From an uncultured Acidimicrobiales bacterium (GTDB taxonomy: Bacteria; Actinomycetota; Acidimicrobiia; Acidimicrobiales; Aldehydirespiratoraceae), in assembly GCA_958296055.1 (NCBI GenBank), contig CATQHS010000001.1, positions 1,314,277 to 1,378,276 on the forward strand: a DNA stretch of 64,000 nucleotides. Reading direction: 5' to 3'. The stretch's first letter is position 1. Each line of letters starts with the position of its first letter. Under the pieces are notes generated by a model. It saw nothing but the letters and a program-made list of their open reading frames with translations, searched no databases and was not told the DNA's origin. The translations under genes were made by a program, and so were the position numbers. Positions 1 through 64,000 of this stretch are shown in pieces.

Positions 1-423
1 CCGGGGGAAGATGTTGGGGTAGTTGAGGGCCGCCTCCACGTGGTTCAGGTCCATGTCGGCCAGGCGGGCCGCCTGCTGATAGGCGCCGGGGCGGAAGTCC
101 TCGTAGACGGCGGCCACGTTGCGCTGCTCAGAGCGGGGGATGCCGGCCGGGCCGTGCAGCAGGCCGGTGGGGGTGGCGCTGTCCTCGAAGAGCCACAGGT
201 CGCACCACTGCCCGTCGGGGTCGTCGCGTGCGAAGCCGTAGTGGCCGCCCTCGAACTTGAGCCGCACCTTCTCCCGCACCACCCGGGGGCCCCGGTCCCG
301 GTCTCGGGCGGGCAGCTCCGACTTCCACAGGTCCCGGGGCTCCATGACGTGGTCGTCGACGGAGATGATGAGGGGGAGGTCTTCCTCGGCCGGTGTCACC
401 GAGGCGGCGGGCTCGGCGGCCAT
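1..423 (-). CDS. Amidohydrolase (metal-dependent hydrolase), N-terminal part
   Basis: The reading frame is open from an ATG at 423 to the window edge, so only about 141 N-terminal residues are present. Near the N terminus it has ISVDDHVMEPRDLW, the opening strand of amidohydrolase-2 family TIM-barrel enzymes in which the Asp-x-His pair normally helps bind the catalytic metal. The following DLWLFEDS and the aromatic-rich stretch also fit that family, which includes decarboxylases and hydrolases of aromatic acids. The substrate cannot be told from this fragment. The second metal-binding His motifs lie beyond the window. It stands alone upstream, with about 130 bp of apparently empty, pyrimidine-rich sequence before the next gene. 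Confidence 0.7.
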   Translation of the reverse strand, partial: MAAEPAASVTPAEEDLPLIISVDDHVMEPRDLWKSELPARDRDRGPRVVREKVRLKFEGGHYGFARDDPDGQWCDLWLFEDSATPTGLLHGPAGIPRSEQRNVAAVYEDFRPGAYQQAARLADMDLNHVEAALNYPNIFPR

Positions 424-555
424 GGGCTCACCGTACCGCCCCGGCGGTCAGTCGCCTATGCTTGCGCCGCTCTGCCCCGCTCCGCTCCGCCGCGCCGCTC
501 CGGCAGTCAGGCACTAGCGCCTGCGTGAACGCCGCCGGTCGCCGGTTTCCGAGGG

Positions 556-948
556 TCAGGCGCCCAGATCGGACTCGCAGGCCTCCACCAGGTCCCGGTA
601 CCGGCGCCAGGTGTCCCTGTCCTCGTCGCTCAGGCGCCTGGGGTCGGGGTTCTCGCGGAGGGCGTCGTCGAGGGCCTTGAACTCCTCGAAGGTGAGGCCT
701 CGGTCCCCGCCGTTGGCATAGAGCCGGTCGAAGGAGCACTGGCAGAACTGGCGGGCGGTCGCGGCGTTCAAGCCCCCCTCGCCGTCGTTGGCTTCTTGAC
801 AGGCCTTCAGGTAGTTGGACTGGACGGCGAAATCGCCCTGCCGGGCCTCCTCCCAGTTGTCGGGATCGGAGTCCGAGCCGCATCCCGACAGCACCAGCCC
901 GACCGCCACCAGGGCGGCGATGAATCCGGGGCGGCGGGGGCGTCTCAT
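556..948 (-). CDS. Small secreted lipoprotein, function unknown
   Basis: A 130-residue protein. It begins with Arg-rich residues (MRRPRRPG), then a hydrophobic segment and a lipobox LSGC at about residues 20-23, so it should be processed by signal peptidase II and anchored at the outer face of the membrane. The mature part is acidic and helical, with four cysteines (in KACQEA, FCQCSF and EACESD) that could form disulfides or bind metal. I do not recognise the family. I chose the ATG at 948 because the signal peptide starts there; the open frame continues upstream only as an antisense shadow of the glycosylase gene. It follows that gene on the same strand after an 86-bp gap. Confidence 0.72.
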   Translation of the reverse strand: MRRPRRPGFIAALVAVGLVLSGCGSDSDPDNWEEARQGDFAVQSNYLKACQEANDGEGGLNAATARQFCQCSFDRLYANGGDRGLTFEEFKALDDALRENPDPRRLSDEDRDTWRRYRDLVEACESDLGA

Positions 949-1034
949 GGCGCTAAGAGAGTACCGCCGCCCGCTTCCGGGGCGGTTCTCGGGGTTCGGC
1001 GGCCGATCCCGGACCGGGCGCCCTTCGGGGATGC

Positions 1035-1721
1035 TCACCGGGCGGTTCCCAGGGCCCGGGCCCGGTCGAACACGGCGTCGAGCATCTCGGCGGTGAGTCG
1101 GCCGGTGAAGGTGTTCTGCTGGCTGACGTGGAAGCTGCACAGCAGGGTCCGCCCGTCGGCCAGCTCCGCCTCTGTCCCGTGGCCGAAGCGGGGCCGGGGC
1201 CGCAGGCCGAGCTCGCGGGCCATGGCCTGGTAGGCGAAGGCGCCCAGCGCCACGATCACCCGCAGGTTGGCCAGGGCGTCCAGCTCGCGCCGCAGGAAGG
1301 GCAGGCACCGGTCCCGCTCGTCGGGGGTCGGCTGGTTGTCGGGCGGGGCGCACTTGACCGGGGCGGTGATCCACGCCCCGGTGAGGGTCAGGCCGTCGCC
1401 CCGCCCGACCGAGTCGGGCCGGTTGGCGTACCCGGCCCGGTGCAGGGCCCGGTAGAGCCACTCGCCGGACCGGTCCCCGGTGAACATCCGCCCGGTGCGG
1501 TTGGCCCCGTGGGCGGCCGGGGCCAGCCCGACCACGAGCAGGTGGGCGTCGGGGTCGCCGAAGCCGGGCACGGGCCGGGCCCAGTAGTCCTCGTCCCGAT
1601 AGGCGGCCCGCTTGCGGCGGCCGACCTCCTCCCGCCACTCGACTAAGCGGGGGCAGACCCGGCACGCCTCCACGTCGGCGGCCACCGCGGCCAGCCGCCG
1701 GTTCCGCTCGGGGGAATCCAC
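1035..1721 (-). CDS. Uracil-DNA glycosylase, family 5 (UdgB-like)
   Basis: A 228-residue base-excision repair enzyme expected to remove uracil, and often hypoxanthine, from DNA. The N-terminal part has Cys-x2-Cys (ACRVCPRL), normally two of the four ligands of a 4Fe-4S cluster in families 4 and 5, and a further Cys in APVKCAPP. Motif A reads GLAPAAHGANRTGRMFTGD; the Ala-rich form without a catalytic Asp or Glu is what separates family 5 from family 4. Motif B is the C-terminal HVSQQNTFTGRLT. The gene is divergent from the phosphatase gene, with only about 27 bp between the two starts, so they share a promoter region. Confidence 0.85.
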   Translation of the reverse strand: MDSPERNRRLAAVAADVEACRVCPRLVEWREEVGRRKRAAYRDEDYWARPVPGFGDPDAHLLVVGLAPAAHGANRTGRMFTGDRSGEWLYRALHRAGYANRPDSVGRGDGLTLTGAWITAPVKCAPPDNQPTPDERDRCLPFLRRELDALANLRVIVALGAFAYQAMARELGLRPRPRFGHGTEAELADGRTLLCSFHVSQQNTFTGRLTAEMLDAVFDRARALGTAR

Positions 1722-1748
1722 CCCGAGCAGGCTACGTTGGCCGCAGCC

Positions 1749-2477
1749 ATGGCCTCCCCTTCCCCGGCTTCAGCCCCGGACACGGCCCCGAGCCCGAGTT
1801 CGCTCTCTCCCAAACCTGCGGCCGCCGACCCGGCCCGGAACTCGAGTGCGCACTCCTCCACCCTGGTGCTGTTCGTTCGCCACGGGCTGACCCCGACCAC
1901 CGGCGCCACCTTGCCGGGGCGGGCCCCGGGGCTGCACCTGGCCGAGGCCGGGGTCGAGCAGGCCCGGCGGGCGGCTGAGCGCATCGCCGCGGCGGGCGGG
2001 GTCGGCGCCGTCTACGCCTCGCCCCTGGAGCGGGCCCAACAGACGGCCGCTCCCATCGCCCGGGCCTGCGGGCTGAGGGTCCGGCGCCACGCCGGGCTGA
2101 ACGAGTGCGACTTCGGCCGGTGGACGGGCCGGAAGCTGGCCGGGCTGCGCAAGCGGCCGGAGTGGGCCACGGTGCAGCGCCACCCCAGCGGGTTCCGGTT
2201 CCCGGGCGGGGAGTCGTTCGCGGAGATGCAGAGCCGGGCCCTGGCCGCGGTGGCCACCATCGTGGCCCGCCATCCCGGCCAGAGGGTGGTGGCCGTCTCC
2301 CATGCCGACGTGATCAAGGCGGTGGCCGCTTCGGCCATGGGCACCCCCCTGGACCTCTTCCAGCGGATCCTGATCGACCCGGCCTCGGTCACCGCGGTCG
2401 CCTACGGCCCCGAGGGCCCGGTGGTGCTGTGCGTCAACAACACCGGCCAAGACCTGCCAGCCCGGCCAGGATCGTGA
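1749..2477 (+). CDS. Histidine phosphatase family protein (MSMEG_4193 type)
   Basis: A phosphoglycerate-mutase-fold protein of 242 residues. The phospho-accepting His is in FVRHGLTP, and the second catalytic His is in VVAVSHADVIKAV. The match to the MSMEG_4193 group rests on LPGRAPGLHLAEAG and on gene order: the next two genes are DUF3090 and SCO1664-type, the usual partners in actinobacteria. I prefer the ATG at 1749 over a TTG at 1737; TACGTT at 1733-1738 could be a -10 box, leaving almost no leader. About 37 residues precede the conserved core, so a later start such as the GTG near 1865 remains possible. It overlaps the next gene by 4 bp. The substrate is unknown. Confidence 0.82.
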   Translation: MASPSPASAPDTAPSPSSLSPKPAAADPARNSSAHSSTLVLFVRHGLTPTTGATLPGRAPGLHLAEAGVEQARRAAERIAAAGGVGAVYASPLERAQQTAAPIARACGLRVRRHAGLNECDFGRWTGRKLAGLRKRPEWATVQRHPSGFRFPGGESFAEMQSRALAAVATIVARHPGQRVVAVSHADVIKAVAASAMGTPLDLFQRILIDPASVTAVAYGPEGPVVLCVNNTGQDLPARPGS

Positions 2478-2974
2478 GCCAGTCGTTTCACTTCGAGGCG
2501 GACGAGCCGGTCACGGTGGGGACGTTGGGGCCCAAGGGCCAGCGGGTGTTCTATCTGCAGTGCCGGTCCCGGAACGGGCCGGTGTCGTTCAAGATGGAGA
2601 AGCAGCAGGTGGCGGCCCTGGCCGAATACCTCGACCGGGTGCTCGAGGGCCTCCCTCCGGCCTCAGTGGGCGATCCCCCGACCGACTTCGACCTGCGGGC
2701 TCCGGTGGAGGCCGAGTGGGCGGTGGGGGCCATGGGCGTGGCCTACGACACCGAGGGCGACCGGATCATCCTGGTGGCCGAGGAGCGGGCCGAAGACGAC
2801 GCCGAGGACTCGGCGGCCGAGCCCGCCTCGGCCCGGTTCACGCTGACCCGGGAGCAGGTGGTCGGTTTCGTCGGCCGGGCCCGGACCGTGGTGGCCGCGG
2901 GCCGCCCGCCCTGCCCGTTCTGCGCCCGCCCGCTGGAGGAGGCCCACGGAGACTGGTGTCCGTGCCACAACTGA
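2474..2974 (+). CDS. DUF3090 family protein
   Basis: A 166-residue protein starting at GTG 2474, overlapping the stop of the phosphatase gene (GTGA), which implies translational coupling. It shows the DUF3090 pattern: an N-terminal strand with GTLGPKGQRVFYLQ, a helix with EKQQVAALAEYLDRVL, and a C-terminal CPFC/CPCHN pair separated by about 15 residues that looks like a zinc-binding knuckle. An acidic linker (AEERAEDDAEDSAAEP) sits before the last domain. DUF3090 proteins are conserved in actinobacteria next to the phosphatase and SCO1664-like genes, but no reaction is known. The conserved trio suggests one shared pathway. Confidence 0.85.
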   Translation: MSQSFHFEADEPVTVGTLGPKGQRVFYLQCRSRNGPVSFKMEKQQVAALAEYLDRVLEGLPPASVGDPPTDFDLRAPVEAEWAVGAMGVAYDTEGDRIILVAEERAEDDAEDSAAEPASARFTLTREQVVGFVGRARTVVAAGRPPCPFCARPLEEAHGDWCPCHN

Positions 2975-2993
2975 GCCGGCGGAGCCGCTGCCG

Positions 2994-3791
2994 GTGCCGC
3001 CGAGGCGGTGCCGCGCCCTTCGGGCCGGGCCGCTGAGCCCGGTGCCGCCGCCGGAGGAATCGCCGTTTCTGGACCGACCCCCCATTGAGACGGGCCGAGC
3101 CCTGGAGCTGCTGGCCACCGGCGAGCTGGAGATCGTGGGCCGGATGCCCTACAGCTCCAACGCCACCTTCTTGGTCGATTTGGCCGATGGAGGGGAGCTG
3201 GTCGCCCAGGCCATTTACAAGCCGATCCGGGGCGAGCGGCCGCTGTGGGACTTCCCGCCCGGAATCGCCCACCGGGAGGCGGCCGCCTTCGCCGTGGACC
3301 AGGCCCTGGGCTGGGATCTGGTCCCCCCCACCGTCATGCGCTCCGAGGCCCCGTTCGGGGCGGGCTCGCTCCAGCTCTTCGTCCCGTTCCATCACGAGGA
3401 GCACTACTTCACCCTGCGGGACCGCCCGGATCACCGCCTTGAGCTGGAGCGGATATGCGCCTTAGACGTCGTCATCAACAACACCGACCGCAAGTCGGGC
3501 CACTGCCTGTTGGGCACCGACGGCACGATCTGGGCCATCGACAACAACCTGTCGTTCCACCACGAGTTCAAGCTGCGGACGGTGCTGTGGGACTTCGCGG
3601 ACCAGGACCTGCCCGCCTCGGTCGGCGACGACCTGCGGGGCCTGCTGGAGGCCGGCCTGCCCGAGCCGCTGCCGGAGATCCTCACCCCGATCGAGCGGGA
3701 GGCCACCCTGGCCCGCACCCGAGCCCTGGTCACCGCCGACCGGTTCCCCGTCGACGAAAACGGCCGCCGCTGGCCCTGGCCCCTGGTCTGA
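2994..3791 (+). CDS. SCO1664 family protein (PI3/4-kinase-like fold)
   Basis: Third gene of the actinobacterial module, 265 residues from GTG 2994. The core begins at about residue 30 with LLATGELEIVGRMPYSSNATFL, then LVAQAIYKPIRGERPLWDFP (likely the ATP-binding Lys strand). ALDVVINNTDRKSGH and WAIDNNLSFHHEF follow, which resemble the catalytic HxDxxxxN-like and metal-binding DN loops of the phosphatidylinositol 3/4-kinase fold. The real substrate is not known. The start is uncertain: a second in-frame GTG lies at about 3039 and a GGAGGAAT stretch near 3053 has no standard start codon after it. In many actinobacteria mshC follows this gene; here the low-G+C island begins instead. Confidence 0.82.
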   Translation: MPPRRCRALRAGPLSPVPPPEESPFLDRPPIETGRALELLATGELEIVGRMPYSSNATFLVDLADGGELVAQAIYKPIRGERPLWDFPPGIAHREAAAFAVDQALGWDLVPPTVMRSEAPFGAGSLQLFVPFHHEEHYFTLRDRPDHRLELERICALDVVINNTDRKSGHCLLGTDGTIWAIDNNLSFHHEFKLRTVLWDFADQDLPASVGDDLRGLLEAGLPEPLPEILTPIEREATLARTRALVTADRFPVDENGRRWPWPLV

Positions 3792-3804
3792 CCACCTGGG
3801 CCGG

Positions 3805-4353
3805 TCACATAGAGAAATAGCCGGGTCCTCGTTGTTTGTTGTGAACGCGTCTCAGGGATCGACCTGCTGCTTCTATCTCTATGGCGATCTGGTCTGCATC
3901 GCTAGCTGTAATCTCATGCAAGGCAACGGCTTCTCTGAGAATGTCGACTGAGTCGATTACGTTCTCGCTTCCCAGGGAGGATCGTTGTCTCGCGAAATTG
4001 TACGCTGCGTTGTCATCCGTGGCGAACTGGCCTCGAAACTTCTCGGCGAAGTAAATGCTTTGAGCCTCCCCTAAGTGGGCATTTGAGGGATCTTCTGGCA
4101 TCATGAGCACCGTTTGCAGCCAGTAGATTTTTCTGGTCTCTGCTTGGGTTGGATCTTCAGGCGTTCCCAGCCATGATTCTCTGAGGATTGCAGCGCAATG
4201 CGCCGTTTGAGCGGCAGCACCGGCGATTTCTTTTTGCACGCCTTTCGTCCATCTTGGCTTCGGCCGATGTTCGTGGCGATTCTTCAAAATATCCATCCGC
4301 GAGACGGCTGCGAAATGCCGTAATGTGACAGCATCATACAACACCGGCCCCAT
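3805..4353 (-). CDS. Putative PIN-domain protein (toxin candidate)
   Basis: A 182-residue protein encoded in a stretch of about 50% G+C, far below its neighbours, so probably acquired by transfer. The N terminus VLYDAVTLRHFAAVSRMDIL matches the first strand of PIN-domain ribonucleases. Candidate acidic metal ligands are D7, E42, E96 and D113/D114 in QFATDDNAAYNF, in the order and spacing seen in that fold. It lies 21 bp downstream of the XRE/ImmA gene on the same strand. PIN proteins paired with an HTH-metallopeptidase partner are a known arrangement, so I infer a toxin-antitoxin-like unit in which this is the nuclease. No direct family match could be run. Confidence 0.6.
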   Translation of the reverse strand: MGPVLYDAVTLRHFAAVSRMDILKNRHEHRPKPRWTKGVQKEIAGAAAQTAHCAAILRESWLGTPEDPTQAETRKIYWLQTVLMMPEDPSNAHLGEAQSIYFAEKFRGQFATDDNAAYNFARQRSSLGSENVIDSVDILREAVALHEITASDADQIAIEIEAAGRSLRRVHNKQRGPGYFSM

Positions 4354-4374
4354 GAATCCTGCCCGGTTCGTCAG

Positions 4375-5589
4375 TTACGCGGCTACTGGGTCAGCGTCAA
4401 AAGCCGATCTTGCTGCCTCGTCTGAGTCGGGCGGTGAGGAATAATCGCCGTTAATGGCATCGGTCGATTCTGATCCTACAGATTCGATTCCTTCAAGCAG
4501 ATCGTCAACGTCAACATCAAGCAGCCCAGCGAGAGGTCTGGCGCTGACAGTTCCATCCATCACGCCGCGCCAGCACCGCTTCGTGAGCAGACCGGGCGGA
4601 CGTCTCTCAGGTCTAGTACCGCGTGCAGAAAGCAACGTTCGGGAGAGATCAGTGTCTCTGAGAGCGTGGATAAGACCGGGCCAACTCGTGGATTGAAGCT
4701 GATCGCGGCCGTGTGCGTTGATGACTTTGAGATTATGTAGACGATAGATTAGCGATTCGTAACTCACACCAAATCTGAGTAGCATATGTGCTAAAGATTC
4801 GGCTCCACGCCCATATTTGCCAATGATTTCTTGTATATCTATTTCGGGCATCAACAAGACGGCAGCAAATGCGTTCGCGGAGCGCTCGCTGTCAGTTAAA
4901 CCACGCAGGTGTCTGTCAATGTGGAAGAGGCATCCGTCCTGGTTCAATACATGGCCTAGTTCGTGAGCGAGCGTGAACAACGCCCGTGGCGTCGGCTGAT
5001 CGGCGTTGACCAGAATGAAGGGAAATTCAGTGTCGGTGATTGAAGCCCCTAAGGGAGCGCCCCCTTCGCGGACTTCAACCATCACGTCGACGCCCATGCA
5101 TGTCTCAATGGTCGCAGCCAGATCAGTCAATCGGTTGTTCCGGTGATCGGTATACCCGAGTTGAGCGACAGCCCATTTAGCTAGACTGTCGGCATAACTA
5201 AGCCATGTATGCGATGATTCCTGCCGTGGTGCATTGTCAATTTTGGCGGGGATCGAAGCATGGTGGCCATTAAGGCTCAGCACGTGATGCAATTCTGCCA
5301 GCGATGTGAGGCGTCTCACCGTTGCACATGAAACTTCCTCGCCGTTCGTGCGGGTTGCAACCGGGAGGCGCCCAAGCAGTGAATCAGGCTCGAGGATTGC
5401 CATCGGTGAGACCCCCAAAGACCTTGCTATGGCGAAGAGCTCTTCAGCCTCTAAATCCCGGTCACCGCGCTCTAAGTCGTGCACCGTGTCAGCGTCAAAC
5501 CCCGCCGCCTCGGCCAACCTGGGGGCGGCAAGACCAGCATGCTCCCTCAGCCGCCGGAGCTGGCCGCCGACGCAGGTTCCTTCCCCCAT
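4375..5589 (-). CDS. XRE-type HTH regulator with ImmA/IrrE metallopeptidase domain
   Basis: A 404-residue two-domain protein. Residues about 8-65 form a Cro/C1-type helix-turn-helix (LRRLREHAGLAAPRLAEAAG, then VHDLERGDRDLEAEELFAIA). Residues about 130-290 are a zinc peptidase of the ImmA/IrrE class with HELGH at 209-213 and the third ligand probably E235 in LTDSERSANAFAAVLLMP. Such proteins cleave or control a repressor or partner. The start is ATG 5589, with GGAG just upstream; the open frame runs on to 6009 only as a shadow of the helicase. Base composition is low like the PIN gene, with which it forms an apparent operon. The C-terminal 120 residues have no domain I recognise. Confidence 0.82.
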   Translation of the reverse strand: MGEGTCVGGQLRRLREHAGLAAPRLAEAAGFDADTVHDLERGDRDLEAEELFAIARSLGVSPMAILEPDSLLGRLPVATRTNGEEVSCATVRRLTSLAELHHVLSLNGHHASIPAKIDNAPRQESSHTWLSYADSLAKWAVAQLGYTDHRNNRLTDLAATIETCMGVDVMVEVREGGAPLGASITDTEFPFILVNADQPTPRALFTLAHELGHVLNQDGCLFHIDRHLRGLTDSERSANAFAAVLLMPEIDIQEIIGKYGRGAESLAHMLLRFGVSYESLIYRLHNLKVINAHGRDQLQSTSWPGLIHALRDTDLSRTLLSARGTRPERRPPGLLTKRCWRGVMDGTVSARPLAGLLDVDVDDLLEGIESVGSESTDAINGDYSSPPDSDEAARSAFDADPVAA

Positions 5590-5621
5590 CTGCTCCAGTA
5601 TCGCCCGAACCGCCCGAAAAA

Positions 5622-7064
5622 TCAAACCCCAACGGGAGGCCAACCCGGCCCGGATTCGGTGGTCGGGTCGAGGGCAGCGAGGTCGTCGGCGAGCATGTGC
5701 AGGAACTCGTCTCGCTCGTCGTTGGGGTCGGTGATGGGGCGGCCGGTGCGCAGCTCGGTGGAGTTTCTTCTCAACGCCGCCTCGCGGATCGCCCGGAGAT
5801 CGGATTTGACGTCGAGATCGCCGAAGCAGGCCACGAGGCTTTCTCTGGGCACAGTGTTGGAGACAGAGGAGACGACCGCCACCGGGCGGCCGATGATCGG
5901 CAGTTCCGCGATCAGCGAGAGGTCCTCGACGGAGGCGATATCGAGGACCGCGGCTGGGCCCGCTCCAGGCGCCCGTCTGCGTCGGCCACCCCAGACGGTC
6001 TCGATCCACGCCGACAGCGGGTCGGACTTGAACCCGTCGGGGTCGGTCGGGGCGGCACCAGGGTTGTTGACCCGCTCAATCAGCCCGGCCTGCTCCCCTG
6101 CGACACCAGCGGGGGCGCGGGTGGAGCGGCGGAGCGTTTCGCCGATCACGTCGTCGGGCGCCACCTCGGCGCCGAAGAGCTCGGAGGCCACGGCGGCGAG
6201 ACGGGCCTGCCGGTCGGCGGGGCTGCCCTGGCTGGACAGAGTGGCCGAGGTTCCCACGAACAGCAGTCGCGGGCTGCTTCCCCGGCCGGCTCGGGCGGCG
6301 GCCTGGCGGACCCGGCGCACCAGCATGGCCACGTCTGAGCCTTGGCGGCCCCGGTAGGTGTGCAACTCGTCGAGCACCAGGAAGCGCAGGTTCCCGAACT
6401 GCTCCCTCAGTGCCCGGTCGTAGACCCGGGTGAGGATCAACTCCAGCATGGAGTAGTTGGTCAACAAGATGTCGGGAGGGTTGGCCAGGATCGCATCTCT
6501 GGCCTCGTCTCGGTCTTGGCCGGTGTAGCGCTGGTAGGTCACCGGCTGGTTCTCGGCCCACGGGCCGTGCTTCAGGAACTTGTCCAGCTCCTCCATCTGG
6601 CTGTTAGCCAGGGCGTTCATGGGGTACACCACGATGGCCTTGACGCCCTGGCCGGAGCCGGTGCGCAGGACATGGTCCACGATCGGGATGATGTAGGCCA
6701 GGCTCTTGCCCGAACCGGTGCCCGTGGTCAGCAGGTAGTTGCGGCCCGCCTGCGCGGCGGCAACGGCTTCGGCCTGGTGCCGGTGCAGCGTGAGCCTCCG
6801 GCCCTGGGGATCGTGCTCGCTCTTGCCGGTGCGGAAGACGTGGGCCGTATCCGGGTGCAGCGTCCCGCGGGCTGTGAGGTCGTCGATGGTCCCGCCCGGC
6901 TCGAAACTCGGGTTGAGGGCCAGCATCGGATGCGGCCACATCGACTCATCGTCGAGGGCCGCCTCGAACTTGGACCGCAGGTCGGGGTCGGCGATGCGCA
7001 CGAAGCTCGACGAGTACCGCCGGTACTCGTCGATCAGCCCCTCCCGCAGGCCGAACACATCCAT
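5622..7064 (-). pseudogene. DEAD/DEAH helicase (COG1205-like), C-terminally truncated
   Basis: The 480-residue open frame holds only the first half of a large helicase. Seen: a conserved N terminus [17 protein letters not shown], Walker A TGTGSGKS at 114-121, motif Ib-like YPMNALANSQ, motif II DELH at 232-235 and motif III GTSATL. The second RecA domain with motifs IV-VI and the Cys-rich C-terminal domain usual in YprA/MrfA-type and defence-island helicases are missing. The frame ends after GPGWPPVGV, 33 bp before the start of the XRE/ImmA gene, exactly where base composition drops. The simplest reading is that the toxin-antitoxin-like island replaced the 3' half. Whether the fragment is still made is unknown. 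Confidence 0.72.
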
Positions 7065-7160
7065 GCTCCCGACGCTAACGGCCCGGCCAGCCGCGGGCGG
7101 CTCGGCGGGCCTTCTGGGAGCGGATCGGGCGGGGAGAGCGGGAGCGCTGACCCAGGGCGG

Positions 7161-8135
7161 TCAGCGGGCTTCTAGGGCTTCGATCAGCTTGGGCAGCACC
7201 TTGTGGACGTCGCCCACGATGCCGAGGTCGGCGATGGAGAAGATGGGGGCCTCGGAGTCCTTGTTGATGGCGATTATGTTCTTCGAGCCCTTCATGCCCA
7301 CCAGATGCTGGGTGGCCCCGGAGATGCCGCAGGCGATGTAGACGGTGGGCTTGACCACCTTGCCGGTCTGGCCCACCTGGTAGCTGTAGGGCACCCAGCC
7401 CGCGTCCACGATGGCCCGGCTGGCGCCGGGGGCGGCCCCCAGGGCCCGGGCCAGGCGCTCAATCATGGCGTAGGCGTCCTTGCCGCCCAGCCCCCGGCCG
7501 CCCGACACCACCACGGCGGCCTCGTCGAGCTTGGGGCCCTCGGACTCCTCGGCGAACCGGTCCCGCACTACGGCCCCGCCGGCCGCGCCCACATCGGGCA
7601 CCGCCAGGGCCTTCACCTCGGCCGGGGGGCCGCCCGTCGGGGAGGGCTCGAACGACTTGGGCCGCACCAGCCAGATCCCGGGCCCGTCCCCGGTGAACCG
7701 GGACGTGACGTTGGTGGCGCCGCCGAACACCGGCTCGACGCCGGCGATCTGGTCGCCGTCAAGGCGCAGGTCCACCACGTTGGACAGCACCGGAACGTCG
7801 AGCTTCACCGACAGGCGGGCGGCCACGTCCCGGCCGTCGTAGGTGGTGCCCAGCATGAAGGCGTCGGGCGCGGCCACCGCCCCGGAATCGATGGCCGCCG
7901 CCACCGCCGAGGCCACCGACACCCCCTGCAGGGCGCCGTCGAGAGGCCCGGTGGCGTACACGGCGGTCACCCCGTGGTCGCCCAGGGTGGCCGCGCATCC
8001 CTCGCCGTCGGACCCGCAGAACACCTCGACGCTGTCGGCCATGGTCCGGGCCTTGGCCAATATCTCCAGGGTGATGGTGGCCACCCCGCCGTCGGCGCCG
8101 GCCTCCCCGAACACCCAGATCCGCTCCAGTGCCAT
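7161..8135 (-). CDS. etfA: Electron transfer flavoprotein alpha subunit
   Basis: A 324-residue FAD-binding subunit of the soluble ETF dimer that collects electrons from acyl-CoA and other flavin dehydrogenases and passes them to the quinone pool. The C-terminal FAD domain carries VSGGRGLGG (about 211-219), [20 protein letters not shown] and [21 protein letters not shown], all hallmarks of EtfA. The N-terminal domain reads [21 protein letters not shown]. It lies 9 bp after etfB on the same strand, so the two form an operon in beta-alpha order. Nothing is odd about length or motifs. The electron donor dehydrogenases and ETF:quinone oxidoreductase are not in the window. Confidence 0.97.
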
Positions 8136-8144
8136 CGCCGCCTC

Positions 8145-8924
8145 CTACAGAACCTTGAGCTCGTCGAGGAAGGCGACGACCCGCTCGTGGGCGTCGCCCT
8201 CGTCGGTCACGATCTCGCCCGACTCCCGGGCCGGCGCGGCGGCGACGTCGACGATCTCCTGGCCGCCCCCGGCCCAGCCGACCTGGCCGGGCTCGAGCCC
8301 GAGGTCGGCGATCCCCAACTGGTCCACCGGCTTTTTCTTGGCCGCCATGATCCCCCTGAACGACGGGTATCGGGGCTCGACCACGCCGGCGGTCACCGAC
8401 ACCAGCGCAGGCAGCGGGCACTCCACCAGGTCGTAGCCGGCCTCGGTCTGGCGCCTCACCGTGGCCGTGCCGCCGCTGACCGCCACCTCCTTGGCGAAGG
8501 TGACCGACGGCAGCCCCAGCAGCTCGGCCACTTGGGCGGGGACCACCCCGGTGTAGCCGTCGGTGGACTCGGTGGCGGCCAAGACCAGGTCGGGCTCGGC
8601 CCGCTCGATAGCCCGGGCCAGCACCTTGGCCGTGGTCAGGGCGTCAGACCCGGCCAGGGCCTCGTCGCTGATCAGCGTGGCCGAGTCGGCCCCCATGGCC
8701 AGGGCGGTCCGCAGCCCGCTCACCTCGCGGTTGGGCACCATCGAAACCAGGTGGACCGAGCCCCCGCCGGCCGCGTCCACGAGCTGCAGGGCCATCTCCA
8801 CGCCGTAGGAGTCCGACTCGTCGATTATGAGCTTGACGTCCCGCTTCAGCGTCTTAGTGTCGGGGTCCAGCGACCCCGGATCGGCGGGATCGGGAATCTG
8901 CTTCACGCAGACGACGATCTTCAT
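8145..8924 (-). CDS. etfB: Electron transfer flavoprotein beta subunit
   Basis: A 259-residue AMP-binding subunit of ETF. It starts MKIVVCVKQIPDPADPGSLD and has the beta-family motifs INESD-like IDESDSYGVEMALQL, the glycine-rich segment ATESTDGYTGVVPAQVAELL, and the recognition-loop region EVAVSGGTATVRRQTEAG followed by LPALVSVTAGVVEPRYPSFRGIMAAKKK. It is the first gene of the etfBA operon. On the minus strand CACAAT (8932-8937) lies 7 bp before the ATG and could serve as a -10 box with a nearly absent leader; this is weak evidence. The plus-strand lipid kinase gene is divergent from it. Confidence 0.96.
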   Translation of the reverse strand: MKIVVCVKQIPDPADPGSLDPDTKTLKRDVKLIIDESDSYGVEMALQLVDAAGGGSVHLVSMVPNREVSGLRTALAMGADSATLISDEALAGSDALTTAKVLARAIERAEPDLVLAATESTDGYTGVVPAQVAELLGLPSVTFAKEVAVSGGTATVRRQTEAGYDLVECPLPALVSVTAGVVEPRYPSFRGIMAAKKKPVDQLGIADLGLEPGQVGWAGGGQEIVDVAAAPARESGEIVTDEGDAHERVVAFLDELKVL

Positions 8925-9018
8925 AGCCCGAATTGTGCCAGTATCAGGCCCCGATTCAACATGGGAGGGCGGGGCCCGGTCGACGGGCCAACCCGATCAA
9001 CGAACCAGAGGAGGATCG

Positions 9019-9975
9019 CTGCGGATCCTTCTGATCGTTAACACGGCGGCCTCCTCGGTGACGGGCCGGCGGCGGGTCCTGATCCACAAGGCGCTGTCCG
9101 CCGATCACGAGGTGAGGCTGATCGCCACCCAGCGCCGAGGCCACGCCAGCAAGCTGGCCCGGTCGGCCGCCAACGACGGCGACGACGTTGTGGTGGTGCT
9201 GGGCGGCGACGGAACCCTCAACGAGGCCGCCAACGGGCTAGCCGGCAGCGACACGGCACTGGCCGTCCTGCCCGGCGGGAGCACCAACGTGTTCGCCCGC
9301 ATCCTGGGGCTTCCCGACGAGCCGATCGACGCGGTGGTGGGGCTGCTGGACGCCCTCGAGGCGGCATCGATCAAGCCGATCGGGCTGGGTTCGGCGGACG
9401 GGCGGTACTTCCTGTTCCACTGCGGGATCGGGTTCGACGCGGCGGTGGTGGCCGAGGTGGAGCGACGGGGCCCGTGGAAGCGGTGGGCCGGCCATCCCCT
9501 GTTCATCTACGCCGCGGTCACGACATGGCTGCGGGGGGTGGACCGGCGGAGGGCGCCCCTGGCCGTCCGCTACCCCGACGACGACTTCGGCAGCGGCACA
9601 GGCGACGACCCCGGCAGCGACGCGGCAGACCGGGGGTTCCTGACCATGATCCTCAACGCCAGCCCTTACACGTTCCTCGGCGACCGTCCCTTGGATCTGG
9701 CACCCGAGGCCTCTTTGGACGCCCCGCTGGCCGCGGTGACGGTCACCGACTTATCGCTGCGCAGGCTGCTTCCCTTGGTGGCCCGGGCCCTGGGATCAGG
9801 CGACGTCGGGAGTAGCCCAGGGGTCCGGGTTCGCACCGGCCTGAGGCGGGCGACCGTCGAAGCCGACCCGCCCGTGCCCTACCAGATCGACGGCGACCAC
9901 CTCGGCTCAGGCCACCGATTCGAGATCCGCTGGGCCCCCGAGGCCCTGAAGCTGGTAGTCCCCCAGCGGTCCTAG
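9019..9975 (+). CDS. Diacylglycerol kinase family lipid kinase
   Basis: A member of the DAGK catalytic-domain family (YegS/DgkB/sphingosine-kinase fold) that phosphorylates a lipid hydroxyl. Seen: LRILLIVNTAASSVTGRR, the nucleotide-binding VVVVLGGDGTLNEAANGL, and LPGGSTNVFARILGLP, with a late HCGIGFDAAVVAEVERRG. About 318 residues, the normal size. The start is unusual: the only codon placed after a strong Shine-Dalgarno (AGGAGG at 9009-9014) is CTG at 9019. The nearest standard alternative is GTG at 8935, which adds 28 residues unlike the family and abuts the etfB promoter. It converges on the glycerophosphodiesterase gene, a second lipid-linked enzyme. Confidence 0.88.
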   Translation: MRILLIVNTAASSVTGRRRVLIHKALSADHEVRLIATQRRGHASKLARSAANDGDDVVVVLGGDGTLNEAANGLAGSDTALAVLPGGSTNVFARILGLPDEPIDAVVGLLDALEAASIKPIGLGSADGRYFLFHCGIGFDAAVVAEVERRGPWKRWAGHPLFIYAAVTTWLRGVDRRRAPLAVRYPDDDFGSGTGDDPGSDAADRGFLTMILNASPYTFLGDRPLDLAPEASLDAPLAAVTVTDLSLRRLLPLVARALGSGDVGSSPGVRVRTGLRRATVEADPPVPYQIDGDHLGSGHRFEIRWAPEALKLVVPQRS

Positions 9976-9996
9976 AACGACTGCGAAGGCGAGAAC

Positions 9997-10689
9997 TCAG
10001 GGTCGCGGGGCGGGGCCGATGACGGCTCGGGCCACGTCGGGGGTGTCGGTGATGATCCCGTCCACGCCCATAGCCACCAGATCGGCCATGCGGTCGGGGT
10101 CGTTCACCGTCCAGACGTTGACGGCCAGACCCGCGTCATGGGCTCGGCGGACCAAGCCGGCGTCCACGCAGGGGTCGAAGGGGTGTATGGCCGCCATCTG
10201 GTGGGCCCGAGCCCGCCCGACGGCCTGGGCCGGGTCCAAGAAGCCGTACAGGAAGGCGGTCGGCACCGAGGGGTCGGCGGCTCGGACCGCGTCGGCCGCG
10301 TCCACGTTGAACGACGAGACCAGCGCCCTCTCCGGCCCCAGGTAGGCATCGATGAGGCCGGCCACCGCGTCGGCCACCAGATTCTCGCCGTCGAAGTCGG
10401 GGTCGTCGGGAAGGTTCTTGATCTCGATGTTCACCCCCATGGGGCCGCACGCCTCCAGGGCCTCGGCCAGGCTGGGCACATAGCCGGGCAGTTCGTCGGC
10501 GGCCAGATCGCCGATCATCCGCCCGTCGCTGAGGTGGGCGTCGTGGTGGACGACGGCCACGCCGTCGGCGCTGCGCCGCACGTCCAGCTCCACCCAGTCG
10601 GCCCCCATCTCTCGGGCGGCCTTGAAGGCCTCGACGGTGTTCTCCGGGAAGGCGGCGCTGGCCCCCCGGTGCGCGATCACCAGCGTCAT
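9997..10689 (-). CDS. Glycerophosphodiester phosphodiesterase
   Basis: A 230-residue GDPD-family TIM-barrel enzyme that hydrolyses glycerophosphodiesters to glycerol 3-phosphate and an alcohol. The first lines give the active site: VIAHRGASAAFPENTVEAF (His-Arg and Glu-Asn), then DWVELDVRRSADGVAVVHHD (metal-binding Glu-x-Asp and general-acid His). Later INIEIK-like VNIEIKNLPDD and LAVNVWTVNDPDRMADLVAMGVDGIITDTPD complete the fold. There is no signal peptide, so it is probably cytosolic like UgpQ. It lies 38 bp downstream of the sensor kinase on the same strand, separated by a 20-bp direct repeat. Confidence 0.93.
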   Translation of the reverse strand: MTLVIAHRGASAAFPENTVEAFKAAREMGADWVELDVRRSADGVAVVHHDAHLSDGRMIGDLAADELPGYVPSLAEALEACGPMGVNIEIKNLPDDPDFDGENLVADAVAGLIDAYLGPERALVSSFNVDAADAVRAADPSVPTAFLYGFLDPAQAVGRARAHQMAAIHPFDPCVDAGLVRRAHDAGLAVNVWTVNDPDRMADLVAMGVDGIITDTPDVARAVIGPAPRP

Positions 10690-10697
10690 CGCCTCAG

Positions 10698-10737
10698 TCT
10701 GGCACCCTCAACCGGCCTCTGGCATCCTCAACCGGCC
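10698..10737. repeat. Two tandem 20-bp repeats at the end of the sensor kinase gene
   Basis: TCTGGCACCCTCAACCGGCC at 10698-10717 is followed at once by a copy at 10718-10737 with one difference. The stop codon of the kinase gene lies in the second copy, and the first copy carries the same TCA triplet. It looks like a small slippage duplication in the spacer between the kinase and the GDPD gene. Confidence 0.75.
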
Positions 10738-12311
10738 GATGCGACCGGCACCGACACGTCCACCACCGTGCCCCGGGGCGGCTCGTCCGATGCGGCCCGG
10801 ATGCCGATCCGACCCCTCATCTCCTTGACCACGAAGGTTCTCACGATGGTGAGGCCCAGGCCGGCGTCGCGGTCCAGCGAGAAGCCGTCGACCACGCCGG
10901 GCCCGCCGTCGATCACCTGCATCTCCAGCGCCCCGGCCGACCGGGAGAAGCGCAGCGTGATCTCCCCCCCGGCGGGCGAGCCGTGGTCGAAGGCGTTCTG
11001 CACCAGCTCGGTGAGCACCACGGCCAGCGGCATGGCCAGCTCGCCGGGGGCCTCGCCGATGGCGCCGGCCACCCGGAGGCGGACCGGGCGCTCAGGGGTG
11101 GTGAATCCCTCTTCCACCATCTGCACCAGCGAGGACACGATGGTGTCGAAATCAACCGCCGGCGACGGGTCCAGGGCCAGGCATTCGTGAACCAAGGCGA
11201 TGGACGAGATGCGCCGCACCGACTGTTCCACCGCGGCCCGGGCCTCGGCGCTGGCCAGCCGGCGGGCCTGGAGCCGCAGCAGGGAGCCCACGGTCTGGAG
11301 GTTGTTCTTGACCCGGTGGTGGATCTCCTGGATGGTGGCGTCCTTGGACATCAGGAGCTGGTCGCGGTGGCGCAACTCCGATATGTCCCGCAGCAGGGCC
11401 ACCGACCCGGTCACCCGGTCGCCCTCCACCAGCGGGTACGACCTCACCACCACGCACAGGTGCGGGCCCTGCTCCAGTTCGGACACGGTGGAGCGGCGCC
11501 GGGCGAAAGACCGGCGGATGACAGTGCCGTCTAGCCCGACGTCGTCGAGGCGGCGGCCGGTCACCGCTCCGATGACGCCGAGGCGGTTGAGGGCGCTGGT
11601 GGCGTTGGGCGACAAGTACTCGACCCGGCCCTCCCGGTCCACCACCATCACCCCGTCGCCCACCCGGGGCTCGCGGAACTCGCCGATCTGCTCGAAGCGG
11701 TCGTAGGGGAAACAGCCGTCGGCGATCATAAGCGTGAACCGGTCGTAGAGGGCCCGGTAGGTGGCGGCCAGCGGATTGAAGTGGCCGATGGGGGCGAGCC
11801 CGGACTGGCTGGTCAGGACCGCGACCACCTCGCCGGAGACTCTCACCGGCACGCAGTCGACGATCAGGTGGGAGTCGAGCCCGGGCGGGGGGGCCTGCTC
11901 GGTGACCACGTCGTCTCCGCCGACGCCGGCAGGCCGGCGGTCGGGGCGAGCGACCGTGTGCCGGCCCAAGGTCCGCCCGGTCATGGCCAAGTCCAGCAAC
12001 GGGGCGGTCTCGGGATCGGCCCGGGCCCCGATCGGATCGATGGGGTACACGGTCGGGCCGGTGGTGCAGCGGATGTGGGCCAACACGATGAAGCCGCCCG
12101 CGGCGGCCGGAGCACCGACGGCTGGCCCGGTCTCGCCTGAGCCTGGCCCGTCGGCGGCCGGCCCGACGGGGGTGCAGGGGGCGTAAACGAGCAGGTCCGC
12201 GAACGACAGGTCGGCCAGCAGCGCCCAAGCCCCCACCAGGCGCTGGAGATGGTCGACGGCCCGCTCGTCGAGGGCAGTGCGGGCCCGGGCGAGCTCGGCC
12301 AGGCTGGCCAT
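10728..12311 (-). CDS. PdtaS-like sensor histidine kinase
   Basis: A 527-residue cytosolic kinase with no membrane segment. Residues about 1-200 look like the GAF-type N-terminal sensor of PdtaS kinases (LVGAWALLADLSFADLLVY). Residues about 220-330 are a PAS domain (GVMVVDREGRVEYLSPNATSAL). The dimerisation helix is HisKA_2 type, with the phospho-accepting His in EIHHRVKNNLQTVGSLLRLQ. The ATPase domain shows VLTELVQNAFDHG, VIDGGPGV and GLGLTIVRTFV. In actinobacteria the partner is usually the RNA-binding ANTAR regulator PdtaR, which is not nearby. It is the last gene of an mrp-DUF3107-kinase operon, with a 15-bp gap upstream. Confidence 0.92.
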   Translation of the reverse strand: MASLAELARARTALDERAVDHLQRLVGAWALLADLSFADLLVYAPCTPVGPAADGPGSGETGPAVGAPAAAGGFIVLAHIRCTTGPTVYPIDPIGARADPETAPLLDLAMTGRTLGRHTVARPDRRPAGVGGDDVVTEQAPPPGLDSHLIVDCVPVRVSGEVVAVLTSQSGLAPIGHFNPLAATYRALYDRFTLMIADGCFPYDRFEQIGEFREPRVGDGVMVVDREGRVEYLSPNATSALNRLGVIGAVTGRRLDDVGLDGTVIRRSFARRRSTVSELEQGPHLCVVVRSYPLVEGDRVTGSVALLRDISELRHRDQLLMSKDATIQEIHHRVKNNLQTVGSLLRLQARRLASAEARAAVEQSVRRISSIALVHECLALDPSPAVDFDTIVSSLVQMVEEGFTTPERPVRLRVAGAIGEAPGELAMPLAVVLTELVQNAFDHGSPAGGEITLRFSRSAGALEMQVIDGGPGVVDGFSLDRDAGLGLTIVRTFVVKEMRGRIGIRAASDEPPRGTVVDVSVPVASAG

Positions 12312-12326
12312 GAGCGCCGGCCAGCG

Positions 12327-12554
12327 TCAGCCGAAGCCGATGGGGTTGGAGTCGGTCGGCATGATCTCCACGTAGGCGATGCGCTCCGAGGCCACCGCGA
12401 TCTCGCGGCCTTGGTCGTCGGTCAGCCACAGCGAGGGCTGCTCGCCGGCCAAGGCGGCGTCGATGGAGGCCCGCAGGGCGGCGCGGTCGGCGCCGCCGCC
12501 GACGCTCACGGTGATCTCGCGGGGGTTGTCGGTGACTCCGATGCGGATGTTCAC
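12327..12554 (-). CDS. DUF3107 family protein
   Basis: A 75-residue protein, MNIRIGVTDNPREITVSVGG then LWLTDDQGREIAVASERIAY and a C-terminal MPTDSNPIGFG. This size and pattern fit DUF3107, a small conserved actinobacterial family of unknown function (Rv3208A is a member). It sits between mrp and the PdtaS-like kinase with gaps of 19 and 15 bp, so it is certainly cotranscribed with them. Confidence 0.9.
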   Translation of the reverse strand: MNIRIGVTDNPREITVSVGGGADRAALRASIDAALAGEQPSLWLTDDQGREIAVASERIAYVEIMPTDSNPIGFG

Positions 12555-12573
12555 GCTCGCCTCCTCGGTTAGG

Positions 12574-13713
12574 TCAGACGATCTTCAGCTCGGGGTGGGT
12601 GCGCCGGCTGGGGGCGTGGCCCTCGACCCATTCGGCCATGGCCGCGAATATCTGAGACGCCTCCGAGTCGGGGTCGACGGCGACGATGGGGCGGCCCCGG
12701 TCGCTGCCCTCCCTCAGCGGAATGGCGATGGGCACCTGGCCGATGAGATCCACCTCCAGGCGGCGGGCCAAGTCGGCCCCGCCGCCGGACCCGAAGATCG
12801 GGTAGCGCCGGCCATCATCGCCGGTGAACCAGGACATGTTCTCGATCACCCCCCGGACCTCGATGTTCACCTTGTCGAACATGAACGCCGACCGCTGGGC
12901 CACTTTCTGGGCCGCCGGGTTGGGGGTGGTCACCACGTAGGCCTCGGCCCGGGGCAGGAACTGGGCCAGCGACAAGGAGATGTCGCCGGTTCCGGGCGGG
13001 AGGTCCACGATCAGGTAGTCGGGGTCGTCCCAGAACACGTCGGTGAGGAACTGCTCCAGGGCCTTGTGCAGCATGGGGCCGCGCCAGATCACCGGCTGGT
13101 CCTCTTGGGCGAAGAAGCCCATGGAGATGCAGCGCACGCCGTGGACCTCGGGGGGGACGATCATCTCGTCGATGACCACCGGCGCCCGGTCCACCCCCAG
13201 CATCCGGGGTATCGAGAAGCCCCAGACGTCGGCGTCGACCACCGCGGTGGAGCGACCCCGGCGGGCCAGGGCGATAGCCAGGTTGGCGGTGACCGACGAC
13301 TTCCCCACCCCGCCCTTGCCCGAGGCGATGAGCAGGGTGCGGGTGCGGTTGCCGGGCTGGGCGAAGGGGATGGCCCGGCCTTGGGCGTGACCGTGGGCGG
13401 GGGCCGACCCGGCGGTGGCGGCCGGGTCGCCGTGGAGGCGGGTGCGGAGCTCGGCTCGCTCCTCGTCGGTCATGACGCCGAAGTCGACGGTGACGGCGGC
13501 GACGCCGTCCAGGGCGAGCAGGGCTTCGGTGACCCGGCCCCGGATCTCGTTGCGCAACGGGCAGCCAGCCACAGTGAGGGCGATCTCCACGTCCACGTGG
13601 CCACCGTCGATGGCGGCACCCCGGTACATGTCCAGATCGACGATGCTGCGGTGCAGTTCCGGGTCCTCGACCGGCCTGAGGGCCTCGATCACCTCGGCTT
13701 CGGTGACGGTCAC
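12574..13713 (-). CDS. mrp: Mrp/ApbC-type iron-sulfur cluster carrier ATPase
   Basis: A 379-residue P-loop protein that carries Fe-S clusters to apo-proteins. Residues 1-90 are a MIP18/DUF59 domain (VIEALRPVEDPELHRSIVDL, then VAGCPLRNEIRGRV with its Cys). The ATPase part has a deviant Walker A SGKGGVGKSSVTANLA at about 130, the DADVWGFSIPRMLG switch, and LIVDLPPGTGD. The CxxC of many Mrp proteins near the C terminus is absent (the segment reads GVIENMSWFTGDDGRRYPIF), which is common in actinobacterial members that have MSWF in its place. It is the first gene of the operon and is divergent from a SufR-like regulator 45 bp away. Confidence 0.94.
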   Translation of the reverse strand: MTVTEAEVIEALRPVEDPELHRSIVDLDMYRGAAIDGGHVDVEIALTVAGCPLRNEIRGRVTEALLALDGVAAVTVDFGVMTDEERAELRTRLHGDPAATAGSAPAHGHAQGRAIPFAQPGNRTRTLLIASGKGGVGKSSVTANLAIALARRGRSTAVVDADVWGFSIPRMLGVDRAPVVIDEMIVPPEVHGVRCISMGFFAQEDQPVIWRGPMLHKALEQFLTDVFWDDPDYLIVDLPPGTGDISLSLAQFLPRAEAYVVTTPNPAAQKVAQRSAFMFDKVNIEVRGVIENMSWFTGDDGRRYPIFGSGGGADLARRLEVDLIGQVPIAIPLREGSDRGRPIVAVDPDSEASQIFAAMAEWVEGHAPSRRTHPELKIV

Positions 13714-13746
13714 AGCGGGGCTCCGGGGAGGACGAGGGCGGCTGCT

Positions 13747-13752
13747 TAGACT
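13747..13752 (+). promoter_or_regulatory. Putative -10 box of a leaderless promoter
   Basis: TAGACT lies exactly 6 bp before the GTG start of the regulator gene at 13759. That spacing puts the transcription start on or next to the start codon, as in the leaderless genes common in actinobacteria. There is no Shine-Dalgarno in front of the GTG. No clear -35 element was found. Confidence 0.45.
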
Positions 13753-13758
13753 ACTGGC

Positions 13759-14472
13759 GTGGAGAGGTCGTCCCTCAGCCCGGCGGAGTTCGCCTCAACC
13801 GTCACCGCCATAACGTCGGCCTTCGGCGACCCCACCCGCCGCGGCATCTACCTGTTCGCCCACGAGTCGCCCAACGGGGTGACGGCCGCTGAGACGGCCC
13901 GCCGGTTCGATCTGCACCCCAACGTGGCCCGCCACCACCTCGACAAGCTGGCGTCGGGGCGGTATCTGGAGGTCGCCGCGTCGAAGCCGTCAGGCGGGGC
14001 CGGGCGACCCTCCAAGCGGTACCGGGCCACCGAGGCCAGGGTCGCCTTGGAGGTGGCGGTGCGCCACGACGACATCCTGGTGACCCTGTTGGGCCGGGCC
14101 CTGGCCATGATCGGGCCGGGGGCGGCGGCCGAGATGGCCGAGGAGGTGGGCGCCGAGTACGGCCGCTCGATGGCCGCCGGGCTCGACCTCTCCGCCGGGC
14201 CGCGCTCGTTCCGCACCGCCCTGCACGTGGTGGCCGACGCGCTGTCGGCCCACGGCTTCGCCGCCCACGCCGAGAAGCGGGGCGACGAGCTGCGGATCGT
14301 GGCCGAGAACTGCCCCTTCGGCGACGCCGCGGTGGAGCACCCGGTGATCTGCGCGGTGGACCGGGGCATGGTGAGGGGGATGCTGGCCCAGCTCTACGGA
14401 CCGGCCGGCGCCGACACCAGCGCCTCGCGGCCCGCTGGCGACGACCGCTGCGTCACCACCGTCCAGCCCTAA
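13759..14472 (+). CDS. COG2345-type winged-helix regulator, possibly SufR-like
   Basis: A 237-residue DNA-binding protein. Residues about 15-75 are an ArsR-like winged helix (FGDPTRRGIYLFAHESPNGVTAAETARRFDLHPNVARHHLDKL). The C-terminal half carries cysteines at 185, 198 and 231. The first two are spaced C-x12-C, the same as the first pair of the 4Fe-4S-binding motif of SufR, but the last two Cys of SufR are not conserved in position. It is divergent from mrp, an Fe-S carrier gene. I infer that it may sense Fe-S status and control mrp or itself; this is not shown. The start is a GTG without a ribosome-binding site, fitting a leaderless message. Confidence 0.8.
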   Translation: MERSSLSPAEFASTVTAITSAFGDPTRRGIYLFAHESPNGVTAAETARRFDLHPNVARHHLDKLASGRYLEVAASKPSGGAGRPSKRYRATEARVALEVAVRHDDILVTLLGRALAMIGPGAAAEMAEEVGAEYGRSMAAGLDLSAGPRSFRTALHVVADALSAHGFAAHAEKRGDELRIVAENCPFGDAAVEHPVICAVDRGMVRGMLAQLYGPAGADTSASRPAGDDRCVTTVQP

Positions 14473-14523
14473 GCCCTGTCGCTCTTGACGGGCGGGTCGG
14501 GTAGCCGGCGACCTGCACCCCCC

Positions 14524-15612
14524 TCAACCGAGGGCGGCTACGGGCTCGGCCACCTTGCGGCTCAGTAGCGGAGGCACGGAATTGCCGATCTGGGCCTGCA
14601 CCGACGCCCGCCGGCCGACGAAGCCGAACGAGTCGGGGAAGGTGAACAGCCGGCGCAACTCGGGCACCCGGAGCCTGCGGTTGTCCCAGTGGAATGGACC
14701 CACGTTCGGGCCGGGATGGGCCTGGATGGTGGGCGAGGGCCGGTTCGGGTCGAGCTTCAGCAGGAACGACCAGTAGCGGGACCGCCACTCGAAGATCGGC
14801 TCAGGGTGACCCCGCCGTTTGGTGAAGTGCAGGTAGTTCCCGCCCGGAGGTATCTCCGAGAGCAGGTGGCCCCATTTGCCGCGCACGGTCTCCCCCGGCT
14901 CGGGGTGGGTGACCAAGCCCGCCAGCGCTGTCGCCGAATCGACATGGGGGAGCGGACCGCCGAGCGCCTTTCTCCGCTCCCAGTCGCCGTGGTGGGTGGG
15001 CGCCGGCAGCTCGGGGAGCTCCTCACCCCTGGCCGCCCCCACCACGAAGAGGCGGGGCCGGGACTGCGGCACCCCGTAGTCGGCCGCGTTCAGCACTCGC
15101 CAGCGGCACCGATAGCCGGACCCCTCGATCTCCCTCAGCAGGCGTTTGAACGCGGGCCGGCTGGCTTGGTTGTCGAAGGTCAGCGCGTAGACGTTCTCCA
15201 GGATGAACCAGCGCGGCCTGGCCTCGGCCAAGACCCCGGTATAGGCCTGCAGCAGGCTGGCCGCGGGGTCGGCCCCGTTGCGCTTCCAGTCGAGCCAGAA
15301 CCCGGACTTGGAGAAAGCGACGCAGGGCGGGCCCCCCACCAGAAGGTCGGGCCGCTCCCGCCGGCCCAGGCCGGCCGCTCTCAGGATGTCGGAGGTGGAA
15401 ATGCCGTCGGTTGAGCCCGCGGCGAGGGGACCGAGGTCGGCCCGGAGCACCTCGGCCAAGGCCGGAAAAAATTCGCCAGCGTTCTTCTCCATCGTGTCGG
15501 CCGCGTCTTGGTCCCATTCGACCGCGGCGAGGGTGCGGAATCCAGCCTCTTCTACCCCGAGATCCAGGCCCCCGGCCCCGGAGAAAAGGGAGATCGCCGC
15601 GCCAGCGTCCAT
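14524..15612 (-). CDS. DNA (cytosine-5) methyltransferase, orphan
   Basis: A 362-residue C5-cytosine methyltransferase. All core motifs are visible: I (SLFSGAGGLDLGVEEAG), IV with the catalytic Pro-Cys (GGPPCVAFSKSG), VI (ILENV), VIII (QSRPRLFVVGA) and X (QIGNSVPPLLSRKVAE). The target-recognition region between VIII and IX is about 100 residues. No restriction endonuclease or Vsr gene is next to it, so it is an orphan that may mark the genome epigenetically or protect against foreign enzymes. I chose ATG 15612; an open frame to 15747 offers an upstream ATG, but the extra 45 residues are unlike the family. The recognition site cannot be predicted by eye. Confidence 0.93.
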   Translation of the reverse strand: MDAGAAISLFSGAGGLDLGVEEAGFRTLAAVEWDQDAADTMEKNAGEFFPALAEVLRADLGPLAAGSTDGISTSDILRAAGLGRRERPDLLVGGPPCVAFSKSGFWLDWKRNGADPAASLLQAYTGVLAEARPRWFILENVYALTFDNQASRPAFKRLLREIEGSGYRCRWRVLNAADYGVPQSRPRLFVVGAARGEELPELPAPTHHGDWERRKALGGPLPHVDSATALAGLVTHPEPGETVRGKWGHLLSEIPPGGNYLHFTKRRGHPEPIFEWRSRYWSFLLKLDPNRPSPTIQAHPGPNVGPFHWDNRRLRVPELRRLFTFPDSFGFVGRRASVQAQIGNSVPPLLSRKVAEPVAALG

Positions 15613-15788
15613 GCTGGGAGTTTGGGCGCGTTGGGGCGGCCGGGCGCGGATGATCGGGGCCGCGGGAAGGCACAACTGGGCGTTCTGCCCGGGTCTCTTG
15701 CTGCTATCCCCACACATGTGCGTCAGAATAAAAAGGCGGTGTGACACCGGACCGAGGGTTCCGAGGGCACCGGTACACTCGCCGGGCC

Positions 15789-16274
15789 ATGTCGCTGTAC
15801 CTGGTCCGCCACGCCACTGCCGGGATGCGGTCCGGTTGGTCCGGCTCGGATCTCCAGCGGCCTCTCGACGCCCGGGGCCAAGCTCAGGCCATCGACATCC
15901 GGGAGGCGCTGGCCTCTGAGCCCATCGATCGGATCCTCTCCAGCCGAGCGGTCCGCTGCATCCAGACCGTCGCGCCGCTGGCTGCGGCCGTGGGGGTGGA
16001 GGTCGAGCCGGCCGACGAGGTGACCGAGGGCGCCGGTTTCGACCGCGCCTTCGATCTGATTGCCGGCTTGGCCGAGGCCGAGGGCGACAGCGTCGTGTGC
16101 AGCCACGGCGACCTGATCCCGGCCGTGTTGTGGAGACTGCAGGACGCCAGTCTGACCGACCGGCTCGAATGGCAGAAGTGCGCCAAGGGGTCGATCTGGG
16201 ATCTCGATGTGCGCAACGGCCGGGTGGCGGGCGCTGCCTACCGGTCGCCGAGCCGCTTGGCCGCCCGCGCTTGA
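15789..16274 (+). CDS. SixA-like phosphohistidine phosphatase
   Basis: A 161-residue histidine phosphatase of the short SixA type. The N terminus MSLYLVRHATAGMRSGW holds the catalytic Arg-His, followed by LQRPLDARGQAQA, ILSSRAVRCIQTVAPL and the second His in VVCSHGDLIPAVL. SixA removes phosphate from phosphohistidine on phosphotransfer proteins; the substrate here is unknown. TACACT at 15774-15779 could be a -10 box, which would give a leader of only a few bases. The downstream spacer to the DUF222 gene is strikingly A+T rich for this genome. Confidence 0.88.
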   Translation: MSLYLVRHATAGMRSGWSGSDLQRPLDARGQAQAIDIREALASEPIDRILSSRAVRCIQTVAPLAAAVGVEVEPADEVTEGAGFDRAFDLIAGLAEAEGDSVVCSHGDLIPAVLWRLQDASLTDRLEWQKCAKGSIWDLDVRNGRVAGAAYRSPSRLAARA

Positions 16275-16347
16275 CTTCTCTTGAAATATTTTTAGATTAT
16301 TTCTGGGTTATTTCGGGTTAGGGGGTGTGATTGTCTCACCCTTGTTG

Positions 16348-16353
16348 TAGAGT
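16348..16353 (+). promoter_or_regulatory. Putative -10 box of a leaderless promoter
   Basis: TAGAGT is 6 bp before the ATG at 16360 of the DUF222/HNH gene, the same geometry as at 13747 and 27168. It follows an A+T-rich stretch at about 16275-16320. No Shine-Dalgarno precedes the ATG and no convincing -35 was seen. Confidence 0.42.
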
Positions 16354-16359
16354 GATCAT

Positions 16360-17849
16360 ATGTTCACTGAAACGGTCGAAGGCATCGACGAGGGCCTGAG
16401 CCGGCTGCTGGACGCGGCCCGGTCGGGGGAACTGCCGGTGGCCCGGCTCAAGGATCTGATCGCGGCCAGCCGGTCCTGGGAGGCCAAGGTGGCCGCGTTG
16501 CAGACCGACTCGGCCCGGCTGATCGCGGCGCGGGAGCGCCACGGCGACGGCGGGGCCTCGGTGCTGCGCGACCGGGCCGGCAAATCGAAGTTCCAGGCCC
16601 GCCGCAGCCTGGGCGCGGCCGAGGTTCTCGATGAGATGCCCGGGCTGCGCTCCGCGGTTGACGCTGGGGAGGTGCCTTTGGCCAACACCGAGCGCCTGGC
16701 CGACGCGGCCAAGCTCACTGCTCCCGAGACGGTGGACTCGGCCTCTGACTTGTTGGCAATGGCCAAGGAGTTGCCGCCGGACCGGTTCGCCCGCGAGGCC
16801 GGCGCCTGGGCCCAGCGCCACCAGATCGACCACGGCCATGGGGATTATCTGCAAAAGCGCCGCCGGCGGTACTTGAAGACCTGGAAGCAACAGGACGGCA
16901 TGGTGCGCCTCAACGGCTTGTTGGACCCCGAGACCGGCACCCGCATCTGCAGCCGCCTCCAAGACGCCGCCGAAGAACTCCGCCGCCAAGACCAGCAATC
17001 AGCCCGCACCGGCCGCGGCCCAAACGCCGGTGACGGCTTTGACGACGCGGGATCTGCCGTCACCGACAGTTCGGAGGACGCGGGATCGGCAGCCGACACC
17101 GGCTCGAACGACGGCGTGGGGCCCGGCGCCGGTGAGGGTCGCCGGTCCTGGGATCAGCTCCGGGCTGACGCCTTGGACCTGTTGACTTCGGGAGCGGCCG
17201 GCGCCAAGGACCGGGGCGGTTCGGGGGGCAGGCCCAAGGCCGAGGTGATCGTGGTGGCCGACATCGGCGTCCTCACTGGCGATGATCCCTCCGGGCGCTG
17301 CGAGATCCCCGGCGCCGGGCCGGTGCCCCCGGCGGTGCTTCAGCGCATCGCCTGCGACGCCCACCTCACCGGCCTCCTCTTCGCCGACGGCAAACCGCTG
17401 CACCACGGGGCCAGGGTGCGCACCGCCGCCAAAGACCAATGGCGGGCCCTCATCGCCGCGACGGCGGCTGCATCGGCTGCGGCGCCGAACCCAGCCGCTG
17501 CCAAGCCCACCACATCATCCCCTACGCCCAGTCCCGGCGCACCGACATCGACAACCTGGTGCTCGTCTGCTGGCGCTGCCACCACAACATCCACGACCAC
17601 CACTGGCGGGTCACCCACCACAACGGCAAACCCGTCCTCGAACCCCCCGACCCCCTAGCCCCGCCCAACCCCGCCGACGGCCGACACCCTCAAGGCCAAC
17701 ACACCCACGACCAACACCCCCGCGAACCCAGCCGCCCGCGACCAAACCGCAGCCCACGACCCACCAAAACCCGAACCGGGCCGGGCCGAATCACCCCCAA
17801 CGGCCCCGACCCGGCCCGGCCCACAGCACCCGCCCTATTCACCACCTGA
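16360..17849 (+). pseudogene. DUF222/HNH endonuclease-like gene with a frameshift
   Basis: The first frame (16360-17658) encodes a DUF222 region: LPVARLKDLIAASRSWEAKV, KSKFQARRSLGAAEVL, GDYLQKRRRRYLKTWKQQDG, LLDPETGTRI. It reads up to DQWRALIA and then degenerates into Ala, Ser and Thr. The HNH domain continues in another frame (17439-17849): RDGGCIGCGAEPSRCQAHHI, then IDNLVLVCWRCHHNIHDHHW. One missing C near 17457 explains the break, since restoring it gives a continuous ALIARDGGCIGCG. It is either a genuine inactivating mutation or a sequencing error. DUF222/HNH genes are numerous in actinobacteria, often in repeats, with unclear roles. A Gly/Ser/Asp-rich insert lies at about residues 215-270. 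Confidence 0.8.
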
Positions 17850-17890
17850 CCGAAGCAACCGAGATGAACCGGGATCCCAGACGCTTACAC

Positions 17891-17972
17891 GCCAGGCCGG
17901 GGGGTGGCACGGGGGCCAGCGTCGGCGCCGCTCGCGGCGACGACCGCCCCCGTGACAGGACCCGCCGGCCGG
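17891..17972. repeat. 82-bp interspersed repeat with nested inverted repeats, copy 1
   Basis: This element recurs at 38581-38664. Both copies have the same outer arms (GCCAGGCCGGGGGGTGG at the left end, GACAGGACCCGCCGGCCGG at the right) and a perfect 9-bp inner stem, CACGGGGGC (17908-17916) with GCCCCCGTG (17946-17954). The loop in between differs. The outer arms can also pair. The sequence folds on either strand. Here it sits between the frameshifted HNH gene and the 3' end of the DUF3179 gene. Confidence 0.8.
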
Positions 17973-18031
17973 ACAAAGCGAAGACCCGTGACCAAGTCCG
18001 CCGGCCGGGAGAACGAGGGCCAAGGCCGGAA

Positions 18032-19417
18032 CTAGCCGGCCACTATCTCGGTTTCGGGGTCGAAGGCGGTGACCGCGAACCAGAAGGTATCGAGGTGCTC
18101 GACCGGCGTCAGATCCGAGCCCGACCCGCCCCGGCGACGGCCCAGAACATCGAAGGCAGACCCGTCGGCCGCATCGATGAAGACCCCGTCGCCGGCCAGC
18201 TCGATCATCACCGGGCGCCCGTCGACCGCGGCGAGGAAGACGCCGGTGGCGCCCACGTCTCGGCCTTTGGCGACGTCGGCCGCGTCCAAGGCGCTGGCCG
18301 TGCCCGGCGCATATAGGGCGATCAGGTCCCGGCCCTGGGCCCGGAACGACACGACCCCGTCCCGGCGGAGCGCATCAAGGGGAACGGCTGCGGTGGGACC
18401 GTCGCCCCGCACCGCCAGCACCCTGGTCATGGGGGCCAGGCGGTCGTCGAGGGGGCCGCGGTACAAGAACGGGGCGCCGTCGGGGTTGTCGTAGCCGACG
18501 TAGGGGTTCTGGCCGTAGCGCCCGGCGTAGCCGGGATAGCCGGTTTCGAGGCTCAGGACAGCCCCGTCGGGGTGGGCCTCCCGGAAGGTGTCGAACGAGA
18601 CGGTCTGGACCGGCACCAGATCAAGCTCGGCACCGGCGAGATACCCGATGATCGCCTGTCCGGTGAAGTGGGCCCACAGGCTTTCGGTCTGCCGGTCGTA
18701 CATGACCAGCGAGGAGTTGAGCAGCTTGCCCGAGGTGCCGAAATCGAGGATGTGGGGACCGAGCCGCCGGTCGTAGGCCACCGCCGAGTTGCACAGCGGG
18801 CAGTACGAGACGGTGACGGGGACTCCGCCGACGGTGTCGTTGACCAGCTCGTGCCAGATCATGATCCGCAGCGGGTAGGCCCGGGCCTCGCCGCCCGCCT
18901 CCAGCACCAGCACGGCCTCGGCGCCGGCCAGCCAGTCCACCTCGGAGACGGGCTCGAACCGAGGGTCGTCGATGGAAGGGATGCCGTCGGGAGGGGGGCC
19001 GCCCGGGCGGATCAGAGCCGGGTCCACCAGGGGCTCGGGGAAGTCGGGATGCCTCGGGTCGTCGAGCGCGCTGGGGATGTCCTCGGGCAGCGGGTCGGGG
19101 ACGACGGACGCCGCCGCCGGCCGAGCCTCGGTCGTCGCCTCGGGGGGGTCAGGCGCCTCGGCCCCGGCCGCCGGTTCGGAGACCGGATCGGCCGAGTTCG
19201 CGTCCGCCACGGCCGAGTTCGCGCCCGTCAGAACCGAGTTCGCGTCCGTCACGGTGGAGCCGTCGCCGCAGGAGGCCAACAGCCCGGCGGCGCCGATGAG
19301 AGCAACCCCCGCCCGCACCGCCAGGCCGCGGCGGCGAGCCGTCCCCCCTGGTCGAAGTCGTGAACCGAGTCGGGCGATCCCGGCCCGCGCCGACGCCCAA
19401 CGGGGGCTTCGAGCCAC
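18032..19417 (-). CDS. DUF3179 domain-containing lipoprotein
   Basis: A 461-residue exported protein. After a basic N terminus there is a hydrophobic stretch ending in LLASC, a lipobox at about residues 46-50, so it is probably a lipoprotein. The domain from about residue 130 has DUF3179 features: ALDDPRHPDFPEP, GEARAYPLRIMIWHELVND, and VTVSYCPLCNSAVAYDRR, whose Cys-x2-Cys may bind metal or heme. Function unknown. Residues about 55-75 hold a short repeat (TDANSVLTGANSAVADANSA) encoded by repeated GCGAACTCGG blocks. The GTG start at 19417 directly follows the stop of the upstream gene, so the two are coupled. Confidence 0.88.
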   Translation of the reverse strand: MARSPRWASARAGIARLGSRLRPGGTARRRGLAVRAGVALIGAAGLLASCGDGSTVTDANSVLTGANSAVADANSADPVSEPAAGAEAPDPPEATTEARPAAASVVPDPLPEDIPSALDDPRHPDFPEPLVDPALIRPGGPPPDGIPSIDDPRFEPVSEVDWLAGAEAVLVLEAGGEARAYPLRIMIWHELVNDTVGGVPVTVSYCPLCNSAVAYDRRLGPHILDFGTSGKLLNSSLVMYDRQTESLWAHFTGQAIIGYLAGAELDLVPVQTVSFDTFREAHPDGAVLSLETGYPGYAGRYGQNPYVGYDNPDGAPFLYRGPLDDRLAPMTRVLAVRGDGPTAAVPLDALRRDGVVSFRAQGRDLIALYAPGTASALDAADVAKGRDVGATGVFLAAVDGRPVMIELAGDGVFIDAADGSAFDVLGRRRGGSGSDLTPVEHLDTFWFAVTAFDPETEIVAG

Positions 19418-19708
19418 CTAGCAGTCCCTGACCACCCGGAAGGCCCGGGCGACCGGGACTCGCAGCCACTCCCCCATGGCCGCGTCGGTGGCCTCCACCT
19501 CCGACTCCGGCACCGCCTCCCAGTCGGCCATGGACTCCCACCAGATGACGGCGTGTACCCGCTGCGGATCGCCCTCCTCCACCCACATCTGCTTGCCGGC
19601 GAACCCGGGCCGGGCTTCGAGGTAGCGGCTCCAGTGCCGTTCCTCGACCTCGAGCCACCGGTCCCGCTCGGCTTCGGCCACTTCGAAGGTCAGCATCTCC
19701 ACCACCAC
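19418..19708 (-). CDS. TIGR03792-like small dimeric alpha/beta-barrel protein
   Basis: A 96-residue protein, MVVEMLTFEVAEAERDRWLE, then GFAGKQMWVEEGDPQRVHAV and IWWESMADWEAVPESEVEAT. Length and motifs match the TIGR03792 group of the antibiotic-biosynthesis-monooxygenase-like fold. No enzymatic role is known. It is the first gene of a two-gene unit with the DUF3179 lipoprotein (no bases between stop and start). The assignment to this group is from memory of the motif pattern and could be to another ABM-like family. Confidence 0.72.
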   Translation of the reverse strand: MVVEMLTFEVAEAERDRWLEVEERHWSRYLEARPGFAGKQMWVEEGDPQRVHAVIWWESMADWEAVPESEVEATDAAMGEWLRVPVARAFRVVRDC

Positions 19709-19804
19709 CGGGCCGATGGTACCCGGGCCTCATGCTGGGGACCTTTGCCCCGTTCGGCGAGCGACGGGTCCCGGCCGCGCCGGTGGTACCCATGCCTCGG
19801 CTGG

Positions 19805-19810
19805 CATAAT
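19805..19810 (+). promoter_or_regulatory. Putative -10 box
   Basis: CATAAT sits 7 bp before the ATG of the SDR gene at 19818, in otherwise G+C-rich sequence. The spacing again fits an almost leaderless transcript. No -35 was recognised. Confidence 0.35.
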
Positions 19811-19817
19811 CCAAGCG

Positions 19818-20570
19818 ATGGATCTCAAGGGCAGGACGGCGCTGGTCACCGGCGGGGCCAGGCGGGTGGGCCGGGCCATCGTCTTGGCCATGGCCCGGGC
19901 CGGCGCCAACGTGGTGGTCAACTACAACACCTCCGAGGATGACGCCCGGCGCACCGCGGCCGACGCCGAGGCGCTGGGCGTGCAGGCTCTGCCGGTGGCG
20001 GCCGACGTGACCGACTACGAACAGGTCACCGCCATGGTGGAGGCCGCGGCGGACCGCTTCGGGAGCATCGACGTGCTGGTCAACAACGCCTCCACTTTCC
20101 TGGCCGACCCCCTCCCCACCGACGACCTGACCGTGTGGCGCCGGTCGATCGACACCCTGGTCCACGGCCCCTTCTACTGCGCCAACCGGGTGGCCCCGGT
20201 GATGAGAGCCGGCGGCGGGGGCGCCATCATCGGCATCGCCGACCTGAGCGCCCTGGAGCCCTGGCCCGGGTTCGCCGGCCACGCAGTGGGCAAGGGGGCG
20301 GTGATCTCGCTCACCCGCCAGCTCGCCCTGGAGCTGGCCCCCGACATTCGGGCCAGCGCGGTGATCCCCGGCCCGGCCCTGCGCCCCGACGACTACGACG
20401 ACGACACCTACCAGCGGGTGGCCGCCGAGACGCTGGTAGGCCGGTGGGGAACCCCCGAGGAGATGGGCCGGGCGGTGCAGTTCCTGGCCGAGGCCGACTA
20501 CATCACCGGCGAGATCCTGACCGTGGACGGGGGCCAGCGCTACGGCCACCGCCAAGGCGCCCACGGCTGA
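19818..20570 (+). CDS. SDR family oxidoreductase with altered catalytic Tyr
   Basis: A 250-residue classical short-chain dehydrogenase. It has the cofactor loop TGGARRVGRAI at about 11-21, VNNAS (the NNAG equivalent), and a C-terminal ADYITGEILTVDGGQ typical of FabG/PTR1-like members. The catalytic motif YxxxK reads HAVGK, so the active-site Tyr is replaced by His. The upstream Ser (DLSALEPW) and the Lys are kept. Basic residues after the glycine loop (ARR) suggest NADPH. The gene may be a pteridine-reductase-like or a changed-function SDR. It is followed by a duplicated 47-bp block and the aldolase gene. Confidence 0.88.
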   Translation: MDLKGRTALVTGGARRVGRAIVLAMARAGANVVVNYNTSEDDARRTAADAEALGVQALPVAADVTDYEQVTAMVEAAADRFGSIDVLVNNASTFLADPLPTDDLTVWRRSIDTLVHGPFYCANRVAPVMRAGGGGAIIGIADLSALEPWPGFAGHAVGKGAVISLTRQLALELAPDIRASAVIPGPALRPDDYDDDTYQRVAAETLVGRWGTPEEMGRAVQFLAEADYITGEILTVDGGQRYGHRQGAHG

Positions 20571-20607
20571 GCCTGGGTCTGGCGATGACCAACCGGCGCC
20601 GCTTCGA

Positions 20608-20704
20608 CCCCGCCCGGACTCGGCGGCGGCCGTGACCAGCCGACGGCGGCTCGGACCCCCCGCCCGGACTCGGCGGCGGCCGTGACCAGCCGACGGCGGC
20701 TCGG
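20608..20704 (+). repeat. 47-bp tandem duplication across a start region
   Basis: Identical 47-bp blocks lie at 20608-20654 and 20658-20704, period 50. Each copy contains GGCCGTGACCAGCCGACGGC, that is, the start codon and first codons of the aldolase gene. The second copy is used (GTG 20682) because only it leads into the enzyme; the first copy leads the frame through 16 codons of duplicate sequence and is two bases out of phase with the second (period 50). Confidence 0.88.
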
Positions 20705-21464
20705 GCGCATCTTCGGCCCCGACGGGCGGGCGGTGATCATCGCGCTGGACCACGGCCTCATCGACGGCCCCTGCCCGGGCTTCGAGCAGCCGGCCGACAC
20801 CATCGCCGCGGTGGTGGCCGGGGGCCCCGACGCCATCCTGACCTCCTGCGGCATCGCCGAGGCCTTCGCGGCCGAGCTGAGCCCGGTGGGTCTCATCCTG
20901 CGCAGCGACGGGTCGACCACCGGCCTGGGCCCGGACGGCCCCGGCCCGGCCGGCTCGTTCTTCGGGCCCGAGGAAGCACTCCGGCTGGGAGCCGACGCCG
21001 TGGCCGTGACCGCCATGCCCGGCTCGGACTCCGAGGCCGACACCCTGCGGACCCTGGCCCACACCGTGGCCGAAGCCCGCCGCTGGGGGCTTCCGGTGAT
21101 GGCCGAGATGGTGCCGGGGGGCTTCGGCGCTGGACCCGGGCGGCGGGGGACCGACGCCGTGGCCCTGGCCGCCCGGCTGGGGGCCGAGCTGGGCGCCGAC
21201 CTGATCAAGGCCCCCTACTGCCCCGACTACGCCCGGGTCACCGCCTCGACCTTCGCCCCGGTGGTGATCCTGGGGGGGTCGAAGGGCTCCGAGACCGACA
21301 CCCTGGCTGTGGTCCGGGCCGCCCTCGACGCCGGCGCGGCCGGGGTGGCCATGGGCCGCAACGTCTTCCAGAGCCCCGACCCCGCGGCCATGACCAGGGC
21401 TTTGGCCGCGATGGTGCACGGCGACGCCGACCTCGCCGGCGCCCTGGCCGTTCTGCGGGGCTGA
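20682..21464 (+). CDS. Class I aldolase of the DhnA/LsrF family
   Basis: A 260-residue TIM-barrel aldolase. Seen: VIIALDHGLIDGPCPGFEQP at the N terminus, GLIL..SDGST, the Schiff-base Lys strand ELGADLIKAPYCPDYARV, and the phosphate-binding ends VVILGGSKGS and GAAGVAMGRNVFQSPDP. The family includes archaeal-type fructose-bisphosphate aldolase and LsrF. It starts at GTG 20682. A sugar kinase (9-bp gap) and a dehydrogenase follow, so it probably cleaves or thiolyses a phosphorylated keto-sugar made by the kinase. The exact substrate is not shown by the sequence. Confidence 0.9.
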   Translation: MTSRRRLGRIFGPDGRAVIIALDHGLIDGPCPGFEQPADTIAAVVAGGPDAILTSCGIAEAFAAELSPVGLILRSDGSTTGLGPDGPGPAGSFFGPEEALRLGADAVAVTAMPGSDSEADTLRTLAHTVAEARRWGLPVMAEMVPGGFGAGPGRRGTDAVALAARLGAELGADLIKAPYCPDYARVTASTFAPVVILGGSKGSETDTLAVVRAALDAGAAGVAMGRNVFQSPDPAAMTRALAAMVHGDADLAGALAVLRG

Positions 21465-21473
21465 CCGCCGGCC

Positions 21474-22838
21474 GTGACCGCCGCCGGCGCCGTCGAGGTG
21501 GTCCTGGGGCTCGACGCCGGCACTACCTCGGCCAAGGCGGTGGCGATGGACCGCACCGGGGCGGTCTGGGCCGAGGCCGGATCTGATCCGATCCCCACCT
21601 GCTCCCCCGAGCCGGGGGCCAGCGAGCAGGACCCCGAAGAGATCTGGCAGGCCGTGACCGCGGCCGGGCGGCGGGCGGTAGAAAGGCTTCCGCCTGGGGT
21701 CCGGGTGGCGGCGCTGGCCCTGGCCGCTCAGAGCGGATCGGTGGTGCCGGTCCGGGCGTCGGGCCGGGCCGGGCCGGCCGTCACCTGGATGGACACCCGG
21801 TCCCGGGCCCTGGTGGAGAGCTGGCCGCCGGGCGTCGCCGAGCGGATTCGAGCGGTGAGCGGCTGGACGCCGGCGGCGGGCTACGGGCTGTCGACCATCG
21901 CCCGCTTGGCGGACTCGCCGGGCTTAGCCCAGCCGGAGGCGGCCCGGCTCGGCCCGGGTCCTGGCGGGGCGACCAGCCCGGACCCCGGCTCGACGGCTGA
22001 CCCGGATCCGGTGACTCGGTGGGCTTCGGTGGACGATTACCTGATGCACCGCCTGACCGGGCGCTGGGCCACCAACCCGTCCAACGCGTCCGGCATGGGA
22101 CTCATGGACATCTCCGCCCGGACTTGGAGCGAAGAGCTGTGCCGCATCGCCAGCGTCGGATTCCCCGGAACCCGGCAGCAGCAGCGGCGCGTCGATCCGG
22201 CCGCGCTGTCGGAGATCGTCGAGTCGGGCGCGGCGGCGGGCAGACTGCGCCCAAAGGCAGCGGCGGCCCTGGGCGTTCCCGCCGAGACGCCGGTGGTGGC
22301 GGGCGGCCACGACCAGGCCTGCGCGGCGCTGGGGCTCGGCGCGGTCGAGCCGGGCCAGATGTTCATGTCGGCCGGCACCGCCTGGGTGCTGACCACCGTC
22401 ACCGGCAAAGCCTGCGTCGGCGCCCTTCCCCCGGGGCTGAACCTCAGCCCTCACGTGGTGGCCGACCGCTGGACCGTGTCGGAGAGCCTGGGCGGGCTCG
22501 GCACCGAGATCGCCGAAGCCGGGCCGGAGGGGGCTCGGTTCGTGTTCGAGCGCTGCGCCCGACGAGTGGGCCAAGCCCTGGCCCGAGCGGCCGCAGGCGG
22601 CCCCGCTGGAGCCGCGCCGGCCGCGCCAGCCGCAGGCGACGGGCTGATCCTGGTGGGGGGCGGTAGCCGGCTTCCCGAGCTGGTCGAGGTCATCGCCGAG
22701 GTGACGGGGCGGCCGGTCGTCACCCGGCCTGACGCGAGCTGGCCGGCCCGGGGGGCAGCCCTGCTGGCCGCGTCGGCCCTGGGATGGCCGCGCCAGGAAG
22801 CAACCCGGGACGAGCCGATCTTAGAGGAGGCGCGGTGA
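21474..22838 (+). CDS. FGGY family carbohydrate kinase
   Basis: A 454-residue sugar kinase of the xylulokinase/glycerol-kinase/LsrK class. The first ATP-binding loop is VLGLDAGTTSAKAVAMD; VTWMDTRSRA and ASVDDYLMHRLTGRWATNPS are substrate-side motifs; GGHDQACAALGLG holds the catalytic Asp; the second nucleotide motif is LILVGGGSRLPELVEVIAEV. An Ala/Gly/Pro-rich stretch at about residues 385-400 looks like a loop expansion. GTG start at 21474; the 3' end overlaps the dehydrogenase start by 4 bp. Together with the LsrF-like aldolase the pair resembles LsrK-LsrF, but a general pentose or keto-sugar pathway is equally possible. Confidence 0.9.
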   Translation: MTAAGAVEVVLGLDAGTTSAKAVAMDRTGAVWAEAGSDPIPTCSPEPGASEQDPEEIWQAVTAAGRRAVERLPPGVRVAALALAAQSGSVVPVRASGRAGPAVTWMDTRSRALVESWPPGVAERIRAVSGWTPAAGYGLSTIARLADSPGLAQPEAARLGPGPGGATSPDPGSTADPDPVTRWASVDDYLMHRLTGRWATNPSNASGMGLMDISARTWSEELCRIASVGFPGTRQQQRRVDPAALSEIVESGAAAGRLRPKAAAALGVPAETPVVAGGHDQACAALGLGAVEPGQMFMSAGTAWVLTTVTGKACVGALPPGLNLSPHVVADRWTVSESLGGLGTEIAEAGPEGARFVFERCARRVGQALARAAAGGPAGAAPAAPAAGDGLILVGGGSRLPELVEVIAEVTGRPVVTRPDASWPARGAALLAASALGWPRQEATRDEPILEEAR

Positions 22839-23842
22839 CCAGACCCGTCGTGGCCGTCGCCATCGGCCGGTCCCACTACCGGCGCATGTTCAGCCCCGAG
22901 GCCCTGGCCGACTTGGAGGCCGTGGCCGAGGTCGTGCACCACTCCGGCGACGAGCCGGCCTCCAAGCCCGACCTGCTGGGACTGCTGACCGAGGCCCGCG
23001 CCTGCATCACGAGCTGGGGCACAGCCCCGCTCGACGCCGAGGTGGTGGCGGCCGCCGGCCGGCTCGGGCATCTGGCCCACATGGGCGGCAGCGTCAAGCG
23101 CTTCGTGTCCGCCGCGGTGTGGGAGCGGAGGATCCGGGTCACCAGCGCGTCGGTCACGCTGGCCCGGGACGTCGCCGAGACCACCCTGGGGCTGATGATC
23201 GTGGGCCGCAAGCGGATCTGGCCCCTGGGCCGGCACGTGCGCGACGGCGGCTGGCGGGACAGCCCGGTGTGGGACCGGTGGGACGCCCGAGAACTCGCCC
23301 GAGCCACGGTGGGGCTCATCGGCGCCGGCCGCGTCGGCCGCAGCGTGATCGGGCTGCTGGCCGGTTTCGAGGCCGACATCCTGGTCTTCGACCCGTACCT
23401 GACCGACGAAGAGGCCGGCCAGCTCGGAGTGCAGAAGACGGGGCTGCACGAGCTGGCCGAGCGCAGCGACGTGGTGTCGATCCACTGCCCCTACAACGAG
23501 AGGACCCATCGCATGATCGACGCCGGGGTGCTGGGCCGGCTCCGGGACGGGGCGGTGCTCATCAACACCGCCAGGGGCGGCGTCATCGACGAGGCCGCTC
23601 TGATCGAGGAGCTTCAGACGGGTCGGATCTTCGCCTTCTTGGACGTGACCGACCCCGAGCCCCCGGCCCCCGACAGCCCTCTGCGCCGGCTCGACAACGT
23701 GGTGGTCACCCCCCATATCGCCGGCTGCATCGAAAATTGCCACCGCATGGGCGAGCTGGCCGCCGAGGAGGTTCGCCGCTACCTGGCCGGGGAGCCGGCC
23801 ATAAACGAGGTCACCCCCGACATGCTCGACCGCATCGCCTGA
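22835..23842 (+). CDS. D-isomer-specific 2-hydroxyacid dehydrogenase
   Basis: A 335-residue NAD(P)-dependent dehydrogenase. The Rossmann motif is VGLIGAGRVGRSVIGLLAGF followed by ILVFDPYLT, which with the Asp suggests NAD. The catalytic triad is visible: Arg in NTARGGVIDEAAL, Glu in DVTDPEPPAPDSPL and His in VVTPHIAGCIEN. It starts at GTG 22835 behind AGAGGAGG and overlaps the kinase stop (GTGA). It is the last gene of the aldolase-kinase-dehydrogenase operon, reducing or oxidising a hydroxyacid branch of the same sugar route. The 23-bp repeat array begins 10 bp after its stop codon. Confidence 0.92.
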   Translation: MTRPVVAVAIGRSHYRRMFSPEALADLEAVAEVVHHSGDEPASKPDLLGLLTEARACITSWGTAPLDAEVVAAAGRLGHLAHMGGSVKRFVSAAVWERRIRVTSASVTLARDVAETTLGLMIVGRKRIWPLGRHVRDGGWRDSPVWDRWDARELARATVGLIGAGRVGRSVIGLLAGFEADILVFDPYLTDEEAGQLGVQKTGLHELAERSDVVSIHCPYNERTHRMIDAGVLGRLRDGAVLINTARGGVIDEAALIEELQTGRIFAFLDVTDPEPPAPDSPLRRLDNVVVTPHIAGCIENCHRMGELAAEEVRRYLAGEPAINEVTPDMLDRIA

Positions 23843-23852
23843 TCTGTCGCCG

Positions 23853-23967
23853 GACCAATCGCCTACTAGCGAGCGGCCCAATCGTCTATTAGCTAGTAGC
23901 CCAATTGCTCATTAGTTTATAGCCCAATCGTCTAGTAGGCTCGGGCCCAATCGCTTATTAGGACTGG
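23853..23967. repeat. Five tandem 23-bp repeats with CTANTAG cores
   Basis: Units start at 23853, 23876, 23899, 23922 and 23945, with perfect 23-bp spacing. Consensus is GCCCAATCGTCTATTAG plus six variable bases. Each unit has a 7-bp palindrome-like core: CTACTAG, CTATTAG, TCATTAG, CTAGTAG and TTATTAG. The array is A+T rich against its surroundings and ends 9 bp before the start of the ATPase gene. It looks like a set of phased binding sites for a protein, or an iteron-like array. Confidence 0.9.
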
Positions 23968-23976
23968 ATAGACGCG

Positions 23977-25230
23977 GTGAAGACCATCGGGCGGCACTTG
24001 GAGCCAAGGGTTGAGTCGGCCTTGAGGTCGGCTCGCGTCGTGATGTTGCACGGCGCCCGCCAGGCCGGCAAGTCGACATTGGCCAGCCGGGTAGCCGCGG
24101 CGGCTGGCGGCGTCAGCGTCACGCTCGACGACGAGGCGACTCTGGAGCTGGTGCGGGCCGATCCGGTGACCTTTCTGTCCAGCGAACCCCACCCGTTGGT
24201 GATCGACGAGGTGCAGCTCGCCGGAGACCGCCTGATACGGGCAGTCAAGCGCCTCGTCGACGCCGACCCCATCACCGGCCGCTTCCTTCTCACCGGCTCC
24301 ACCAACTTCCTCACCGTGCCGACCATCTCGGAGTCGCTGGCCGGGCGGGTGCGCATCCTGCACCTGTGGCCGCTCTCCGAAGCCGAGATCGCCGGCACCG
24401 GCAGCCTGCCGATAGAAGCCTGGCTGGACGGCGAGCCGCCCCCGGCCCATAGTTGGCTTGAGCGAGGCGACTATCTGAAGATCCTCTGCCGGGGCGGGTT
24501 CCCGGAGGTACTGGGCTTGGCCCCGGCCGATCGCCACGGCTGGTTCAGGGACTACGCGGCCACCGTCGTGCAGCGCGACATGGTGGCCTTGGCCGACATC
24601 CGCCGCCGCACCGCCGCCGCTCCGCTGTTGCGCTGGGTGGCGGCGAGCACATCTGGCGAGATCAACCTGACGAAGGCGGCCAGCGATCTGGGCATAAACC
24701 GGGCCACCGTGGTCGGTTACCTGGAATGGCTGAGAACCGTGTTCTTAGTTCACGAACTGCCGGCATGGTCGCGCAACGTGGCCGCCCAATCCATACGAAG
24801 ACCCAAGATTTACCTGACCGACTCCGGGCTCGCCGCCGACCTGCTCGGCGCGGACGCCTCGGCGTTGACGTCCCCGGTCTCACCCGTGCTGGGCCGGCTG
24901 TGGGAGACCTTCGTCGTGGGCGAGGTGGCCAGACAGGTGGCCAGCAGCGCCGTCCGAGCCGATCTGTATCACTTCCGAGCGAAGAACCAGCGTGAGATCG
25001 ATCTGATCATCCAGCGCCCCGACGGCAGGATCGTGGCGGTGGAGATCAAGGCGACCGTTTCGCCTACGGCGAGCGGCCTGCGACACGCGGCCTGGCTGCG
25101 CGACCGCTTGGACCAATCCGACCCGGGCAGCTTCCTGGGAGGAGTGCTGGTGCACATGGGCACCCAGTCGGGCAAGGTGGGAGACCGCCTGCACCTGCGG
25201 CCCGCCTCCGCCCTTTGGACCTCAGTCTGA
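23977..25230 (+). CDS. AAA ATPase with DUF4143 and nuclease-like C terminus
   Basis: A 417-residue protein of the COG1373 type. Walker A is VVMLHGARQAGKSTLASRV (about 21-39), Walker B is PLVIDEVQ, and RFLLTGSTNFL is the sensor-1 strand. A winged-helix segment (ASDLGINRATVVGYLEWLR) and the DUF4143 region (PKIYLTDSGLAADLLG, LWETFVVGEVARQ) follow. The end, FRAKNQREIDLIIQRPDG then VAVEIKAT, resembles a PD-(D/E)xK nuclease core. Members occur widely in prokaryotes with no settled role; some behave like mobile or defence-linked genes. It starts at GTG 23977 right after the 23-bp repeat array, so the array is probably its promoter or operator. Confidence 0.9.
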   Translation: MKTIGRHLEPRVESALRSARVVMLHGARQAGKSTLASRVAAAAGGVSVTLDDEATLELVRADPVTFLSSEPHPLVIDEVQLAGDRLIRAVKRLVDADPITGRFLLTGSTNFLTVPTISESLAGRVRILHLWPLSEAEIAGTGSLPIEAWLDGEPPPAHSWLERGDYLKILCRGGFPEVLGLAPADRHGWFRDYAATVVQRDMVALADIRRRTAAAPLLRWVAASTSGEINLTKAASDLGINRATVVGYLEWLRTVFLVHELPAWSRNVAAQSIRRPKIYLTDSGLAADLLGADASALTSPVSPVLGRLWETFVVGEVARQVASSAVRADLYHFRAKNQREIDLIIQRPDGRIVAVEIKATVSPTASGLRHAAWLRDRLDQSDPGSFLGGVLVHMGTQSGKVGDRLHLRPASALWTSV

Positions 25231-25262
25231 CATCCGCGTTCATTCGCAATCGACGCAGACGC

Positions 25263-26042
25263 TCAGCTCAGTATCAGGCCGCCGTCCACTTCGATGGCCT
25301 GGCCGGTCAGGTAGCGGGCGTCGTCGCTGGCCAGGAAGGTCACCACCCCGGCTATCTCCTCAGGCTGGGCCAGCCGATTCAACGCAGTGTCGCCGGCTCG
25401 CATCTCCAGCCACTCGTCGCCGGTCATCCCCACCGTGGGCCCGATCTCGGCGGCCACCTTGCGGACCATGGCGGTGAGGGTGTTGCCGGCGCACACCGCG
25501 TTGACGGTGACGCCGTGGGGCCCCAGTTCCATGGCCGCCGAGCGGGTGATGCCGATCACCCCGCTCTTGGTGGCCGAGTACTCCGCCGAGTAGGGCCAGC
25601 TCGTCTTGGCCGCCATCGACGAGACGTTGACGATGGAGCCCCGGCCCTGGGCGATCATGACCGGCGCGGCCAGCCCGTTGGAGACCAGCACCCCGGTGAG
25701 GTTGACGGCCACGATGTCGTCCCAGCGGTCGGGGGGGATCTCCGGCAGCGGCCCCCCGGCGTAGATCCCGGCCCCGGCCACCAGCACGTCGATGCGGCCC
25801 CAGGCCGCCGTCACCTCATCGAAGGCGGCCCGCTGGTCGGAGCGGGAGCGCACGTCGCAGGCCAGGGCCATGGCCTCGACCCCCTCAGTGCGAGCCGCGG
25901 CGGCGGTGGCGTCATTCTCGGCCTCGTTGACGTCCAGGCATGCCACCCTGGCCCCCTCGGCCGCGAACCGCAGCGCGGTGGCCTCCCCGATCCCGGTGGC
26001 CGACCCGGTGATCACCACCACCTGCCCCTCGAACCGCCTCAT
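25263..26042 (-). CDS. SDR family oxidoreductase
   Basis: A 259-residue classical short-chain dehydrogenase with an intact active site: cofactor loop TGSATGIGEAT, acidic residue in CLDVNEAEND (NAD preference), VAGAGIYAGG in place of NNAG, Ser in VNVSSMAAKTSW, and YSATK as the Tyr-Lys motif. The C-terminal YLTGQAIEVDGGLI is standard. Its ATG overlaps the stop of a 36-codon upstream reading frame by ATGA, so the two may be coupled. It converges on the DUF4143 ATPase. The substrate is unknown. Confidence 0.94.
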   Translation of the reverse strand: MRRFEGQVVVITGSATGIGEATALRFAAEGARVACLDVNEAENDATAAAARTEGVEAMALACDVRSRSDQRAAFDEVTAAWGRIDVLVAGAGIYAGGPLPEIPPDRWDDIVAVNLTGVLVSNGLAAPVMIAQGRGSIVNVSSMAAKTSWPYSAEYSATKSGVIGITRSAAMELGPHGVTVNAVCAGNTLTAMVRKVAAEIGPTVGMTGDEWLEMRAGDTALNRLAQPEEIAGVVTFLASDDARYLTGQAIEVDGGLILS

Positions 26043-26149
26043 CTCGTCCAGCCCTCAGCCATGAGGTCCTTCAGGTCGGCGTACTCGGCGAGGCCCTCTC
26101 CAGATTGGGCCTGCCGGAGTGCTTCAGCGGTCGTCTCGTTGGAGATCAC
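26039..26149 (-). CDS. Possible small antitoxin-like peptide
   Basis: A 36-codon frame from GTG 26149. It reads TTAEALRQAQSGEGLAEYAD and ends KDLMAEGWTR, which resembles the C-terminal half of RelB/Phd-type antitoxins. Its stop overlaps the ATG of the SDR gene (ATGA). There is no DNA-binding N terminus, no Shine-Dalgarno before the GTG, and an in-frame stop directly precedes it. It may be a remnant of a longer antitoxin gene. No toxin gene is next to it. Confidence 0.32.
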   Translation of the reverse strand: MISNETTAEALRQAQSGEGLAEYADLKDLMAEGWTR

Positions 26150-26219
26150 TCAGAGGAAGGCGAGTTGCGTACGGTCATTTCGCCCACAAGCTAGCTTCGC
26201 CGAGCGGCGGGATCACCGA

Positions 26220-26750
26220 TCAGGCCGTTGGCGGGTTGAGCCGGTCTTGGAGTGTCTGGACCACGTCCTCGACCGAGTATTCGAACCGGGTCATCATGGC
26301 CCGGCCCTCGTTGGCCAGCCTGCCCGCGGCCAAGTCGAGTTCGCGTAGTAGGGCGGGAGAGATCCTCTCGGTGCGCCTGCGGCCTGAGGGAGATCGATCG
26401 CGCGGCGACAGCATGTCCCTCCGGTCTGCTGGAGACATCTTCGCCAGCCAAGTCTCGATGAGCGATTCGAATCGTCGGACTGAGGGATCTGGATGCTGCT
26501 GGGCGGCCTGGCCGATGCGGACCAAAGCTCGTTTCGCCGCCCGGCTGGCCTCCCGGCCTGGAGGCCCAGTCTGGTCGGCCTGTGCAACCAGGTCCTCAAC
26601 GATACCGACCAGTTCCCGGCCGGGCGCGATCTTGACCGTGTATGACGTACCAGCGTTGCTGCGGGTGATCCGGTCTTCTGACAGATATCGCTCCAGAACG
26701 GGCAGTACCTTCGGGCCGAGCCGGACGATCAGATATTGTGTTGGGGTCAT
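26220..26750 (-). CDS. Hypothetical protein, function unknown
   Basis: A 176-residue basic, mostly helical protein. It starts MTPTQYLIVRLGPKVLPVLE at ATG 26750, behind AGAGAGG, which settles the start over the upstream frame to 26846. It has ALVRIGQAAQQHPDPSVRRF and an Arg-rich middle (MLSPRDRSPSGRRRTERISP). No signal peptide or membrane segment is visible. I do not recognise a family. The 5' flank holds a 16-bp perfect hairpin 41 bp ahead of the start and two tandem 22-bp repeats, which could be control sites for it. Confidence 0.6.
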   Translation of the reverse strand: MTPTQYLIVRLGPKVLPVLERYLSEDRITRSNAGTSYTVKIAPGRELVGIVEDLVAQADQTGPPGREASRAAKRALVRIGQAAQQHPDPSVRRFESLIETWLAKMSPADRRDMLSPRDRSPSGRRRTERISPALLRELDLAAGRLANEGRAMMTRFEYSVEDVVQTLQDRLNPPTA

Positions 26751-26791
26751 TGTTTTTTTCCTCTCTTGGAAGTGGACATTGGCAATTGGAT

Positions 26792-26829
26792 TGTTGGGTC
26801 CGCCGGGTTCGCTCCCGGCGGACCCAACA
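26792..26829. promoter_or_regulatory. Perfect 16-bp inverted repeat
   Basis: TGTTGGGTCCGCCGGG (26792-26807) is followed by a 6-base loop and its exact complement (26814-26829). It lies in the 5' region of the minus-strand hypothetical gene, 41 bp before its ATG. It could be an operator or an RNA hairpin. There is no T tract on either side, so a classical terminator is less likely. Confidence 0.6.
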
Positions 26830-26831
26830 TG

Positions 26832-26875
26832 CTCGCCGCATATCACGGCGTGGCTCGCAGCATATCACGGCGTGG
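26832..26875. repeat. Two tandem 22-bp repeats
   Basis: CTCGCCGCATATCACGGCGTGG at 26832-26853 is followed by a second copy at 26854-26875 with one difference (CTCGCAGC). They directly adjoin the 16-bp hairpin. Tandem copies next to a palindrome suggest protein-binding sites. Confidence 0.7.
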
Positions 26876-27167
26876 CGGCGAACGTGTGCGTAAACTTTGC
26901 GACTGTTCGCCGTGTCTAGGAAATTCGTCTCGCGCGTTAGCGGCGAGTTCGCCGCCTGCGGACGGATCTCGGCGGCGGCGAGCAGAGCGAACTAAAGGTC
27001 AGGGGGAGAGCCAGGGGCTAACTGATGCAGTCTGCGGCGAAGCCTGGACTGGTCCCGGCCGGTGGATGGTCGCCTTCTGGTCAATCATCTGAATCAGCAC
27101 GATGCCGCTCTCGACCAATGGCAGGTGCCGGAACACCAGCCCTGACGCTCTGGTCGCCGGAGGGGCG

Positions 27168-27173
27168 TAGGGT
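27168..27173 (+). promoter_or_regulatory. Putative -10 box of a leaderless promoter
   Basis: TAGGGT lies 6 bp before the GTG start of ubiX at 27180, the same spacing as the boxes at 13747 and 16348. The intervening bases are TGGGGG, so no spaced Shine-Dalgarno is available. Confidence 0.42.
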
Positions 27174-27179
27174 TGGGGG

Positions 27180-27746
27180 GTGACGATGCGGCGGATTGTG
27201 GTGGGGATCAGCGGGGCCACCGGGGTGGTTTACGGAATCCGCACGCTCGAGGTGCTCCGAGACCTCGACGGCGTCGAGACCCACCTGGTGATCAGCGGGC
27301 CGGGCAAGCAGACCCTGGCCTACGAGTCCGATGTCACCGTCGCCGAGCTGGAGGCCATGGCCGACGCCGTGTACGCCGGGCGCGACATCACCGCCCCCAT
27401 CTCGTCGGGGTCGTTCACCACCGCGGGGATGATCATCGCCCCCTGCTCGGTCAAGATGCTCTCGGCCGTGGCCCACTCCTACGGGGCCGACCTCATGGCC
27501 CGGGCCGCCGACGTGACCCTCAAGGAGCGCCGCCCGCTGGTGCTCATGGTGCGCGAGACGCCCCTGCACCTGGGCCACCTGCGGCTCATGGCCGCCGCCG
27601 CCGAGATCGGCGCGGTGGTCTACCCGCCGGTGCCGGCCTTCTACACCCGGCCCGCCTCGATAGACGACCTGGTCGATCACACGGTCCACCGGGCCCTCGA
27701 GCACCTCGGCGTCGTCGCCGACGACCTTCCCCGCTGGGGCGACTGA
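27180..27746 (+). CDS. ubiX: UbiX family flavin prenyltransferase
   Basis: A 188-residue flavoprotein that attaches a dimethylallyl group to FMN, making the prenyl-FMN cofactor of UbiD-type decarboxylases. Seen: RIVVGISGATGVVYGIRTLE (FMN phosphate loop), ITAPISSGSFTTAGMIIAPCS, TLKERRPLVLMVRETPLHLGH and PPVPAFYTRPASIDDLVDH. These are the classic UbiX/Pad1 signatures and the length is normal. Start is GTG 27180; ATG 27186 is an alternative. No UbiD decarboxylase is in the window, so the client could serve menaquinone synthesis or aromatic acid breakdown elsewhere. Confidence 0.95.
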   Translation: MTMRRIVVGISGATGVVYGIRTLEVLRDLDGVETHLVISGPGKQTLAYESDVTVAELEAMADAVYAGRDITAPISSGSFTTAGMIIAPCSVKMLSAVAHSYGADLMARAADVTLKERRPLVLMVRETPLHLGHLRLMAAAAEIGAVVYPPVPAFYTRPASIDDLVDHTVHRALEHLGVVADDLPRWGD

Positions 27747-27756
27747 CCCTCCGGGC

Positions 27757-27799
27757 CCAGCCCGAGTAACCCCAGCCCGAGTACTCCAGCCCGAGTACC
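27757..27799. repeat. Three tandem 14-15-bp repeats after ubiX
   Basis: CCAGCCCGAGTAAC, CCAGCCCGAGTACT and CCAGCCCGAGTACC follow one another between ubiX and yqeC, which converge here. Two more degenerate copies may continue to about 27830. Possibly a slippage array; no stem-loop terminator was found in it. Confidence 0.6.
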
Positions 27800-27843
27800 C
27801 CGGTCCGCCGACGGCCCAGTCCGAGGCCCCGGCGACGCCGAGT

Positions 27844-28557
27844 TCAATACGCCGTCACCAGGATCGTCTCCACCCCCCGTCGGTTCAGCTCGCCAGCCAA
27901 GTCCGGGGCCGGGCCGCGGTCGACCTCGGCCTTGGTGACGGCCACCACGAACCGGGCCCCGGCCGGCACGTTCTTGCCCATCCCGACGGGGCTGGTGAGC
28001 GCGGCCGCCGCCCGGGCCGGGGTCAAGCGCTCATAGGGCGAGCACCCGGCCGCGGCCGCCACCCGCAGGGGCCGATGCAGCAGGTCGGCGATCACGTAGC
28101 CGAGCGCGTCGGCCCCTATGCAGGCCACCACGCAGGTGGCCGCGCCCGGGATGGGCGGCTCCCACGGCGCCGGGGCGGTGAAGGGGCGGCGGCGGGCGCC
28201 GTCGGCTTCGACCGCGACGCAATCGGCCACCCCGGCCTCGAACCAGCCGTCCACCACGTCGGGGGCGAAGCCCAGCGCCTTGCGGTCGTCCATCGACCTC
28301 CAGGCCAGGACTGCCCCCTCGTCCCCCAGGGCGGCGGCCAAATCGGCGGCGGACGGGGCGAGCAGGGTCGGGAACCCGCCGGTGTTGCCGCCGCCCATGC
28401 GGGTGGTGGTGGTCAGCAGCCTTCGGCCTCCGAGCCCCCGCCCCAAGGCGAACAACAGGGTGGTCTTGCCGCCGCCGCCGACCAGAGCCACCATGGACCG
28501 CGGCCCCGGCGCCAAAGCGGCCGCGAACTCCTCGATGCCGGTGACGGTCGCCGCCAT
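27844..28557 (-). CDS. yqeC: YqeC, selenium cofactor biosynthesis protein
   Basis: A 237-residue P-loop protein. Walker A reads SMVALVGGGGKTTLLFALGR (about 21-40), then LLTTTTRMG, VEADGARRRPFTAPAPWEPP and VVACIGADALG. This pattern is the YqeC family, genetically linked to selenium-dependent molybdenum hydroxylases, where it helps make a labile selenium cofactor. Its closeness to tRNA-Sec (150 bp) supports selenium use. No molybdenum hydroxylase gene is in the window. A micro-ORF lies 19 bp upstream on the same strand. Confidence 0.9.
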   Translation of the reverse strand: MAATVTGIEEFAAALAPGPRSMVALVGGGGKTTLLFALGRGLGGRRLLTTTTRMGGGNTGGFPTLLAPSAADLAAALGDEGAVLAWRSMDDRKALGFAPDVVDGWFEAGVADCVAVEADGARRRPFTAPAPWEPPIPGAATCVVACIGADALGYVIADLLHRPLRVAAAAGCSPYERLTPARAAAALTSPVGMGKNVPAGARFVVAVTKAEVDRGPAPDLAGELNRRGVETILVTAY

Positions 28558-28576
28558 GGCCGGACCGGGGGCGGGG

Positions 28577-28651
28577 TCAGGTGTCTTTGATCTTGCGGGC
28601 CAGCAGGATCACGATGGCAACGATCACCGCCAGCAGAAACAGTTTCTTCAT
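28577..28651 (-). CDS. 24-residue membrane micropeptide
   Basis: The frame reads MKKLFLLAVIVAIVILLARK and ends in IKDT: a short basic N terminus, one hydrophobic helix and a basic end, as expected for a single-span membrane peptide. It resembles the start of DLW-39-type small actinobacterial proteins but has no DLW tail. ATG start at 28651, stop 28577, 19 bp before yqeC on the same strand, so probably cotranscribed. Its shortness means annotation pipelines usually miss it. Confidence 0.55.
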   Translation of the reverse strand: MKKLFLLAVIVAIVILLARKIKDT

Positions 28652-28710
28652 GACCGCAGCGTAACCAGGATCGGGCCGGAGTCACCCCGAGCCAAGCTAC
28701 CCTCGCGCCC

Positions 28711-28806
28711 GGAGGTGTCCGAGCGCCTGGTGGGCTCCCCCGCCTTCAAAGCGGGCGGGACGGGCGATCCCCGTCCGGCGGGTTCGATTCCCGTCCACCT
28801 CCGCCA
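28711..28806 (+). tRNA. selC: tRNA-Sec, anticodon TCA
   Basis: A 96-base gene including an encoded CCA end. GGAGGTG at 28711 pairs with CACCTCC (28796-28802), followed by the discriminator G and CCA. The anticodon loop CTTCAAA (28744-28750) holds TCA at 28746-28748, flanked by CCGCC and GCGGG. The long acceptor-T arm and the large variable arm (GACGGGCGATCCCCGTC) are typical of bacterial tRNA-Sec, which lets UGA be read as selenocysteine. The T loop is GGTTCGATTCC. selA, selB and selD must lie elsewhere. The gene overlaps the 3' end of the NYN gene on the other strand. Confidence 0.96.
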
Positions 28807-29546
28807 ACCGCCGAACCGGACGGACCGGGGCCGGGCCGCTCGGGCTGGCGCGGCGGAAGCCTCGCCGGTATCTCGGGCGGCTGCCAGAACTCCTCGGCAA
28901 CCGAGTAGTCGTGGTCGTCTCGGATCATCTCGAACACCTCGGGGGTGATCTGGTGGGTGTAGGCGAAACCCTCCAGGATCTTCGCCCGCCTCTGGTCCAC
29001 GGGGACAGCCGCCTCGATGCGGAAAGGCCGGTCGATGTACCTCTTCAGGTTGGCCAGGGCCCGGGGGATCTCGAACAGATCCTGGTCAAGGCTCACCACC
29101 ACGGCCACGTCGCAGAGGCCGGTGAGCAGCAGTTCGACCACGTCGAGGGCCAGGATCAAGTCGATGCCCTTCTCGCGTGACCGCTGCCACGGTCGAAGGA
29201 GCGCCTCCTGGGGCAGAGAGTGGGGGCCGGGGCGGGGCAGGACGTATTCGGGGCTCCAGTCCCAGTGGTAGCGGAGCGTCCTGGTCACCACCGTCACGTG
29301 CGACTGGCGCATCCCGTCGAGGCGGCGATCGAGGTTGCGGGTCTTCATCGGCTCGCGCTCGGGGTCGGGGCGGCCGGTGTAGAACCGGCAGCCGGTCCGG
29401 GTGGCCTGACGGGGGCCGGCCAGGTGCTGGGCCAGCAGGTGGGGATGGCACAGGGGGTGCCCGAACAGGTCCTTGCAGGTCTTGTAGAGATTCTGGCCGT
29501 CGATGAAGACCAAAACTCGGGCGGCGGCGTCGGACGAGAGGTCCAT
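28746..29546 (-). CDS. NYN domain protein (LabA/DUF88-like)
   Basis: A 266-codon frame. The first acidic strand is VLVFIDGQNLYKTCKDLFG, followed by CRFYTGRPD, EKGIDLILALDVVELLLTGL and VVVSLDQDLFEIPRALANLK, the acidic set of the NYN/PIN-like nuclease fold. It may cut RNA. The last about 20 codons (VGGGGRESNPPDGDRPSRPL) are the antisense of tRNA-Sec, and the stop TGA at 28748-28746 is the complement of the tRNA anticodon. The true functional end is probably earlier, at about residue 245, so the tail may simply be tolerated. It follows the sigma factor gene on the same strand. Confidence 0.8.
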   Translation of the reverse strand: MDLSSDAAARVLVFIDGQNLYKTCKDLFGHPLCHPHLLAQHLAGPRQATRTGCRFYTGRPDPEREPMKTRNLDRRLDGMRQSHVTVVTRTLRYHWDWSPEYVLPRPGPHSLPQEALLRPWQRSREKGIDLILALDVVELLLTGLCDVAVVVSLDQDLFEIPRALANLKRYIDRPFRIEAAVPVDQRRAKILEGFAYTHQITPEVFEMIRDDHDYSVAEEFWQPPEIPARLPPRQPERPGPGPSGSAVGGGGRESNPPDGDRPSRPL

Positions 29547-29568
29547 CGGCGCAGAACCCGAAACCCGG

Positions 29569-30564
29569 CTACACGCTGAGCAAGTCGCGGGCGCCGGTGT
29601 CGCTGGACGGGTGGCGCAGCTTGGACATGGCCCGGGCCTCGATCTGGCGGATCCGCTCCCTGGTCAGGCCGAAGCGCTCCCCCACCTCTTCGAGGGTGCG
29701 GGGCTCGCCCCGGTCCAAGCCGAACCGGAGCCTGAGGATGTTGCGCTCCCGGTCGTCCAGCGGCGACAGGAGCCGGTCGATCTCCTCGGGCAGCAGCGAT
29801 GTGGCCGCCACGTCGAAGGGCGACTCGGCCGAGCGGTCCTCCACCACATCGCCCAGCTCGGCGTCGCCGTCGTCGCGCAGCGGGTCCGACAGCGACAGCG
29901 GCTCAGACGCGAACCGCAGCGCCTCGGTGATCTTTTCCTCGGGCATCTCCACCTCGGCGGCCAGATCGGCCAGTGAGGCGGGCCGGCCGTGCTTGAGCTC
30001 GAGCCGGGACCTGGCCTTCTGCAGGCGGGCCAGGGTGTCGCCCGCGTGGACGGGCAGCCGGATGGTGCGGCCGGTGTTGGCGATGCCCCTGGTGATGGCC
30101 TGTCGTATCCACCAAGTGGCGTAGGTGGAGAATTTGAACCCCTTGCGCCAGTCGAACTTCTCGACGGCGTGCATCAGGCCGAGGTTGCCCTCTTGGATCA
30201 GGTCGAGCAGGGGCAGGCCCGAGGCCTGGTACTTCTTGGCGATCGACACCACCAGGCGGAGGTTGGACTGGACGAAGGTGCGCCCGGACTCCTCGCCCTT
30301 GCGGCGGGCCCTGCGAAGCTCCCGCTTGCGGGCCGGCGTCAGCGTCTCGCTGGGGCACTCCATCTCTCGCCGGGCCGCCATCCCGGCCTCGATGTCTTGG
30401 GCCAGGCGGACCTCGTCGTCCTTGGTGAGCAGCCGGTACTGGCCGATGTCGGTCAGGTACAGCCGGACCAGGTCCTCTTCGTCCCTCTCCACGCGATCCT
30501 TGACTGGCGGTCCGCCGTTTCTGGCGATCATCCCACCGGTGCCGGTGCGTTTGTTAGAGAGCAT
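29569..30564 (-). CDS. RNA polymerase sigma factor, sigma-70 primary-like (group 1/2)
   Basis: A 331-residue sigma factor lacking region 1.1. Region 1.2 is DLVRLYLTDIGQYRLLTKDDE; region 2 shows SNLRLVVSIAKKYQASGLPL, LDLIQEGNLGLMHAVEKFDW and FSTYATWWIRQAITRGIAN; region 3 is RLPVHAGDTLARLQKARS; region 4.2 is TLEEVGERFGLTRERIRQIE. The length is like the stress or secondary primary-like sigma factors of actinobacteria rather than a 450-600-residue housekeeping RpoD. A second ATG at codon 12 is possible. It precedes the NYN gene with a 22-bp gap. Confidence 0.93.
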   Translation of the reverse strand: MLSNKRTGTGGMIARNGGPPVKDRVERDEEDLVRLYLTDIGQYRLLTKDDEVRLAQDIEAGMAARREMECPSETLTPARKRELRRARRKGEESGRTFVQSNLRLVVSIAKKYQASGLPLLDLIQEGNLGLMHAVEKFDWRKGFKFSTYATWWIRQAITRGIANTGRTIRLPVHAGDTLARLQKARSRLELKHGRPASLADLAAEVEMPEEKITEALRFASEPLSLSDPLRDDGDAELGDVVEDRSAESPFDVAATSLLPEEIDRLLSPLDDRERNILRLRFGLDRGEPRTLEEVGERFGLTRERIRQIEARAMSKLRHPSSDTGARDLLSV

Positions 30565-30699
30565 CCAGTCCCCCAGGCGACTGATCGGGTGAACGATATC
30601 TACGGATTAGCCCGCCACAACCGCCCTCTCGGCGGGAGCGCCCGGGCGGGAGCGCCGAGGCGAGGGTCCGCCGGGGCGGCCCCGGCCGCGGCCCGCCCA

Positions 30700-31239
30700 T
30701 CAGAAGATTCCGCCCGCGGCGGCGAGGCGGCGCTGGGCCTCGTCGGCGGCGGACCGGGCCGCGGCGGAGGAGGCGGCGAGCCCCTCCAGCAGCGCCTCGC
30801 CCGCCTCTCGGTCCCGGCGCAGATCCGCCATCAGGAACTCCAGGACCCGGTCCAGGGGGGTGTCGGCCCGGGCGGCCGCCGCCGCCCTCAGGGCGGCGCA
30901 GTGAGCCGACAGCCCCTCCAGCAGCACCCGGTTGGCCACGGCCAGGCGCTCGACCGGGTCTGTCGCGCCCGCCGCGACCAAGTCGAGAGCCGCGTCGGTC
31001 TGGGGCCGGGCCGGGGCGGGCCGAGATTCGGCGGCTAGGGCTTCGTAGCCGGGCCGCAGCTCCTCCAAGCCGTCTTGGTGCCACTCCAAGTGGCGGGCAG
31101 CGGTGGCCAGCCACACCGCGGTCGCCGGGTCGTCGGCAGCGGCCGCCCACGACCCGATGATTCCGGCCAGACGCTCGACCGCCCAGCTCAACCCGCCCGC
31201 CGCCCGAGCGGTGTCGGCCATGGTCAGCCCCGGGCTCAT
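30700..31239 (-). CDS. Hypothetical helical protein, possibly ferritin-like
   Basis: About 179 residues from ATG 31239 (ATG 31221 is as good). It is nearly all Ala-rich helix with GGLSWAVERLAGIIGSWAAA, WLATAARHLEWHQDGLEELR and RVLEFLMADLRRDREAGEAL. The His-x3-His pair in ARHLEWHQ and the repeated acidic helices resemble ferritin-like four-helix proteins, but I cannot place it in a family. It lies 37 bp downstream of nadE on the same strand and may be cotranscribed. The open frame upstream of 31239 is a shadow of nadE. Confidence 0.6.
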   Translation of the reverse strand: MSPGLTMADTARAAGGLSWAVERLAGIIGSWAAAADDPATAVWLATAARHLEWHQDGLEELRPGYEALAAESRPAPARPQTDAALDLVAAGATDPVERLAVANRVLLEGLSAHCAALRAAAAARADTPLDRVLEFLMADLRRDREAGEALLEGLAASSAAARSAADEAQRRLAAAGGIF

Positions 31240-31276
31240 GGGGCCGAGGAGCCGGCGGACCGGCGGCCAGCGGCGC

Positions 31277-33097
31277 TCATGGGACTGGAGACCGGCGGCG
31301 GTCGACGATGGGCATGCGCCGATCCCGGCCGAAGGCCTTGCCGGTGAGGCGGGGGCCGACGGGGGTCTGGCGGCGCTTGTACTCGGCCCGGTCCACCAAG
31401 CCGCAGACCCGTTCCACCACCTCGTCGGGGGCGACGGCACGGGCGCGGATCTCAGCCGCGGTCAGGTCGCCCTCCACGTACAGGCTCAGGATGGGGTCGA
31501 GCACCTCGTAGGGGGGCAGCGACTGGTCGTCGCGCTGGTCGGGGCGCAGCTCGGCCGATGGGGCCTTGGCCAGCACGGTCTCGGGCACGATCTCCCGCCC
31601 GGCCTGCCGGTTGCGCCACCGGGCCAGCTCGTAGACATCGGTCTTCCACACGTCCTTGATCACCGCGAAGGCCCCGGCCGTGTCGCCGTACAGGGTGGAG
31701 TAGCCGACGGCGGCCTCGCTCTTGTTGCCGGTGGTCAGCACCAGCCACCCGTTCTCGTTGGCCAGCGCCATCAGCACCACCCCCCTTATGCGGGACTGGA
31801 GGTTCTGATCGGTGAGGCCGCCGGGTCGGGTCGGGCTCTCGAAGTTCTGGTCGGTGAGGCCGCCGGGTGCCCCCGAGCCGCCCAGCATCTCCTCGAAGGC
31901 CCGGTGGGCGGCTTCGATGGGCACGACCCTGGCGTCGATGCCCAGGTTGGCCGCCACCTTCTCGGCGTCGATCACCGAGTGCCGGCTCGAGTAGCGCGAC
32001 GGCATGAGCACGCCGTGGACCCGCTCGGGGCCCAGGGCGTCGGCGGCGACGGCCGCGGTCAGCGACGAGTCGATCCCGCCGGACAGGCCCAGGGCCACGT
32101 CGCCGAACCCGGACTTGCGCACGTAGTCCCGGGTGGCCAGCACCAAAGCCCCCCAGCGCTGGGCGTTCAGGTCCAAGGGCTCGCAGAGCGGCCCGGCGAG
32201 GAAGCCGCGGCGGGCGGCGGGCGGCGGCGTCGGCACCGGCGTGATCGGCAGCGGGGGGCCGCGGCGGGGCCGGTCCGGGACCTCGACGTCGAACACCTCC
32301 ACCGACTCGGCGAAAGATGCGCAGCGCGCCAGGGTCTCGCCGGTGGGGCCGACCGCGAAAGAGCCGCCGTCGAACACCAGCTCGTCCTGGCCGCCGACCA
32401 GGTTGACGTACACGATCGGCACTCCGGTCTCGGCAGCCAGGCCGCCGATGACCTGCTCGCGCTGGGCCTGCTTGCCCTCGTGGAAGGGGGAGCCGTTGAG
32501 GACCAGCACGATCCGGGCCCCGCCCCGGGCCATCTCGGCCACCGGGCCGCCGGGGATCAGGGCGTCCTCGCAGACGGCCACCCCGACCGGGACCCCGGCG
32601 ATCTCGAAGAGCCCCAGGGGGCCCCGGCCCGGCCGGAAGTGGCGCTGCTCGTCGAACACGTCGTAGTTGGGGAGGCAGCGCTTGCGGTATACGCCGCGCA
32701 CCCCCCCGCCCGCGCACACCGCCGCCGCGTTGAAGACCTCGGGCCGGCCCGGCCCGGTCAGCCGCCCGGCCCGGCCGGTCCGGGGGTCGGGCTCGTCGGC
32801 GGGCTCGCGGCCGGCGGCGAAGTCGACGAAGCCGACCACCACCGGGCCCGGGCCGGCCGAGGCGGCCAGATCTTCGAGGGCGGTCCGGGCCTCGGCCACG
32901 AAGCCGGGCTTGAGCAGGAGGTCCTCGGGCGGGTAGCCGGTGACGGCCAGCTCCGGCAGCACGGCCACATCCGCGCCCGCGGCCTCGGCTTCGGCTGCTA
33001 CCCGGCGGGCCAGCTCCACGTTGCCGGCCAAGTCGCCGACGGTGGGGTTGACCTGGCCTATGGCCACCCGGAGGGCGGCCGCCGGGTCACCGGCCAC
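31277..33097 (-). CDS. nadE: Glutamine-dependent NAD+ synthetase
   Basis: A 606-residue two-domain enzyme converting deamido-NAD to NAD with glutamine as amide donor. The N-terminal nitrilase domain has the Glu in LPELAVTGYPPEDLL, the Lys in VYRKRCLPNYDVFDE and the Cys in VAVCEDALIPGG. The synthetase domain has the ATP-loop GLSGGIDSSLTAA, then LATGNKSE-like LTTGNKSEAAVGYSTLYGDT. An internal duplication is visible at about residues 425-450: GGLTDQNFESPTR is followed by GGLTDQNLQSRIRG, of which only the second matches the usual family sequence. The insert keeps the frame, so the enzyme may still work. Confidence 0.95.
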   Translation of the reverse strand: MAGDPAAALRVAIGQVNPTVGDLAGNVELARRVAAEAEAAGADVAVLPELAVTGYPPEDLLLKPGFVAEARTALEDLAASAGPGPVVVGFVDFAAGREPADEPDPRTGRAGRLTGPGRPEVFNAAAVCAGGGVRGVYRKRCLPNYDVFDEQRHFRPGRGPLGLFEIAGVPVGVAVCEDALIPGGPVAEMARGGARIVLVLNGSPFHEGKQAQREQVIGGLAAETGVPIVYVNLVGGQDELVFDGGSFAVGPTGETLARCASFAESVEVFDVEVPDRPRRGPPLPITPVPTPPPAARRGFLAGPLCEPLDLNAQRWGALVLATRDYVRKSGFGDVALGLSGGIDSSLTAAVAADALGPERVHGVLMPSRYSSRHSVIDAEKVAANLGIDARVVPIEAAHRAFEEMLGGSGAPGGLTDQNFESPTRPGGLTDQNLQSRIRGVVLMALANENGWLVLTTGNKSEAAVGYSTLYGDTAGAFAVIKDVWKTDVYELARWRNRQAGREIVPETVLAKAPSAELRPDQRDDQSLPPYEVLDPILSLYVEGDLTAAEIRARAVAPDEVVERVCGLVDRAEYKRRQTPVGPRLTGKAFGRDRRMPIVDRRRSPVP

Positions 33098-33160
33098 GAC
33101 CGCAGCCCGCCGCCGGTTCCGGCGGGTTCCGGCCCTGGGGCGACCCGGCGCCGGGCGGGC

Positions 33161-34180
33161 TCAGGCCAGCGCCTCGCAGACGGTGTTGGTCAGCAGCCGG
33201 GTGAGGTTGTAGGGGTCGGCGTTGGCGTTGGGCCGGCGGTCCTCGATGTAGCCCTTGCGGTCCCGGTTCACCTGCCACGGGATTCGCACCGAGGCCCCCC
33301 GGTCGGAGATGCCCCAGGTGTAGACGTCGTAGCGCTGGGTCTCGTGCTCGCCGGTGAGTCGGTGCTCGATGCCCTCGCCGTAGCCGGCCAGGTGCTCCTC
33401 CAGCCGGTCGGGCCGGCCCAGCGCCTCGCAGGCGGCGATGATGGGGTCCCAGCTCTCCCTCATGGACTTGGTCGAGAAGTTGGTGTGCATGCCGGCGCCG
33501 TTCCAGTCGCCCCGCATGGGCTTGGGATCGATGCTCACCTCCACGCCGTGCTCCTCGGCCAGCCGGAACAGGATGTAGCGGGCCACCCAGACGTGGTCGG
33601 CGGTCGTCACCGGGTCGAGCGGGCCGATCTGGAACTCCCACTGGCCGGGCATCACCTCGGCGTTGGTGCCCGAGATGGCCAGGCCGGCGCCGATGCAGGC
33701 GGTGGTGTGGCGCTCGATCAGATCGCGGCCGTGGATCTTCACCGCGCCCACCCCGCAGTAGTAGGGGCCCTGCGGCGGGGGGAAGCCGCCCTGAGGGAAG
33801 CCGGCCGGCCAGCCGGTGAGCGTTTCGAGCAGGGTGTACTCCTGCTCGAGGCCCAGCAGCGGCTCCTGGTCCTTGTACTTGTCGTACACCTCCCGAGTCA
33901 GGGCCCGCATGTTGGTCGGGTGGGGGGATAGGTCGGAGGTGAGCAGGGTCTCGCTCAAGACCAGGATGTCGTTGCCGCCCCGGATGGGGTCGGGGCACTG
34001 GAAGACGGGCTGCAGGGCCACGTCGGAGTCCCTGCCGGTGGCCTGCCCGGTGCTGGAGCCGTCGAAGCCCCAGATCTCGGGCTCTTGGTCGTCGGAGAGG
34101 ATGCGGGTCTTGGATCGGACCTCCGGGGTGGGGTGGGTGCCGTCGACCCAGAGGTACTCGGCTCGGTAGGTCATTTTCAT
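33161..34180 (-). CDS. glnII: Glutamine synthetase type II
   Basis: A 339-residue glutamine synthetase of the short, eukaryote-like GSII class, which makes glutamine from glutamate, ammonia and ATP. Seen: the beta-grasp start YRAEYLWVDGTHPTPEVRSK, IWGFDGSSTGQA, GLEQEYTLLE (metal-binding Glu), PGQWEFQIGP, and GDWNGAGMHTNFSTKSMR. The end region has GISDRGASVRIPWQV and YIEDRRPNANADPY. GSII does not carry the adenylylation Tyr site of GSI. Actinobacteria usually have a GSI too, which is not in the window. The start ATGAAAATG is behind AGGAG. Confidence 0.95.
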   Translation of the reverse strand: MKMTYRAEYLWVDGTHPTPEVRSKTRILSDDQEPEIWGFDGSSTGQATGRDSDVALQPVFQCPDPIRGGNDILVLSETLLTSDLSPHPTNMRALTREVYDKYKDQEPLLGLEQEYTLLETLTGWPAGFPQGGFPPPQGPYYCGVGAVKIHGRDLIERHTTACIGAGLAISGTNAEVMPGQWEFQIGPLDPVTTADHVWVARYILFRLAEEHGVEVSIDPKPMRGDWNGAGMHTNFSTKSMRESWDPIIAACEALGRPDRLEEHLAGYGEGIEHRLTGEHETQRYDVYTWGISDRGASVRIPWQVNRDRKGYIEDRRPNANADPYNLTRLLTNTVCEALA

Positions 34181-34245
34181 CTCCTAGTGGGGAACGGGGT
34201 TCGGTCGGTCGGGGGCCGAGTTTAGCCACCGAGACCGGGGTGCCG

Positions 34246-35052
34246 TCAGGGCCGCCCGGAGGTTTCAGCGGAGTTTTCCGCGAAGTTTTCCGCCCACCAC
34301 CGGTCCAGGCGGGCGTGGAGGTCGCCGGGCTCCAGCTCGCCCTCGGTTCGTTTGAGCTCGAGCAGCCAGGCCAGGGCCGCGCCCACCTGAGGGCCGGGCC
34401 CGATCCCCAGGCGGGCCATGACCGCGCCGCCGTCGATCTGGGGCCGCTCCGCGGCCCGCTGATCGGCCGCGGCCAGCTCGGCGATCCGGCGTTCGAGGTC
34501 GTCGATCTGGCGGTGCAGCTCGGCCTCTTTGTGGCGGTGGCGGGTGGTGCAGTCCGACCTCACGAGCTGGTTGAGGCGGCCCAGCAGCCCGCCGGCGTCG
34601 CGGGCGTAGCGGCGGACGGCGGAGTCGCTCCAGCCGTCGGCGTAGCCCTTGAACCGGCCCGACAGCCGGACCAATTCGCTGACATCGCCGACGATGCCGG
34701 CGCCGAACTCCAAGGCGGCGAGCCGCTTGCGGGTCATGCGGGCCCCCACCTCCTCGTGGTGGCGGAAGGTGACGCCGCCGTGCTCGTAGCTGCGGGTGCG
34801 GGGCTTGCCGATGTCGTGGAACAGCGCGGCCAGTCGGACCACCAGGTCGTTGGGGGCCTTGGCCACCACCGCGATGGTGTGGGCCAGCACGTCCTTGTGG
34901 CGGTGGATGGGGTCCTGCTCCATGGCCAGCGCGGGCAGCTCGGGCACCAGCTCGGCCATCCGCCCGCTGTCTACCGACGACCAGAGCCCCGGCGCCGGGT
35001 CATCGGCGCCGACCAGCTCGCTCAGCTCCTCCCGGGGGGTGACCGCGGCCAT
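34246..35052 (-). CDS. HD-domain protein resembling the C-terminal part of CCA-adding enzyme
   Basis: A 268-residue protein that aligns by eye to the HD and tRNA-binding half of actinobacterial CCA tRNA nucleotidyltransferase: RMAELVPELPALAMEQDPIH, LAALFHDIGKPRTRS (HD motif), GVTFRHHEEVGARMTRKRLA and RYARDAGGLLGRLNQLVRSD. The N-terminal nucleotidyltransferase domain with its GGxVRD and DxD motifs is missing, so it cannot add CCA by itself. Either it is a distinct HD phosphohydrolase or a truncated gene. Short copies of it lie in the debris zone at 35804-35870. Confidence 0.8.
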   Translation of the reverse strand: MAAVTPREELSELVGADDPAPGLWSSVDSGRMAELVPELPALAMEQDPIHRHKDVLAHTIAVVAKAPNDLVVRLAALFHDIGKPRTRSYEHGGVTFRHHEEVGARMTRKRLAALEFGAGIVGDVSELVRLSGRFKGYADGWSDSAVRRYARDAGGLLGRLNQLVRSDCTTRHRHKEAELHRQIDDLERRIAELAAADQRAAERPQIDGGAVMARLGIGPGPQVGAALAWLLELKRTEGELEPGDLHARLDRWWAENFAENSAETSGRP

Positions 35053-35170
35053 GGCCCGGATTCTACGGCTGCCTCCTCAGCGCCCCGATCAAGATCGCCC
35101 GCTCCATAGGTCAGGGGGGTTGACCAGCGCGGCCGTCCCGATCCGGCGCCGACCGTGCATTCGAGACTTC

Positions 35171-35693
35171 TTAGCGGGGGACGATCTTTAGAACCGACCG
35201 GCGGGCCAGCACGTAGATCTCGCCGTGGCCGTCTTTGCCGAAGGACCACACGTTGCGGTTGAGCTCCACTGCTCGGGACCAGTCATAGTGCTCGGTCACC
35301 TCGCCGTCTTCGTATAAAAAGGTGCGTATCCATCCGCCTAAGTAGTCGGCGTAGAAGTACCGGCCGACCATCTCAGGGACAGCGGCACCTCGGTAGACGT
35401 AGCCGCCGATGACCGATATTCCCTCTTCGCGGGTGAAAGCCCGGTCCAGCAAGGAGGCGAACTGACCCCGAGTCACCTCATGCCCGGGGCAAAAAAGACC
35501 GTCCCCACAGCCCAAGGTGACGCCGGCGGCGGCTATCGCCTCAAGGGCCCCCTCATGAACGCTGCCATCGTCGTCAGAGAACCGGTAGCCGGGAGGATCT
35601 GCTACCCCCCCGGGTGCCCAAGACCTCGATCGTGCCCGTGAAGGAAGAAGCCGCCACCACGGCCAGAACCAGAATCAGGCGCAGAAACCACAT
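35171..35693 (-). pseudogene. Chimeric remnant: signal peptide, SLH repeat and sugar-dehydrogenase C terminus
   Basis: The frame starts at ATG 35693 with a signal peptide (MWFLRLILVLAVVAASSFTG). It then breaks in a run of seven Gs (C run at about 35606-35612). One base restores a path into an S-layer-homology repeat (RFSDDDGSVHEGALEAIAAA, GCGDGLFCPGHEVTRGQFAS) and straight on into the end of a PQQ-type glucose/sorbosone dehydrogenase (VIGGYVYRGAAVPEMVGRYF, SFGKDGHGEIYVL). Most of the dehydrogenase is absent. The joined pieces suggest internal deletion of a larger surface-anchored sugar dehydrogenase. The part from 35515 down remains open. Confidence 0.65.
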
Positions 35694-35752
35694 TGGCGTG
35701 AGCCTAGAGCTCAACCCCACCACCGCCCGGCCGACGGGCCAGCCTGGCCATG

Positions 35753-35902
35753 TCATCTAGCGGTGGCCGTCCATTCCAAGACGGTGAACCCGCCCATCGC
35801 CGCTGCGGGTCATGCGGGCCTCGCCTCCTCGTGGTGGCGGAAAGTGACGCCGCCGTGCTCGTAGCTGCGGTCGTCCGCTCCAGGGGTCAGGGGGGTGACT
35901 CG
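35753..35902 (-). other. Gene debris: mosaic of fragments from neighbouring genes
   Basis: Three patches copy nearby sequence. 35770-35797 matches 26 of 28 bases of the methyltransferase 3' end (37508-37535) and still encodes MGGFTVLEW before a stop. 35804-35870 matches the HD gene at 34729-34796 with only a few changes. 35877-35901 resembles the spacer near 35098-35123. All are in the same minus orientation. No intact gene is present. Confidence 0.65.
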
Positions 35903-37476
35903 TCGCAGAAGGGACGGCCGCGGCGCTCGGTCATCAGCGAGTTGAGATCGGCGCGGACATTCTCCCCGGCGTTGTACCGCCTCGGGTCGGGCAAGTACGT
36001 CGTGTAGACGTCAATCAGCTCGCAGCGCCGCTCGTTGCCGGCCTCGCTGGGGTCGAAGTTGATCGCCGCCGCGGCGATGGCGTTGGTGACTGCCGCCAGG
36101 GGATCGCTGCGGTCCACTCTGGCCAGGCGCAGGTTGGCGAGCAGGGTGCCAGCCAGCCCCAAGCACACCGCCGCGGCCAGCGCGGCCGTCCCGATCCGGC
36201 GCACCGCCTTGGATCGGCCGGCGAGCCGATCGGCGACGATCAGCGCGATGGCCACCGCGCCGACGGCCCATCCGATCTGAACCAGCACGGTGTCGCGCCA
36301 GCCGTATCCGATCGGCCACCGGTCTCGCTGCACCAGCCGGGACATGGCGATCATGGCACTGGGCAGAACGACCAGGCAGACCGCGGCCAGCCCGAGCCCG
36401 GCCGCGGCGCGGGCCGCGGCGCCGCCGGAGCCGTCCGGACCGCGCCCGGCCCGGGCGGCGCGGGCGGCGGTGATTCCGATGACGGCCAACAGCATCAGCG
36501 CCAGAAACGGATTGCCGGCCAGATCGCCAAAACCGACCCGGAGGTCCGCGGACCCCATGACGTCGGCGTTGTGGACCCACCCGGCGAAGGGAGCGCCGGT
36601 GGCCATGCGTCCGCCGAAAACGTCAAGCGTGAAGCCGCGGGGGGTCAGATCGGAGCCGATGTAGCAGTCACCGTCGCGGCAATGGCCCTCGATCATCCAC
36701 CGGACCGGAGCGAAGACGGCCAGAAAGCCGGCCGACAGGGCGGCGAAGCGCCGGGTGACGGCCATCTTGACCAGTCGCCGCCAAGAGGCGCCCGCCGCCA
36801 TGGCCCGGGCGGCGATGAAGACCAGCGTCAGCGGCAGCGCGATGTAAACGACCTCGAGGATCATCGTCGTCGCCGCGCCCAGCAACCCCAGCCCCGCCCA
36901 TTCGGCGACTTTGACCCGGCGGACGGCGAAGTCCCGGTCGCGGGCCACCAACTGCGGCACACCCAGCACGACGATGGCGGAGCCGAGGAACAGAAACGGG
37001 AAGTAGACGATCGGGCTGTCCCGCCCGCCGGCCACCAGGCATACCGCGATCAGCGCCGGGGCCAGGCTCAGAGCGGCGAGCCGGGCCCAGCCGGGACCGT
37101 CGGGATCGCCGCCGCCGGTCGCGATCTTGGCGATGAACCCGAACGCCACGAGGGCCAGCGCCCCGAGCATGGCCAAGCGGACGAGCCCCAAGACGAAATA
37201 AGGGGCCAGGCCGGTGGCCTCGGCCGCCTCGAAGAGCGACACCCGCTGCACATGATCGGCGAACCTGCCGACGGGCCGGAAGTTTCCGATTCGCACCAGC
37301 CAGCCCATCCCCTCCAGCACGTGGCCAGCCATCCTGAAGGGGTTCACCGTGCCGAACCGGAGCGTGTCCCGGTAGATGTTGCGCATCTCGTCGCGCTGGA
37401 ACGAGAACGAGACCAGGGGCACGGCCAGCAGGACCGTCGGCGCGGCGACGGCGAAGCGGCGAAGACACGACCGCAT
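35887..37476 (-). CDS. Polytopic membrane protein, function unknown
   Basis: A 529-residue protein with about ten hydrophobic segments, for example PTVLLAVPLVSFSF, LGLVRLAMLGALALVAFGFI, LLGAATTMILEVVYIALPLT and AALAAAVCLGLAGTLLANLR. A large periplasmic-looking loop holds HCRDGDCYIGSDLTPRGFTL, and the tail RRCELIDVYTTYLPDPRRYN is soluble. The layout recalls glycosyltransferase-like or O-antigen-type membrane proteins, but I see no definite motif. It follows the MidA-type methyltransferase by 2 bp on the same strand, so it is translationally linked to the end of the complex I operon. Confidence 0.7.
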   Translation of the reverse strand: MRSCLRRFAVAAPTVLLAVPLVSFSFQRDEMRNIYRDTLRFGTVNPFRMAGHVLEGMGWLVRIGNFRPVGRFADHVQRVSLFEAAEATGLAPYFVLGLVRLAMLGALALVAFGFIAKIATGGGDPDGPGWARLAALSLAPALIAVCLVAGGRDSPIVYFPFLFLGSAIVVLGVPQLVARDRDFAVRRVKVAEWAGLGLLGAATTMILEVVYIALPLTLVFIAARAMAAGASWRRLVKMAVTRRFAALSAGFLAVFAPVRWMIEGHCRDGDCYIGSDLTPRGFTLDVFGGRMATGAPFAGWVHNADVMGSADLRVGFGDLAGNPFLALMLLAVIGITAARAARAGRGPDGSGGAAARAAAGLGLAAVCLVVLPSAMIAMSRLVQRDRWPIGYGWRDTVLVQIGWAVGAVAIALIVADRLAGRSKAVRRIGTAALAAAVCLGLAGTLLANLRLARVDRSDPLAAVTNAIAAAAINFDPSEAGNERRCELIDVYTTYLPDPRRYNAGENVRADLNSLMTERRGRPFCDESPP

Positions 37477-37478
37477 GT

Positions 37479-38600
37479 CTAGGCACCGACCTCATACACC
37501 TGGATAATCCATTCCAGGACGGTGAAGCCGCCCATGCCCGCCGGGTCGAGCAAAGCGGCGGCCTCGGTCGCCCGGCTGCGGGCGGCCAGGGCCTCCAAGT
37601 CGCCGACGCCGGCCCGCTCCCGCCAGCGGGCCCGGCCCTCGGCCACCAGATCGTCGATGCCGTGGGCCCGCAGGAAATCGGCCTGCGAGCAGACGACGGC
37701 CCGATGGTCGGCCTGGACCTGATCGAAGGCCACGTCGGCGGTGACATCGCAATGCCCCGGCCGCTCCAGCCACGACCCCGAGCCCCCGGCACCGTGGACC
37801 CGCAGCCACCCCATGGAGGCCCGGCTCGCCAGCTCGGCGGTGTCGGCCCCGTAGTCGAAGGCCACCACCCGCCCGGCCGAGAGCAGGCCCCGAGCCTCCG
37901 AGACCCAGCGCCGGGCCTGGCGCGGCACCGGAACCCGGCACCCCGGCGCCACCTCACCCAGACCGGCGACCAGATCGGGGGCGGCATCGACGGCCACCAG
38001 CTCGAAACCCCGCCCCGACGACTTCGCCACCCGCAGCTCGGCCCAGCCCCCCTCGGTCCGCTCCACGACGTCGAAGGGCAGGTTGTCCAGCAGCTCGTTG
38101 GCCACCACCGCCCCCGCCACCGGGGCCTCAACCGCCTCGACCGCCGAACCGGCCGAAACCACCAGCAGATGGTCCGGATGGCGATCCCGCTGGCGGGCCG
38201 ACACCTCCACCGCCACCCACCGCAGCGCCCCCGCGGCCGCGCACTCGGGCTCGGCGGCCAGCACCGCCCGAGCCAAAGTCCCCGGCCCGGCCCCCCAGTC
38301 GATCACATGAAACGGCTCAACCCGCCCCAGCTCCCCCCACCACCGGTCCAAAGCCCGGGCCAGCACCGCCCCGAACAACGGCCCCACCTCCGGCGCCGTC
38401 AAAAACCCCCCGCCCCGCCCGGCCGCCCCAAAACCGGAAGAGCCGGTGTAGAACCCGTAGTCGGGGTCGTAAAGCGCCGCCTCCACATACTCCGAAACCG
38501 AAATCGGCCCAGTCGCCCGAATCCTCCGAGCCAGCCGCTCTTCCAGCGCCGCCTCGTCGACCGGTGGAACAGCGGAACCGGCCAGGCCGGGGGGTGGCAC
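37479..38600 (-). CDS. MidA/NDUFAF7-type SAM-dependent methyltransferase (COG1565)
   Basis: A class I methyltransferase of about 373 residues. The N terminus has RIRATGPISVSEYVEAALYD and PDYGFYTGSSGFGAAGRGGG, then FLTAPEVGPLFGAVLARALD; the SAM loop is FHVIDWGAGPGTLARAVL; later GAVVANELLDNLPFDVVE and VVAFDYGADTAEL. These are MidA/NDUFAF7 marks. The mitochondrial relative methylates an Arg in the NuoD-equivalent subunit during complex I assembly. Here the gene directly follows nuoN, which supports the same job. The start is uncertain: GTG 38600 lies inside the 84-bp repeat, and a TTG at 38681 would add 27 repeat-derived residues. Confidence 0.88.
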   Translation of the reverse strand: MPPPGLAGSAVPPVDEAALEERLARRIRATGPISVSEYVEAALYDPDYGFYTGSSGFGAAGRGGGFLTAPEVGPLFGAVLARALDRWWGELGRVEPFHVIDWGAGPGTLARAVLAAEPECAAAGALRWVAVEVSARQRDRHPDHLLVVSAGSAVEAVEAPVAGAVVANELLDNLPFDVVERTEGGWAELRVAKSSGRGFELVAVDAAPDLVAGLGEVAPGCRVPVPRQARRWVSEARGLLSAGRVVAFDYGADTAELASRASMGWLRVHGAGGSGSWLERPGHCDVTADVAFDQVQADHRAVVCSQADFLRAHGIDDLVAEGRARWRERAGVGDLEALAARSRATEAAALLDPAGMGGFTVLEWIIQVYEVGA

Positions 38601-38664
38601 GGGGGCTAGGACCGGCGCCGCGTCAGCGGCGGCGGCCGCCCCCGTGACAGGACCCGCCGGCCGG
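38581..38664. repeat. 84-bp interspersed repeat with nested inverted repeats, copy 2
   Basis: Same element as at 17891-17972: left arm GCCAGGCCGGGGGGTGG, right arm GACAGGACCCGCCGGCCGG, and a perfect inner stem CACGGGGGC (38598-38606) with GCCCCCGTG (38638-38646). It fills the gap between nuoN and the methyltransferase gene and supplies the likely GTG start of the latter. In both copies it lies just 3' of a minus-strand gene. Confidence 0.8.
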
Positions 38665-38687
38665 GCGACACAAGCACCCAAAGGAGA

Positions 38688-40199
38688 TCAACCGGCAGCG
38701 GCTAGGAGGCTGACCTCGGTGAACCGCCCCACCCACTGCGGCAGGATGCCGAACACCAGCGTGGCCCCGCCGGTGATCACCAGCGCGGCCGTTACCGCCA
38801 GCGGGGTGGAGATAGGCGACGTGTCGGCTCCCTCGGGCGGGTCCTCCACCCACATGTAGGAGGCGATGCGGGCGTAGTAGTAGAGGGCGATCACCGAGTT
38901 GACCGCCACTATCACCCCCAGGGCGGTGCCGGCCACCGTGGAGGCCGAGATGAGGGCCAGGACGATCTCGAACTTGGCGAACCAGCCCCCCAGGGGCGGG
39001 ATGCCGGCCAGGGCCATCAGGAACACGGTCATGGCCACGGCCAGCGCCGGCCCGTACCGGAACAGGCCCCGGAAGCTGTCGATGTGGGCCGAGGCGGTGC
39101 GCCGGGCCACGGCGATGATCACCGCGAAGGCGCCCAGGTTCATGGCCGCGTAGATGGCCAGGTAGGTGACGACGGCGGCCAGGGCCCTGTCGGCCACCGC
39201 GGCCGAGGTGCCGGCCACGGCCAGCGGGGCCAGCATGTACCCGGCCTGGGCCACCCCCGAGTAGGCCAGCAGGCGCACCAGGTTCTTCTGGCGCAGCGCC
39301 ATGAGGTTGCCCCCGAACATGGAGGCGGCGGCCAGCACCCATAGCACCGGCTGGTACACGTCGGTGCGGTTCCAGAACCCCACGAACACCAGGCTGAGCA
39401 GGGCCACGAACCCGGCCGCCTTGGAGGCCACCGACAAGAAGGCGGTGACCGGGGTGGGGGCGCCCTCGTAGGTGTCGGGGGCCCAGGTGTGGAACGGGAA
39501 GGCCGAGACCTTGAACCCGAAGCCCACCACGACGAAGATCACCCCCAGGGTGACCACGGCCGGCGGCGCCGCCCCCGCTGCCACTCCTCCGGCGATGTCG
39601 GAGAGCATGGTGGAGCCGGTGACGCCGTACAGCAGCGACATGCCATAAAGCAGCACCGCCGAGGCGAACACCCCCATCAGGTAGTACTTGAGGCCGGCCT
39701 CGTTGCTGGCCAGGTCCCGCTTGCGCCAGGTGGCCATCAAGTAGGCGGGGATGGACAGCAGCTCTAGGGCCACGAAGATGGTGACCAGGTCCCGGGCCGA
39801 GGCCATCAGCACCATGCCCAGGATGCTCGACACCAGCATCTGGTAGTACTCGTTCTCCCAGTAGTCGCCCTCGGCCACGTAGTTGACCGACAGCAGCACC
39901 ACCACGTAGCCGGCCAGCACGAAGATCGCCTTCATGATCAGCGCGTAGTCGTCGATGACGTAGGCGCCGCCGAACATGGCCCGGTCGGCGCCGTCGAGGG
40001 CCAGGGTCAGGATCGGCACCATGGCGGCCAACAGCCCGATGGAGGCCAGCGCCGACATCAGGGCCCGGCCCCGCTCCAGCGCGGCGATGTCGATGAGGGT
40101 CAGCAGGGCGCCGAAGCCGAGCAGGACCAGCTCCGGCGCCACCGCGTGCCAGTCGATGGGGGGCCGTTCGAAGGCCAGGGCCAGCACTTCGGCCCCCAT
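38688..40199 (-). CDS. nuoN: NADH-quinone oxidoreductase subunit N (first cluster)
   Basis: A 503-residue antiporter-like membrane subunit of complex I that takes part in proton pumping. Typical segments: MVLMASARDLVTIFVALELL, GLKYYLMGVFASAVLLYGMS, VSAFPFHTWAPDTYEGAPTP, FGGNLMALRQKNLVRLLAYS. The Glu in VALELL and the Lys in MALRQKNLVR are the usual channel residues. Its start is 6 bp after the nuoM stop. It is the last nuo gene of the first cluster. A second NuoN of 505 residues lies at 57700-59217. Confidence 0.96.
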   Translation of the reverse strand: MGAEVLALAFERPPIDWHAVAPELVLLGFGALLTLIDIAALERGRALMSALASIGLLAAMVPILTLALDGADRAMFGGAYVIDDYALIMKAIFVLAGYVVVLLSVNYVAEGDYWENEYYQMLVSSILGMVLMASARDLVTIFVALELLSIPAYLMATWRKRDLASNEAGLKYYLMGVFASAVLLYGMSLLYGVTGSTMLSDIAGGVAAGAAPPAVVTLGVIFVVVGFGFKVSAFPFHTWAPDTYEGAPTPVTAFLSVASKAAGFVALLSLVFVGFWNRTDVYQPVLWVLAAASMFGGNLMALRQKNLVRLLAYSGVAQAGYMLAPLAVAGTSAAVADRALAAVVTYLAIYAAMNLGAFAVIIAVARRTASAHIDSFRGLFRYGPALAVAMTVFLMALAGIPPLGGWFAKFEIVLALISASTVAGTALGVIVAVNSVIALYYYARIASYMWVEDPPEGADTSPISTPLAVTAALVITGGATLVFGILPQWVGRFTEVSLLAAAG

Positions 40200-40205
40200 G
40201 GCCGA

Positions 40206-41810
40206 TCAGCCCCCCATGGCCGCGCCAGCCGCGCCGGTTGCGCCGTCGCAGCCGCCGGCGAGCTGGAGGCAGCCTTCGATGGCGCCGACCACGGCCGGGT
40301 CGGTCACCTCGAAGATCAGCCCCGGGGCCACCCCGAACACCACGATGGCGGCCAGCAGCGGGGCCCAGGCCAGCCATTCGGTGCGGGTGACGTCGACGAT
40401 GGCCGGGTCGTCGGCGAACTCGGCCGGCGGTTTGCCCATGGTCGTGCGCTGCAGCAGCCACAGCAGGTACCCGGCGGCCAGCACGGTGCCCACCGCGGCG
40501 ATCACCATGTAGACCCTGAAGGTGGCCGTCGACACGCCGTTGGCCGGGTTGTAGGCCGACAGGATGGCGGGGAACTCGCCCCAGAAGCCGGCCAGGCCGG
40601 GCAGGCCCAGCGAGGCCATGGACACGAACCCGAGGATCCAGCCCAGCCGCGGGGCCTGGGCCAGCATCCCGCCCAGCCGGCTGATCTCCAGGGTGTGGTA
40701 GCGCTCCTTCACCGAGCCGGCCAGGAAGAACAGCATCCCGGTGATGATCCCGTGGGCGACCATGCCGAATATGGCGGCGTTGATGCCGAAGTCGGTGAGG
40801 GTGGCGATGCCCAGCATCACGAACCCCATGTGGGCCACCGAGGAGAAGGCGATGAGCCGCTTCATGTCGGTCTGGGCCAGACACCCGAGGGCGCCGTAGA
40901 TGATGCCGATGACGGCCAGCAGGCCAATCCACGGGGCCCACACCTCGGCCGCGGCGGGCAGCATGGGCACGGCGATGCGCACGAAGCCGTAGGTCCCGAG
41001 CTTCAACAAGACGGCGGCCAGGATGACCGAGCCCACCGTGGGGGCCTCGGTGTGGGCGTCGGGCAGCCAGGTGTGGAACGGGAACATCGGCACCTTCACC
41101 CCGAAGCCGATGAACATGCCCGCGAAGATCCAGACCTGGGCGCCCAGCATGATGCCGGCCCCGGCGGTGTCGGTGAGGGCCCGCATGTCGAAAGTGCGCA
41201 GCGCCTCGCCGGTGGCCGGGTCGACGGACAGGAAGAACAGGGCCAAAAACGACAGCAGCATCAGGGCCGACCCGAACAGCGTGAACAGGAAGAACTTGAT
41301 CGACGCGTAGCGCCGGTTCTCGCCCCCCCACACCCCGATCATGAAGAACATGGGCAGCAGGACGACCTCGAAGAAGACGAAGAACAGGATCAGGTCCTGA
41401 GCCAGGAAGGTGCCGACCATCCCCGTCTCCAGGATCAGCATCAGGATCAGGAAGGCCTTGGGGTTGCCGGGCTCGGGGATGTGGTTCCACGAATAGATCA
41501 CGCACAGCGGCACCACGGCCAAGGTCAGCGCCAGCAGTGGCAGCGAGATGCCGTCGAGGCCGAGGATGTAGCGGCTGTTGATGACGTCGATCCACCCCAG
41601 GTCGGCCTGGAACTGCAGGGACCCGGCCGCGCCGTAGTCGAAGCCGGCCAGCAGCAGCACGCCCATGGCCGCCGCGGCCAGCGAGGCGGCCATGGCGATC
41701 CGCTTGTGAGCGGATTCGGCGTGGCCGGGCACGGCCATCATCACCAACGCGCCCACCGCGGGGACGAAGGTGACCAGGGTGAGCCCCCATGCGTCAAGAA
41801 AGTCGATCAA
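40206..41810 (-). CDS. nuoM: NADH-quinone oxidoreductase subunit M (first cluster)
   Basis: A 534-residue antiporter-like subunit. Seen: VFFEVVLLPMFFMIGVWGGE (conserved Glu), YASIKFFLFTLFGSALMLLS, VPMFPFHTWLPDAHTEAPTV (Lys and the broken-helix loop), KRLIAFSSVAHMGFVMLGIA and GFWGEFPAIL. Length is normal. It lies between nuoL and nuoN with gaps of 31 and 6 bp. The C terminus ends in a Gly/Ala-rich tail with a Cys and is not conserved. Confidence 0.96.
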   Translation of the reverse strand: MIDFLDAWGLTLVTFVPAVGALVMMAVPGHAESAHKRIAMAASLAAAAMGVLLLAGFDYGAAGSLQFQADLGWIDVINSRYILGLDGISLPLLALTLAVVPLCVIYSWNHIPEPGNPKAFLILMLILETGMVGTFLAQDLILFFVFFEVVLLPMFFMIGVWGGENRRYASIKFFLFTLFGSALMLLSFLALFFLSVDPATGEALRTFDMRALTDTAGAGIMLGAQVWIFAGMFIGFGVKVPMFPFHTWLPDAHTEAPTVGSVILAAVLLKLGTYGFVRIAVPMLPAAAEVWAPWIGLLAVIGIIYGALGCLAQTDMKRLIAFSSVAHMGFVMLGIATLTDFGINAAIFGMVAHGIITGMLFFLAGSVKERYHTLEISRLGGMLAQAPRLGWILGFVSMASLGLPGLAGFWGEFPAILSAYNPANGVSTATFRVYMVIAAVGTVLAAGYLLWLLQRTTMGKPPAEFADDPAIVDVTRTEWLAWAPLLAAIVVFGVAPGLIFEVTDPAVVGAIEGCLQLAGGCDGATGAAGAAMGG

Positions 41811-41841
41811 GGGTCCTTCTCCAGCCTTGCTGCTCCGGCGC

Positions 41842-43998
41842 CTACAGCGACACCACGACGATGAACACGCCGGCCAGCACCGCGGCCGCCGCGAACAGGA
41901 TGGCCGCGTACTGCTGGACCTTGCCGGTCTGCATGCCCCGCAGGCTCTCGCCCGCGGAGTCCGAGACCCGGCCCGCGCCGTCGATGATGACGTTGTCGAT
42001 GACGCCCTGGTCCAAGCGGTCGTAGACGGCCCGGCCCGCGGCCACCGCCGAGCGGCCCGCGCCGTCGACGACCGCGTCGATGACCTTCTGGTTGGTCCAG
42101 TAGGCGGCTTTGGCCGCGGGGCCCTTGACCCCGCCGGCGACGATCCCGGTGTAGAGGTGGTCGAAGTAGTACTTGTCGGCCAGCACCCGGTGGCCGGCCC
42201 GGGCCAGCTTGTTGGCGGCGGTGGGCCCGTCGGGCAGCTCGGTGAGGCTCTGGCCCTCGGCCCTAGACCGGGCCCGGACCTTCACGAAGTAGTAGCGGTA
42301 GGCGGCCGCCGCCCCGCCCAGGGCCACCAGAGTGGAGACGACGGCCAGCGACCAGCTCGGGGTGGCGTGGCCGATGGGCGGGAAGTAGGCGGCCACCGGC
42401 TCGACGTAGTGGCCGAAGCGCTCCTGCGCGGCTTCGGGCCAGAGCTGGAAGCCGGCCGGCATGTTGAACAGGCCGGCGACGACGGCCATGGCGGCCAGGG
42501 CGTACAGGGGGACCACGATGCGGGGGCCGGACTCGTGGGGGTGGCCCTCGCCCCGGTACCGGCCGAAGAAGGTGAGGTAGATCACCCTGGTCATGTAGGC
42601 CGCGGTCACCGCCGCGCCGGCCAGGCCCATCAGCAGCATGGCCGTGTAGGCGCCGTTGCCGCCGGTGCCGCCGAGCAGGCCCCAGCCCCCGGTGCCGGCC
42701 AGGATCTCGTCTTTGGACCAGAACCCGGCCAGCGGCGGCAGGCCCATGAGGGCGACGGTGGCCACCAAGAAGGTCCGGTAGGTGTGGGGCATGGCCCGGC
42801 GGAGCCCGCCCATGTTCTTCTTCATGTCGAAGCCGCCGGCGGCGTGGCTGACCGAGCCCGAGCCCAGGAACAGGCAGGCCTTGAAGAAGGCGTGGGTGAA
42901 GAGGTGGAACATGGCCGCGGTCCAGGCCCCCACCCCCAGGGCCATCACCATGTAGCCGAGCTGGCTGACGGTGGAGTAGGCCAGCACCTTCTTGATGTCG
43001 TTCTGGGTGAAGGCCAGCAGGCCCCCGAACAGCAGGGTGACCGCTCCCACCAGCGCCAGCAGGTTGACGCTGGAGGAGGCGATGGCCATGCCGTCCCAGA
43101 ACACCGGGTAGAGCCGGGCCACCATGAAGATGCCGGCCACCACCATGGTGGCGGCGTGGATGAGGGCCGACACCGGGGTGGGGCCGGCCATGGCGTCGGG
43201 CAGCCAGGTGTGCAGCACGAACTGGCCCGACTTGGACATGACCGCGGCGAGCAGGCACGCCGAGGCCGCCACCAGCGCGGTGTGGCTCACCTCGCCGGCG
43301 ACGATGCGGGAGTTGACGGTGAGGGTGTCGAAGGCGCCGCCCGCGGCGAAGAACAGGATGCTCATGCCCACCAGCAGGCCCACGTCGCCGACCCGGTTGG
43401 TGAGGAAGGCCTTGAGGGCGGCGTCGGAGTTGGCCTTGGCCTCCCACCAGTGGCCGATGAGCACGAACGAGCACACCCCCACCAGCTCCCAGCCCACGAT
43501 CATCTGCAGCAGGTTGTCGCTGAGGACGAAGAACAGCATGGCCGCGGTGAACAGGCTCAAGAAGGCGAAGAAGTGGGTGTAGCGGGCGTCGCCGGCCACG
43601 TAGTCGGTGCTGTAGACGTGCACCAGCAGCGACACGGCGGTGACCACCACCAGCATCATCACCGACAGGCCGTCCACCAGGATGCCGGCGTCGTAGCGGA
43701 CGCCGCCCGACACCAGCCACGACACCGACCGGTGCACGGCCGGGGCCGTCTCGTGGGCCCCGTGGTGGGCCACCCAGGCCACGGCCGCGGCGACGGCCAG
43801 CAAGAAGGAGGCGCCCACCGCCACCAGGCCCAGTTCCGAGCCCCGGCGGGGCATCCGCTTGCCGAAGGCCAGGATGGCGGCGAAAGACAGAGCGGGCAGC
43901 AGCGGGATCAGCCAGGCGTTGGCCAGGAACCAGTTGGCGTCCGATACCGACATGGGGCCGGTCGGCGCCGCTTCGGCGGCCAGGATCAGCAGGCCCAC
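41842..43998 (-). CDS. nuoL: NADH-quinone oxidoreductase subunit L (first cluster)
   Basis: A 718-residue subunit with the extra C-terminal helices and long lateral helix of NuoL. Seen: VGWELVGVCSFVLIGHWWEA, NRVGDVGLLVGMSILF, FVLHTWLPDAMAGPTPVSAL, NDIKKVLAYSTVSQLGYMVM, HAFFKACLFLGSGSV and GFWSKDEILAGTGG. It is about 90 residues longer than the second NuoL (625 residues at 60828-62705), mainly from loops and the C-terminal part. It starts 7 bp after nuoK. Confidence 0.96.
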   Translation of the reverse strand: MGLLILAAEAAPTGPMSVSDANWFLANAWLIPLLPALSFAAILAFGKRMPRRGSELGLVAVGASFLLAVAAAVAWVAHHGAHETAPAVHRSVSWLVSGGVRYDAGILVDGLSVMMLVVVTAVSLLVHVYSTDYVAGDARYTHFFAFLSLFTAAMLFFVLSDNLLQMIVGWELVGVCSFVLIGHWWEAKANSDAALKAFLTNRVGDVGLLVGMSILFFAAGGAFDTLTVNSRIVAGEVSHTALVAASACLLAAVMSKSGQFVLHTWLPDAMAGPTPVSALIHAATMVVAGIFMVARLYPVFWDGMAIASSSVNLLALVGAVTLLFGGLLAFTQNDIKKVLAYSTVSQLGYMVMALGVGAWTAAMFHLFTHAFFKACLFLGSGSVSHAAGGFDMKKNMGGLRRAMPHTYRTFLVATVALMGLPPLAGFWSKDEILAGTGGWGLLGGTGGNGAYTAMLLMGLAGAAVTAAYMTRVIYLTFFGRYRGEGHPHESGPRIVVPLYALAAMAVVAGLFNMPAGFQLWPEAAQERFGHYVEPVAAYFPPIGHATPSWSLAVVSTLVALGGAAAAYRYYFVKVRARSRAEGQSLTELPDGPTAANKLARAGHRVLADKYYFDHLYTGIVAGGVKGPAAKAAYWTNQKVIDAVVDGAGRSAVAAGRAVYDRLDQGVIDNVIIDGAGRVSDSAGESLRGMQTGKVQQYAAILFAAAAVLAGVFIVVVSL

Positions 43999-44005
43999 GG
44001 TCGCC

Positions 44006-44305
44006 TCAGCCCTTCAGCATGTCGGCCTCGGAGAGGTCGATGCTGCGGCGGTTGCGGTACATCAACAAGACGATGGCCAAGCCGATGCCGACCTCGGCCG
44101 CGGCCACGGCGATGACGAACAGGGCGAACACCGCGCCCCCCACGTCGTCGTTCAGCGCTCCGAAGGCGACCAGGTTGATGTTGACCGAGTTCAAGATGAT
44201 CTCCACCGACATCAGCACCAGCACGCCGTTGCGGCGGGCCAGCACGCCGTACACCCCGATGCAGAACAGCACCGCCCCCAGCAGCAGGAACTGGTTCAAC
44301 AGCAT
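44006..44305 (-). CDS. nuoK: NADH-quinone oxidoreductase subunit K (first cluster)
   Basis: A 99-residue three-helix subunit. The conserved Glu residues are in [19 protein letters not shown] and [20 protein letters not shown], which form part of the central charged path. The Arg pair YRNRRSID follows. The 69-bp gap to nuoJ holds a duplicated piece of the nuoJ end (CGGATCAGTCCTTGCGGGC at 44327-44345 and 44371-44389). Confidence 0.96.
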
Positions 44306-44374
44306 TATCGGCTCACCGGCAACGGTCGGATCAGTCCTTGCGGGCGGCAGGTCAGCTTCAACAGCACTGGCGGA

Positions 44375-44908
44375 TCAGTCCTTGCGGGCCACCACTATGG
44401 CCCCGATCAAGGCGGCCAGCAGCAGCACCGACACCGCCTCGAAGGCGATTATGTACTGGCTGAAGATGGCGTCGGACACCAGGGAGGTCGGCTGGGGCTC
44501 GTTGATCACCAGCCGGGTGTCGGAGAAGCTCTCGATCAGGGCGCCGCCGGTCACCAGCCCCAGCAGCACCGCCACCACCGCGGCCATGACCCGCTTCTCG
44601 CCCGAGGCGGTCTCATCGTCGCCCATGGAGGCCCGGGTGAGCATGATCCCGAACAGGAACAGCACCACGATGGCGCCGACGTACACCAGCACCTGGGTGA
44701 CGGCCACGAACTCCGACCCCAGCAGGATGAACTGGGCCGCGGCTCCGGCCAGCACCAGCACCAGCCACAGGGCGGCGTGGACGACGTTGCGGGTGGTGAC
44801 GCAGCGGAAGGCCGAGAACACCATCACCGCGGCGATGGCGACAAAGAACACGTTTTGGGCCACTAGGAGATCGCCGTCGGCCGCGGCCGCGGCCAGCGCG
44901 CCGGTCAC
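44375..44908 (-). CDS. nuoJ: NADH-quinone oxidoreductase subunit J (first cluster)
   Basis: A 177-residue membrane subunit. Seen: [40 protein letters not shown] and [20 protein letters not shown], the pi-bulge helix that links the quinone site to the antiporter arm. It begins at 44908 and overlaps the nuoI stop by 4 bp. The gene's last 15 bases lie inside the second copy of a 19-bp direct repeat. Confidence 0.95.
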
Positions 44909-45447
44909 GGGGCCGGGACCTTCCGCTTCTTGGCCTCCGACCCGGCCTCGTAGTCCTCAAAGTCGGGCACCGTCTCCATCCACTCCGACAGGCGGGACAT
45001 GTCATGGAGCAGGTCGGCGATGCGGGGCTCGGAGAACTCGTACTCGGGGCTCCAGAACAGGGCGTCGAAGGGGCACACCTCCACGCAGATGCCGCAGAAC
45101 ATGCACAGGGCGTAGTCGATGTCGAAGCGGTCGAGCTTGTTGACCAGGCGGGGCTTGCCCCCGGCCCGCCGGGGCGGCGCCTTCTCCTTGTGGCCCTCGA
45201 TGTAGATGCACCAGTCGGGGCACTCCCGGGCGCACAGCATGCAGGCGGTGCAGTTCCCCTCGTGCAGGGCGATCACGCCCCGGGCCCGGGTGGGGGGCGC
45301 CTCCTTCTCCCGGGGGTACTGCACGGTGGCCGCCCCTTTGGTCGGGGCCGGGACCAGGGTCTTGATCCCCCGGCGGGGGAACACGGTGCGCAGGATGGTG
45401 CCGCCGGTGACGGCCAGCCCCTTGAACAGCCCGGGCACTAGGGCCAT
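44905..45447 (-). CDS. nuoI: NADH-quinone oxidoreductase subunit I (first cluster)
   Basis: A 180-residue 8Fe ferredoxin-like subunit carrying clusters N6a and N6b, which hand electrons to NuoB. The two motifs are [12 protein letters not shown] (about 70-81) and [12 protein letters not shown] (about 115-126). Before them [16 protein letters not shown] anchors the protein on the membrane arm. It restarts the nuo operon after the three-copy insert; the 193 bp between the insert and this gene have no coding frame I trust and could hold a promoter. Confidence 0.95.
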
Positions 45448-45640
45448 AACGCCGCCGCGGCCAGCGCGTCGGTCACGGCCGAACGCCGCCGATGAGACAG
45501 GTGCTCACAAGCTGTGACACGGGCCGCAAGCCTACCGAGGCTCCCGCGCCGTCCGCGTCACCGGGCGCCTCAACCGAGCCGTTCCCCGTGGATCGGCACG
45601 AGCATCCGCGGCCAAGTCGCCACGCCGGCGCGTCTGACGC

Positions 45641-46168
45641 CTACCTGCCGGGTTTGCGTTGCCGCAGTTCGCGTTGCACGCGAGGGCCGAACTCAACCCG
45701 AAAAGGCGCAGCGTGAACCGACACCGGATCGACGTCGATGCCCAGGAAGCGCAACCGCTCGACCACCCACTCCATCCAGAGTTCGTCGTCGCCCGGGCCG
45801 AGCATCAGAATTGCCGCTTTGGTGAGTTCGCGTCCATTAGCGGATTTCCATGAATTCACTGGCCCGGAAGACCACCCGCGGTCGTCTTTCAGAATCAAGC
45901 GCCGGCCGTCGCTCAGGTCCGCGAACTCCTCCGCGTAGAAGCTAAGCCTCCCCGACTCAAGCATCTTCTGCCGCTGGGCCAGCATCATTTCATGCGGGTG
46001 TGCAGTAGGGAGCCAGCCAAAACCCTCACGTTTCTCCGGCCTGGCGGCGTCAAGTTCTTCTGGAGTCGGAGGGCGGACGTAACCCGTCATATCGAGCTTC
46101 GGACGCCGCGGCGGAGCCGTCAAATCCTCCGTCTCAACTATTGCTCCCAGCGCAATGACGTCCAACAC
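45641..46168 (-). CDS. Unknown repeated protein in the nuo operon, copy C
   Basis: A 175-residue protein starting GTG 46168. Main motifs: LDVIALGAIVETEDLTAPPR, a Pro-rich segment, FYAEEFADLSDGRRLILKDD with RGW, ELWMEWVVERLRFLGIDVDP and the basic end FGPRVQRELRQRKPGR. No signal peptide or membrane segment. I recognise no family. Two more copies lie directly upstream on the same strand between nuoI and nuoH. It is the only one of the three that is intact at both ends. The soluble, acidic-to-basic layout and multi-copy state recall immunity-type proteins, but that is a guess. Confidence 0.75.
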   Translation of the reverse strand: MLDVIALGAIVETEDLTAPPRRPKLDMTGYVRPPTPEELDAARPEKREGFGWLPTAHPHEMMLAQRQKMLESGRLSFYAEEFADLSDGRRLILKDDRGWSSGPVNSWKSANGRELTKAAILMLGPGDDELWMEWVVERLRFLGIDVDPVSVHAAPFRVEFGPRVQRELRQRKPGR

Positions 46169-46174
46169 TGACGC

Positions 46175-46691
46175 TTACCTACCAGATTTGCGCTGCCGCA
46201 GTTCGTATTGGACGCGGGGCCCGAACTCCACCTGAAAAGGTGCAGCATGAACCGACGCCGGATCGACATCAACGCCCAAGAAGCGCAACCGCTCAACCAT
46301 CCACTCCATCCAGTTCGTCGTCGCCCGGGTCCAGCATCAGAATTACTTCTATGGTGAGTTCATGTCCATTGGCCACTTTCCAGCTACTATCCGGGGAATT
46401 CACTGGCCAATGAGCCCAACCGCGGTCGTCCTTCAGGATCACCCGACGGCCGTCACTCAAGTCCACGAACTCCTCCGCGTAGAACTGAGGCCTCCCCGAC
46501 TCAAGCATCCTCTGACGCTCGACTAGCAGCCCTTCAGGGTGAGGGCCCCTACGAGGAAGCGGCCTAGCGATGCCGAGTTCTTCAGGTGCAGGACGATGGA
46601 CGCAATAACCCCCATAGAGAATGGGCCACCTCGGAGGGCCCGTCAAGTCCTCCGTCTCAACAATTGCCCCCAGCGCAGTGACATCCAACAC
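46175..46691 (-). pseudogene. Unknown repeated protein in the nuo operon, copy B (frameshifted)
   Basis: Copy B starts at GTG 46691 (VLDVTALGAIVETEDLTGPP) and should end at the TAA at 46175. It is 517 bp against 528 bp for copies A and C, not a multiple of three. A 2-base deletion near 46313 is seen by direct comparison: copy C has CCATCCAGAGTTCGTCGTCG, copy B has CCATCCAGTTCGTCGTCG. The frame therefore ends early as DDELDGVDG, although the shifted frame still encodes MEWMVERLRFLGVDVDP and a normal end. Because copy A has lost its stop, copy B is also translated as its C-terminal extension. Confidence 0.78.
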
Positions 46692-47219
46692 CGACGCCTG
46701 CCCGCCGGGTTTGCGTTGCCGCAACTCGCGCTGCACTCGGGGGCCGAACTCAACCCGAAAAGGTGCAGCATGAACCGACACCGGATCGACATCGACGCCA
46801 AAGAAACCCAACCGCTCAACCACCCACTCTGTCCAGAACTCACTGTAATCTGGTTGAAGAATGGAAGCCGCATCGAAGGTCAGAGAGCATCCATTGGCCA
46901 CTTTCCACAAACTGCCCGAAGACCAACCGCGGTCGTCCTTGAGAATCACGCGCCGACCGTCGCTCAAGTCCGCGAACTCCTCCGCGTAGAACTGAGGCCT
47001 CCCCGACTCAAGCATCCTTTTACGCTGGGCCAGCTTCATTTCAGGCGAAGCAGGCATGTAGCCCCCGCCAGAACTCCTGAGTTCTTCTAATCTAACATCA
47101 AATTCCTCAGGAGTCAGAGGAGGGTCGACGTAACCTCTCATATCGAGCTTCGGATGCCGCGGAGGGGCCGTCAAATCTTCCGTCTCAACTATTGCCCCCA
47201 ACGCAATAACGTCTAACAC
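46293..47219 (-). CDS. Unknown repeated protein, copy A fused to truncated copy B
   Basis: The 308-residue frame is copy A (176 codons, 46692-47219) read into copy B. In copies B and C the end reads RKSGR-stop or RKPGR-stop; in copy A it reads RKPGGQAS and runs on, because the stop codon TAG has become CAG. Copy A has LDVIALGAIVETEDLTAPPR, FYAEEFADLSDGRRVILKDD with RGW, EFWTEWVVERLGFFGVDVDP and the same basic C terminus. It lies 96 bp downstream of nuoH on the same strand, so it is probably in the nuo transcript. Function unknown. Confidence 0.72.
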   Translation of the reverse strand: MLDVIALGAIVETEDLTAPPRHPKLDMRGYVDPPLTPEEFDVRLEELRSSGGGYMPASPEMKLAQRKRMLESGRPQFYAEEFADLSDGRRVILKDDRGWSSGSLWKVANGCSLTFDAASILQPDYSEFWTEWVVERLGFFGVDVDPVSVHAAPFRVEFGPRVQRELRQRKPGGQASVLDVTALGAIVETEDLTGPPRWPILYGGYCVHRPAPEELGIARPLPRRGPHPEGLLVERQRMLESGRPQFYAEEFVDLSDGRRVILKDDRGWAHWPVNSPDSSWKVANGHELTIEVILMLDPGDDELDGVDG

Positions 47220-47315
47220 AGCTCATTCTCCACTCGGTTAGGACCAGTTTGGCGGCTAACCACTTGATTCTTTTGGCCTGCATGTCGGATCCGGGTGGGT
47301 TCGGCTGGGCCTTGT

Positions 47316-48347
47316 TCAGACCAGGACTTTGAGGACGCCGGTGACCACGATGTTGGCCAGGGCGATGGGGATGAGGAACTTCCAGGCCAGGCGCTGAAGC
47401 TGGTCCTCGCGGAAGCGGGGGAAGGTGAACCGGAACCAGAAGATGAGAAACGACAGGCCGACGATCTTGACCATCAGCACCACCGGCCCCAGCACGTTGA
47501 ACAGGTTGTCGGCCGGGTCGAGGCCGGGCACGTACCAGCCGCCCAAGAACAGCACCGCGGCGATGGCCGAGAACACGCCGGCGGTGGCGAACTCGCCGAT
47601 GAAGAACAGCAGGAACCGCAGGCCCGAGTACTCGGTCATGTAGCCGGTGACCAGCTCCGACTCGGCCACCGGCATGTCGAAGGGGGTCTGGGTGAGCTCG
47701 GCCTGCATGGCGATCATGAACACCGCGAACCCCACGAACTGGGTGATGACGAAGGGGTTGCCGATGCCGCCCCAGCCGAAGATCTCGCCGTCGGCCTGGG
47801 CCAGCACAATGCCTTGCATGTTCATGGTCTCGGCCTGGATCACCACCCCGACCACAGCCAGGATGAGGGGCAGCTCGTAGGCGATGAGCTGGCCGGTGGC
47901 CCGCAGGCCGCCCATCAGCGAGTACTTGGAGGCCGAGCCCCAGCCCGCCATCAAGATGCCGATCACCGACACCGAGCTGACGGCCAGGGCCAGGTAGATG
48001 CCCAGGTCGTTGTCTATGAAGAAGGCGTCGGGTCCGCCGGGCAGCACCACCACCAGCAAGAAGGTGGACACCAGCACCACGAAGGGGGCGGCCTTGAACA
48101 CGAACCGGTCGGCCCGCCGGGGGACGATGTCCTCCTTCTGGATGAACTTGCCCACCTCGGCCAAAAGCTGCAGCGAGCCGTAGGGGCCGGCCTCCATGGG
48201 GCCGAGGCGGCTCTGCATGAAGCTCACCAGCTTGAACAGGTGCAAGTACACCAGGGTCCCGGCCGGGATGAGCACGGCCACCAGCCCCACCACCACCCGG
48301 ATGGAGGTCTGCTGCCACCAGGCCAGCTCGGCCAAGATAAGGGTCAT
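47316..48347 (-). CDS. nuoH: NADH-quinone oxidoreductase subunit H
   Basis: A 343-residue membrane subunit that builds the quinone chamber with NuoB and NuoD. Seen: KLVSFMQSRLGPMEAGPYGS, ADRFVFKAAPFVVLVSTFLL, ELPLILAVVGVVIQAETM, QTPFDMPVAESELVTGYMTE (the conserved charged E-channel loop), EYSGLRFLLFFIGEFA and RFTFPRFREDQLQRLAWKFL. It starts 40 bp after nuoD. Normally nuoE, nuoF and nuoG come between nuoD and nuoH; here none of them is present. Confidence 0.96.
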   Translation of the reverse strand: MTLILAELAWWQQTSIRVVVGLVAVLIPAGTLVYLHLFKLVSFMQSRLGPMEAGPYGSLQLLAEVGKFIQKEDIVPRRADRFVFKAAPFVVLVSTFLLVVVLPGGPDAFFIDNDLGIYLALAVSSVSVIGILMAGWGSASKYSLMGGLRATGQLIAYELPLILAVVGVVIQAETMNMQGIVLAQADGEIFGWGGIGNPFVITQFVGFAVFMIAMQAELTQTPFDMPVAESELVTGYMTEYSGLRFLLFFIGEFATAGVFSAIAAVLFLGGWYVPGLDPADNLFNVLGPVVLMVKIVGLSFLIFWFRFTFPRFREDQLQRLAWKFLIPIALANIVVTGVLKVLV

Positions 48348-48387
48348 GGCCGCGCCCCCGCGGCGCCGGTTGTCGCCAGAGTGCCGG

Positions 48388-49566
48388 TCATCGGTCGATG
48401 TCTCCGAGGATGAAGTACAGGCTGCCCAGGATGGTGATTATGTCGGGCACGTACACCCCCTTGAGCAGCCACGGGGTGATCGACACGTTGGAGAACGACG
48501 CCGAGCGGATCTTGACCCTAAACGGCGCCAGGTCGCCCTTGGACACCACGTAGTAGCCCATGATCCCCAGCGGGTTCTCGGTCTCGACGTAGGCCTCTCC
48601 GGCCGGCACTTTGATGATGCGGGGCACCTTGGCCATGATCGGCCCCGGCGGCAGCCCGTCGAGGAGCTGATCCACCATCCGGGTCGCCTCCCGGGTCTCC
48701 TGGAGCCGCACCCAGAAACGGGCGAAGGAGTCGCCGTCGGGATGGGTCCACACCCTCCAGTCGAGTTGGTCGTGGACCAAGCCGCAGGGGGCGTCGCGGC
48801 GGAGGTCCCAGTCCACGCCCGAGGCCCGGATGTTGGCGCCGGAGAGCCCGTAGCCCAGCCCGACCTTGGCCGGGATCACCCCTATGCCCCGGGTCCGGGC
48901 CTGGAAGATCTCGTTGCCCTCCACCAGCTCCTCGATCTGATCGCAAAAGTTTCGGATCTTCTTGAGGGCCTGCTTGGTCTCGGCCGCCCACCCGGCCGGG
49001 AGGTCGTCCTTGAGCCCGCCGATGCGGTCGAAGTTGGGGTGGAACCGGCCCCCGGTGGCGGCCTCTATCTGGTTGAGCACGTGCTCGCGGTCCCGGAAGG
49101 CGAAGAAGACCGGGGTGATGGCCCCCACCTGCACGGCCATGTCGCCCAAAAACAGGGTGACGTTGGCGATGCGGCTGAGCTCGAACAGCGCGGTGCGGAT
49201 CCACTGAGCCCTCAGCGGCGCCTCCACCTCCATGAGCTGCTCGGCGGCCAGGATGAACGGCACCTCGTTGGCGAAGCTGCCCAGCCAGTCGATGCGGTTT
49301 ATGAGGGTGGTGACCTGGGGGTAGGTCCTCACCTCGGCCAGCTTCTCGTAGCCGCGGTGCATGTAGCCCATCACCGGCTCGGCTGCTATCACCTGCTCGC
49401 CGTCGAGCTTGGCCACGATCCGCAGGGTGCCGTGGGTGGCCGGGTGCTGGGGGCCGATGTTGAGGGTCATGCCCTCGGTCTCGATCTCGAGGTTGACCCG
49501 GGCGTCGGCGGCCTGGCCCGCGATGTAGCGGAGCTGCTCGCCGGCCGCGGGCGGTGCCGCGGTCAC
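48388..49566 (-). CDS. nuoD: NADH-quinone oxidoreductase subunit D
   Basis: A 392-residue quinone-binding subunit. The quinone His and Tyr lie in NIGPQHPATHGTLRIVAKLD and MGYMHRGYEKLAEVRTYPQV; the end DIITILGSLYFILGDIDR is typical. Other conserved blocks are RIDWLGSFANEVPFILAAEQ and GANIRASGVDWDLRRDAPCG. The Arg in HRGYEK is a candidate for methylation by the nearby MidA-type enzyme; the equivalence to the mitochondrial site is inferred. It begins 37 bp after nuoC. Confidence 0.96.
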   Translation of the reverse strand: MTAAPPAAGEQLRYIAGQAADARVNLEIETEGMTLNIGPQHPATHGTLRIVAKLDGEQVIAAEPVMGYMHRGYEKLAEVRTYPQVTTLINRIDWLGSFANEVPFILAAEQLMEVEAPLRAQWIRTALFELSRIANVTLFLGDMAVQVGAITPVFFAFRDREHVLNQIEAATGGRFHPNFDRIGGLKDDLPAGWAAETKQALKKIRNFCDQIEELVEGNEIFQARTRGIGVIPAKVGLGYGLSGANIRASGVDWDLRRDAPCGLVHDQLDWRVWTHPDGDSFARFWVRLQETREATRMVDQLLDGLPPGPIMAKVPRIIKVPAGEAYVETENPLGIMGYYVVSKGDLAPFRVKIRSASFSNVSITPWLLKGVYVPDIITILGSLYFILGDIDR

Positions 49567-49603
49567 CGGCTCTCCGCTCTTCCGGGCCAGCCAGCCGCCG
49601 CGG

Positions 49604-50308
49604 TCACGGGGCCTCCGCCCCGTCCGAGCCGGTGCTGGCGCCGGGGCCTTCGCCGGGCATCAGCTCCATGTCCACGATCCCGGGCCAGGGCTTCACCCGC
49701 CGGGCCAGCAGCGGGTAGTCCTTGCGCAGCGGGTTGCCCTCGAATTCGCTGGGCAGGTAGATGTGGCGCAGCCCGGGGTGGCCGTCGAAGTCGATGCCGA
49801 ACATCTCCCAGGCCTCGCGCTCGTGCCAGTCGGCGCCGGAGTAGACCGGCGTCCAGCTCGCGGCCCGCAGGTCGTCGTCGGGCAGGTCGGCCTTGGCCGT
49901 CAGCGAGCGGCGCCCGGCCGGGTCGTTGACCCGGGCCAGCAACTGGAAGCGGGTGTCGCCGCCGGCCGCCCCGGTCTGCATGGGCCCGGGGTCCTTGGGC
50001 TCGGGAGGGTCGAGGGCGTTGTCGACCTGGCTGTCCATGTCCCGCCCGAACGGCGACGGCAGCCAGTCGATGGCCGACAGGAAGCCGAAGTAGACGAAGC
50101 CCAGCCCGGAGCGCAGGTACTCGGCCAGCGGCCCCCAGGCACCCCGCTCGACCCTGACGCATAGGTCGCGCCCGGCCCGCAGTTCCGAGCCGACCAGGGC
50201 CGGGCCCAGCTCGGCCGCCAGCGCCTCCAGCAGTCCCTCCCGGACCGGATCGGCTCCGGCTACGGCGGCGGCCCCAGCCCCGGCGTCAGCCGACGACAAT
50301 CGGCTCAC
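49604..50308 (-). CDS. nuoC: NADH-quinone oxidoreductase subunit C
   Basis: A 234-residue 30-kDa-type subunit. The conserved C-terminal signature is [20 protein letters not shown] then [21 protein letters not shown] middle insert ([18 protein letters not shown]) lengthens the usual 150-200-residue core. It overlaps nuoB by 23 bp. The start codon is taken at 50308; a later start is possible since the first 30 residues are Ala-rich and unconserved. Confidence 0.94.
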
Positions 50309-50786
50309 CCCTCCAGCGCTCGGCCATGTCCTCGTTGCGGATGCGCTCCTGGAGCATGACGATGCCCTCCAGCAGGGCCTCGGGCCTCGGCGGGCAGCCG
50401 GGCACGTACACGTCGACGGGCACGATCTGGTCGACGCCCTTGGTGACCGAGTAGCTGTCCCAGTAGGGGCCGCCGCAGTTGGCGCACGACCCCATGGAGA
50501 TCACGTACTTGGGCTCGGGCATCTGCTCGTAGAGGCGGCGCACCGCCGGGGCCATCTTGTCGGTGACGGTGCCCGAGATCACCACCAAGTCGGCCTGGCG
50601 GGGGCTGGCCGGCAGTGGGATCACCCCCAGGCGCATCACGTCGTAGCGGGGCGAGCCGAAGGCGGCCCCCATCTCGATGGCGCAGCAGGCCAGGCCCCAC
50701 TGGTACACCCACAGGGAGTACTTGCGGCTCATGTTCAACAGGGCGGTCAGCGGCTTGGGGACCTTGCCCGACTCCACTAGACCCAT
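50286..50786 (-). CDS. nuoB: NADH-quinone oxidoreductase subunit B
   Basis: A 166-residue subunit carrying the terminal cluster N2, which reduces quinone. The ligands are visible: the double Cys in [20 protein letters not shown], then [18 protein letters not shown] and [21 protein letters not shown] chose ATG 50786 ([14 protein letters not shown]); the longer frame to 50978 overlaps nuoA and is unlike the family. It overlaps the nuoA stop by 10 bp. Confidence 0.95.
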
Positions 50787-51142
50787 CGCAGCATCCCCTT
50801 GCGCCAGGCGTAGAGCAGGCCCAGCAGCAGGATGAAAATGAAGATGGCCATCTCCACCAGGCCGAACATCCCGTAGGCCTCCAGCCGGGTGGCCCACGGA
50901 AAGATGAACACCGCCTCCACGTCGAACATCACGAACAGCAGGGCGAACACGTAGTAGCGGATGTTGGCCTGCGACCACCCGTCGCCGATCGGGTCCACGC
51001 CCGACTCGTAGTTCTCGGTCTTGGCCGGGGTGGGCCTCGACGGCCGCAGCAGCCGCCCCAAGCCCAGGAAAGCGCCGACCAGCACCACGCCCAGCGCCCC
51101 GAAGATCCCGACGGTCAGGTAGGTGCGCAGGAACTCCGACAT
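50777..51142 (-). CDS. nuoA: NADH-quinone oxidoreductase subunit A
   Basis: A 121-residue three-helix subunit and the first gene of the operon. Seen: [40 protein letters not shown] then [20 protein letters not shown] with the conserved Asp and Glu, and [20 protein letters not shown]. Length is normal. The promoter must lie in 51143-51263, where a large inverted repeat also sits. Confidence 0.95.
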
Positions 51143-51175
51143 CGGGGGGTCAGCCTACCCGGGCCGGGACGGCCA

Positions 51176-51244
51176 GAGCCTCCCTCCGCCGGGCCCGTCA
51201 CGGCTTTCGCCGTGGAAGGGGGCAGGCGCGGCGGAAGGAGGCTC
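51176..51244. terminator. Large inverted repeat upstream of the nuo operon
   Basis: Outer arms GAGCCTCCCTCCGCCG (51176-51191) and CGGCGGAAGGAGGCTC (51229-51244) pair over 15 of 16 positions. Inside them CACGGC (51199-51204) pairs with GCCGTG (51209-51214) around a TTTC loop. It lies between the 3' end of the binding-protein gene and nuoA, both on the minus strand, so a transcription terminator is the simplest role. There is no U tract; an RNA control element for nuo is the alternative. Confidence 0.55.
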
Positions 51245-51263
51245 GAAGAGTGCCGTCAGCCGG

Positions 51264-52070
51264 TCAGGAGGGCAGGTCGCCGATCAGGACGCCGTCGGTC
51301 GTGTAGAAGTCGGCGATGTTGTCGCGGTCGAGGTACACGTGGCTGATGTGGACTTCCTGGGGCACGGCCTTGCCCTCAAGGATGTCGATCAGCACCGCCA
51401 CCGCGAAGTCGCCGTAGAACTCGGGGAAGTAGGCGGCGGTGCCCAGGAACTTGGTCTGCTCCACCGGCCCCTCGTAGATGCGCTCGATGGCGTTGAGCTC
51501 GCCGCCCTGGCCGGAAGCGATCCCGTCCCGGCCGGCCTGCTCCAGCGCCCGCGACATCGGAACCGTCACCACGTCGTCGAGCGAAGCAGCCAGCGGGTGC
51601 AGGGCGTCCGGGTTGCCGGTCAGCCAGTCCAGAGTGGCCTGCAGGCCCTGCTCGGTGCTGCCGTCGACGGGTATGCGCACCACCCGTTCGGCGGGAACGC
51701 CGCAGACGGCCTGGATGCCCTGCTGGAACCCGACTAGGCGCAGGTCGGGGGCCTTGCCCGCGGTCAGGTTCTCGCCCAGCAGAATCCACACGTCCTTGCA
51801 GTCCCACTGATCCTTGGCGTACAGCCCGGCGTTGATGCCGCTGATGGCACCGGAGGTGAAGTTGTCAGCCCCGAAGAAGATGGCGTTGGGGTGGAACACG
51901 TCCATGTTGACCACCGGCACCCTGGCCTCGTTGTAGAGGGCCATCGACGCCTCGGCCGCCGACTCCTGCCAGTTCGGGAACACCACCGCGTCGGGGTTGA
52001 GCTGCAGCACCGTCTCGGTGCAGCCCAAGGCCTTGGCCGGGTCGAACTCGATGTCGCAGTTGCCGACCAC
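51264..52070 (-). CDS. Sugar ABC transporter substrate-binding protein, N-terminally truncated
   Basis: The frame encodes the last about 268 residues of a ribose-type periplasmic binding protein: LQLNPDAVVFPNWQESAAEA, VNMDVFHPNAIFFGADNFTS, DVWILLGENLTAGKAP, LDDVVTVPMSRALEQAGRDG and PEFYGDFAVAVLIDILEGKA. The signal peptide and the first about 100 residues are missing. Protein-like sequence continues upstream of the GTG at 52070 as CPAEAAGASV to about 52097 and then stops at a point where, on the other strand, an ABC ATPase begins, also truncated. Both cut ends meet there, so it is probably nonfunctional as it stands. Confidence 0.75.
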   Translation of the reverse strand: MVGNCDIEFDPAKALGCTETVLQLNPDAVVFPNWQESAAEASMALYNEARVPVVNMDVFHPNAIFFGADNFTSGAISGINAGLYAKDQWDCKDVWILLGENLTAGKAPDLRLVGFQQGIQAVCGVPAERVVRIPVDGSTEQGLQATLDWLTGNPDALHPLAASLDDVVTVPMSRALEQAGRDGIASGQGGELNAIERIYEGPVEQTKFLGTAAYFPEFYGDFAVAVLIDILEGKAVPQEVHISHVYLDRDNIADFYTTDGVLIGDLPS

Positions 52071-52123
52071 CGACGCGCCGGCCGCCTCGGCGGGGCATAG
52101 AGAAGTCGTTCGGCCCGGTCGAG

Positions 52124-52828
52124 GTGCTCAAGGGCGTCTCGATGTCGGTGGACGCGGCCCAGTGCTACGGGCTGGTGGGCGACAACGGCGCCGGGAAGTC
52201 GACCATGCTCAAGATCCTCAGCGGCGTCCACGCCCCCGACGCCGGCCAGATCCGGCTCGAGGACCGGACCGTGCAGTTCCAAAGGGAGATCGACGCCCGC
52301 CTGGCCGGCGTCGAGATGATCTTCCAGGACTTAGCCCTGTGCGAGGACCTGGACGCGGCCGCCAACATCTTCCTCGGGCGGGAGCGGCGCAAGGGCAAGT
52401 CGCGGTGGTTCTCCTTCCTCGATCACGCCCGGATGCACAAAGACGCCGAGGAGGTGCTCGAGTCGCTCGGGAGCGTCATGCCCACCGACCGCCAGGTCCA
52501 GACCCTCTCCGGCGGCGAGCGTCAGCTCGTGGCCGTGGCCCGGGCCTTGGAGTTCCAGCCGAAGCTCCTGTTGATGGACGAGCCCACCGCGGCCCTGTCG
52601 GTGGACAAGGTGGCGGTACTGCTGGATCTGATAGAGCGGCTGAAGGAGCGGGGCGTGGCCCTGATCCTGGTCAGCCATCGGTTCACCGACCTGATCCAGG
52701 TCTGCGACAACATCGGCGTGCTGCTGCACGGCCAGATCGTGGACGAGTTCGCGGTGGCCGGGCAGTCGGTGGACGATCTGACCACCCGCATGGTGCGCCA
52801 GATGAGCGGCATCGGCACGAACGGTTGA
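52124..52828 (+). CDS. Sugar ABC transporter ATP-binding protein, N-terminally truncated
   Basis: An ATPase of the ribose/xylose type. Seen: Walker A VGDNGAGKSTMLKILSG, Q-loop MIFQDLALCEDLDAAANIFL, signature TLSGGERQLVAVARAL, Walker B KLLLMDEPTAALSVDK and switch His VSHRFTDLIQVC. Homology begins without a start codon at 52100 (EKSFGPVEVLKG); the first about 20 residues usual in the family are absent. The listed start GTG 52124 is the first available. The catalytic core is complete, so partial activity is conceivable. The permease gene follows after 33 bp. Confidence 0.8.
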   Translation: MLKGVSMSVDAAQCYGLVGDNGAGKSTMLKILSGVHAPDAGQIRLEDRTVQFQREIDARLAGVEMIFQDLALCEDLDAAANIFLGRERRKGKSRWFSFLDHARMHKDAEEVLESLGSVMPTDRQVQTLSGGERQLVAVARALEFQPKLLLMDEPTAALSVDKVAVLLDLIERLKERGVALILVSHRFTDLIQVCDNIGVLLHGQIVDEFAVAGQSVDDLTTRMVRQMSGIGTNG

Positions 52829-52861
52829 GCCCAGACGGCTGAACATGGACCGGAATCAACG

Positions 52862-53887
52862 GTGAACGCCGACTCCGCCCCCTTGGGAACGAACAGGCTC
52901 TACGCATCCTTCACCGCCGCCAGCCAGACCCTCACCCGGTGGGGCAAGAGAACCGTCCACGACGTGGGGGCGGGCCTGCTCATCGCCTTGGTCATCGAGA
53001 TCGCCGTCTTCTGGATTCTGTCGCCCAACTTCTTCACCTTCCGCAACATGACCGACGGCATAGGCCGGGGCATGGTGGTCATCGGGCTCATGGCCATAGG
53101 CGAGACCATCGTGATCATCTCCGGCGGCTTCGACCTGTCGGTGGGGTCGGTGTCGGCCGCGGGGGCCATCACCGCCGCGGCCCTGTCCAACGCCGGGGTC
53201 CCGTTCCTGGTGGCGATTCTGGGGGCTCTGGCCCTGGGCCTGGCCATCGGCACCTTCAACGGCGCCGTCACCGGCTACGGGCGGATCAACCCGCTCATCA
53301 CCACCCTGGGAACGCTCTCCATCGTCCGGGGGTTCGCCCATCTCTTGACCGGCGGCCGCGAGCAGATAATCGACGACCGGTTCTACCTGGACATGGGGAT
53401 CAACACCACGCTGGGGCTGCCCAACATCGTGTGGGTGCTGCTGGCCTGCTTCGCCGTGCTGGGCTTCATCATCCCCCGGTACCGGTTCGGGCGGTACATG
53501 TACGCCATCGGGTCCAACGACCGGGCGTCGAGGCTGGCCGGGGTTCGGGTCAACCGCTGGCGGCTGGTGTTCTTCGGCGTCTCGGGGATGATGGCCGGGC
53601 TGGCCGGCGTGGTCACCTCGTTCCGCCTCGGCACCGCCGCCCCCAACTTCAACTTCGGCTCGGAGCTGGCCGTGATCACCGCGGTGATCCTGGGCGGGGC
53701 CAGCCTGCAGGGCGGGCGGGGCCGGCTGCTGGGCACCTTCTTCGGGCTGGTGTTCATCCAGATACTCCGCAACGGGCTGGTTCTTTTGAGCATCCGGTCG
53801 TTCTGGCAGCAGATCGCCATCGGATCGTCTTTGATCGCCGCCGTCCTCTACGACGAATCGCGGCGCAGCAAGCTCAGTCGAGGCTGA
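52862..53887 (+). CDS. Sugar ABC transporter permease (RbsC family)
   Basis: A 341-residue inner-membrane permease. Seen: IGETIVIISGGFDLSVGSVS, GAVTGYGRINPLITTLGTLS, GRYMYAIGSNDRASRLAGVR (the EAA-like loop that contacts the ATPase) and ITAVILGGASLQGGRGRLLG. Eight or more hydrophobic segments. Start is GTG 52862. It and the ATPase form the intact side of the transporter, with catabolic genes downstream that suggest rhamnose- or fucose-like deoxysugars. Confidence 0.93.
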   Translation: MNADSAPLGTNRLYASFTAASQTLTRWGKRTVHDVGAGLLIALVIEIAVFWILSPNFFTFRNMTDGIGRGMVVIGLMAIGETIVIISGGFDLSVGSVSAAGAITAAALSNAGVPFLVAILGALALGLAIGTFNGAVTGYGRINPLITTLGTLSIVRGFAHLLTGGREQIIDDRFYLDMGINTTLGLPNIVWVLLACFAVLGFIIPRYRFGRYMYAIGSNDRASRLAGVRVNRWRLVFFGVSGMMAGLAGVVTSFRLGTAAPNFNFGSELAVITAVILGGASLQGGRGRLLGTFFGLVFIQILRNGLVLLSIRSFWQQIAIGSSLIAAVLYDESRRSKLSRG

Positions 53888-53902
53888 CCTAGGAGGAATG
53901 CC

Positions 53903-54217
53903 ATGTCCCGCCGCCTGTGTCACGTGTTCCGGGTCCGCGACCCCGAGAAGTACGCAACCGAGCACGCCACCGTGTGGCCCGAGATCGACGAGCTGCTCCG
54001 CAGCATCGGCTTCAAGGGCTACGACATCTACCTCCACGGCGATCTGGTGATCTCGTTCATAGAAGTCGAGGACTACGAGGCCGCGGCCGAGCGCTACAAC
54101 GCCAACCCCGACGCCGTCGCCTGGGAAGAGCACTGGGGCGACCAGCTCATCGTCGGGGAGGTCGAGGAGGGCACCGGCTGGCCCATGCCGCTGCGCCACG
54201 TCTGGAGCCTGGACTGA
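53903..54217 (+). CDS. L-rhamnose mutarotase family protein
   Basis: A 104-residue dimeric alpha/beta protein of the RhaM/DUF718 family that interconverts sugar anomers. Seen: CHVFRVRDPEKYATEHATVW, IDELLRSIGFKGYDIYLHGD, LVISFIEVEDYEAAAERYNA and PMPLRHVWSLD. The His in TEHATVW and the Tyr and Trp residues fit the active site. AGGAGG is 5 bp before the ATG. The gene follows the permease by 15 bp and supports transport of a deoxysugar such as rhamnose or fucose. Confidence 0.9.
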   Translation: MSRRLCHVFRVRDPEKYATEHATVWPEIDELLRSIGFKGYDIYLHGDLVISFIEVEDYEAAAERYNANPDAVAWEEHWGDQLIVGEVEEGTGWPMPLRHVWSLD

Positions 54218-54275
54218 GGCCCCTCCGGCCGGGCCGGGCCCGCCGGCGGGGCTGACCGGAGCAGCGGGCCGGGCC

Positions 54276-55358
54276 GTGGACTCCTCGCTGGACCTCGACT
54301 ACCGGCCCCGGCTGGGCGAGGGGGCCGACGCCGGGGTCGCCATCGTCGGCTGCGGCGGGATCATGAACTACGCCCACCTGCCCGCCTACGCGGCCCACGG
54401 CCTCAACCTGGTGGGCTGTTTCGACGTGAACCGGGAGGCGGCCGAGAAGACGGCCCAAGACTTCGCCATCCCCCGGGTCTACGACTCGCTGGACGATCTG
54501 GCCCGGGATTCGGCCGCGGTCATCGCGGACGTGGCCGTGCCCCCCTGGGAGCAGTTCGCAGTGGCGGGGCGGCTGATCGGCGCGGGCAAGCACCTGCTGT
54601 GCCAGAAGCCGCTGTCCAACGTCTTCGCCGAGGCAGTGCGGATGGTGGAGGCGGCCGAGGGGGCCGGGGTCAGGCTGGCCGTCAACCAGCAGTTCCGGTG
54701 GAGCCCGGCCATCCGGGCCGCCCACACCCTGATCGAGCGGGGCTGGATCGGCCAGCCCACCGAGGCCGGCATCGAAGAGAGCATGCTCAGCCCCTGGCAC
54801 CTGTGGCCGTGGTTGGCCTCCTCGCCTCGGCTGGAGATCCTCTACCACTCCATCCACTACCTCGACGGCATGCGGTTCCTGCTGGGCGAGCCCGAGTGGG
54901 TGACCAGCCGCCACGCCCGCCACCCCGACCGCCGGGGCGTGGAGGGGGAGACCAAGACCATCACCGTCTTGGACTATGAAAGCGGCCTGCAGGCGCTGGT
55001 GGCGGTCAACCACTCCAACCACAGCGACGACGTGTACGGGCGGGTCCGGTTCTTGGGCACCGAGGGCGTCATCGCCGGGACCATGGGGCTGTCCTACGAC
55101 TACCCCGACGGCCGGGAGGACACCCTGGGCTGGTCCAACTCCGCCCGGTACCCCGAGCACCGGTTCGAGGCCAAGCTGGAGGGCAAGTGGATACCCGACG
55201 CCTTCATCGGGCCGATGGCGTCGCTGATGGCCGCGGTGGCCGGCGGCGGCGAGCCCGACACCAGCGGGCGGGACAACCTGAACACGCTGCGAATCGTGGA
55301 GGCCGCCTACCTCTCCGCCCAACAAAACCGGTCGGTCCGCCCCGCCGAGATCGGCTAA
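54276..55358 (+). CDS. Gfo/Idh/MocA family oxidoreductase
   Basis: A 360-residue NAD(P)-dependent sugar or inositol dehydrogenase-like protein. Rossmann start GVAIVGCGGIMNYAHLPAYA then LVGCFDVNREAAEKTAQDFA; the conserved Lys lies in KHLLCQKPLSNVFAEAVRMV (EKP motif as QKP); then VNQQFRWSPAIRAAHTLIER and SPRLEILYHSIHYLDGMRFL with catalytic His. GTG start at 54276. It is the last plus-strand gene of the sugar unit and converges on the amidohydrolase. Confidence 0.92.
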   Translation: MDSSLDLDYRPRLGEGADAGVAIVGCGGIMNYAHLPAYAAHGLNLVGCFDVNREAAEKTAQDFAIPRVYDSLDDLARDSAAVIADVAVPPWEQFAVAGRLIGAGKHLLCQKPLSNVFAEAVRMVEAAEGAGVRLAVNQQFRWSPAIRAAHTLIERGWIGQPTEAGIEESMLSPWHLWPWLASSPRLEILYHSIHYLDGMRFLLGEPEWVTSRHARHPDRRGVEGETKTITVLDYESGLQALVAVNHSNHSDDVYGRVRFLGTEGVIAGTMGLSYDYPDGREDTLGWSNSARYPEHRFEAKLEGKWIPDAFIGPMASLMAAVAGGGEPDTSGRDNLNTLRIVEAAYLSAQQNRSVRPAEIG

Positions 55359-55377
55359 CCCCCGCCCGGCGGCGGGG

Positions 55378-56241
55378 TCAGAGCTGGTAGTAGCGCTCGG
55401 CGTTGCGGCTGAACAGGGCGGCTCGCTCGTCGGCGGAGAAGTCGGCGGCGATCTCCCGGTAGGCGTCCACCACCGCGGCGTAGGAGCTGAACAGGCTGTC
55501 CACCGGCCAGTTGGTGGCGAACATGCACCGATCGGCGCCGAAGATCTCGATCACGGCCATGACCCAGGGCCGGATGCTCTCGACGGTCCAGCGGTGGTCG
55601 ATCATGCCCAGCCCGGAGATCTTGACCGCCACGTTGGGTGCCCCGGCCAGCGTGCTCATCCCGGCCCGCCACTGCTCGAAGTATTCGTCGGAGCGTTCCA
55701 TGGGCATGCCGGCGTGGCCCAGGATGAACTGCAGGTCGTCGACTTCCTCGGCCGCCCGGCGGGCCCCGTCCATGCCCTCCCAGGTCGAGTTGAGGTCGTA
55801 GACGAAGCCGAGATCGCGCAACGCCCGCAGCCCCCGCAGGAACTCCGGGGCAACCAGGTCGTCGCCTTGGACGAAGTTGCGGATGCCCCTCATGTTGGCG
55901 TGCTGGCCGTGGCGCTCCAAGTCCTCACGCACTGAGGCCGCGGTCATGTCGGTCTTGGCGATGATGGCGTGGGGGTAGCCGTGCTCGTCGGCCACCGATT
56001 GCAGCCACTCGGTCTCCCATACCTGGTCGGGGCCGCCGTACTCGGCCTGGATGTGGACCGACTTGACCACGTCGCAGCCCTCGAAATCGGCCAGCAGGTC
56101 GCCGATGCGGTAGCTGCGGCGGATGGCCGAGTAGTCGCCGACCACGGCCGTCTCCTCCGGGTCCTCCTCCTCCAGCCAGGCGTAGAGGCCCTGGTCCATG
56201 TCCCACAGATGGTGGTGGCAGTCGATGAACGGCTCGGTCAT
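55378..56241 (-). CDS. Amidohydrolase, L-fuconolactonase-like
   Basis: A 287-residue TIM-barrel hydrolase starting at ATG 56241 behind GGAAGAG. The metal motif is FIDCHHHLWDMDQGLYAWLE; further blocks are VKSVHIQAEYGGPDQVWETE, NMRGIRNFV, LQFILGHAGMPM and RCMFATNWPVDSLFSSYAAV. The pattern matches COG3618 lactonases such as L-fucono- or L-rhamnono-lactonase. With the Gfo/Idh/MocA dehydrogenase and mutarotase it would open the lactone formed by sugar oxidation. It follows the PhyH gene on the same strand after 31 bp. Confidence 0.9.
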   Translation of the reverse strand: MTEPFIDCHHHLWDMDQGLYAWLEEEDPEETAVVGDYSAIRRSYRIGDLLADFEGCDVVKSVHIQAEYGGPDQVWETEWLQSVADEHGYPHAIIAKTDMTAASVREDLERHGQHANMRGIRNFVQGDDLVAPEFLRGLRALRDLGFVYDLNSTWEGMDGARRAAEEVDDLQFILGHAGMPMERSDEYFEQWRAGMSTLAGAPNVAVKISGLGMIDHRWTVESIRPWVMAVIEIFGADRCMFATNWPVDSLFSSYAAVVDAYREIAADFSADERAALFSRNAERYYQL

Positions 56242-56272
56242 GTCTTTCTCTTCCTTCTCCGTCGGGTCGGGC

Positions 56273-57163
56273 TCATCGGTGAGAGCGGGGGCGGGGCGGG
56301 GCGCCGGGGCGGCCGGCCTGGATCTCATACAGGGAGCTGGTCCCGTCGATCTCGGGGACGATGGGCGCCGGGCCGCCGAAGCGGGCGTGGCGGGCCCGGC
56401 GGCCCCGCACCGGGCGGTGGACGGCCTCGTCCTCGACGGTCACCCGGCCGTAGTAAAGCGGGTAGGCGTCGCCGGCCCGGTAGGCGAGTATCAGGGTGCG
56501 ACGGTCGGCGCTGGAGCGGTTGGGCAGCGAGGAGTGCGGGGTCAGGCCGTGGAGGAAGATGGCGCTGCCGGCCGGGGCGGGCAGGGTCCGGGGCTCGGGC
56601 TCGGGATCGATGGCCTCGGTGATCCGGCCGGCGAAGGCGCCCTCGGGGCGGTGGTGGTCGAAGTACCGGTGGTGCCGGCCCGGCAGCACCTGCAGGCAGC
56701 CGTTGGCCTCGGTGGCGTCGTCTATGTAGATCAGCACGGCCAGCACGCCCTCGTTGGTGTGGGGGTAGTAGGCCAGGTCTTGGTGCCAGTGGACCGGCGA
56801 GCCGACCCGGGCCGGCTTCATGTTGAGCTTGCTGTGCTGGAGATCGAGGTCGGACCCGAGCAGGGACTCGACCCGGTCCACGATGCGGGGGTCGTGGGCG
56901 ACGGCCCGGAAGGCCTCGTGGCGCTCGTAGGGGTCGATGATGCGGCGCAGCCGGGGCCGGTCCTCGGCCGCGCCGTTGCCCTCGGGGCCGGGTTCCATCT
57001 CGATCATCCGGGCCCGGTCTTCGCGGCCCAGGGCGGTCTCGGTCGCCTGCCGGATCGCTTCGTCCAGCTCGGCCAGATCCTCGGCGCCCAGCGCGGCCTC
57101 CACCACCAGGCAGCCGTCGCACTGGTAGCGCGCCACCTCGTCCTCGGTCAGCGGCCAAGTCAT
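56273..57163 (-). CDS. Phytanoyl-CoA dioxygenase (PhyH) family protein
   Basis: A 296-residue Fe(II)/2-oxoglutarate-dependent oxygenase. The iron ligands are HWHQDLAYYPHTNEGVLAVL (His-x-Asp) and the distal His in IFLHGLTPHSSLPNRSSADR, followed by the Arg that binds 2-oxoglutarate (RRTLILAYRAGD). The N terminus DEVARYQCDGCLVVEAALGA is also typical. The substrate is unknown; PhyH proteins hydroxylate many small molecules. It is the first gene of a two-gene unit with the lactonase-like hydrolase. Confidence 0.92.
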   Translation of the reverse strand: MTWPLTEDEVARYQCDGCLVVEAALGAEDLAELDEAIRQATETALGREDRARMIEMEPGPEGNGAAEDRPRLRRIIDPYERHEAFRAVAHDPRIVDRVESLLGSDLDLQHSKLNMKPARVGSPVHWHQDLAYYPHTNEGVLAVLIYIDDATEANGCLQVLPGRHHRYFDHHRPEGAFAGRITEAIDPEPEPRTLPAPAGSAIFLHGLTPHSSLPNRSSADRRTLILAYRAGDAYPLYYGRVTVEDEAVHRPVRGRRARHARFGGPAPIVPEIDGTSSLYEIQAGRPGAPPRPRSHR

Positions 57164-57309
57164 GGCCGGGCCAGGCTAACCCGCTGGACGCAGGTCTGTG
57201 GGGTCACGGTCATGGTACGGAGAACCAGGTGATATAGTAGGTTTCGCCCTCGCGGGAGCGGGCTCGACGACTCCTCGCCGTTCGATTCGATCAGTATGGA
57301 GTGAGACCG

Positions 57310-57678
57310 ATGCCCACAGCCGAAAAGGAGCGCATGTCCCTCTACCAGCAGTTGGACTCAACCCTTGGGCCCGACCAAGCCGAGACCCTCATGGAATATC
57401 TCCCATCCCAGAAGTGGACTGATCTGGCCACCAAGGAAGATGTGCGCCTCACCGCCAAAGAATTGCGGGCCGAGATGACCGAACTTCGGGCCGACATGAC
57501 CGAACTCCGGGCCGAGCTTCGGGGCGACATGCGAATCGGCTTCGCCCAGATGGAGAGCAAGTTCGCCCAGATGGAGAGCAAGTTCGCCCAGCAGACTCGC
57601 ACCACGGTTCTGGCCCTCGCCGGTTTCGCGGCGACGATCTGGGCTTCCCTGCTGGCTACCGTCCTCGTCGTCGCCTGA
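57310..57678 (+). CDS. Coiled-coil protein with C-terminal membrane anchor (DUF1640-like)
   Basis: A 122-residue protein. Residues about 45-95 are a coiled coil built of short repeats: AEMTELRADMTELRAEL and FAQMESKFAQMESKFAQQ, the latter from two identical 21-bp blocks at about 57541-57583. The last about 22 residues (VLALAGFAATIWASLLATVL) are one membrane helix. This layout resembles DUF1640/CCDC90-like proteins. ATG 57310 is preceded by GGAG at 9 bp; ATG 57334 behind AAGGAG is the alternative. TATAGT at 57233-57238 may be its -10 box. It converges on the second nuo operon. Confidence 0.7.
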   Translation: MPTAEKERMSLYQQLDSTLGPDQAETLMEYLPSQKWTDLATKEDVRLTAKELRAEMTELRADMTELRAELRGDMRIGFAQMESKFAQMESKFAQQTRTTVLALAGFAATIWASLLATVLVVA

Positions 57679-57699
57679 CCGCGCCCCGGCGCCGGGAGG

Positions 57700-59217
57700 T
57701 CAGCCGGCCGCCACCAGGGCTGGAATGGCGTCGCGGGCTAAGTCGTGCAGGACCGACGGCAGCACCCCGACCCCCACGGTGACGGCCACGGTTGCGGCCA
57801 CGACCAGCCCGGTGAGGACGGGAACGGCCAGGGGCTCGGCCGACTCCTCGGCGTCGCCGGCCCCGTCGCCTCCGTCGGGGCTGGAGTACACCGCCACCAT
57901 GATTCGCAGGTACAGGAAGGCCGCCACCACCGCGCTGACCATGGCCACGACGGCCAACCAGAACGAGCGGGCGTCCACCGCGGCGGCGATGATCTCGAAC
58001 TTGGCCACGAAGCCCGAGGTGAGGGGCACCCCGGCCTGGGCCAGCAGCAGCACGGTAAACCCCAGCGCCAGAGCCGGTCGGCGGGAGTTGAGACCCCGCA
58101 GGTCGTCCAGGCCGGTGCGGGAGTCGCCCGGCCCCGACACCGCGGCCAGCACCGAGAAGCTGCCGATCACCAGAACCGAGTAAGCGGCCAGGTAGAACAC
58201 CGCCGCCGCCGTCCCCCGGCCCGAGGCGGCCTGCACCCCCACCAGCACGAAGCCGGCATGGGCGATCGACGAGTAGGCCAGCATGCGCTTGACGTCGCGC
58301 TGGACGACGGCCAGCACCGCCCCGGTCAGCAGGGTGACGACGGCCAAGGCGTACACCGCCGGCTGCCAGTCGCCGGACCGCAGGTCGAAGGCCACCACGA
58401 ACACCCGGATCACCGCCGCGAACCCGGCCGTCTTCACCGCCGAGGCCATGAAGGCCACCACCGGGGTGGGGGCCCCCTGGTACACGTCGGGGACCCAGGC
58501 GTGGAAGGGGACGGCCGCCACCTTGAACCCCAGGCCCACCAGCAGCAGCGCCAGCCCGGCCAGCAGCATGGCGTCGGACAACACGACCCAGCGGCTCAGG
58601 TAGTCGCGGATCCCGACCAGGTTGGTGGTGCCGGTCGAGCCGTAAACCAAGGCGATGCCGTAGAGCAGAAAGGCCGAGGAGAAGGCTCCGAGCACGAAGT
58701 ACTTCAGGCCCGCCTCCAGCGACTGAATCCGGGCCAGGTTGCGGGCCGCCAGCACGTAGGCCGGGATGGACAGGATCTCCAGGCCCAAGAACAGCACCAC
58801 CAAGTCGTTGGCCCCGGCCATGACCACGCCGCCGGCCGCCGACAGCAGCATGAGCACGTAGATCTCGGGGCCGCTCCAGCCCTCCCGTTGGCAGAAGCCG
58901 TGCAGCACCGGCGCCACCAGCATCACCGAGACGGCGATGACCGCGGTGACCAGCAGCGAGAACCGATCCACGCCGAACTGGTCGCCCACCGCGTTGAACG
59001 GCCCCTCGGCGCCGACCCGGCCCCACAGCGAGACCGCGGCCCCGGCGGCCGCGGCGGCGACTAGGGCGGTCCAAGCCCAATCCACCCAGTCGGGCAGCCG
59101 CCGGGCCAGCGTCCGCACCATGATGGCGACGACAGCCCCAAGCGCCAGCGCCAGCACCGGCCCCAGCCCGGCCCAGTCCACGGCCGGGGCGGCCACCGGC
59201 CCGATCTGGGCCATCAT
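57700..59217 (-). CDS. nuoN: NADH-quinone oxidoreductase subunit N (second cluster)
   Basis: A 505-residue antiporter-like subunit. Seen: VMAGANDLVVLFLGLEILSI, GLKYFVLGAFSSAFLLYGIA, VAAVPFHAWVPDVYQGAPTP, RDVKRMLAYSSIAHAGFVLV and QAGVPLTSGFVAKFEIIAAA. It is clearly diverged from the first NuoN (38688-40199), not a recent duplicate. Its start overlaps the nuoM stop by 4 bp. It is the last gene of the second cluster. Confidence 0.95.
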   Translation of the reverse strand: MMAQIGPVAAPAVDWAGLGPVLALALGAVVAIMVRTLARRLPDWVDWAWTALVAAAAAGAAVSLWGRVGAEGPFNAVGDQFGVDRFSLLVTAVIAVSVMLVAPVLHGFCQREGWSGPEIYVLMLLSAAGGVVMAGANDLVVLFLGLEILSIPAYVLAARNLARIQSLEAGLKYFVLGAFSSAFLLYGIALVYGSTGTTNLVGIRDYLSRWVVLSDAMLLAGLALLLVGLGFKVAAVPFHAWVPDVYQGAPTPVVAFMASAVKTAGFAAVIRVFVVAFDLRSGDWQPAVYALAVVTLLTGAVLAVVQRDVKRMLAYSSIAHAGFVLVGVQAASGRGTAAAVFYLAAYSVLVIGSFSVLAAVSGPGDSRTGLDDLRGLNSRRPALALGFTVLLLAQAGVPLTSGFVAKFEIIAAAVDARSFWLAVVAMVSAVVAAFLYLRIMVAVYSSPDGGDGAGDAEESAEPLAVPVLTGLVVAATVAVTVGVGVLPSVLHDLARDAIPALVAAG

Positions 59218-60773
59218 GGCCGGTCACCGGCGACGGGCTCGTCGAATCGGTCCACGCTGGCGTCGATGTGGGCGATCAGGGCGTCCACGGCCGGCTCCAT
59301 CCGGTCGATCACCGGCTTGGGGTACACCCCCATGAACACGATGGCGGCCAGGAACGGCGCCATCAGCAGCATCTCGCGCCATCCCAGGTCGGCCATCTCG
59401 GCGTTGGCGCCGGAGGCCGGGCCGTGGAACACCCGCTGGTAGGCCCACAGCAGGTAGACCGCGGCCAAAACCACCCCGACCGCGGCCACCACCGCCCACC
59501 AGCGATGGGCCACGAAGGCCCCCAGCAGCACCAGGAACTCGCCCACGAAACCGTTGAGCCCGGGCAGGCCCACCGACGACAGCATGACCACGGTGAACAC
59601 CGCCGCCAGCCGGGGCGCCGACTTTTGAAGGCCGCCCAAGTCGGCGATCACATAGGTGTGGCGGCGCTCATAGATCATGCCGACCAGCAGGAACAGGGCT
59701 CCGGTGGACACCCCGTGGTTGACCATCTGCAGCAGCCCGCCCGAGATCCCCTCGGTGTTGATGGCGAAGGTGCCCAAGACGATGAAGCCGAGGTGGGCCA
59801 CCGAGGAGTAGGCCACCAGCCGCTTGAGGTCCCGCTGCATGGCCGCCACCACCGCCCCGTAGACGATGCCGACCGCGCCCAGGGTGAGCAGCAGCGGGGC
59901 GAAGTGAACCGACGCCTCCGGGAACAGGTACAGGCCGAAGCGCACCAGCCCGTAGGCGCCGAGCTTGAGCATGACCCCGGCCAGGATCACCGACCCGGCC
60001 GTGGGCGCGTTGGTGTGGGCGTCGGGCAGCCAGGTGTGCACCGGGAACAGCGGCACCTTCACCGCGAAGGCCAGGGCGAAGGCCAGGAAGATCCAGCGGG
60101 CGGTGGTGGGGGCGACAGCCTGGGCGGTGGCGATCTCCACCAAGTCGAAGGTCACGGCGGAGCCCGAGGCCCGGGCGTGCAGCAGGGCCAGGGCGATGAC
60201 GGCCACCAGCATCAGAGCCGAGCCGAACATGGTGAACAGGAAGAACTTGGTGGCCGCGTAGTTCCTCCGCCCGTGGCCCCACCGGGAGATGAGGAAGTAC
60301 ATGGGCACCAGCACGATCTCGAAGAACACGAAGAAGGCGAAGAGGTCCAGGGCGCAGAACACCCCCAGGCAGCCCGCCTCCAGCACCAGCAGCCAGGCGT
60401 AGTAGGGCTTGGGGGAGTGCTCGGCGTCGATCCCAGCGATGGTCAGGGGGAACATCAGCGCGGTCAGCACCACCAAGAACAGCGAGATGCCGTCCACGCC
60501 CAAGTGCCAGGAGGCGCCCAGGCTGGCGAGCCAGTCGTAGCGCTCGACGTACTGGAACCGGGCCGCGTCCGCTCCGGTGGCGAAGTCGGCCATCATCCAC
60601 ACCGCCACCGCCCCGTTGGCGGCCGAGACGGCCACAGCCGCCGGCTTGAACAGATCGGGCCGGGTCCGGGGCATCACCGCCAGCAGCGCCGCCCCGGCCG
60701 CGGGCAGCACCACCAAGACGGTGAGAACCGGCAGGGAGGCCGAGGCCTCGGCCAGAATCAGCGTCCCCGTCAC
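59214..60773 (-). CDS. nuoM: NADH-quinone oxidoreductase subunit M (second cluster)
   Basis: A 519-residue antiporter-like subunit. Seen: FFVFFEIVLVPMYFLISRWG, KFFLFTMFGSALMLVAVIAL, VPLFPVHTWLPDAHTNAPTA, DLKRLVAYSSVAHLGFIVLG and LNGFVGEFLVLLGAF. The N terminus is a hydrophobic segment. It is 54 bp downstream of nuoL. Compared with the first NuoM it lacks the Gly/Ala tail. Confidence 0.95.
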   Translation of the reverse strand: MTGTLILAEASASLPVLTVLVVLPAAGAALLAVMPRTRPDLFKPAAVAVSAANGAVAVWMMADFATGADAARFQYVERYDWLASLGASWHLGVDGISLFLVVLTALMFPLTIAGIDAEHSPKPYYAWLLVLEAGCLGVFCALDLFAFFVFFEIVLVPMYFLISRWGHGRRNYAATKFFLFTMFGSALMLVAVIALALLHARASGSAVTFDLVEIATAQAVAPTTARWIFLAFALAFAVKVPLFPVHTWLPDAHTNAPTAGSVILAGVMLKLGAYGLVRFGLYLFPEASVHFAPLLLTLGAVGIVYGAVVAAMQRDLKRLVAYSSVAHLGFIVLGTFAINTEGISGGLLQMVNHGVSTGALFLLVGMIYERRHTYVIADLGGLQKSAPRLAAVFTVVMLSSVGLPGLNGFVGEFLVLLGAFVAHRWWAVVAAVGVVLAAVYLLWAYQRVFHGPASGANAEMADLGWREMLLMAPFLAAIVFMGVYPKPVIDRMEPAVDALIAHIDASVDRFDEPVAGDRP

Positions 60774-60827
60774 CGCAGCCCTGCCTGCGCTGTAGCCGTC
60801 TGCCGCGTCCCCATCACCGCGCCCCGG

Positions 60828-62705
60828 TCACAGGCTCGACCGGGTCAGGAACCAGAACAGCAGCGCCACCGCCCCGACCCCGACGATGGCGGCGTAGGAG
60901 CGCACGAAACCCGACTGGAACCGACGGAGCCTCTCCCCGCCGGCCTGCACCAGCCTGCCCGCCCCGTCCACCGCGCCGTCCACGACGGCGGAGTCGAAGG
61001 CGGCGACGCCCTCGAAGCCCCGGCGGCCGGGACCGCCCGCGAAGCGGGCGACGGCGGAATCGTAGCCGAAGGCCCGGGCCAGGACGGGCCGCTCGACCAG
61101 GGCCGGGTCGGCTCGGCCGTTGCGGTAGAAGGCCGAGGCCGCGCCGATCCCGGCCACCGCTCCGGCCACCGCGATCAAGCCCAACAGCCACTGGGCCCCG
61201 GCGCCCAGCCCCAAGTGGGCTTCGTGGCCGAACAGCGACGGCTCCAGCCAGTGCCCGAGGAAGTGGAGACTGCCGGCGAACGGGAGGTTGAGCCCGCCGG
61301 AGACCAGCGCGGCCCCGGCCAGCACGACCAGCGGGGCGGTCATCACCGGCGGAGACTCGTGGGGATGGCGGTCAGAGCCCCAGCGGCTCGACCCGAAGAA
61401 GGTCATGAACACCAGGCGGCTCATGTAGAAGGCGGTGATGACCGCGGTGGCGAACCCCACCGCCCACAGCGCCGGGTGGCGGTCGAAGGCGTAGGCCAGG
61501 ATCTCGTCTTTGGACCAGAAGCCGGAGAAGGGCGGGACCCCGGCGATGGCCAGCCAGCCCACGGCGAACGTCGAGGCGGTGACCGGCATCAGCTTGGCCA
61601 GCCCGCCGTAGCCGCGCATGTCCTGGTCGCCGCCCATGGCGTGGATGACCGAGCCGGCCCCCAGGAACAGCAGCGCCTTGAAGAAGGCGTGGGTGACCAT
61701 GTGGAAGACGGCGGCCACATAGGCCCCGGTTCCCGCGGCCAGCACCATGTAGCCGAGCTGGCTGATGGTGGAGTAGGCCAGCACCTTCTTGATGTCGTTC
61801 TGGGCCACGGCGGCCAGGGCGGCCAGCAGGGCGGTGGCGGCCCCGACCCAGGCGATCAGGCCCGGGGCCCAGTCGGCGGCCGCGTCCAGCACGGGGTTGA
61901 CCCGAACCAGCAGGTACACCCCGGCGGTGACCATGGTGGCGGCGTGGATGAGGGCCGACACCGGGGTGGGTCCGGCCATGGCGTCGGGCAGCCAAAGCTG
62001 CAGCGGGAACTGGGCCGACTTCCCGGCCGCGGCCACGAACAGCAGCAGGGCGACGGCGGTGGCGGTGACGGCGGGCAGGTCGCCGGCCGCCTCGAACAGA
62101 TCGAGGTAGGCCACCGACCCGGTGGCCGCGAAGGCCACGAAGATGGCCACCATGAACCCCCAGTCGCCCACCCGGTTGGTGACGAAGGCCTTCTTGCCCG
62201 CCACCGCGTTGGCCTCGTCGCCGAACCAGAAGGAGATGAGCAGGTACGAGCAGGCCCCCACCCCCTCCCAGCCCGCGAAGGTGACCAGCAGGTTGTCGCC
62301 CAGCACCAGCACCAGCATCGAGAAGGCGAACAGGTTGAGGTAGGCGAAGTAGGTCTGGAACCGCTCGTCGCCGGCCATGTAGCCGATCGAGTACAGGTGG
62401 ATGAGCAGGCCCACGCCGGTGACGAACAGCGCCATGGTGACCGAGAGCGGGTCGGCCAGAAAGCCGGCGTCCACTTGGAGATCGCCAACCGGCACCCATT
62501 CGAACAGGCTCGTCGTCACCCGGCGGTCCTCGGCCGGGCGGCCGAGAAGGTCGGCGAAGACGGCGACGGACGCCGCGAAGGCACCGGCCATGGCCCCGGA
62601 GGCCAGCCAGCCGGACCACCGCCGGGCCCGGCGGCGGCGGTCGATGATCAAGACCGCGAACCCGGCCAAGGGGAAGGCCGGGATCAGCCACACCGAATCG
62701 GCCAC
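60828..62705 (-). CDS. nuoL: NADH-quinone oxidoreductase subunit L (second cluster)
   Basis: A 625-residue subunit. Seen: LVTFAGWEGVGACSYLLISF, VTNRVGDWGFMVAIFVAFAA, FPLQLWLPDAMAGPTPVSAL, NDIKKVLAYSTISQLGYMVL, VTHAFFKALLFLGAGSVIHA and GFWSKDEILAYAFDRHP. It ends with the lateral-helix region and a last membrane span. It is shorter than the first NuoL (718). It starts 18 bp after nuoK. Confidence 0.95.
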   Translation of the reverse strand: MADSVWLIPAFPLAGFAVLIIDRRRRARRWSGWLASGAMAGAFAASVAVFADLLGRPAEDRRVTTSLFEWVPVGDLQVDAGFLADPLSVTMALFVTGVGLLIHLYSIGYMAGDERFQTYFAYLNLFAFSMLVLVLGDNLLVTFAGWEGVGACSYLLISFWFGDEANAVAGKKAFVTNRVGDWGFMVAIFVAFAATGSVAYLDLFEAAGDLPAVTATAVALLLFVAAAGKSAQFPLQLWLPDAMAGPTPVSALIHAATMVTAGVYLLVRVNPVLDAAADWAPGLIAWVGAATALLAALAAVAQNDIKKVLAYSTISQLGYMVLAAGTGAYVAAVFHMVTHAFFKALLFLGAGSVIHAMGGDQDMRGYGGLAKLMPVTASTFAVGWLAIAGVPPFSGFWSKDEILAYAFDRHPALWAVGFATAVITAFYMSRLVFMTFFGSSRWGSDRHPHESPPVMTAPLVVLAGAALVSGGLNLPFAGSLHFLGHWLEPSLFGHEAHLGLGAGAQWLLGLIAVAGAVAGIGAASAFYRNGRADPALVERPVLARAFGYDSAVARFAGGPGRRGFEGVAAFDSAVVDGAVDGAGRLVQAGGERLRRFQSGFVRSYAAIVGVGAVALLFWFLTRSSL

Positions 62706-62723
62706 GACCGCCCCGTCCCCCGC

Positions 62724-63029
62724 TCAGCCCCGCAGCGCCGACAGGTCGTCGGCGGTGGCCGAGGCCCGGCGCCGGTTGACCGCCACCACCAGGGCCAAGC
62801 CCACCACCACCTCCACCGCCGCTACCACCAGCACGAAGAACACCGCGGCCTGGCCCCCCACGTCGTTGAGGTCGGCGCCCAAGGCCACGAACGTGACGTT
62901 GACCGCGTTGAGCATGAGCTCGACGCACATGAACATCACCAGCGGGTTGCGCCGCACCAGCAGGCCCACCGCGCCGATCACGAACAGCGCCGCGGCCAGA
63001 GCCAGGTACCAGCCGGTGGTGGGTTCCAT
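62724..63029 (-). CDS. nuoK: NADH-quinone oxidoreductase subunit K (second cluster)
   Basis: A 101-residue subunit beginning MEPTTGWYLALAAALFVIGA at ATG 63029, which overlaps the nuoJ stop (ATGA). The conserved Glu residues are in MFMCVELMLNAVNVTFVALG and VVAAVEVVVGLALVVAVNRR. The open frame to 63650 is a shadow of nuoJ. Confidence 0.94.
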   Translation of the reverse strand: MEPTTGWYLALAAALFVIGAVGLLVRRNPLVMFMCVELMLNAVNVTFVALGADLNDVGGQAAVFFVLVVAAVEVVVGLALVVAVNRRRASATADDLSALRG

Positions 63030-63580
63030 CAGGTTTCCTCCCCGGAGGGCCCGGAGTGCCCGCCGTGACGGCGGGTCAGCACCACCGCCCCCACCACGGC
63101 GATGGTGAGCAGCACCGCCGTGGCCTGCACGGCCAGCGCGTACTGGCTGAACAGCACCCGGCCCAGCCGCTCCACATCGCTGAGGCCGTTGTCGAGGGCC
63201 CGCTCCCCCGCCGCCCTCCGGACCCCGGTCAGCTCGCCGGTGGCCACCACGGTGACGGTGAGCAGCACCGCGGCCAGGGCCACCCCGACGATCACGGCCA
63301 GGGGCCGCTGGCCAGCGATGGGCTCGATGTCGAGGCGCATCGCCCGGTCCACGCCCAGCAGCATGATGACGAACAGGAACAAGATGACGATGGCCCCGGC
63401 GTAAACCACCACCTGCACCGCGGCCAAGAAGTGGGCGTCTTGCAGCACGAACAGCACGGCCGCGCCCAGCAGCGTCTGGATCAGGAACAGGGCCGAGTGG
63501 ACCGGGTTGCGGCTGCCGACCACCCCGACCGCCCCGACCAGGATCACCGCCGCCGCGGCGATGAACACCGCCGCCTCCAT
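63029..63580 (-). CDS. nuoJ: NADH-quinone oxidoreductase subunit J (second cluster)
   Basis: A 183-residue membrane subunit. Seen: AAVILVGAVGVVGSRNPVHS, ALFLIQTLLGAAVLFVLQDA, VQVVVYAGAIVILFLFVIML. Start and stop overlap nuoI and nuoK by ATGA, so the three are tightly coupled. Length and motifs are normal. Confidence 0.94.
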   Translation of the reverse strand: MEAAVFIAAAAVILVGAVGVVGSRNPVHSALFLIQTLLGAAVLFVLQDAHFLAAVQVVVYAGAIVILFLFVIMLLGVDRAMRLDIEPIAGQRPLAVIVGVALAAVLLTVTVVATGELTGVRRAAGERALDNGLSDVERLGRVLFSQYALAVQATAVLLTIAVVGAVVLTRRHGGHSGPSGEET

Positions 63581-64000
63581 CAGCCGCCGCCCTCGTCGTC
63601 GGCCCGCGGTTCATCGGCAGCCCGCGGTTCGCCGTCGGCCCGCAGTTCATCGTCGGCCCGCTGTTCGCCGTCGGTCCGCGGTTCGTCGTCGGCAGGCTCG
63701 GGCGGGCGGACGCCGTAGCCGAGCTCGCCCGACCAGGCCACCGCGCCCGCGTAGCGGCGGTCGCCCGACGGCGAGGTGGCCCGCATCCATCCCGAGGTGT
63801 CCTCGTCGTCGCCGTCGCGCCAGTCCTCCCAGGCCAGCTTGCGGGGCCGGCCCTCGTCGTCCACCAGCAGCTCAGCCTTGGTGTAGACGGCGTCGTCTCG
63901 GTTGGTGAAGGAGAACTCGAACAGCTTCGACTCGGTGATGGCCTGGGTGGGGCAGGCCTCCACGCACAGGTCGCAGTGGATGCAGCGCAGGTAGTTGATC
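63580..64000 (-). CDS. nuoI: NADH-quinone oxidoreductase subunit I (second cluster), C-terminal part
   Basis: The frame is open to the window end. What is visible is the second cluster motif CIHCDLCVEACP, then TQAITESKLFEFSFTNRDDA and WRDGDDEDTSGWMRATSP. The last about 35 residues are an unusual acidic-basic repeat, for example DDEPRTDGEQRADDELRADG, encoded by repeated CGGCCCGC/GTTCGTCGTCGG blocks at about 63597-63692. Such a tail is not part of the standard subunit. The first cluster motif and the rest of the operon lie beyond the window. Confidence 0.93.
   Translation of the reverse strand, partial: INYLRCIHCDLCVEACPTQAITESKLFEFSFTNRDDAVYTKAELLVDDEGRPRKLAWEDWRDGDDEDTSGWMRATSPSGDRRYAGAVAWSGELGYGVRPPEPADDEPRTDGEQRADDELRADGEPRAADEPRADDEGGG

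What the first reader, a model, noticed from the sequence alone, without database searches (positions are those of the whole stretch)
45641..47219. Triplicated unknown gene inserted in the complex I operon
Three tandem copies of one gene, about 528 bp each, lie between nuoH and nuoI on the same strand. Their states differ in a readable way: copy C is intact, copy B has a 2-base deletion, and copy A has lost its stop codon and is fused to copy B. Base composition is lower than in the nuo genes. I do not recognise the protein (key motif FYAEEFADLSDGRR and LKDDRGW). Repeated soluble genes that decay and fuse are typical of immunity-type arrays, but here they sit in a respiratory operon with no toxin near. 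This is the best candidate for something undescribed.
Basis: partly seen in the sequence, partly recalled or inferred. Interest (0 to 1): 0.82.

Follow-up and report, generated by a model that had tools for sequence, protein, structure and literature searches.

The report
Orphan immunity-like array splitting complex I operon
Three decaying copies of an undescribed gene sit between two genes of the respiratory complex I operon; in related bacteria the same gene family follows a gene for a secreted protein, so the copies look like leftover self-protection genes, parked at a site where related genomes carry defence genes and where a copy of the operon's own promoter lies in front of the downstream half.

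Summary
In detail: three tandem copies lie between nuoH and nuoI, C intact, B with a 2-base deletion, A without its stop and fused to B. They are real, old paralogues (dS 0.6-0.9, dN/dS 0.27-0.37), so not an assembly artefact. The family has no Pfam, NCBIfam or PADLOC match and is sparse in Acidimicrobiia. It is not a complex I subunit: nuoH and nuoI adjoin in 24 of 30 relatives. (1) In relatives the family follows, on the same strand, a gene for a secreted, cysteine-containing, probably beta-sandwich protein; all 14 places found (8 near-complete genes, 6 damaged) lie beside a family member, whereas family members often lack the partner, as in this genome. (2) The nuoH-nuoI junction is a hotspot: relatives carry the secreted pair, GmrSD-type, AAA_21 and PIN genes there. 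(3) All six occupied junctions have a near-copy of the leaderless nuoA promoter just upstream of nuoI, so the operon is probably split in two. Best reading: an array of orphan immunity-like genes from a two-gene secreted effector/immunity-like module. Toxicity and protection are inferred, not shown. New variant of a known kind.

The parts
46693..47219 (-). copy A of the family; stop codon replaced by CAG, reads into copy B
   Evidence: family HMM E 1.4e-64
46170..46691 (-). copy B; 2-nt deletion near 46312 shifts the frame; the A+B ORF 46293-47219 is 308 aa
45641..46168 (-). copy C; intact 175-aa ORF, GTG start about 6 nt after the stop of B, SD-like GGTAGG upstream
   Evidence: HMM E 4.1e-69
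47316..48347 (-). nuoH (complex I), upstream flank of the insert
   Evidence: Pfam NADHdh E 1.1e-95
44905..45447 (-). nuoI (complex I), downstream flank of the insert
   Evidence: Fer4 matches; orthologues in 46 of 51 same-family genomes
45517..45538 (-). TCGGTAGGCTTGCGGCCCGTGT, putative promoter (-10 TAGGCT) in front of nuoI, near-copy of the nuoA promoter of relatives
   Evidence: present before nuoI in all six genomes with an occupied junction; 14 of the other 17 hits in 51 genomes are at nuoA
45473..45520 (-). 15-codon ORF that starts at the GTG of the promoter element ([15 protein letters not shown]), possible leaderless leader peptide before nuoI
   Evidence: similar 15-codon ORFs in G046 and G052
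50777..51142 (-). nuoA, first gene of the upstream half; GGGTAGGCT about 9 nt before its ATG (leaderless-type promoter)

Best explanation
The array is a set of tandemly duplicated, now orphan, copies of the cytosolic half of a two-gene module. In relatives the upstream gene encodes a secreted protein (Sec-type N-terminus, about six cysteines, probable beta-sandwich) and the downstream gene encodes this family. The most likely working is effector/immunity: the secreted protein acts on neighbouring cells and the cytosolic protein protects its owner. Once the effector is lost, the immunity gene can be kept, duplicated and fused against effectors of neighbours, and decays when no longer needed. 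The module lies in a hotspot between nuoH and nuoI that relatives use for defence-type genes. An element like the nuoA promoter just upstream of nuoI would drive nuoI-nuoN separately, so insertion upstream of it need not stop complex I. Shown: copies and their states, recurrent pairing with the secreted gene, hotspot, filled and empty sites, promoter-like element. Inferred: toxicity, protection, transcription from the element.
For: Copies and lesions. Tandem duplication in this lineage: A, B and C form one clade (97/92), near the copies at the same junction in L030; purifying selection, dN/dS 0.27-0.37. Pairing: in 51 same-family genomes the partner profile gives 12 real hits (8 near-complete, 4 C-terminal fragments), each directly upstream of a family member on the same strand; one further fragment in G004:C32 and one damaged copy in another family, G376. 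Own genome: no partner. Secretion: hydrophobic N-termini in all eight partners (15-residue means 2.1-2.8; elsewhere mostly under 1). Fused double family genes in L030, L031 and G023. Hotspot: 6 of 30 junctions occupied by different cargo, with GmrSD_N, AAA_21, PIN, MazE-type antitoxin and Uma2 genes. Empty against filled site: in eight g5 relatives nuoH TGA overlaps nuoI ATG; G046 keeps AAGGTGGTGGTGTGATGGGCCTC at its right junction as in empty G045. Promoter: 23 hits in 51 genomes are 14 at nuoA, 6 at nuoI (exactly the occupied junctions) and 3 elsewhere; CGN-TANNNT is the usual mycobacterial -10 form (PMC3898074).
Against: No catalytic or pore-forming motif is known in the secreted protein; its model is weak (mean pLDDT 49) and an Ig-like fold fits adhesins equally well. 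Distance matrices of partner and family protein correlate only weakly (r = 0.29, p = 0.06, 9 pairs). No locus has an intact partner beside a broken family gene, but broken family genes are few, so this polarity is not significant. Two family members carry a weakly ribbon-helix-helix-like tail, which would suit a regulator. The family protein was not matched to any known immunity fold. In the window the array itself is partly broken.
Confidence: 0.52

Rival explanations
1. The family protein is a regulator or cytosolic chaperone of the secreted protein (for example a host-binding adhesin of sponge or marine symbionts), and the window holds leftover copies after loss of the secreted gene.
For: Same-strand adjacency fits any functional pair; two members have a weakly RHH-like C-terminal tail; the partner's predicted fold is Ig-like, with only generic fold matches.
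Against: Solo members without the partner are frequent and the copies have been under purifying selection; tandem and fused duplication is unusual for a dedicated chaperone; most members lack the tail; solo core-domain members exist far from any such partner, for example G763.
Confidence: 0.22
2. Non-adaptive relic: an accessory gene that landed in a tolerated site, duplicated and is decaying, with no present function.
For: A lacks its stop, B is frameshifted; further broken remnants in the same genome near C1:1777.6-1778.2 kb and a stop-interrupted copy in G001:C37.
Against: Copy C is intact with SD-like spacing; dN/dS among copies 0.27-0.37, although this averages over the past; the family is kept in several lineages.
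Confidence: 0.2
3. Accessory subunit or assembly factor of complex I.
For: Only its place between nuoH and nuoI on the same strand.
Against: Absent from the junction in 24 of 30 relatives, where nuoH and nuoI adjoin or overlap; members elsewhere lie beside dpp transporter, ribosomal or unrelated genes.
Confidence: 0.02
4. Assembly artefact of repeats.
For: Tandem repeats are error-prone in assemblies.
Against: Copies differ at 23-38% of residues and dS is 0.59-0.87; the array lies within a 3.27-Mb contig; one relative, L030, has homologous double copies at the same junction.
Confidence: 0.01

Closest known systems
Orphan immunity gene arrays of Vibrio cholerae type VI clusters (PMC5361080)
   Same: Strings of immunity genes kept after loss of the effector; remnants of effector 3' ends left beside the immunity gene, as in G023, G053, G041 and G001:C51.
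   Different: No type VI system or delivery genes were seen; the partner has a Sec-type signal; the copies here are tandem duplicates of each other, whereas the V. cholerae arrays come from successive displacement; neither effector nor immunity function is shown here.
Polymorphic-toxin immunity proteins (Imm families in Pfam)
   Same: Small cytosolic protein encoded directly after a secreted protein gene, with fused and solo forms.
   Different: No Pfam match for the window copies beyond one sub-threshold hit; no known toxin domain in the partner.
Defence islands and core-gene hotspots (for example PMC10250203, PMC10121019)
   Same: One junction holds different defence-type cargo in related genomes.
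   Different: The site is inside a housekeeping operon whose genes overlap in the empty state, and occupied sites have a nuoA-like promoter before the downstream half.
Leaderless TANNNT promoters of Actinobacteria (PMC3898074)
   Same: CGN-TANNNT about 8 nt before a GTG or ATG start, at nuoA and before nuoI.
   Different: At nuoI the start codon opens a short ORF and not the subunit gene.

Membership tests
Effector/immunity pair (immunity partner) | Immunity gene directly downstream of its effector gene on the same strand | tested here: met
   In relatives: all 14 partner places (8 near-complete, 6 damaged) lie directly upstream of a family member. Not so in the window, where the partner is absent.
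Effector/immunity pair (immunity partner) | Partner is exported | tested here: met
   Only a hydrophobicity test of N-termini, all eight near-complete partners; no dedicated signal-peptide program was available.
Effector/immunity pair (immunity partner) | Partner has a toxic activity or a known toxin domain | tested here: inconclusive
   No Pfam or NCBIfam match, no PDB sequence match; low-confidence Ig-like model.
Effector/immunity pair (immunity partner) | Family protein binds and neutralises the partner | not testable with these tools
   Needs co-expression or binding assays; co-variation of distances is only weak.
Known Imm families in Pfam | Profile match | tested here: not met
   No match for C; only a sub-threshold DUF3157 hit for A+B; none for distant members.
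Type II toxin-antitoxin | Both products cytosolic | tested here: not met
   Partner has a Sec-type N-terminus.
Complex I subunit | Conserved at the locus in relatives | tested here: not met
   nuoH and nuoI adjoin in 24 of 30.
Insertion hotspot with defence-type cargo | Different accessory genes at one junction in relatives, empty in others | tested here: met
   Six occupied and 24 empty junctions.
Insertion hotspot with defence-type cargo | Integrase or defined attachment site | tested here: inconclusive
   No integrase noticed among the ORFs listed in the inserts; G046 shows AAGGT on both sides; G052 holds a duplicated 76-codon nuoH 3' end.

The most novel reading that the evidence does not exclude
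A new class of secreted effector with a new immunity fold in Acidimicrobiia, carried by small inserts that settle between nuoH and nuoI and bring a copy of the nuoA promoter, so that the respiratory operon is divided into two transcription units without loss of its downstream half.
Probability: 0.3. Interest if true: 0.75.

Novelty: new variant of a known kind. Interest (0 to 1): 0.55.

Why it matters
It gives a testable two-gene candidate for antagonism in an order of mostly uncultured actinobacteria, with no match in the curated family libraries used here. It also gives a clear case, with filled and empty sites, of accessory DNA entering a housekeeping operon of overlapping genes, and of a duplicated promoter that may make this harmless.

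Tried and rejected
Known families: Pfam, NCBIfam and PADLOC give nothing for either protein. PDB by sequence: nothing convincing. Fold search with the family model (mean pLDDT 64): no Foldseek match under E 0.37, best VIA Z 2.7; uninformative. Fold search with the partner (mean pLDDT 49): many beta-sandwich matches of unrelated function, Z up to 9.2; taken only as 'Ig-like sandwich, low confidence'. Viral contigs: none with the family; the partner alignment could not be searched. Plasmids: none with a distant member as query. Complex I subunit and assembly artefact: rejected. Partner hits in G006, G212 and G241 cover only the N-terminal part of the profile and were discarded as spurious. Recombination of the nuoH 3' end between occupied genomes: trees of the last 300 bp group G046, G053 and G052, but sliding identities show that the signal is confined to about the last 18 bp, so no wider exchange is claimed. 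Effector remnant in the 96-nt spacer before copy A: one frame reads DPTCRPKESSG-stop, a little like the LNCRP end of partners, but the profile does not find it; not claimed. Consensus promoter scan: no E. coli-type site, as expected for this class of promoter.

Full report
Observation. The window lies in an Acidimicrobiia-type genome (own assembly G000, 3.3 Mb, window at C1:1314277-1378276; the named relatives are Acidimicrobiales). On the minus strand nuoH is followed by three tandem copies of one gene and then nuoI. C is intact; B has lost two bases; A has CAG where C has its stop and runs into B. GC and GC3 are clearly lower than in nuoH and nuoI. Protein identity among the copies is 62-77%, dS 0.59-0.87, dN/dS 0.27-0.37; a tree puts them in one clade (97/92). 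They are therefore old tandem duplicates that were under purifying selection, not an artefact.

Distribution. The family has no curated match. A profile search finds it in 11 of 51 genomes of the same taxonomic family, counting the window's own, and, less sensitively, in a few other genomes of the class. A distant, solo core-domain member is in G763, an 8.6-Mb genome of another family. Members lie in many genomic settings: after a dpp transporter, beside rplQ and rpoA, and others. Several genomes hold more than one member; L030, L031 and G023 have fused double genes.

Partner. In the neighbourhoods a second gene recurs directly upstream: a protein of about 183-227 aa with a hydrophobic N-terminus, a low-complexity linker and a cysteine-containing C-terminal domain. 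A profile of eight such proteins finds, in 51 genomes, eight near-complete genes and four C-terminal fragments (one further hit, G006, covers only the N-terminal part and is spurious). Each of the 12 lies directly upstream of a family member on the same strand. A further fragment is in G004:C32, and G376 of another family has a damaged partner beside a family member. The window's genome has none. So the partner was not seen without the family, while the family is often seen without the partner. This polarity is what an effector/immunity pair would give, but the number of broken family genes is too small for a test. Fragmentary partners keep their 3' end next to the family gene, comparable to the displaced effectors described in Vibrio cholerae (PMC5361080).

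The junction. nuoH and nuoI adjoin (gap at most 38 bp, often with TGATG overlap) in 24 of 30 relatives. Six are occupied: G000 (this array), G046 = L030 (partner, family genes, AAA_21 ATPase, a 157-aa protein that I read as PIN-like, without a Pfam match), G053 (GmrSD_N protein, AAA_21 ATPase, the 157-aa protein, a PIN and MazE-type antitoxin pair, Uma2), G052 (GmrSD_N protein, the 157-aa protein, a duplicated 76-codon nuoH end), G041 (a 311-aa protein, probably membrane-bound) and G004 (222 bp, no clear gene). The occupied genomes are scattered on the nuoI-region tree, so gains, losses or exchange have occurred more than once. G046 and G045 give a filled and empty pair: both share CTCAAGGT at the left, and G046 keeps AAGGTGGTGGTGTGATGGGCCTC at the right.

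The promoter. All six occupied genomes carry TCGGTARGCTTG..., ending in CGTGT, with its end about 67-139 nt before nuoI. In 51 genomes the pattern with up to two mismatches has 23 hits: 14 at nuoA, where the GTG is the nuoA start codon, six before nuoI in exactly the occupied genomes, and three elsewhere. The form CGN-TANNNT close to the start codon is that of leaderless actinobacterial promoters (PMC3898074). In the window nuoA itself has GGGTAGGCT about 9 nt before its ATG. I infer that nuoI-nuoN have their own promoter in occupied genomes and that cargo upstream of it is tolerated. No transcript data were available.

Mechanism and confidence. The best reading is an orphan immunity-like array from a secreted effector/immunity-like module, lodged in an accessory-gene hotspot. 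Placement, pairing, decay and hotspot are shown; toxic action, neutralisation and promoter activity are inferred. A regulator or chaperone role and a functionless relic remain open.

Noticed in passing
window 28711-28806 (+): A selenocysteine tRNA gene (Rfam score 64.3, ARAGORN anticodon TCA), so this genome may make selenoproteins.
   Followed up: no
L111 7578-8273 (G000:C1 about 1777.6-1778.3 kb): Broken remnants of the same family lie beside a membrane protein gene whose C-terminal coding part seems repeated several times in the same stretch.
   Followed up: partly
L092 5839-6066: A second copy of the last 76 codons of nuoH, ending in its own stop, lies inside the insert of G052.
   Followed up: partly
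L094, L095, L153: The partner/family pair lies right after the dpp transporter ATPase genes in G066 and G023 and also in G376 of another taxonomic family: either an old shared position or a second insertion site.
   Followed up: no
L030 4943-5656 and L101 7191-7874: Two family members have a C-terminal tail with weak similarity to ribbon-helix-helix antitoxins, all below curated cut-offs.
   Followed up: partly
L089 3198-3671, L092 5362-5835: A conserved 157-aa protein that looks PIN-like by eye follows the AAA_21 ATPase at occupied junctions; no Pfam or PADLOC match.
   Followed up: partly
window 45473-45520 (-): Short [18 protein letters not shown] from the GTG of the promoter element; G046 and G052 have similar 15-codon ORFs. 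Possible leader peptide, or just the leaderless start left from a nuoA-type promoter.
   Followed up: partly
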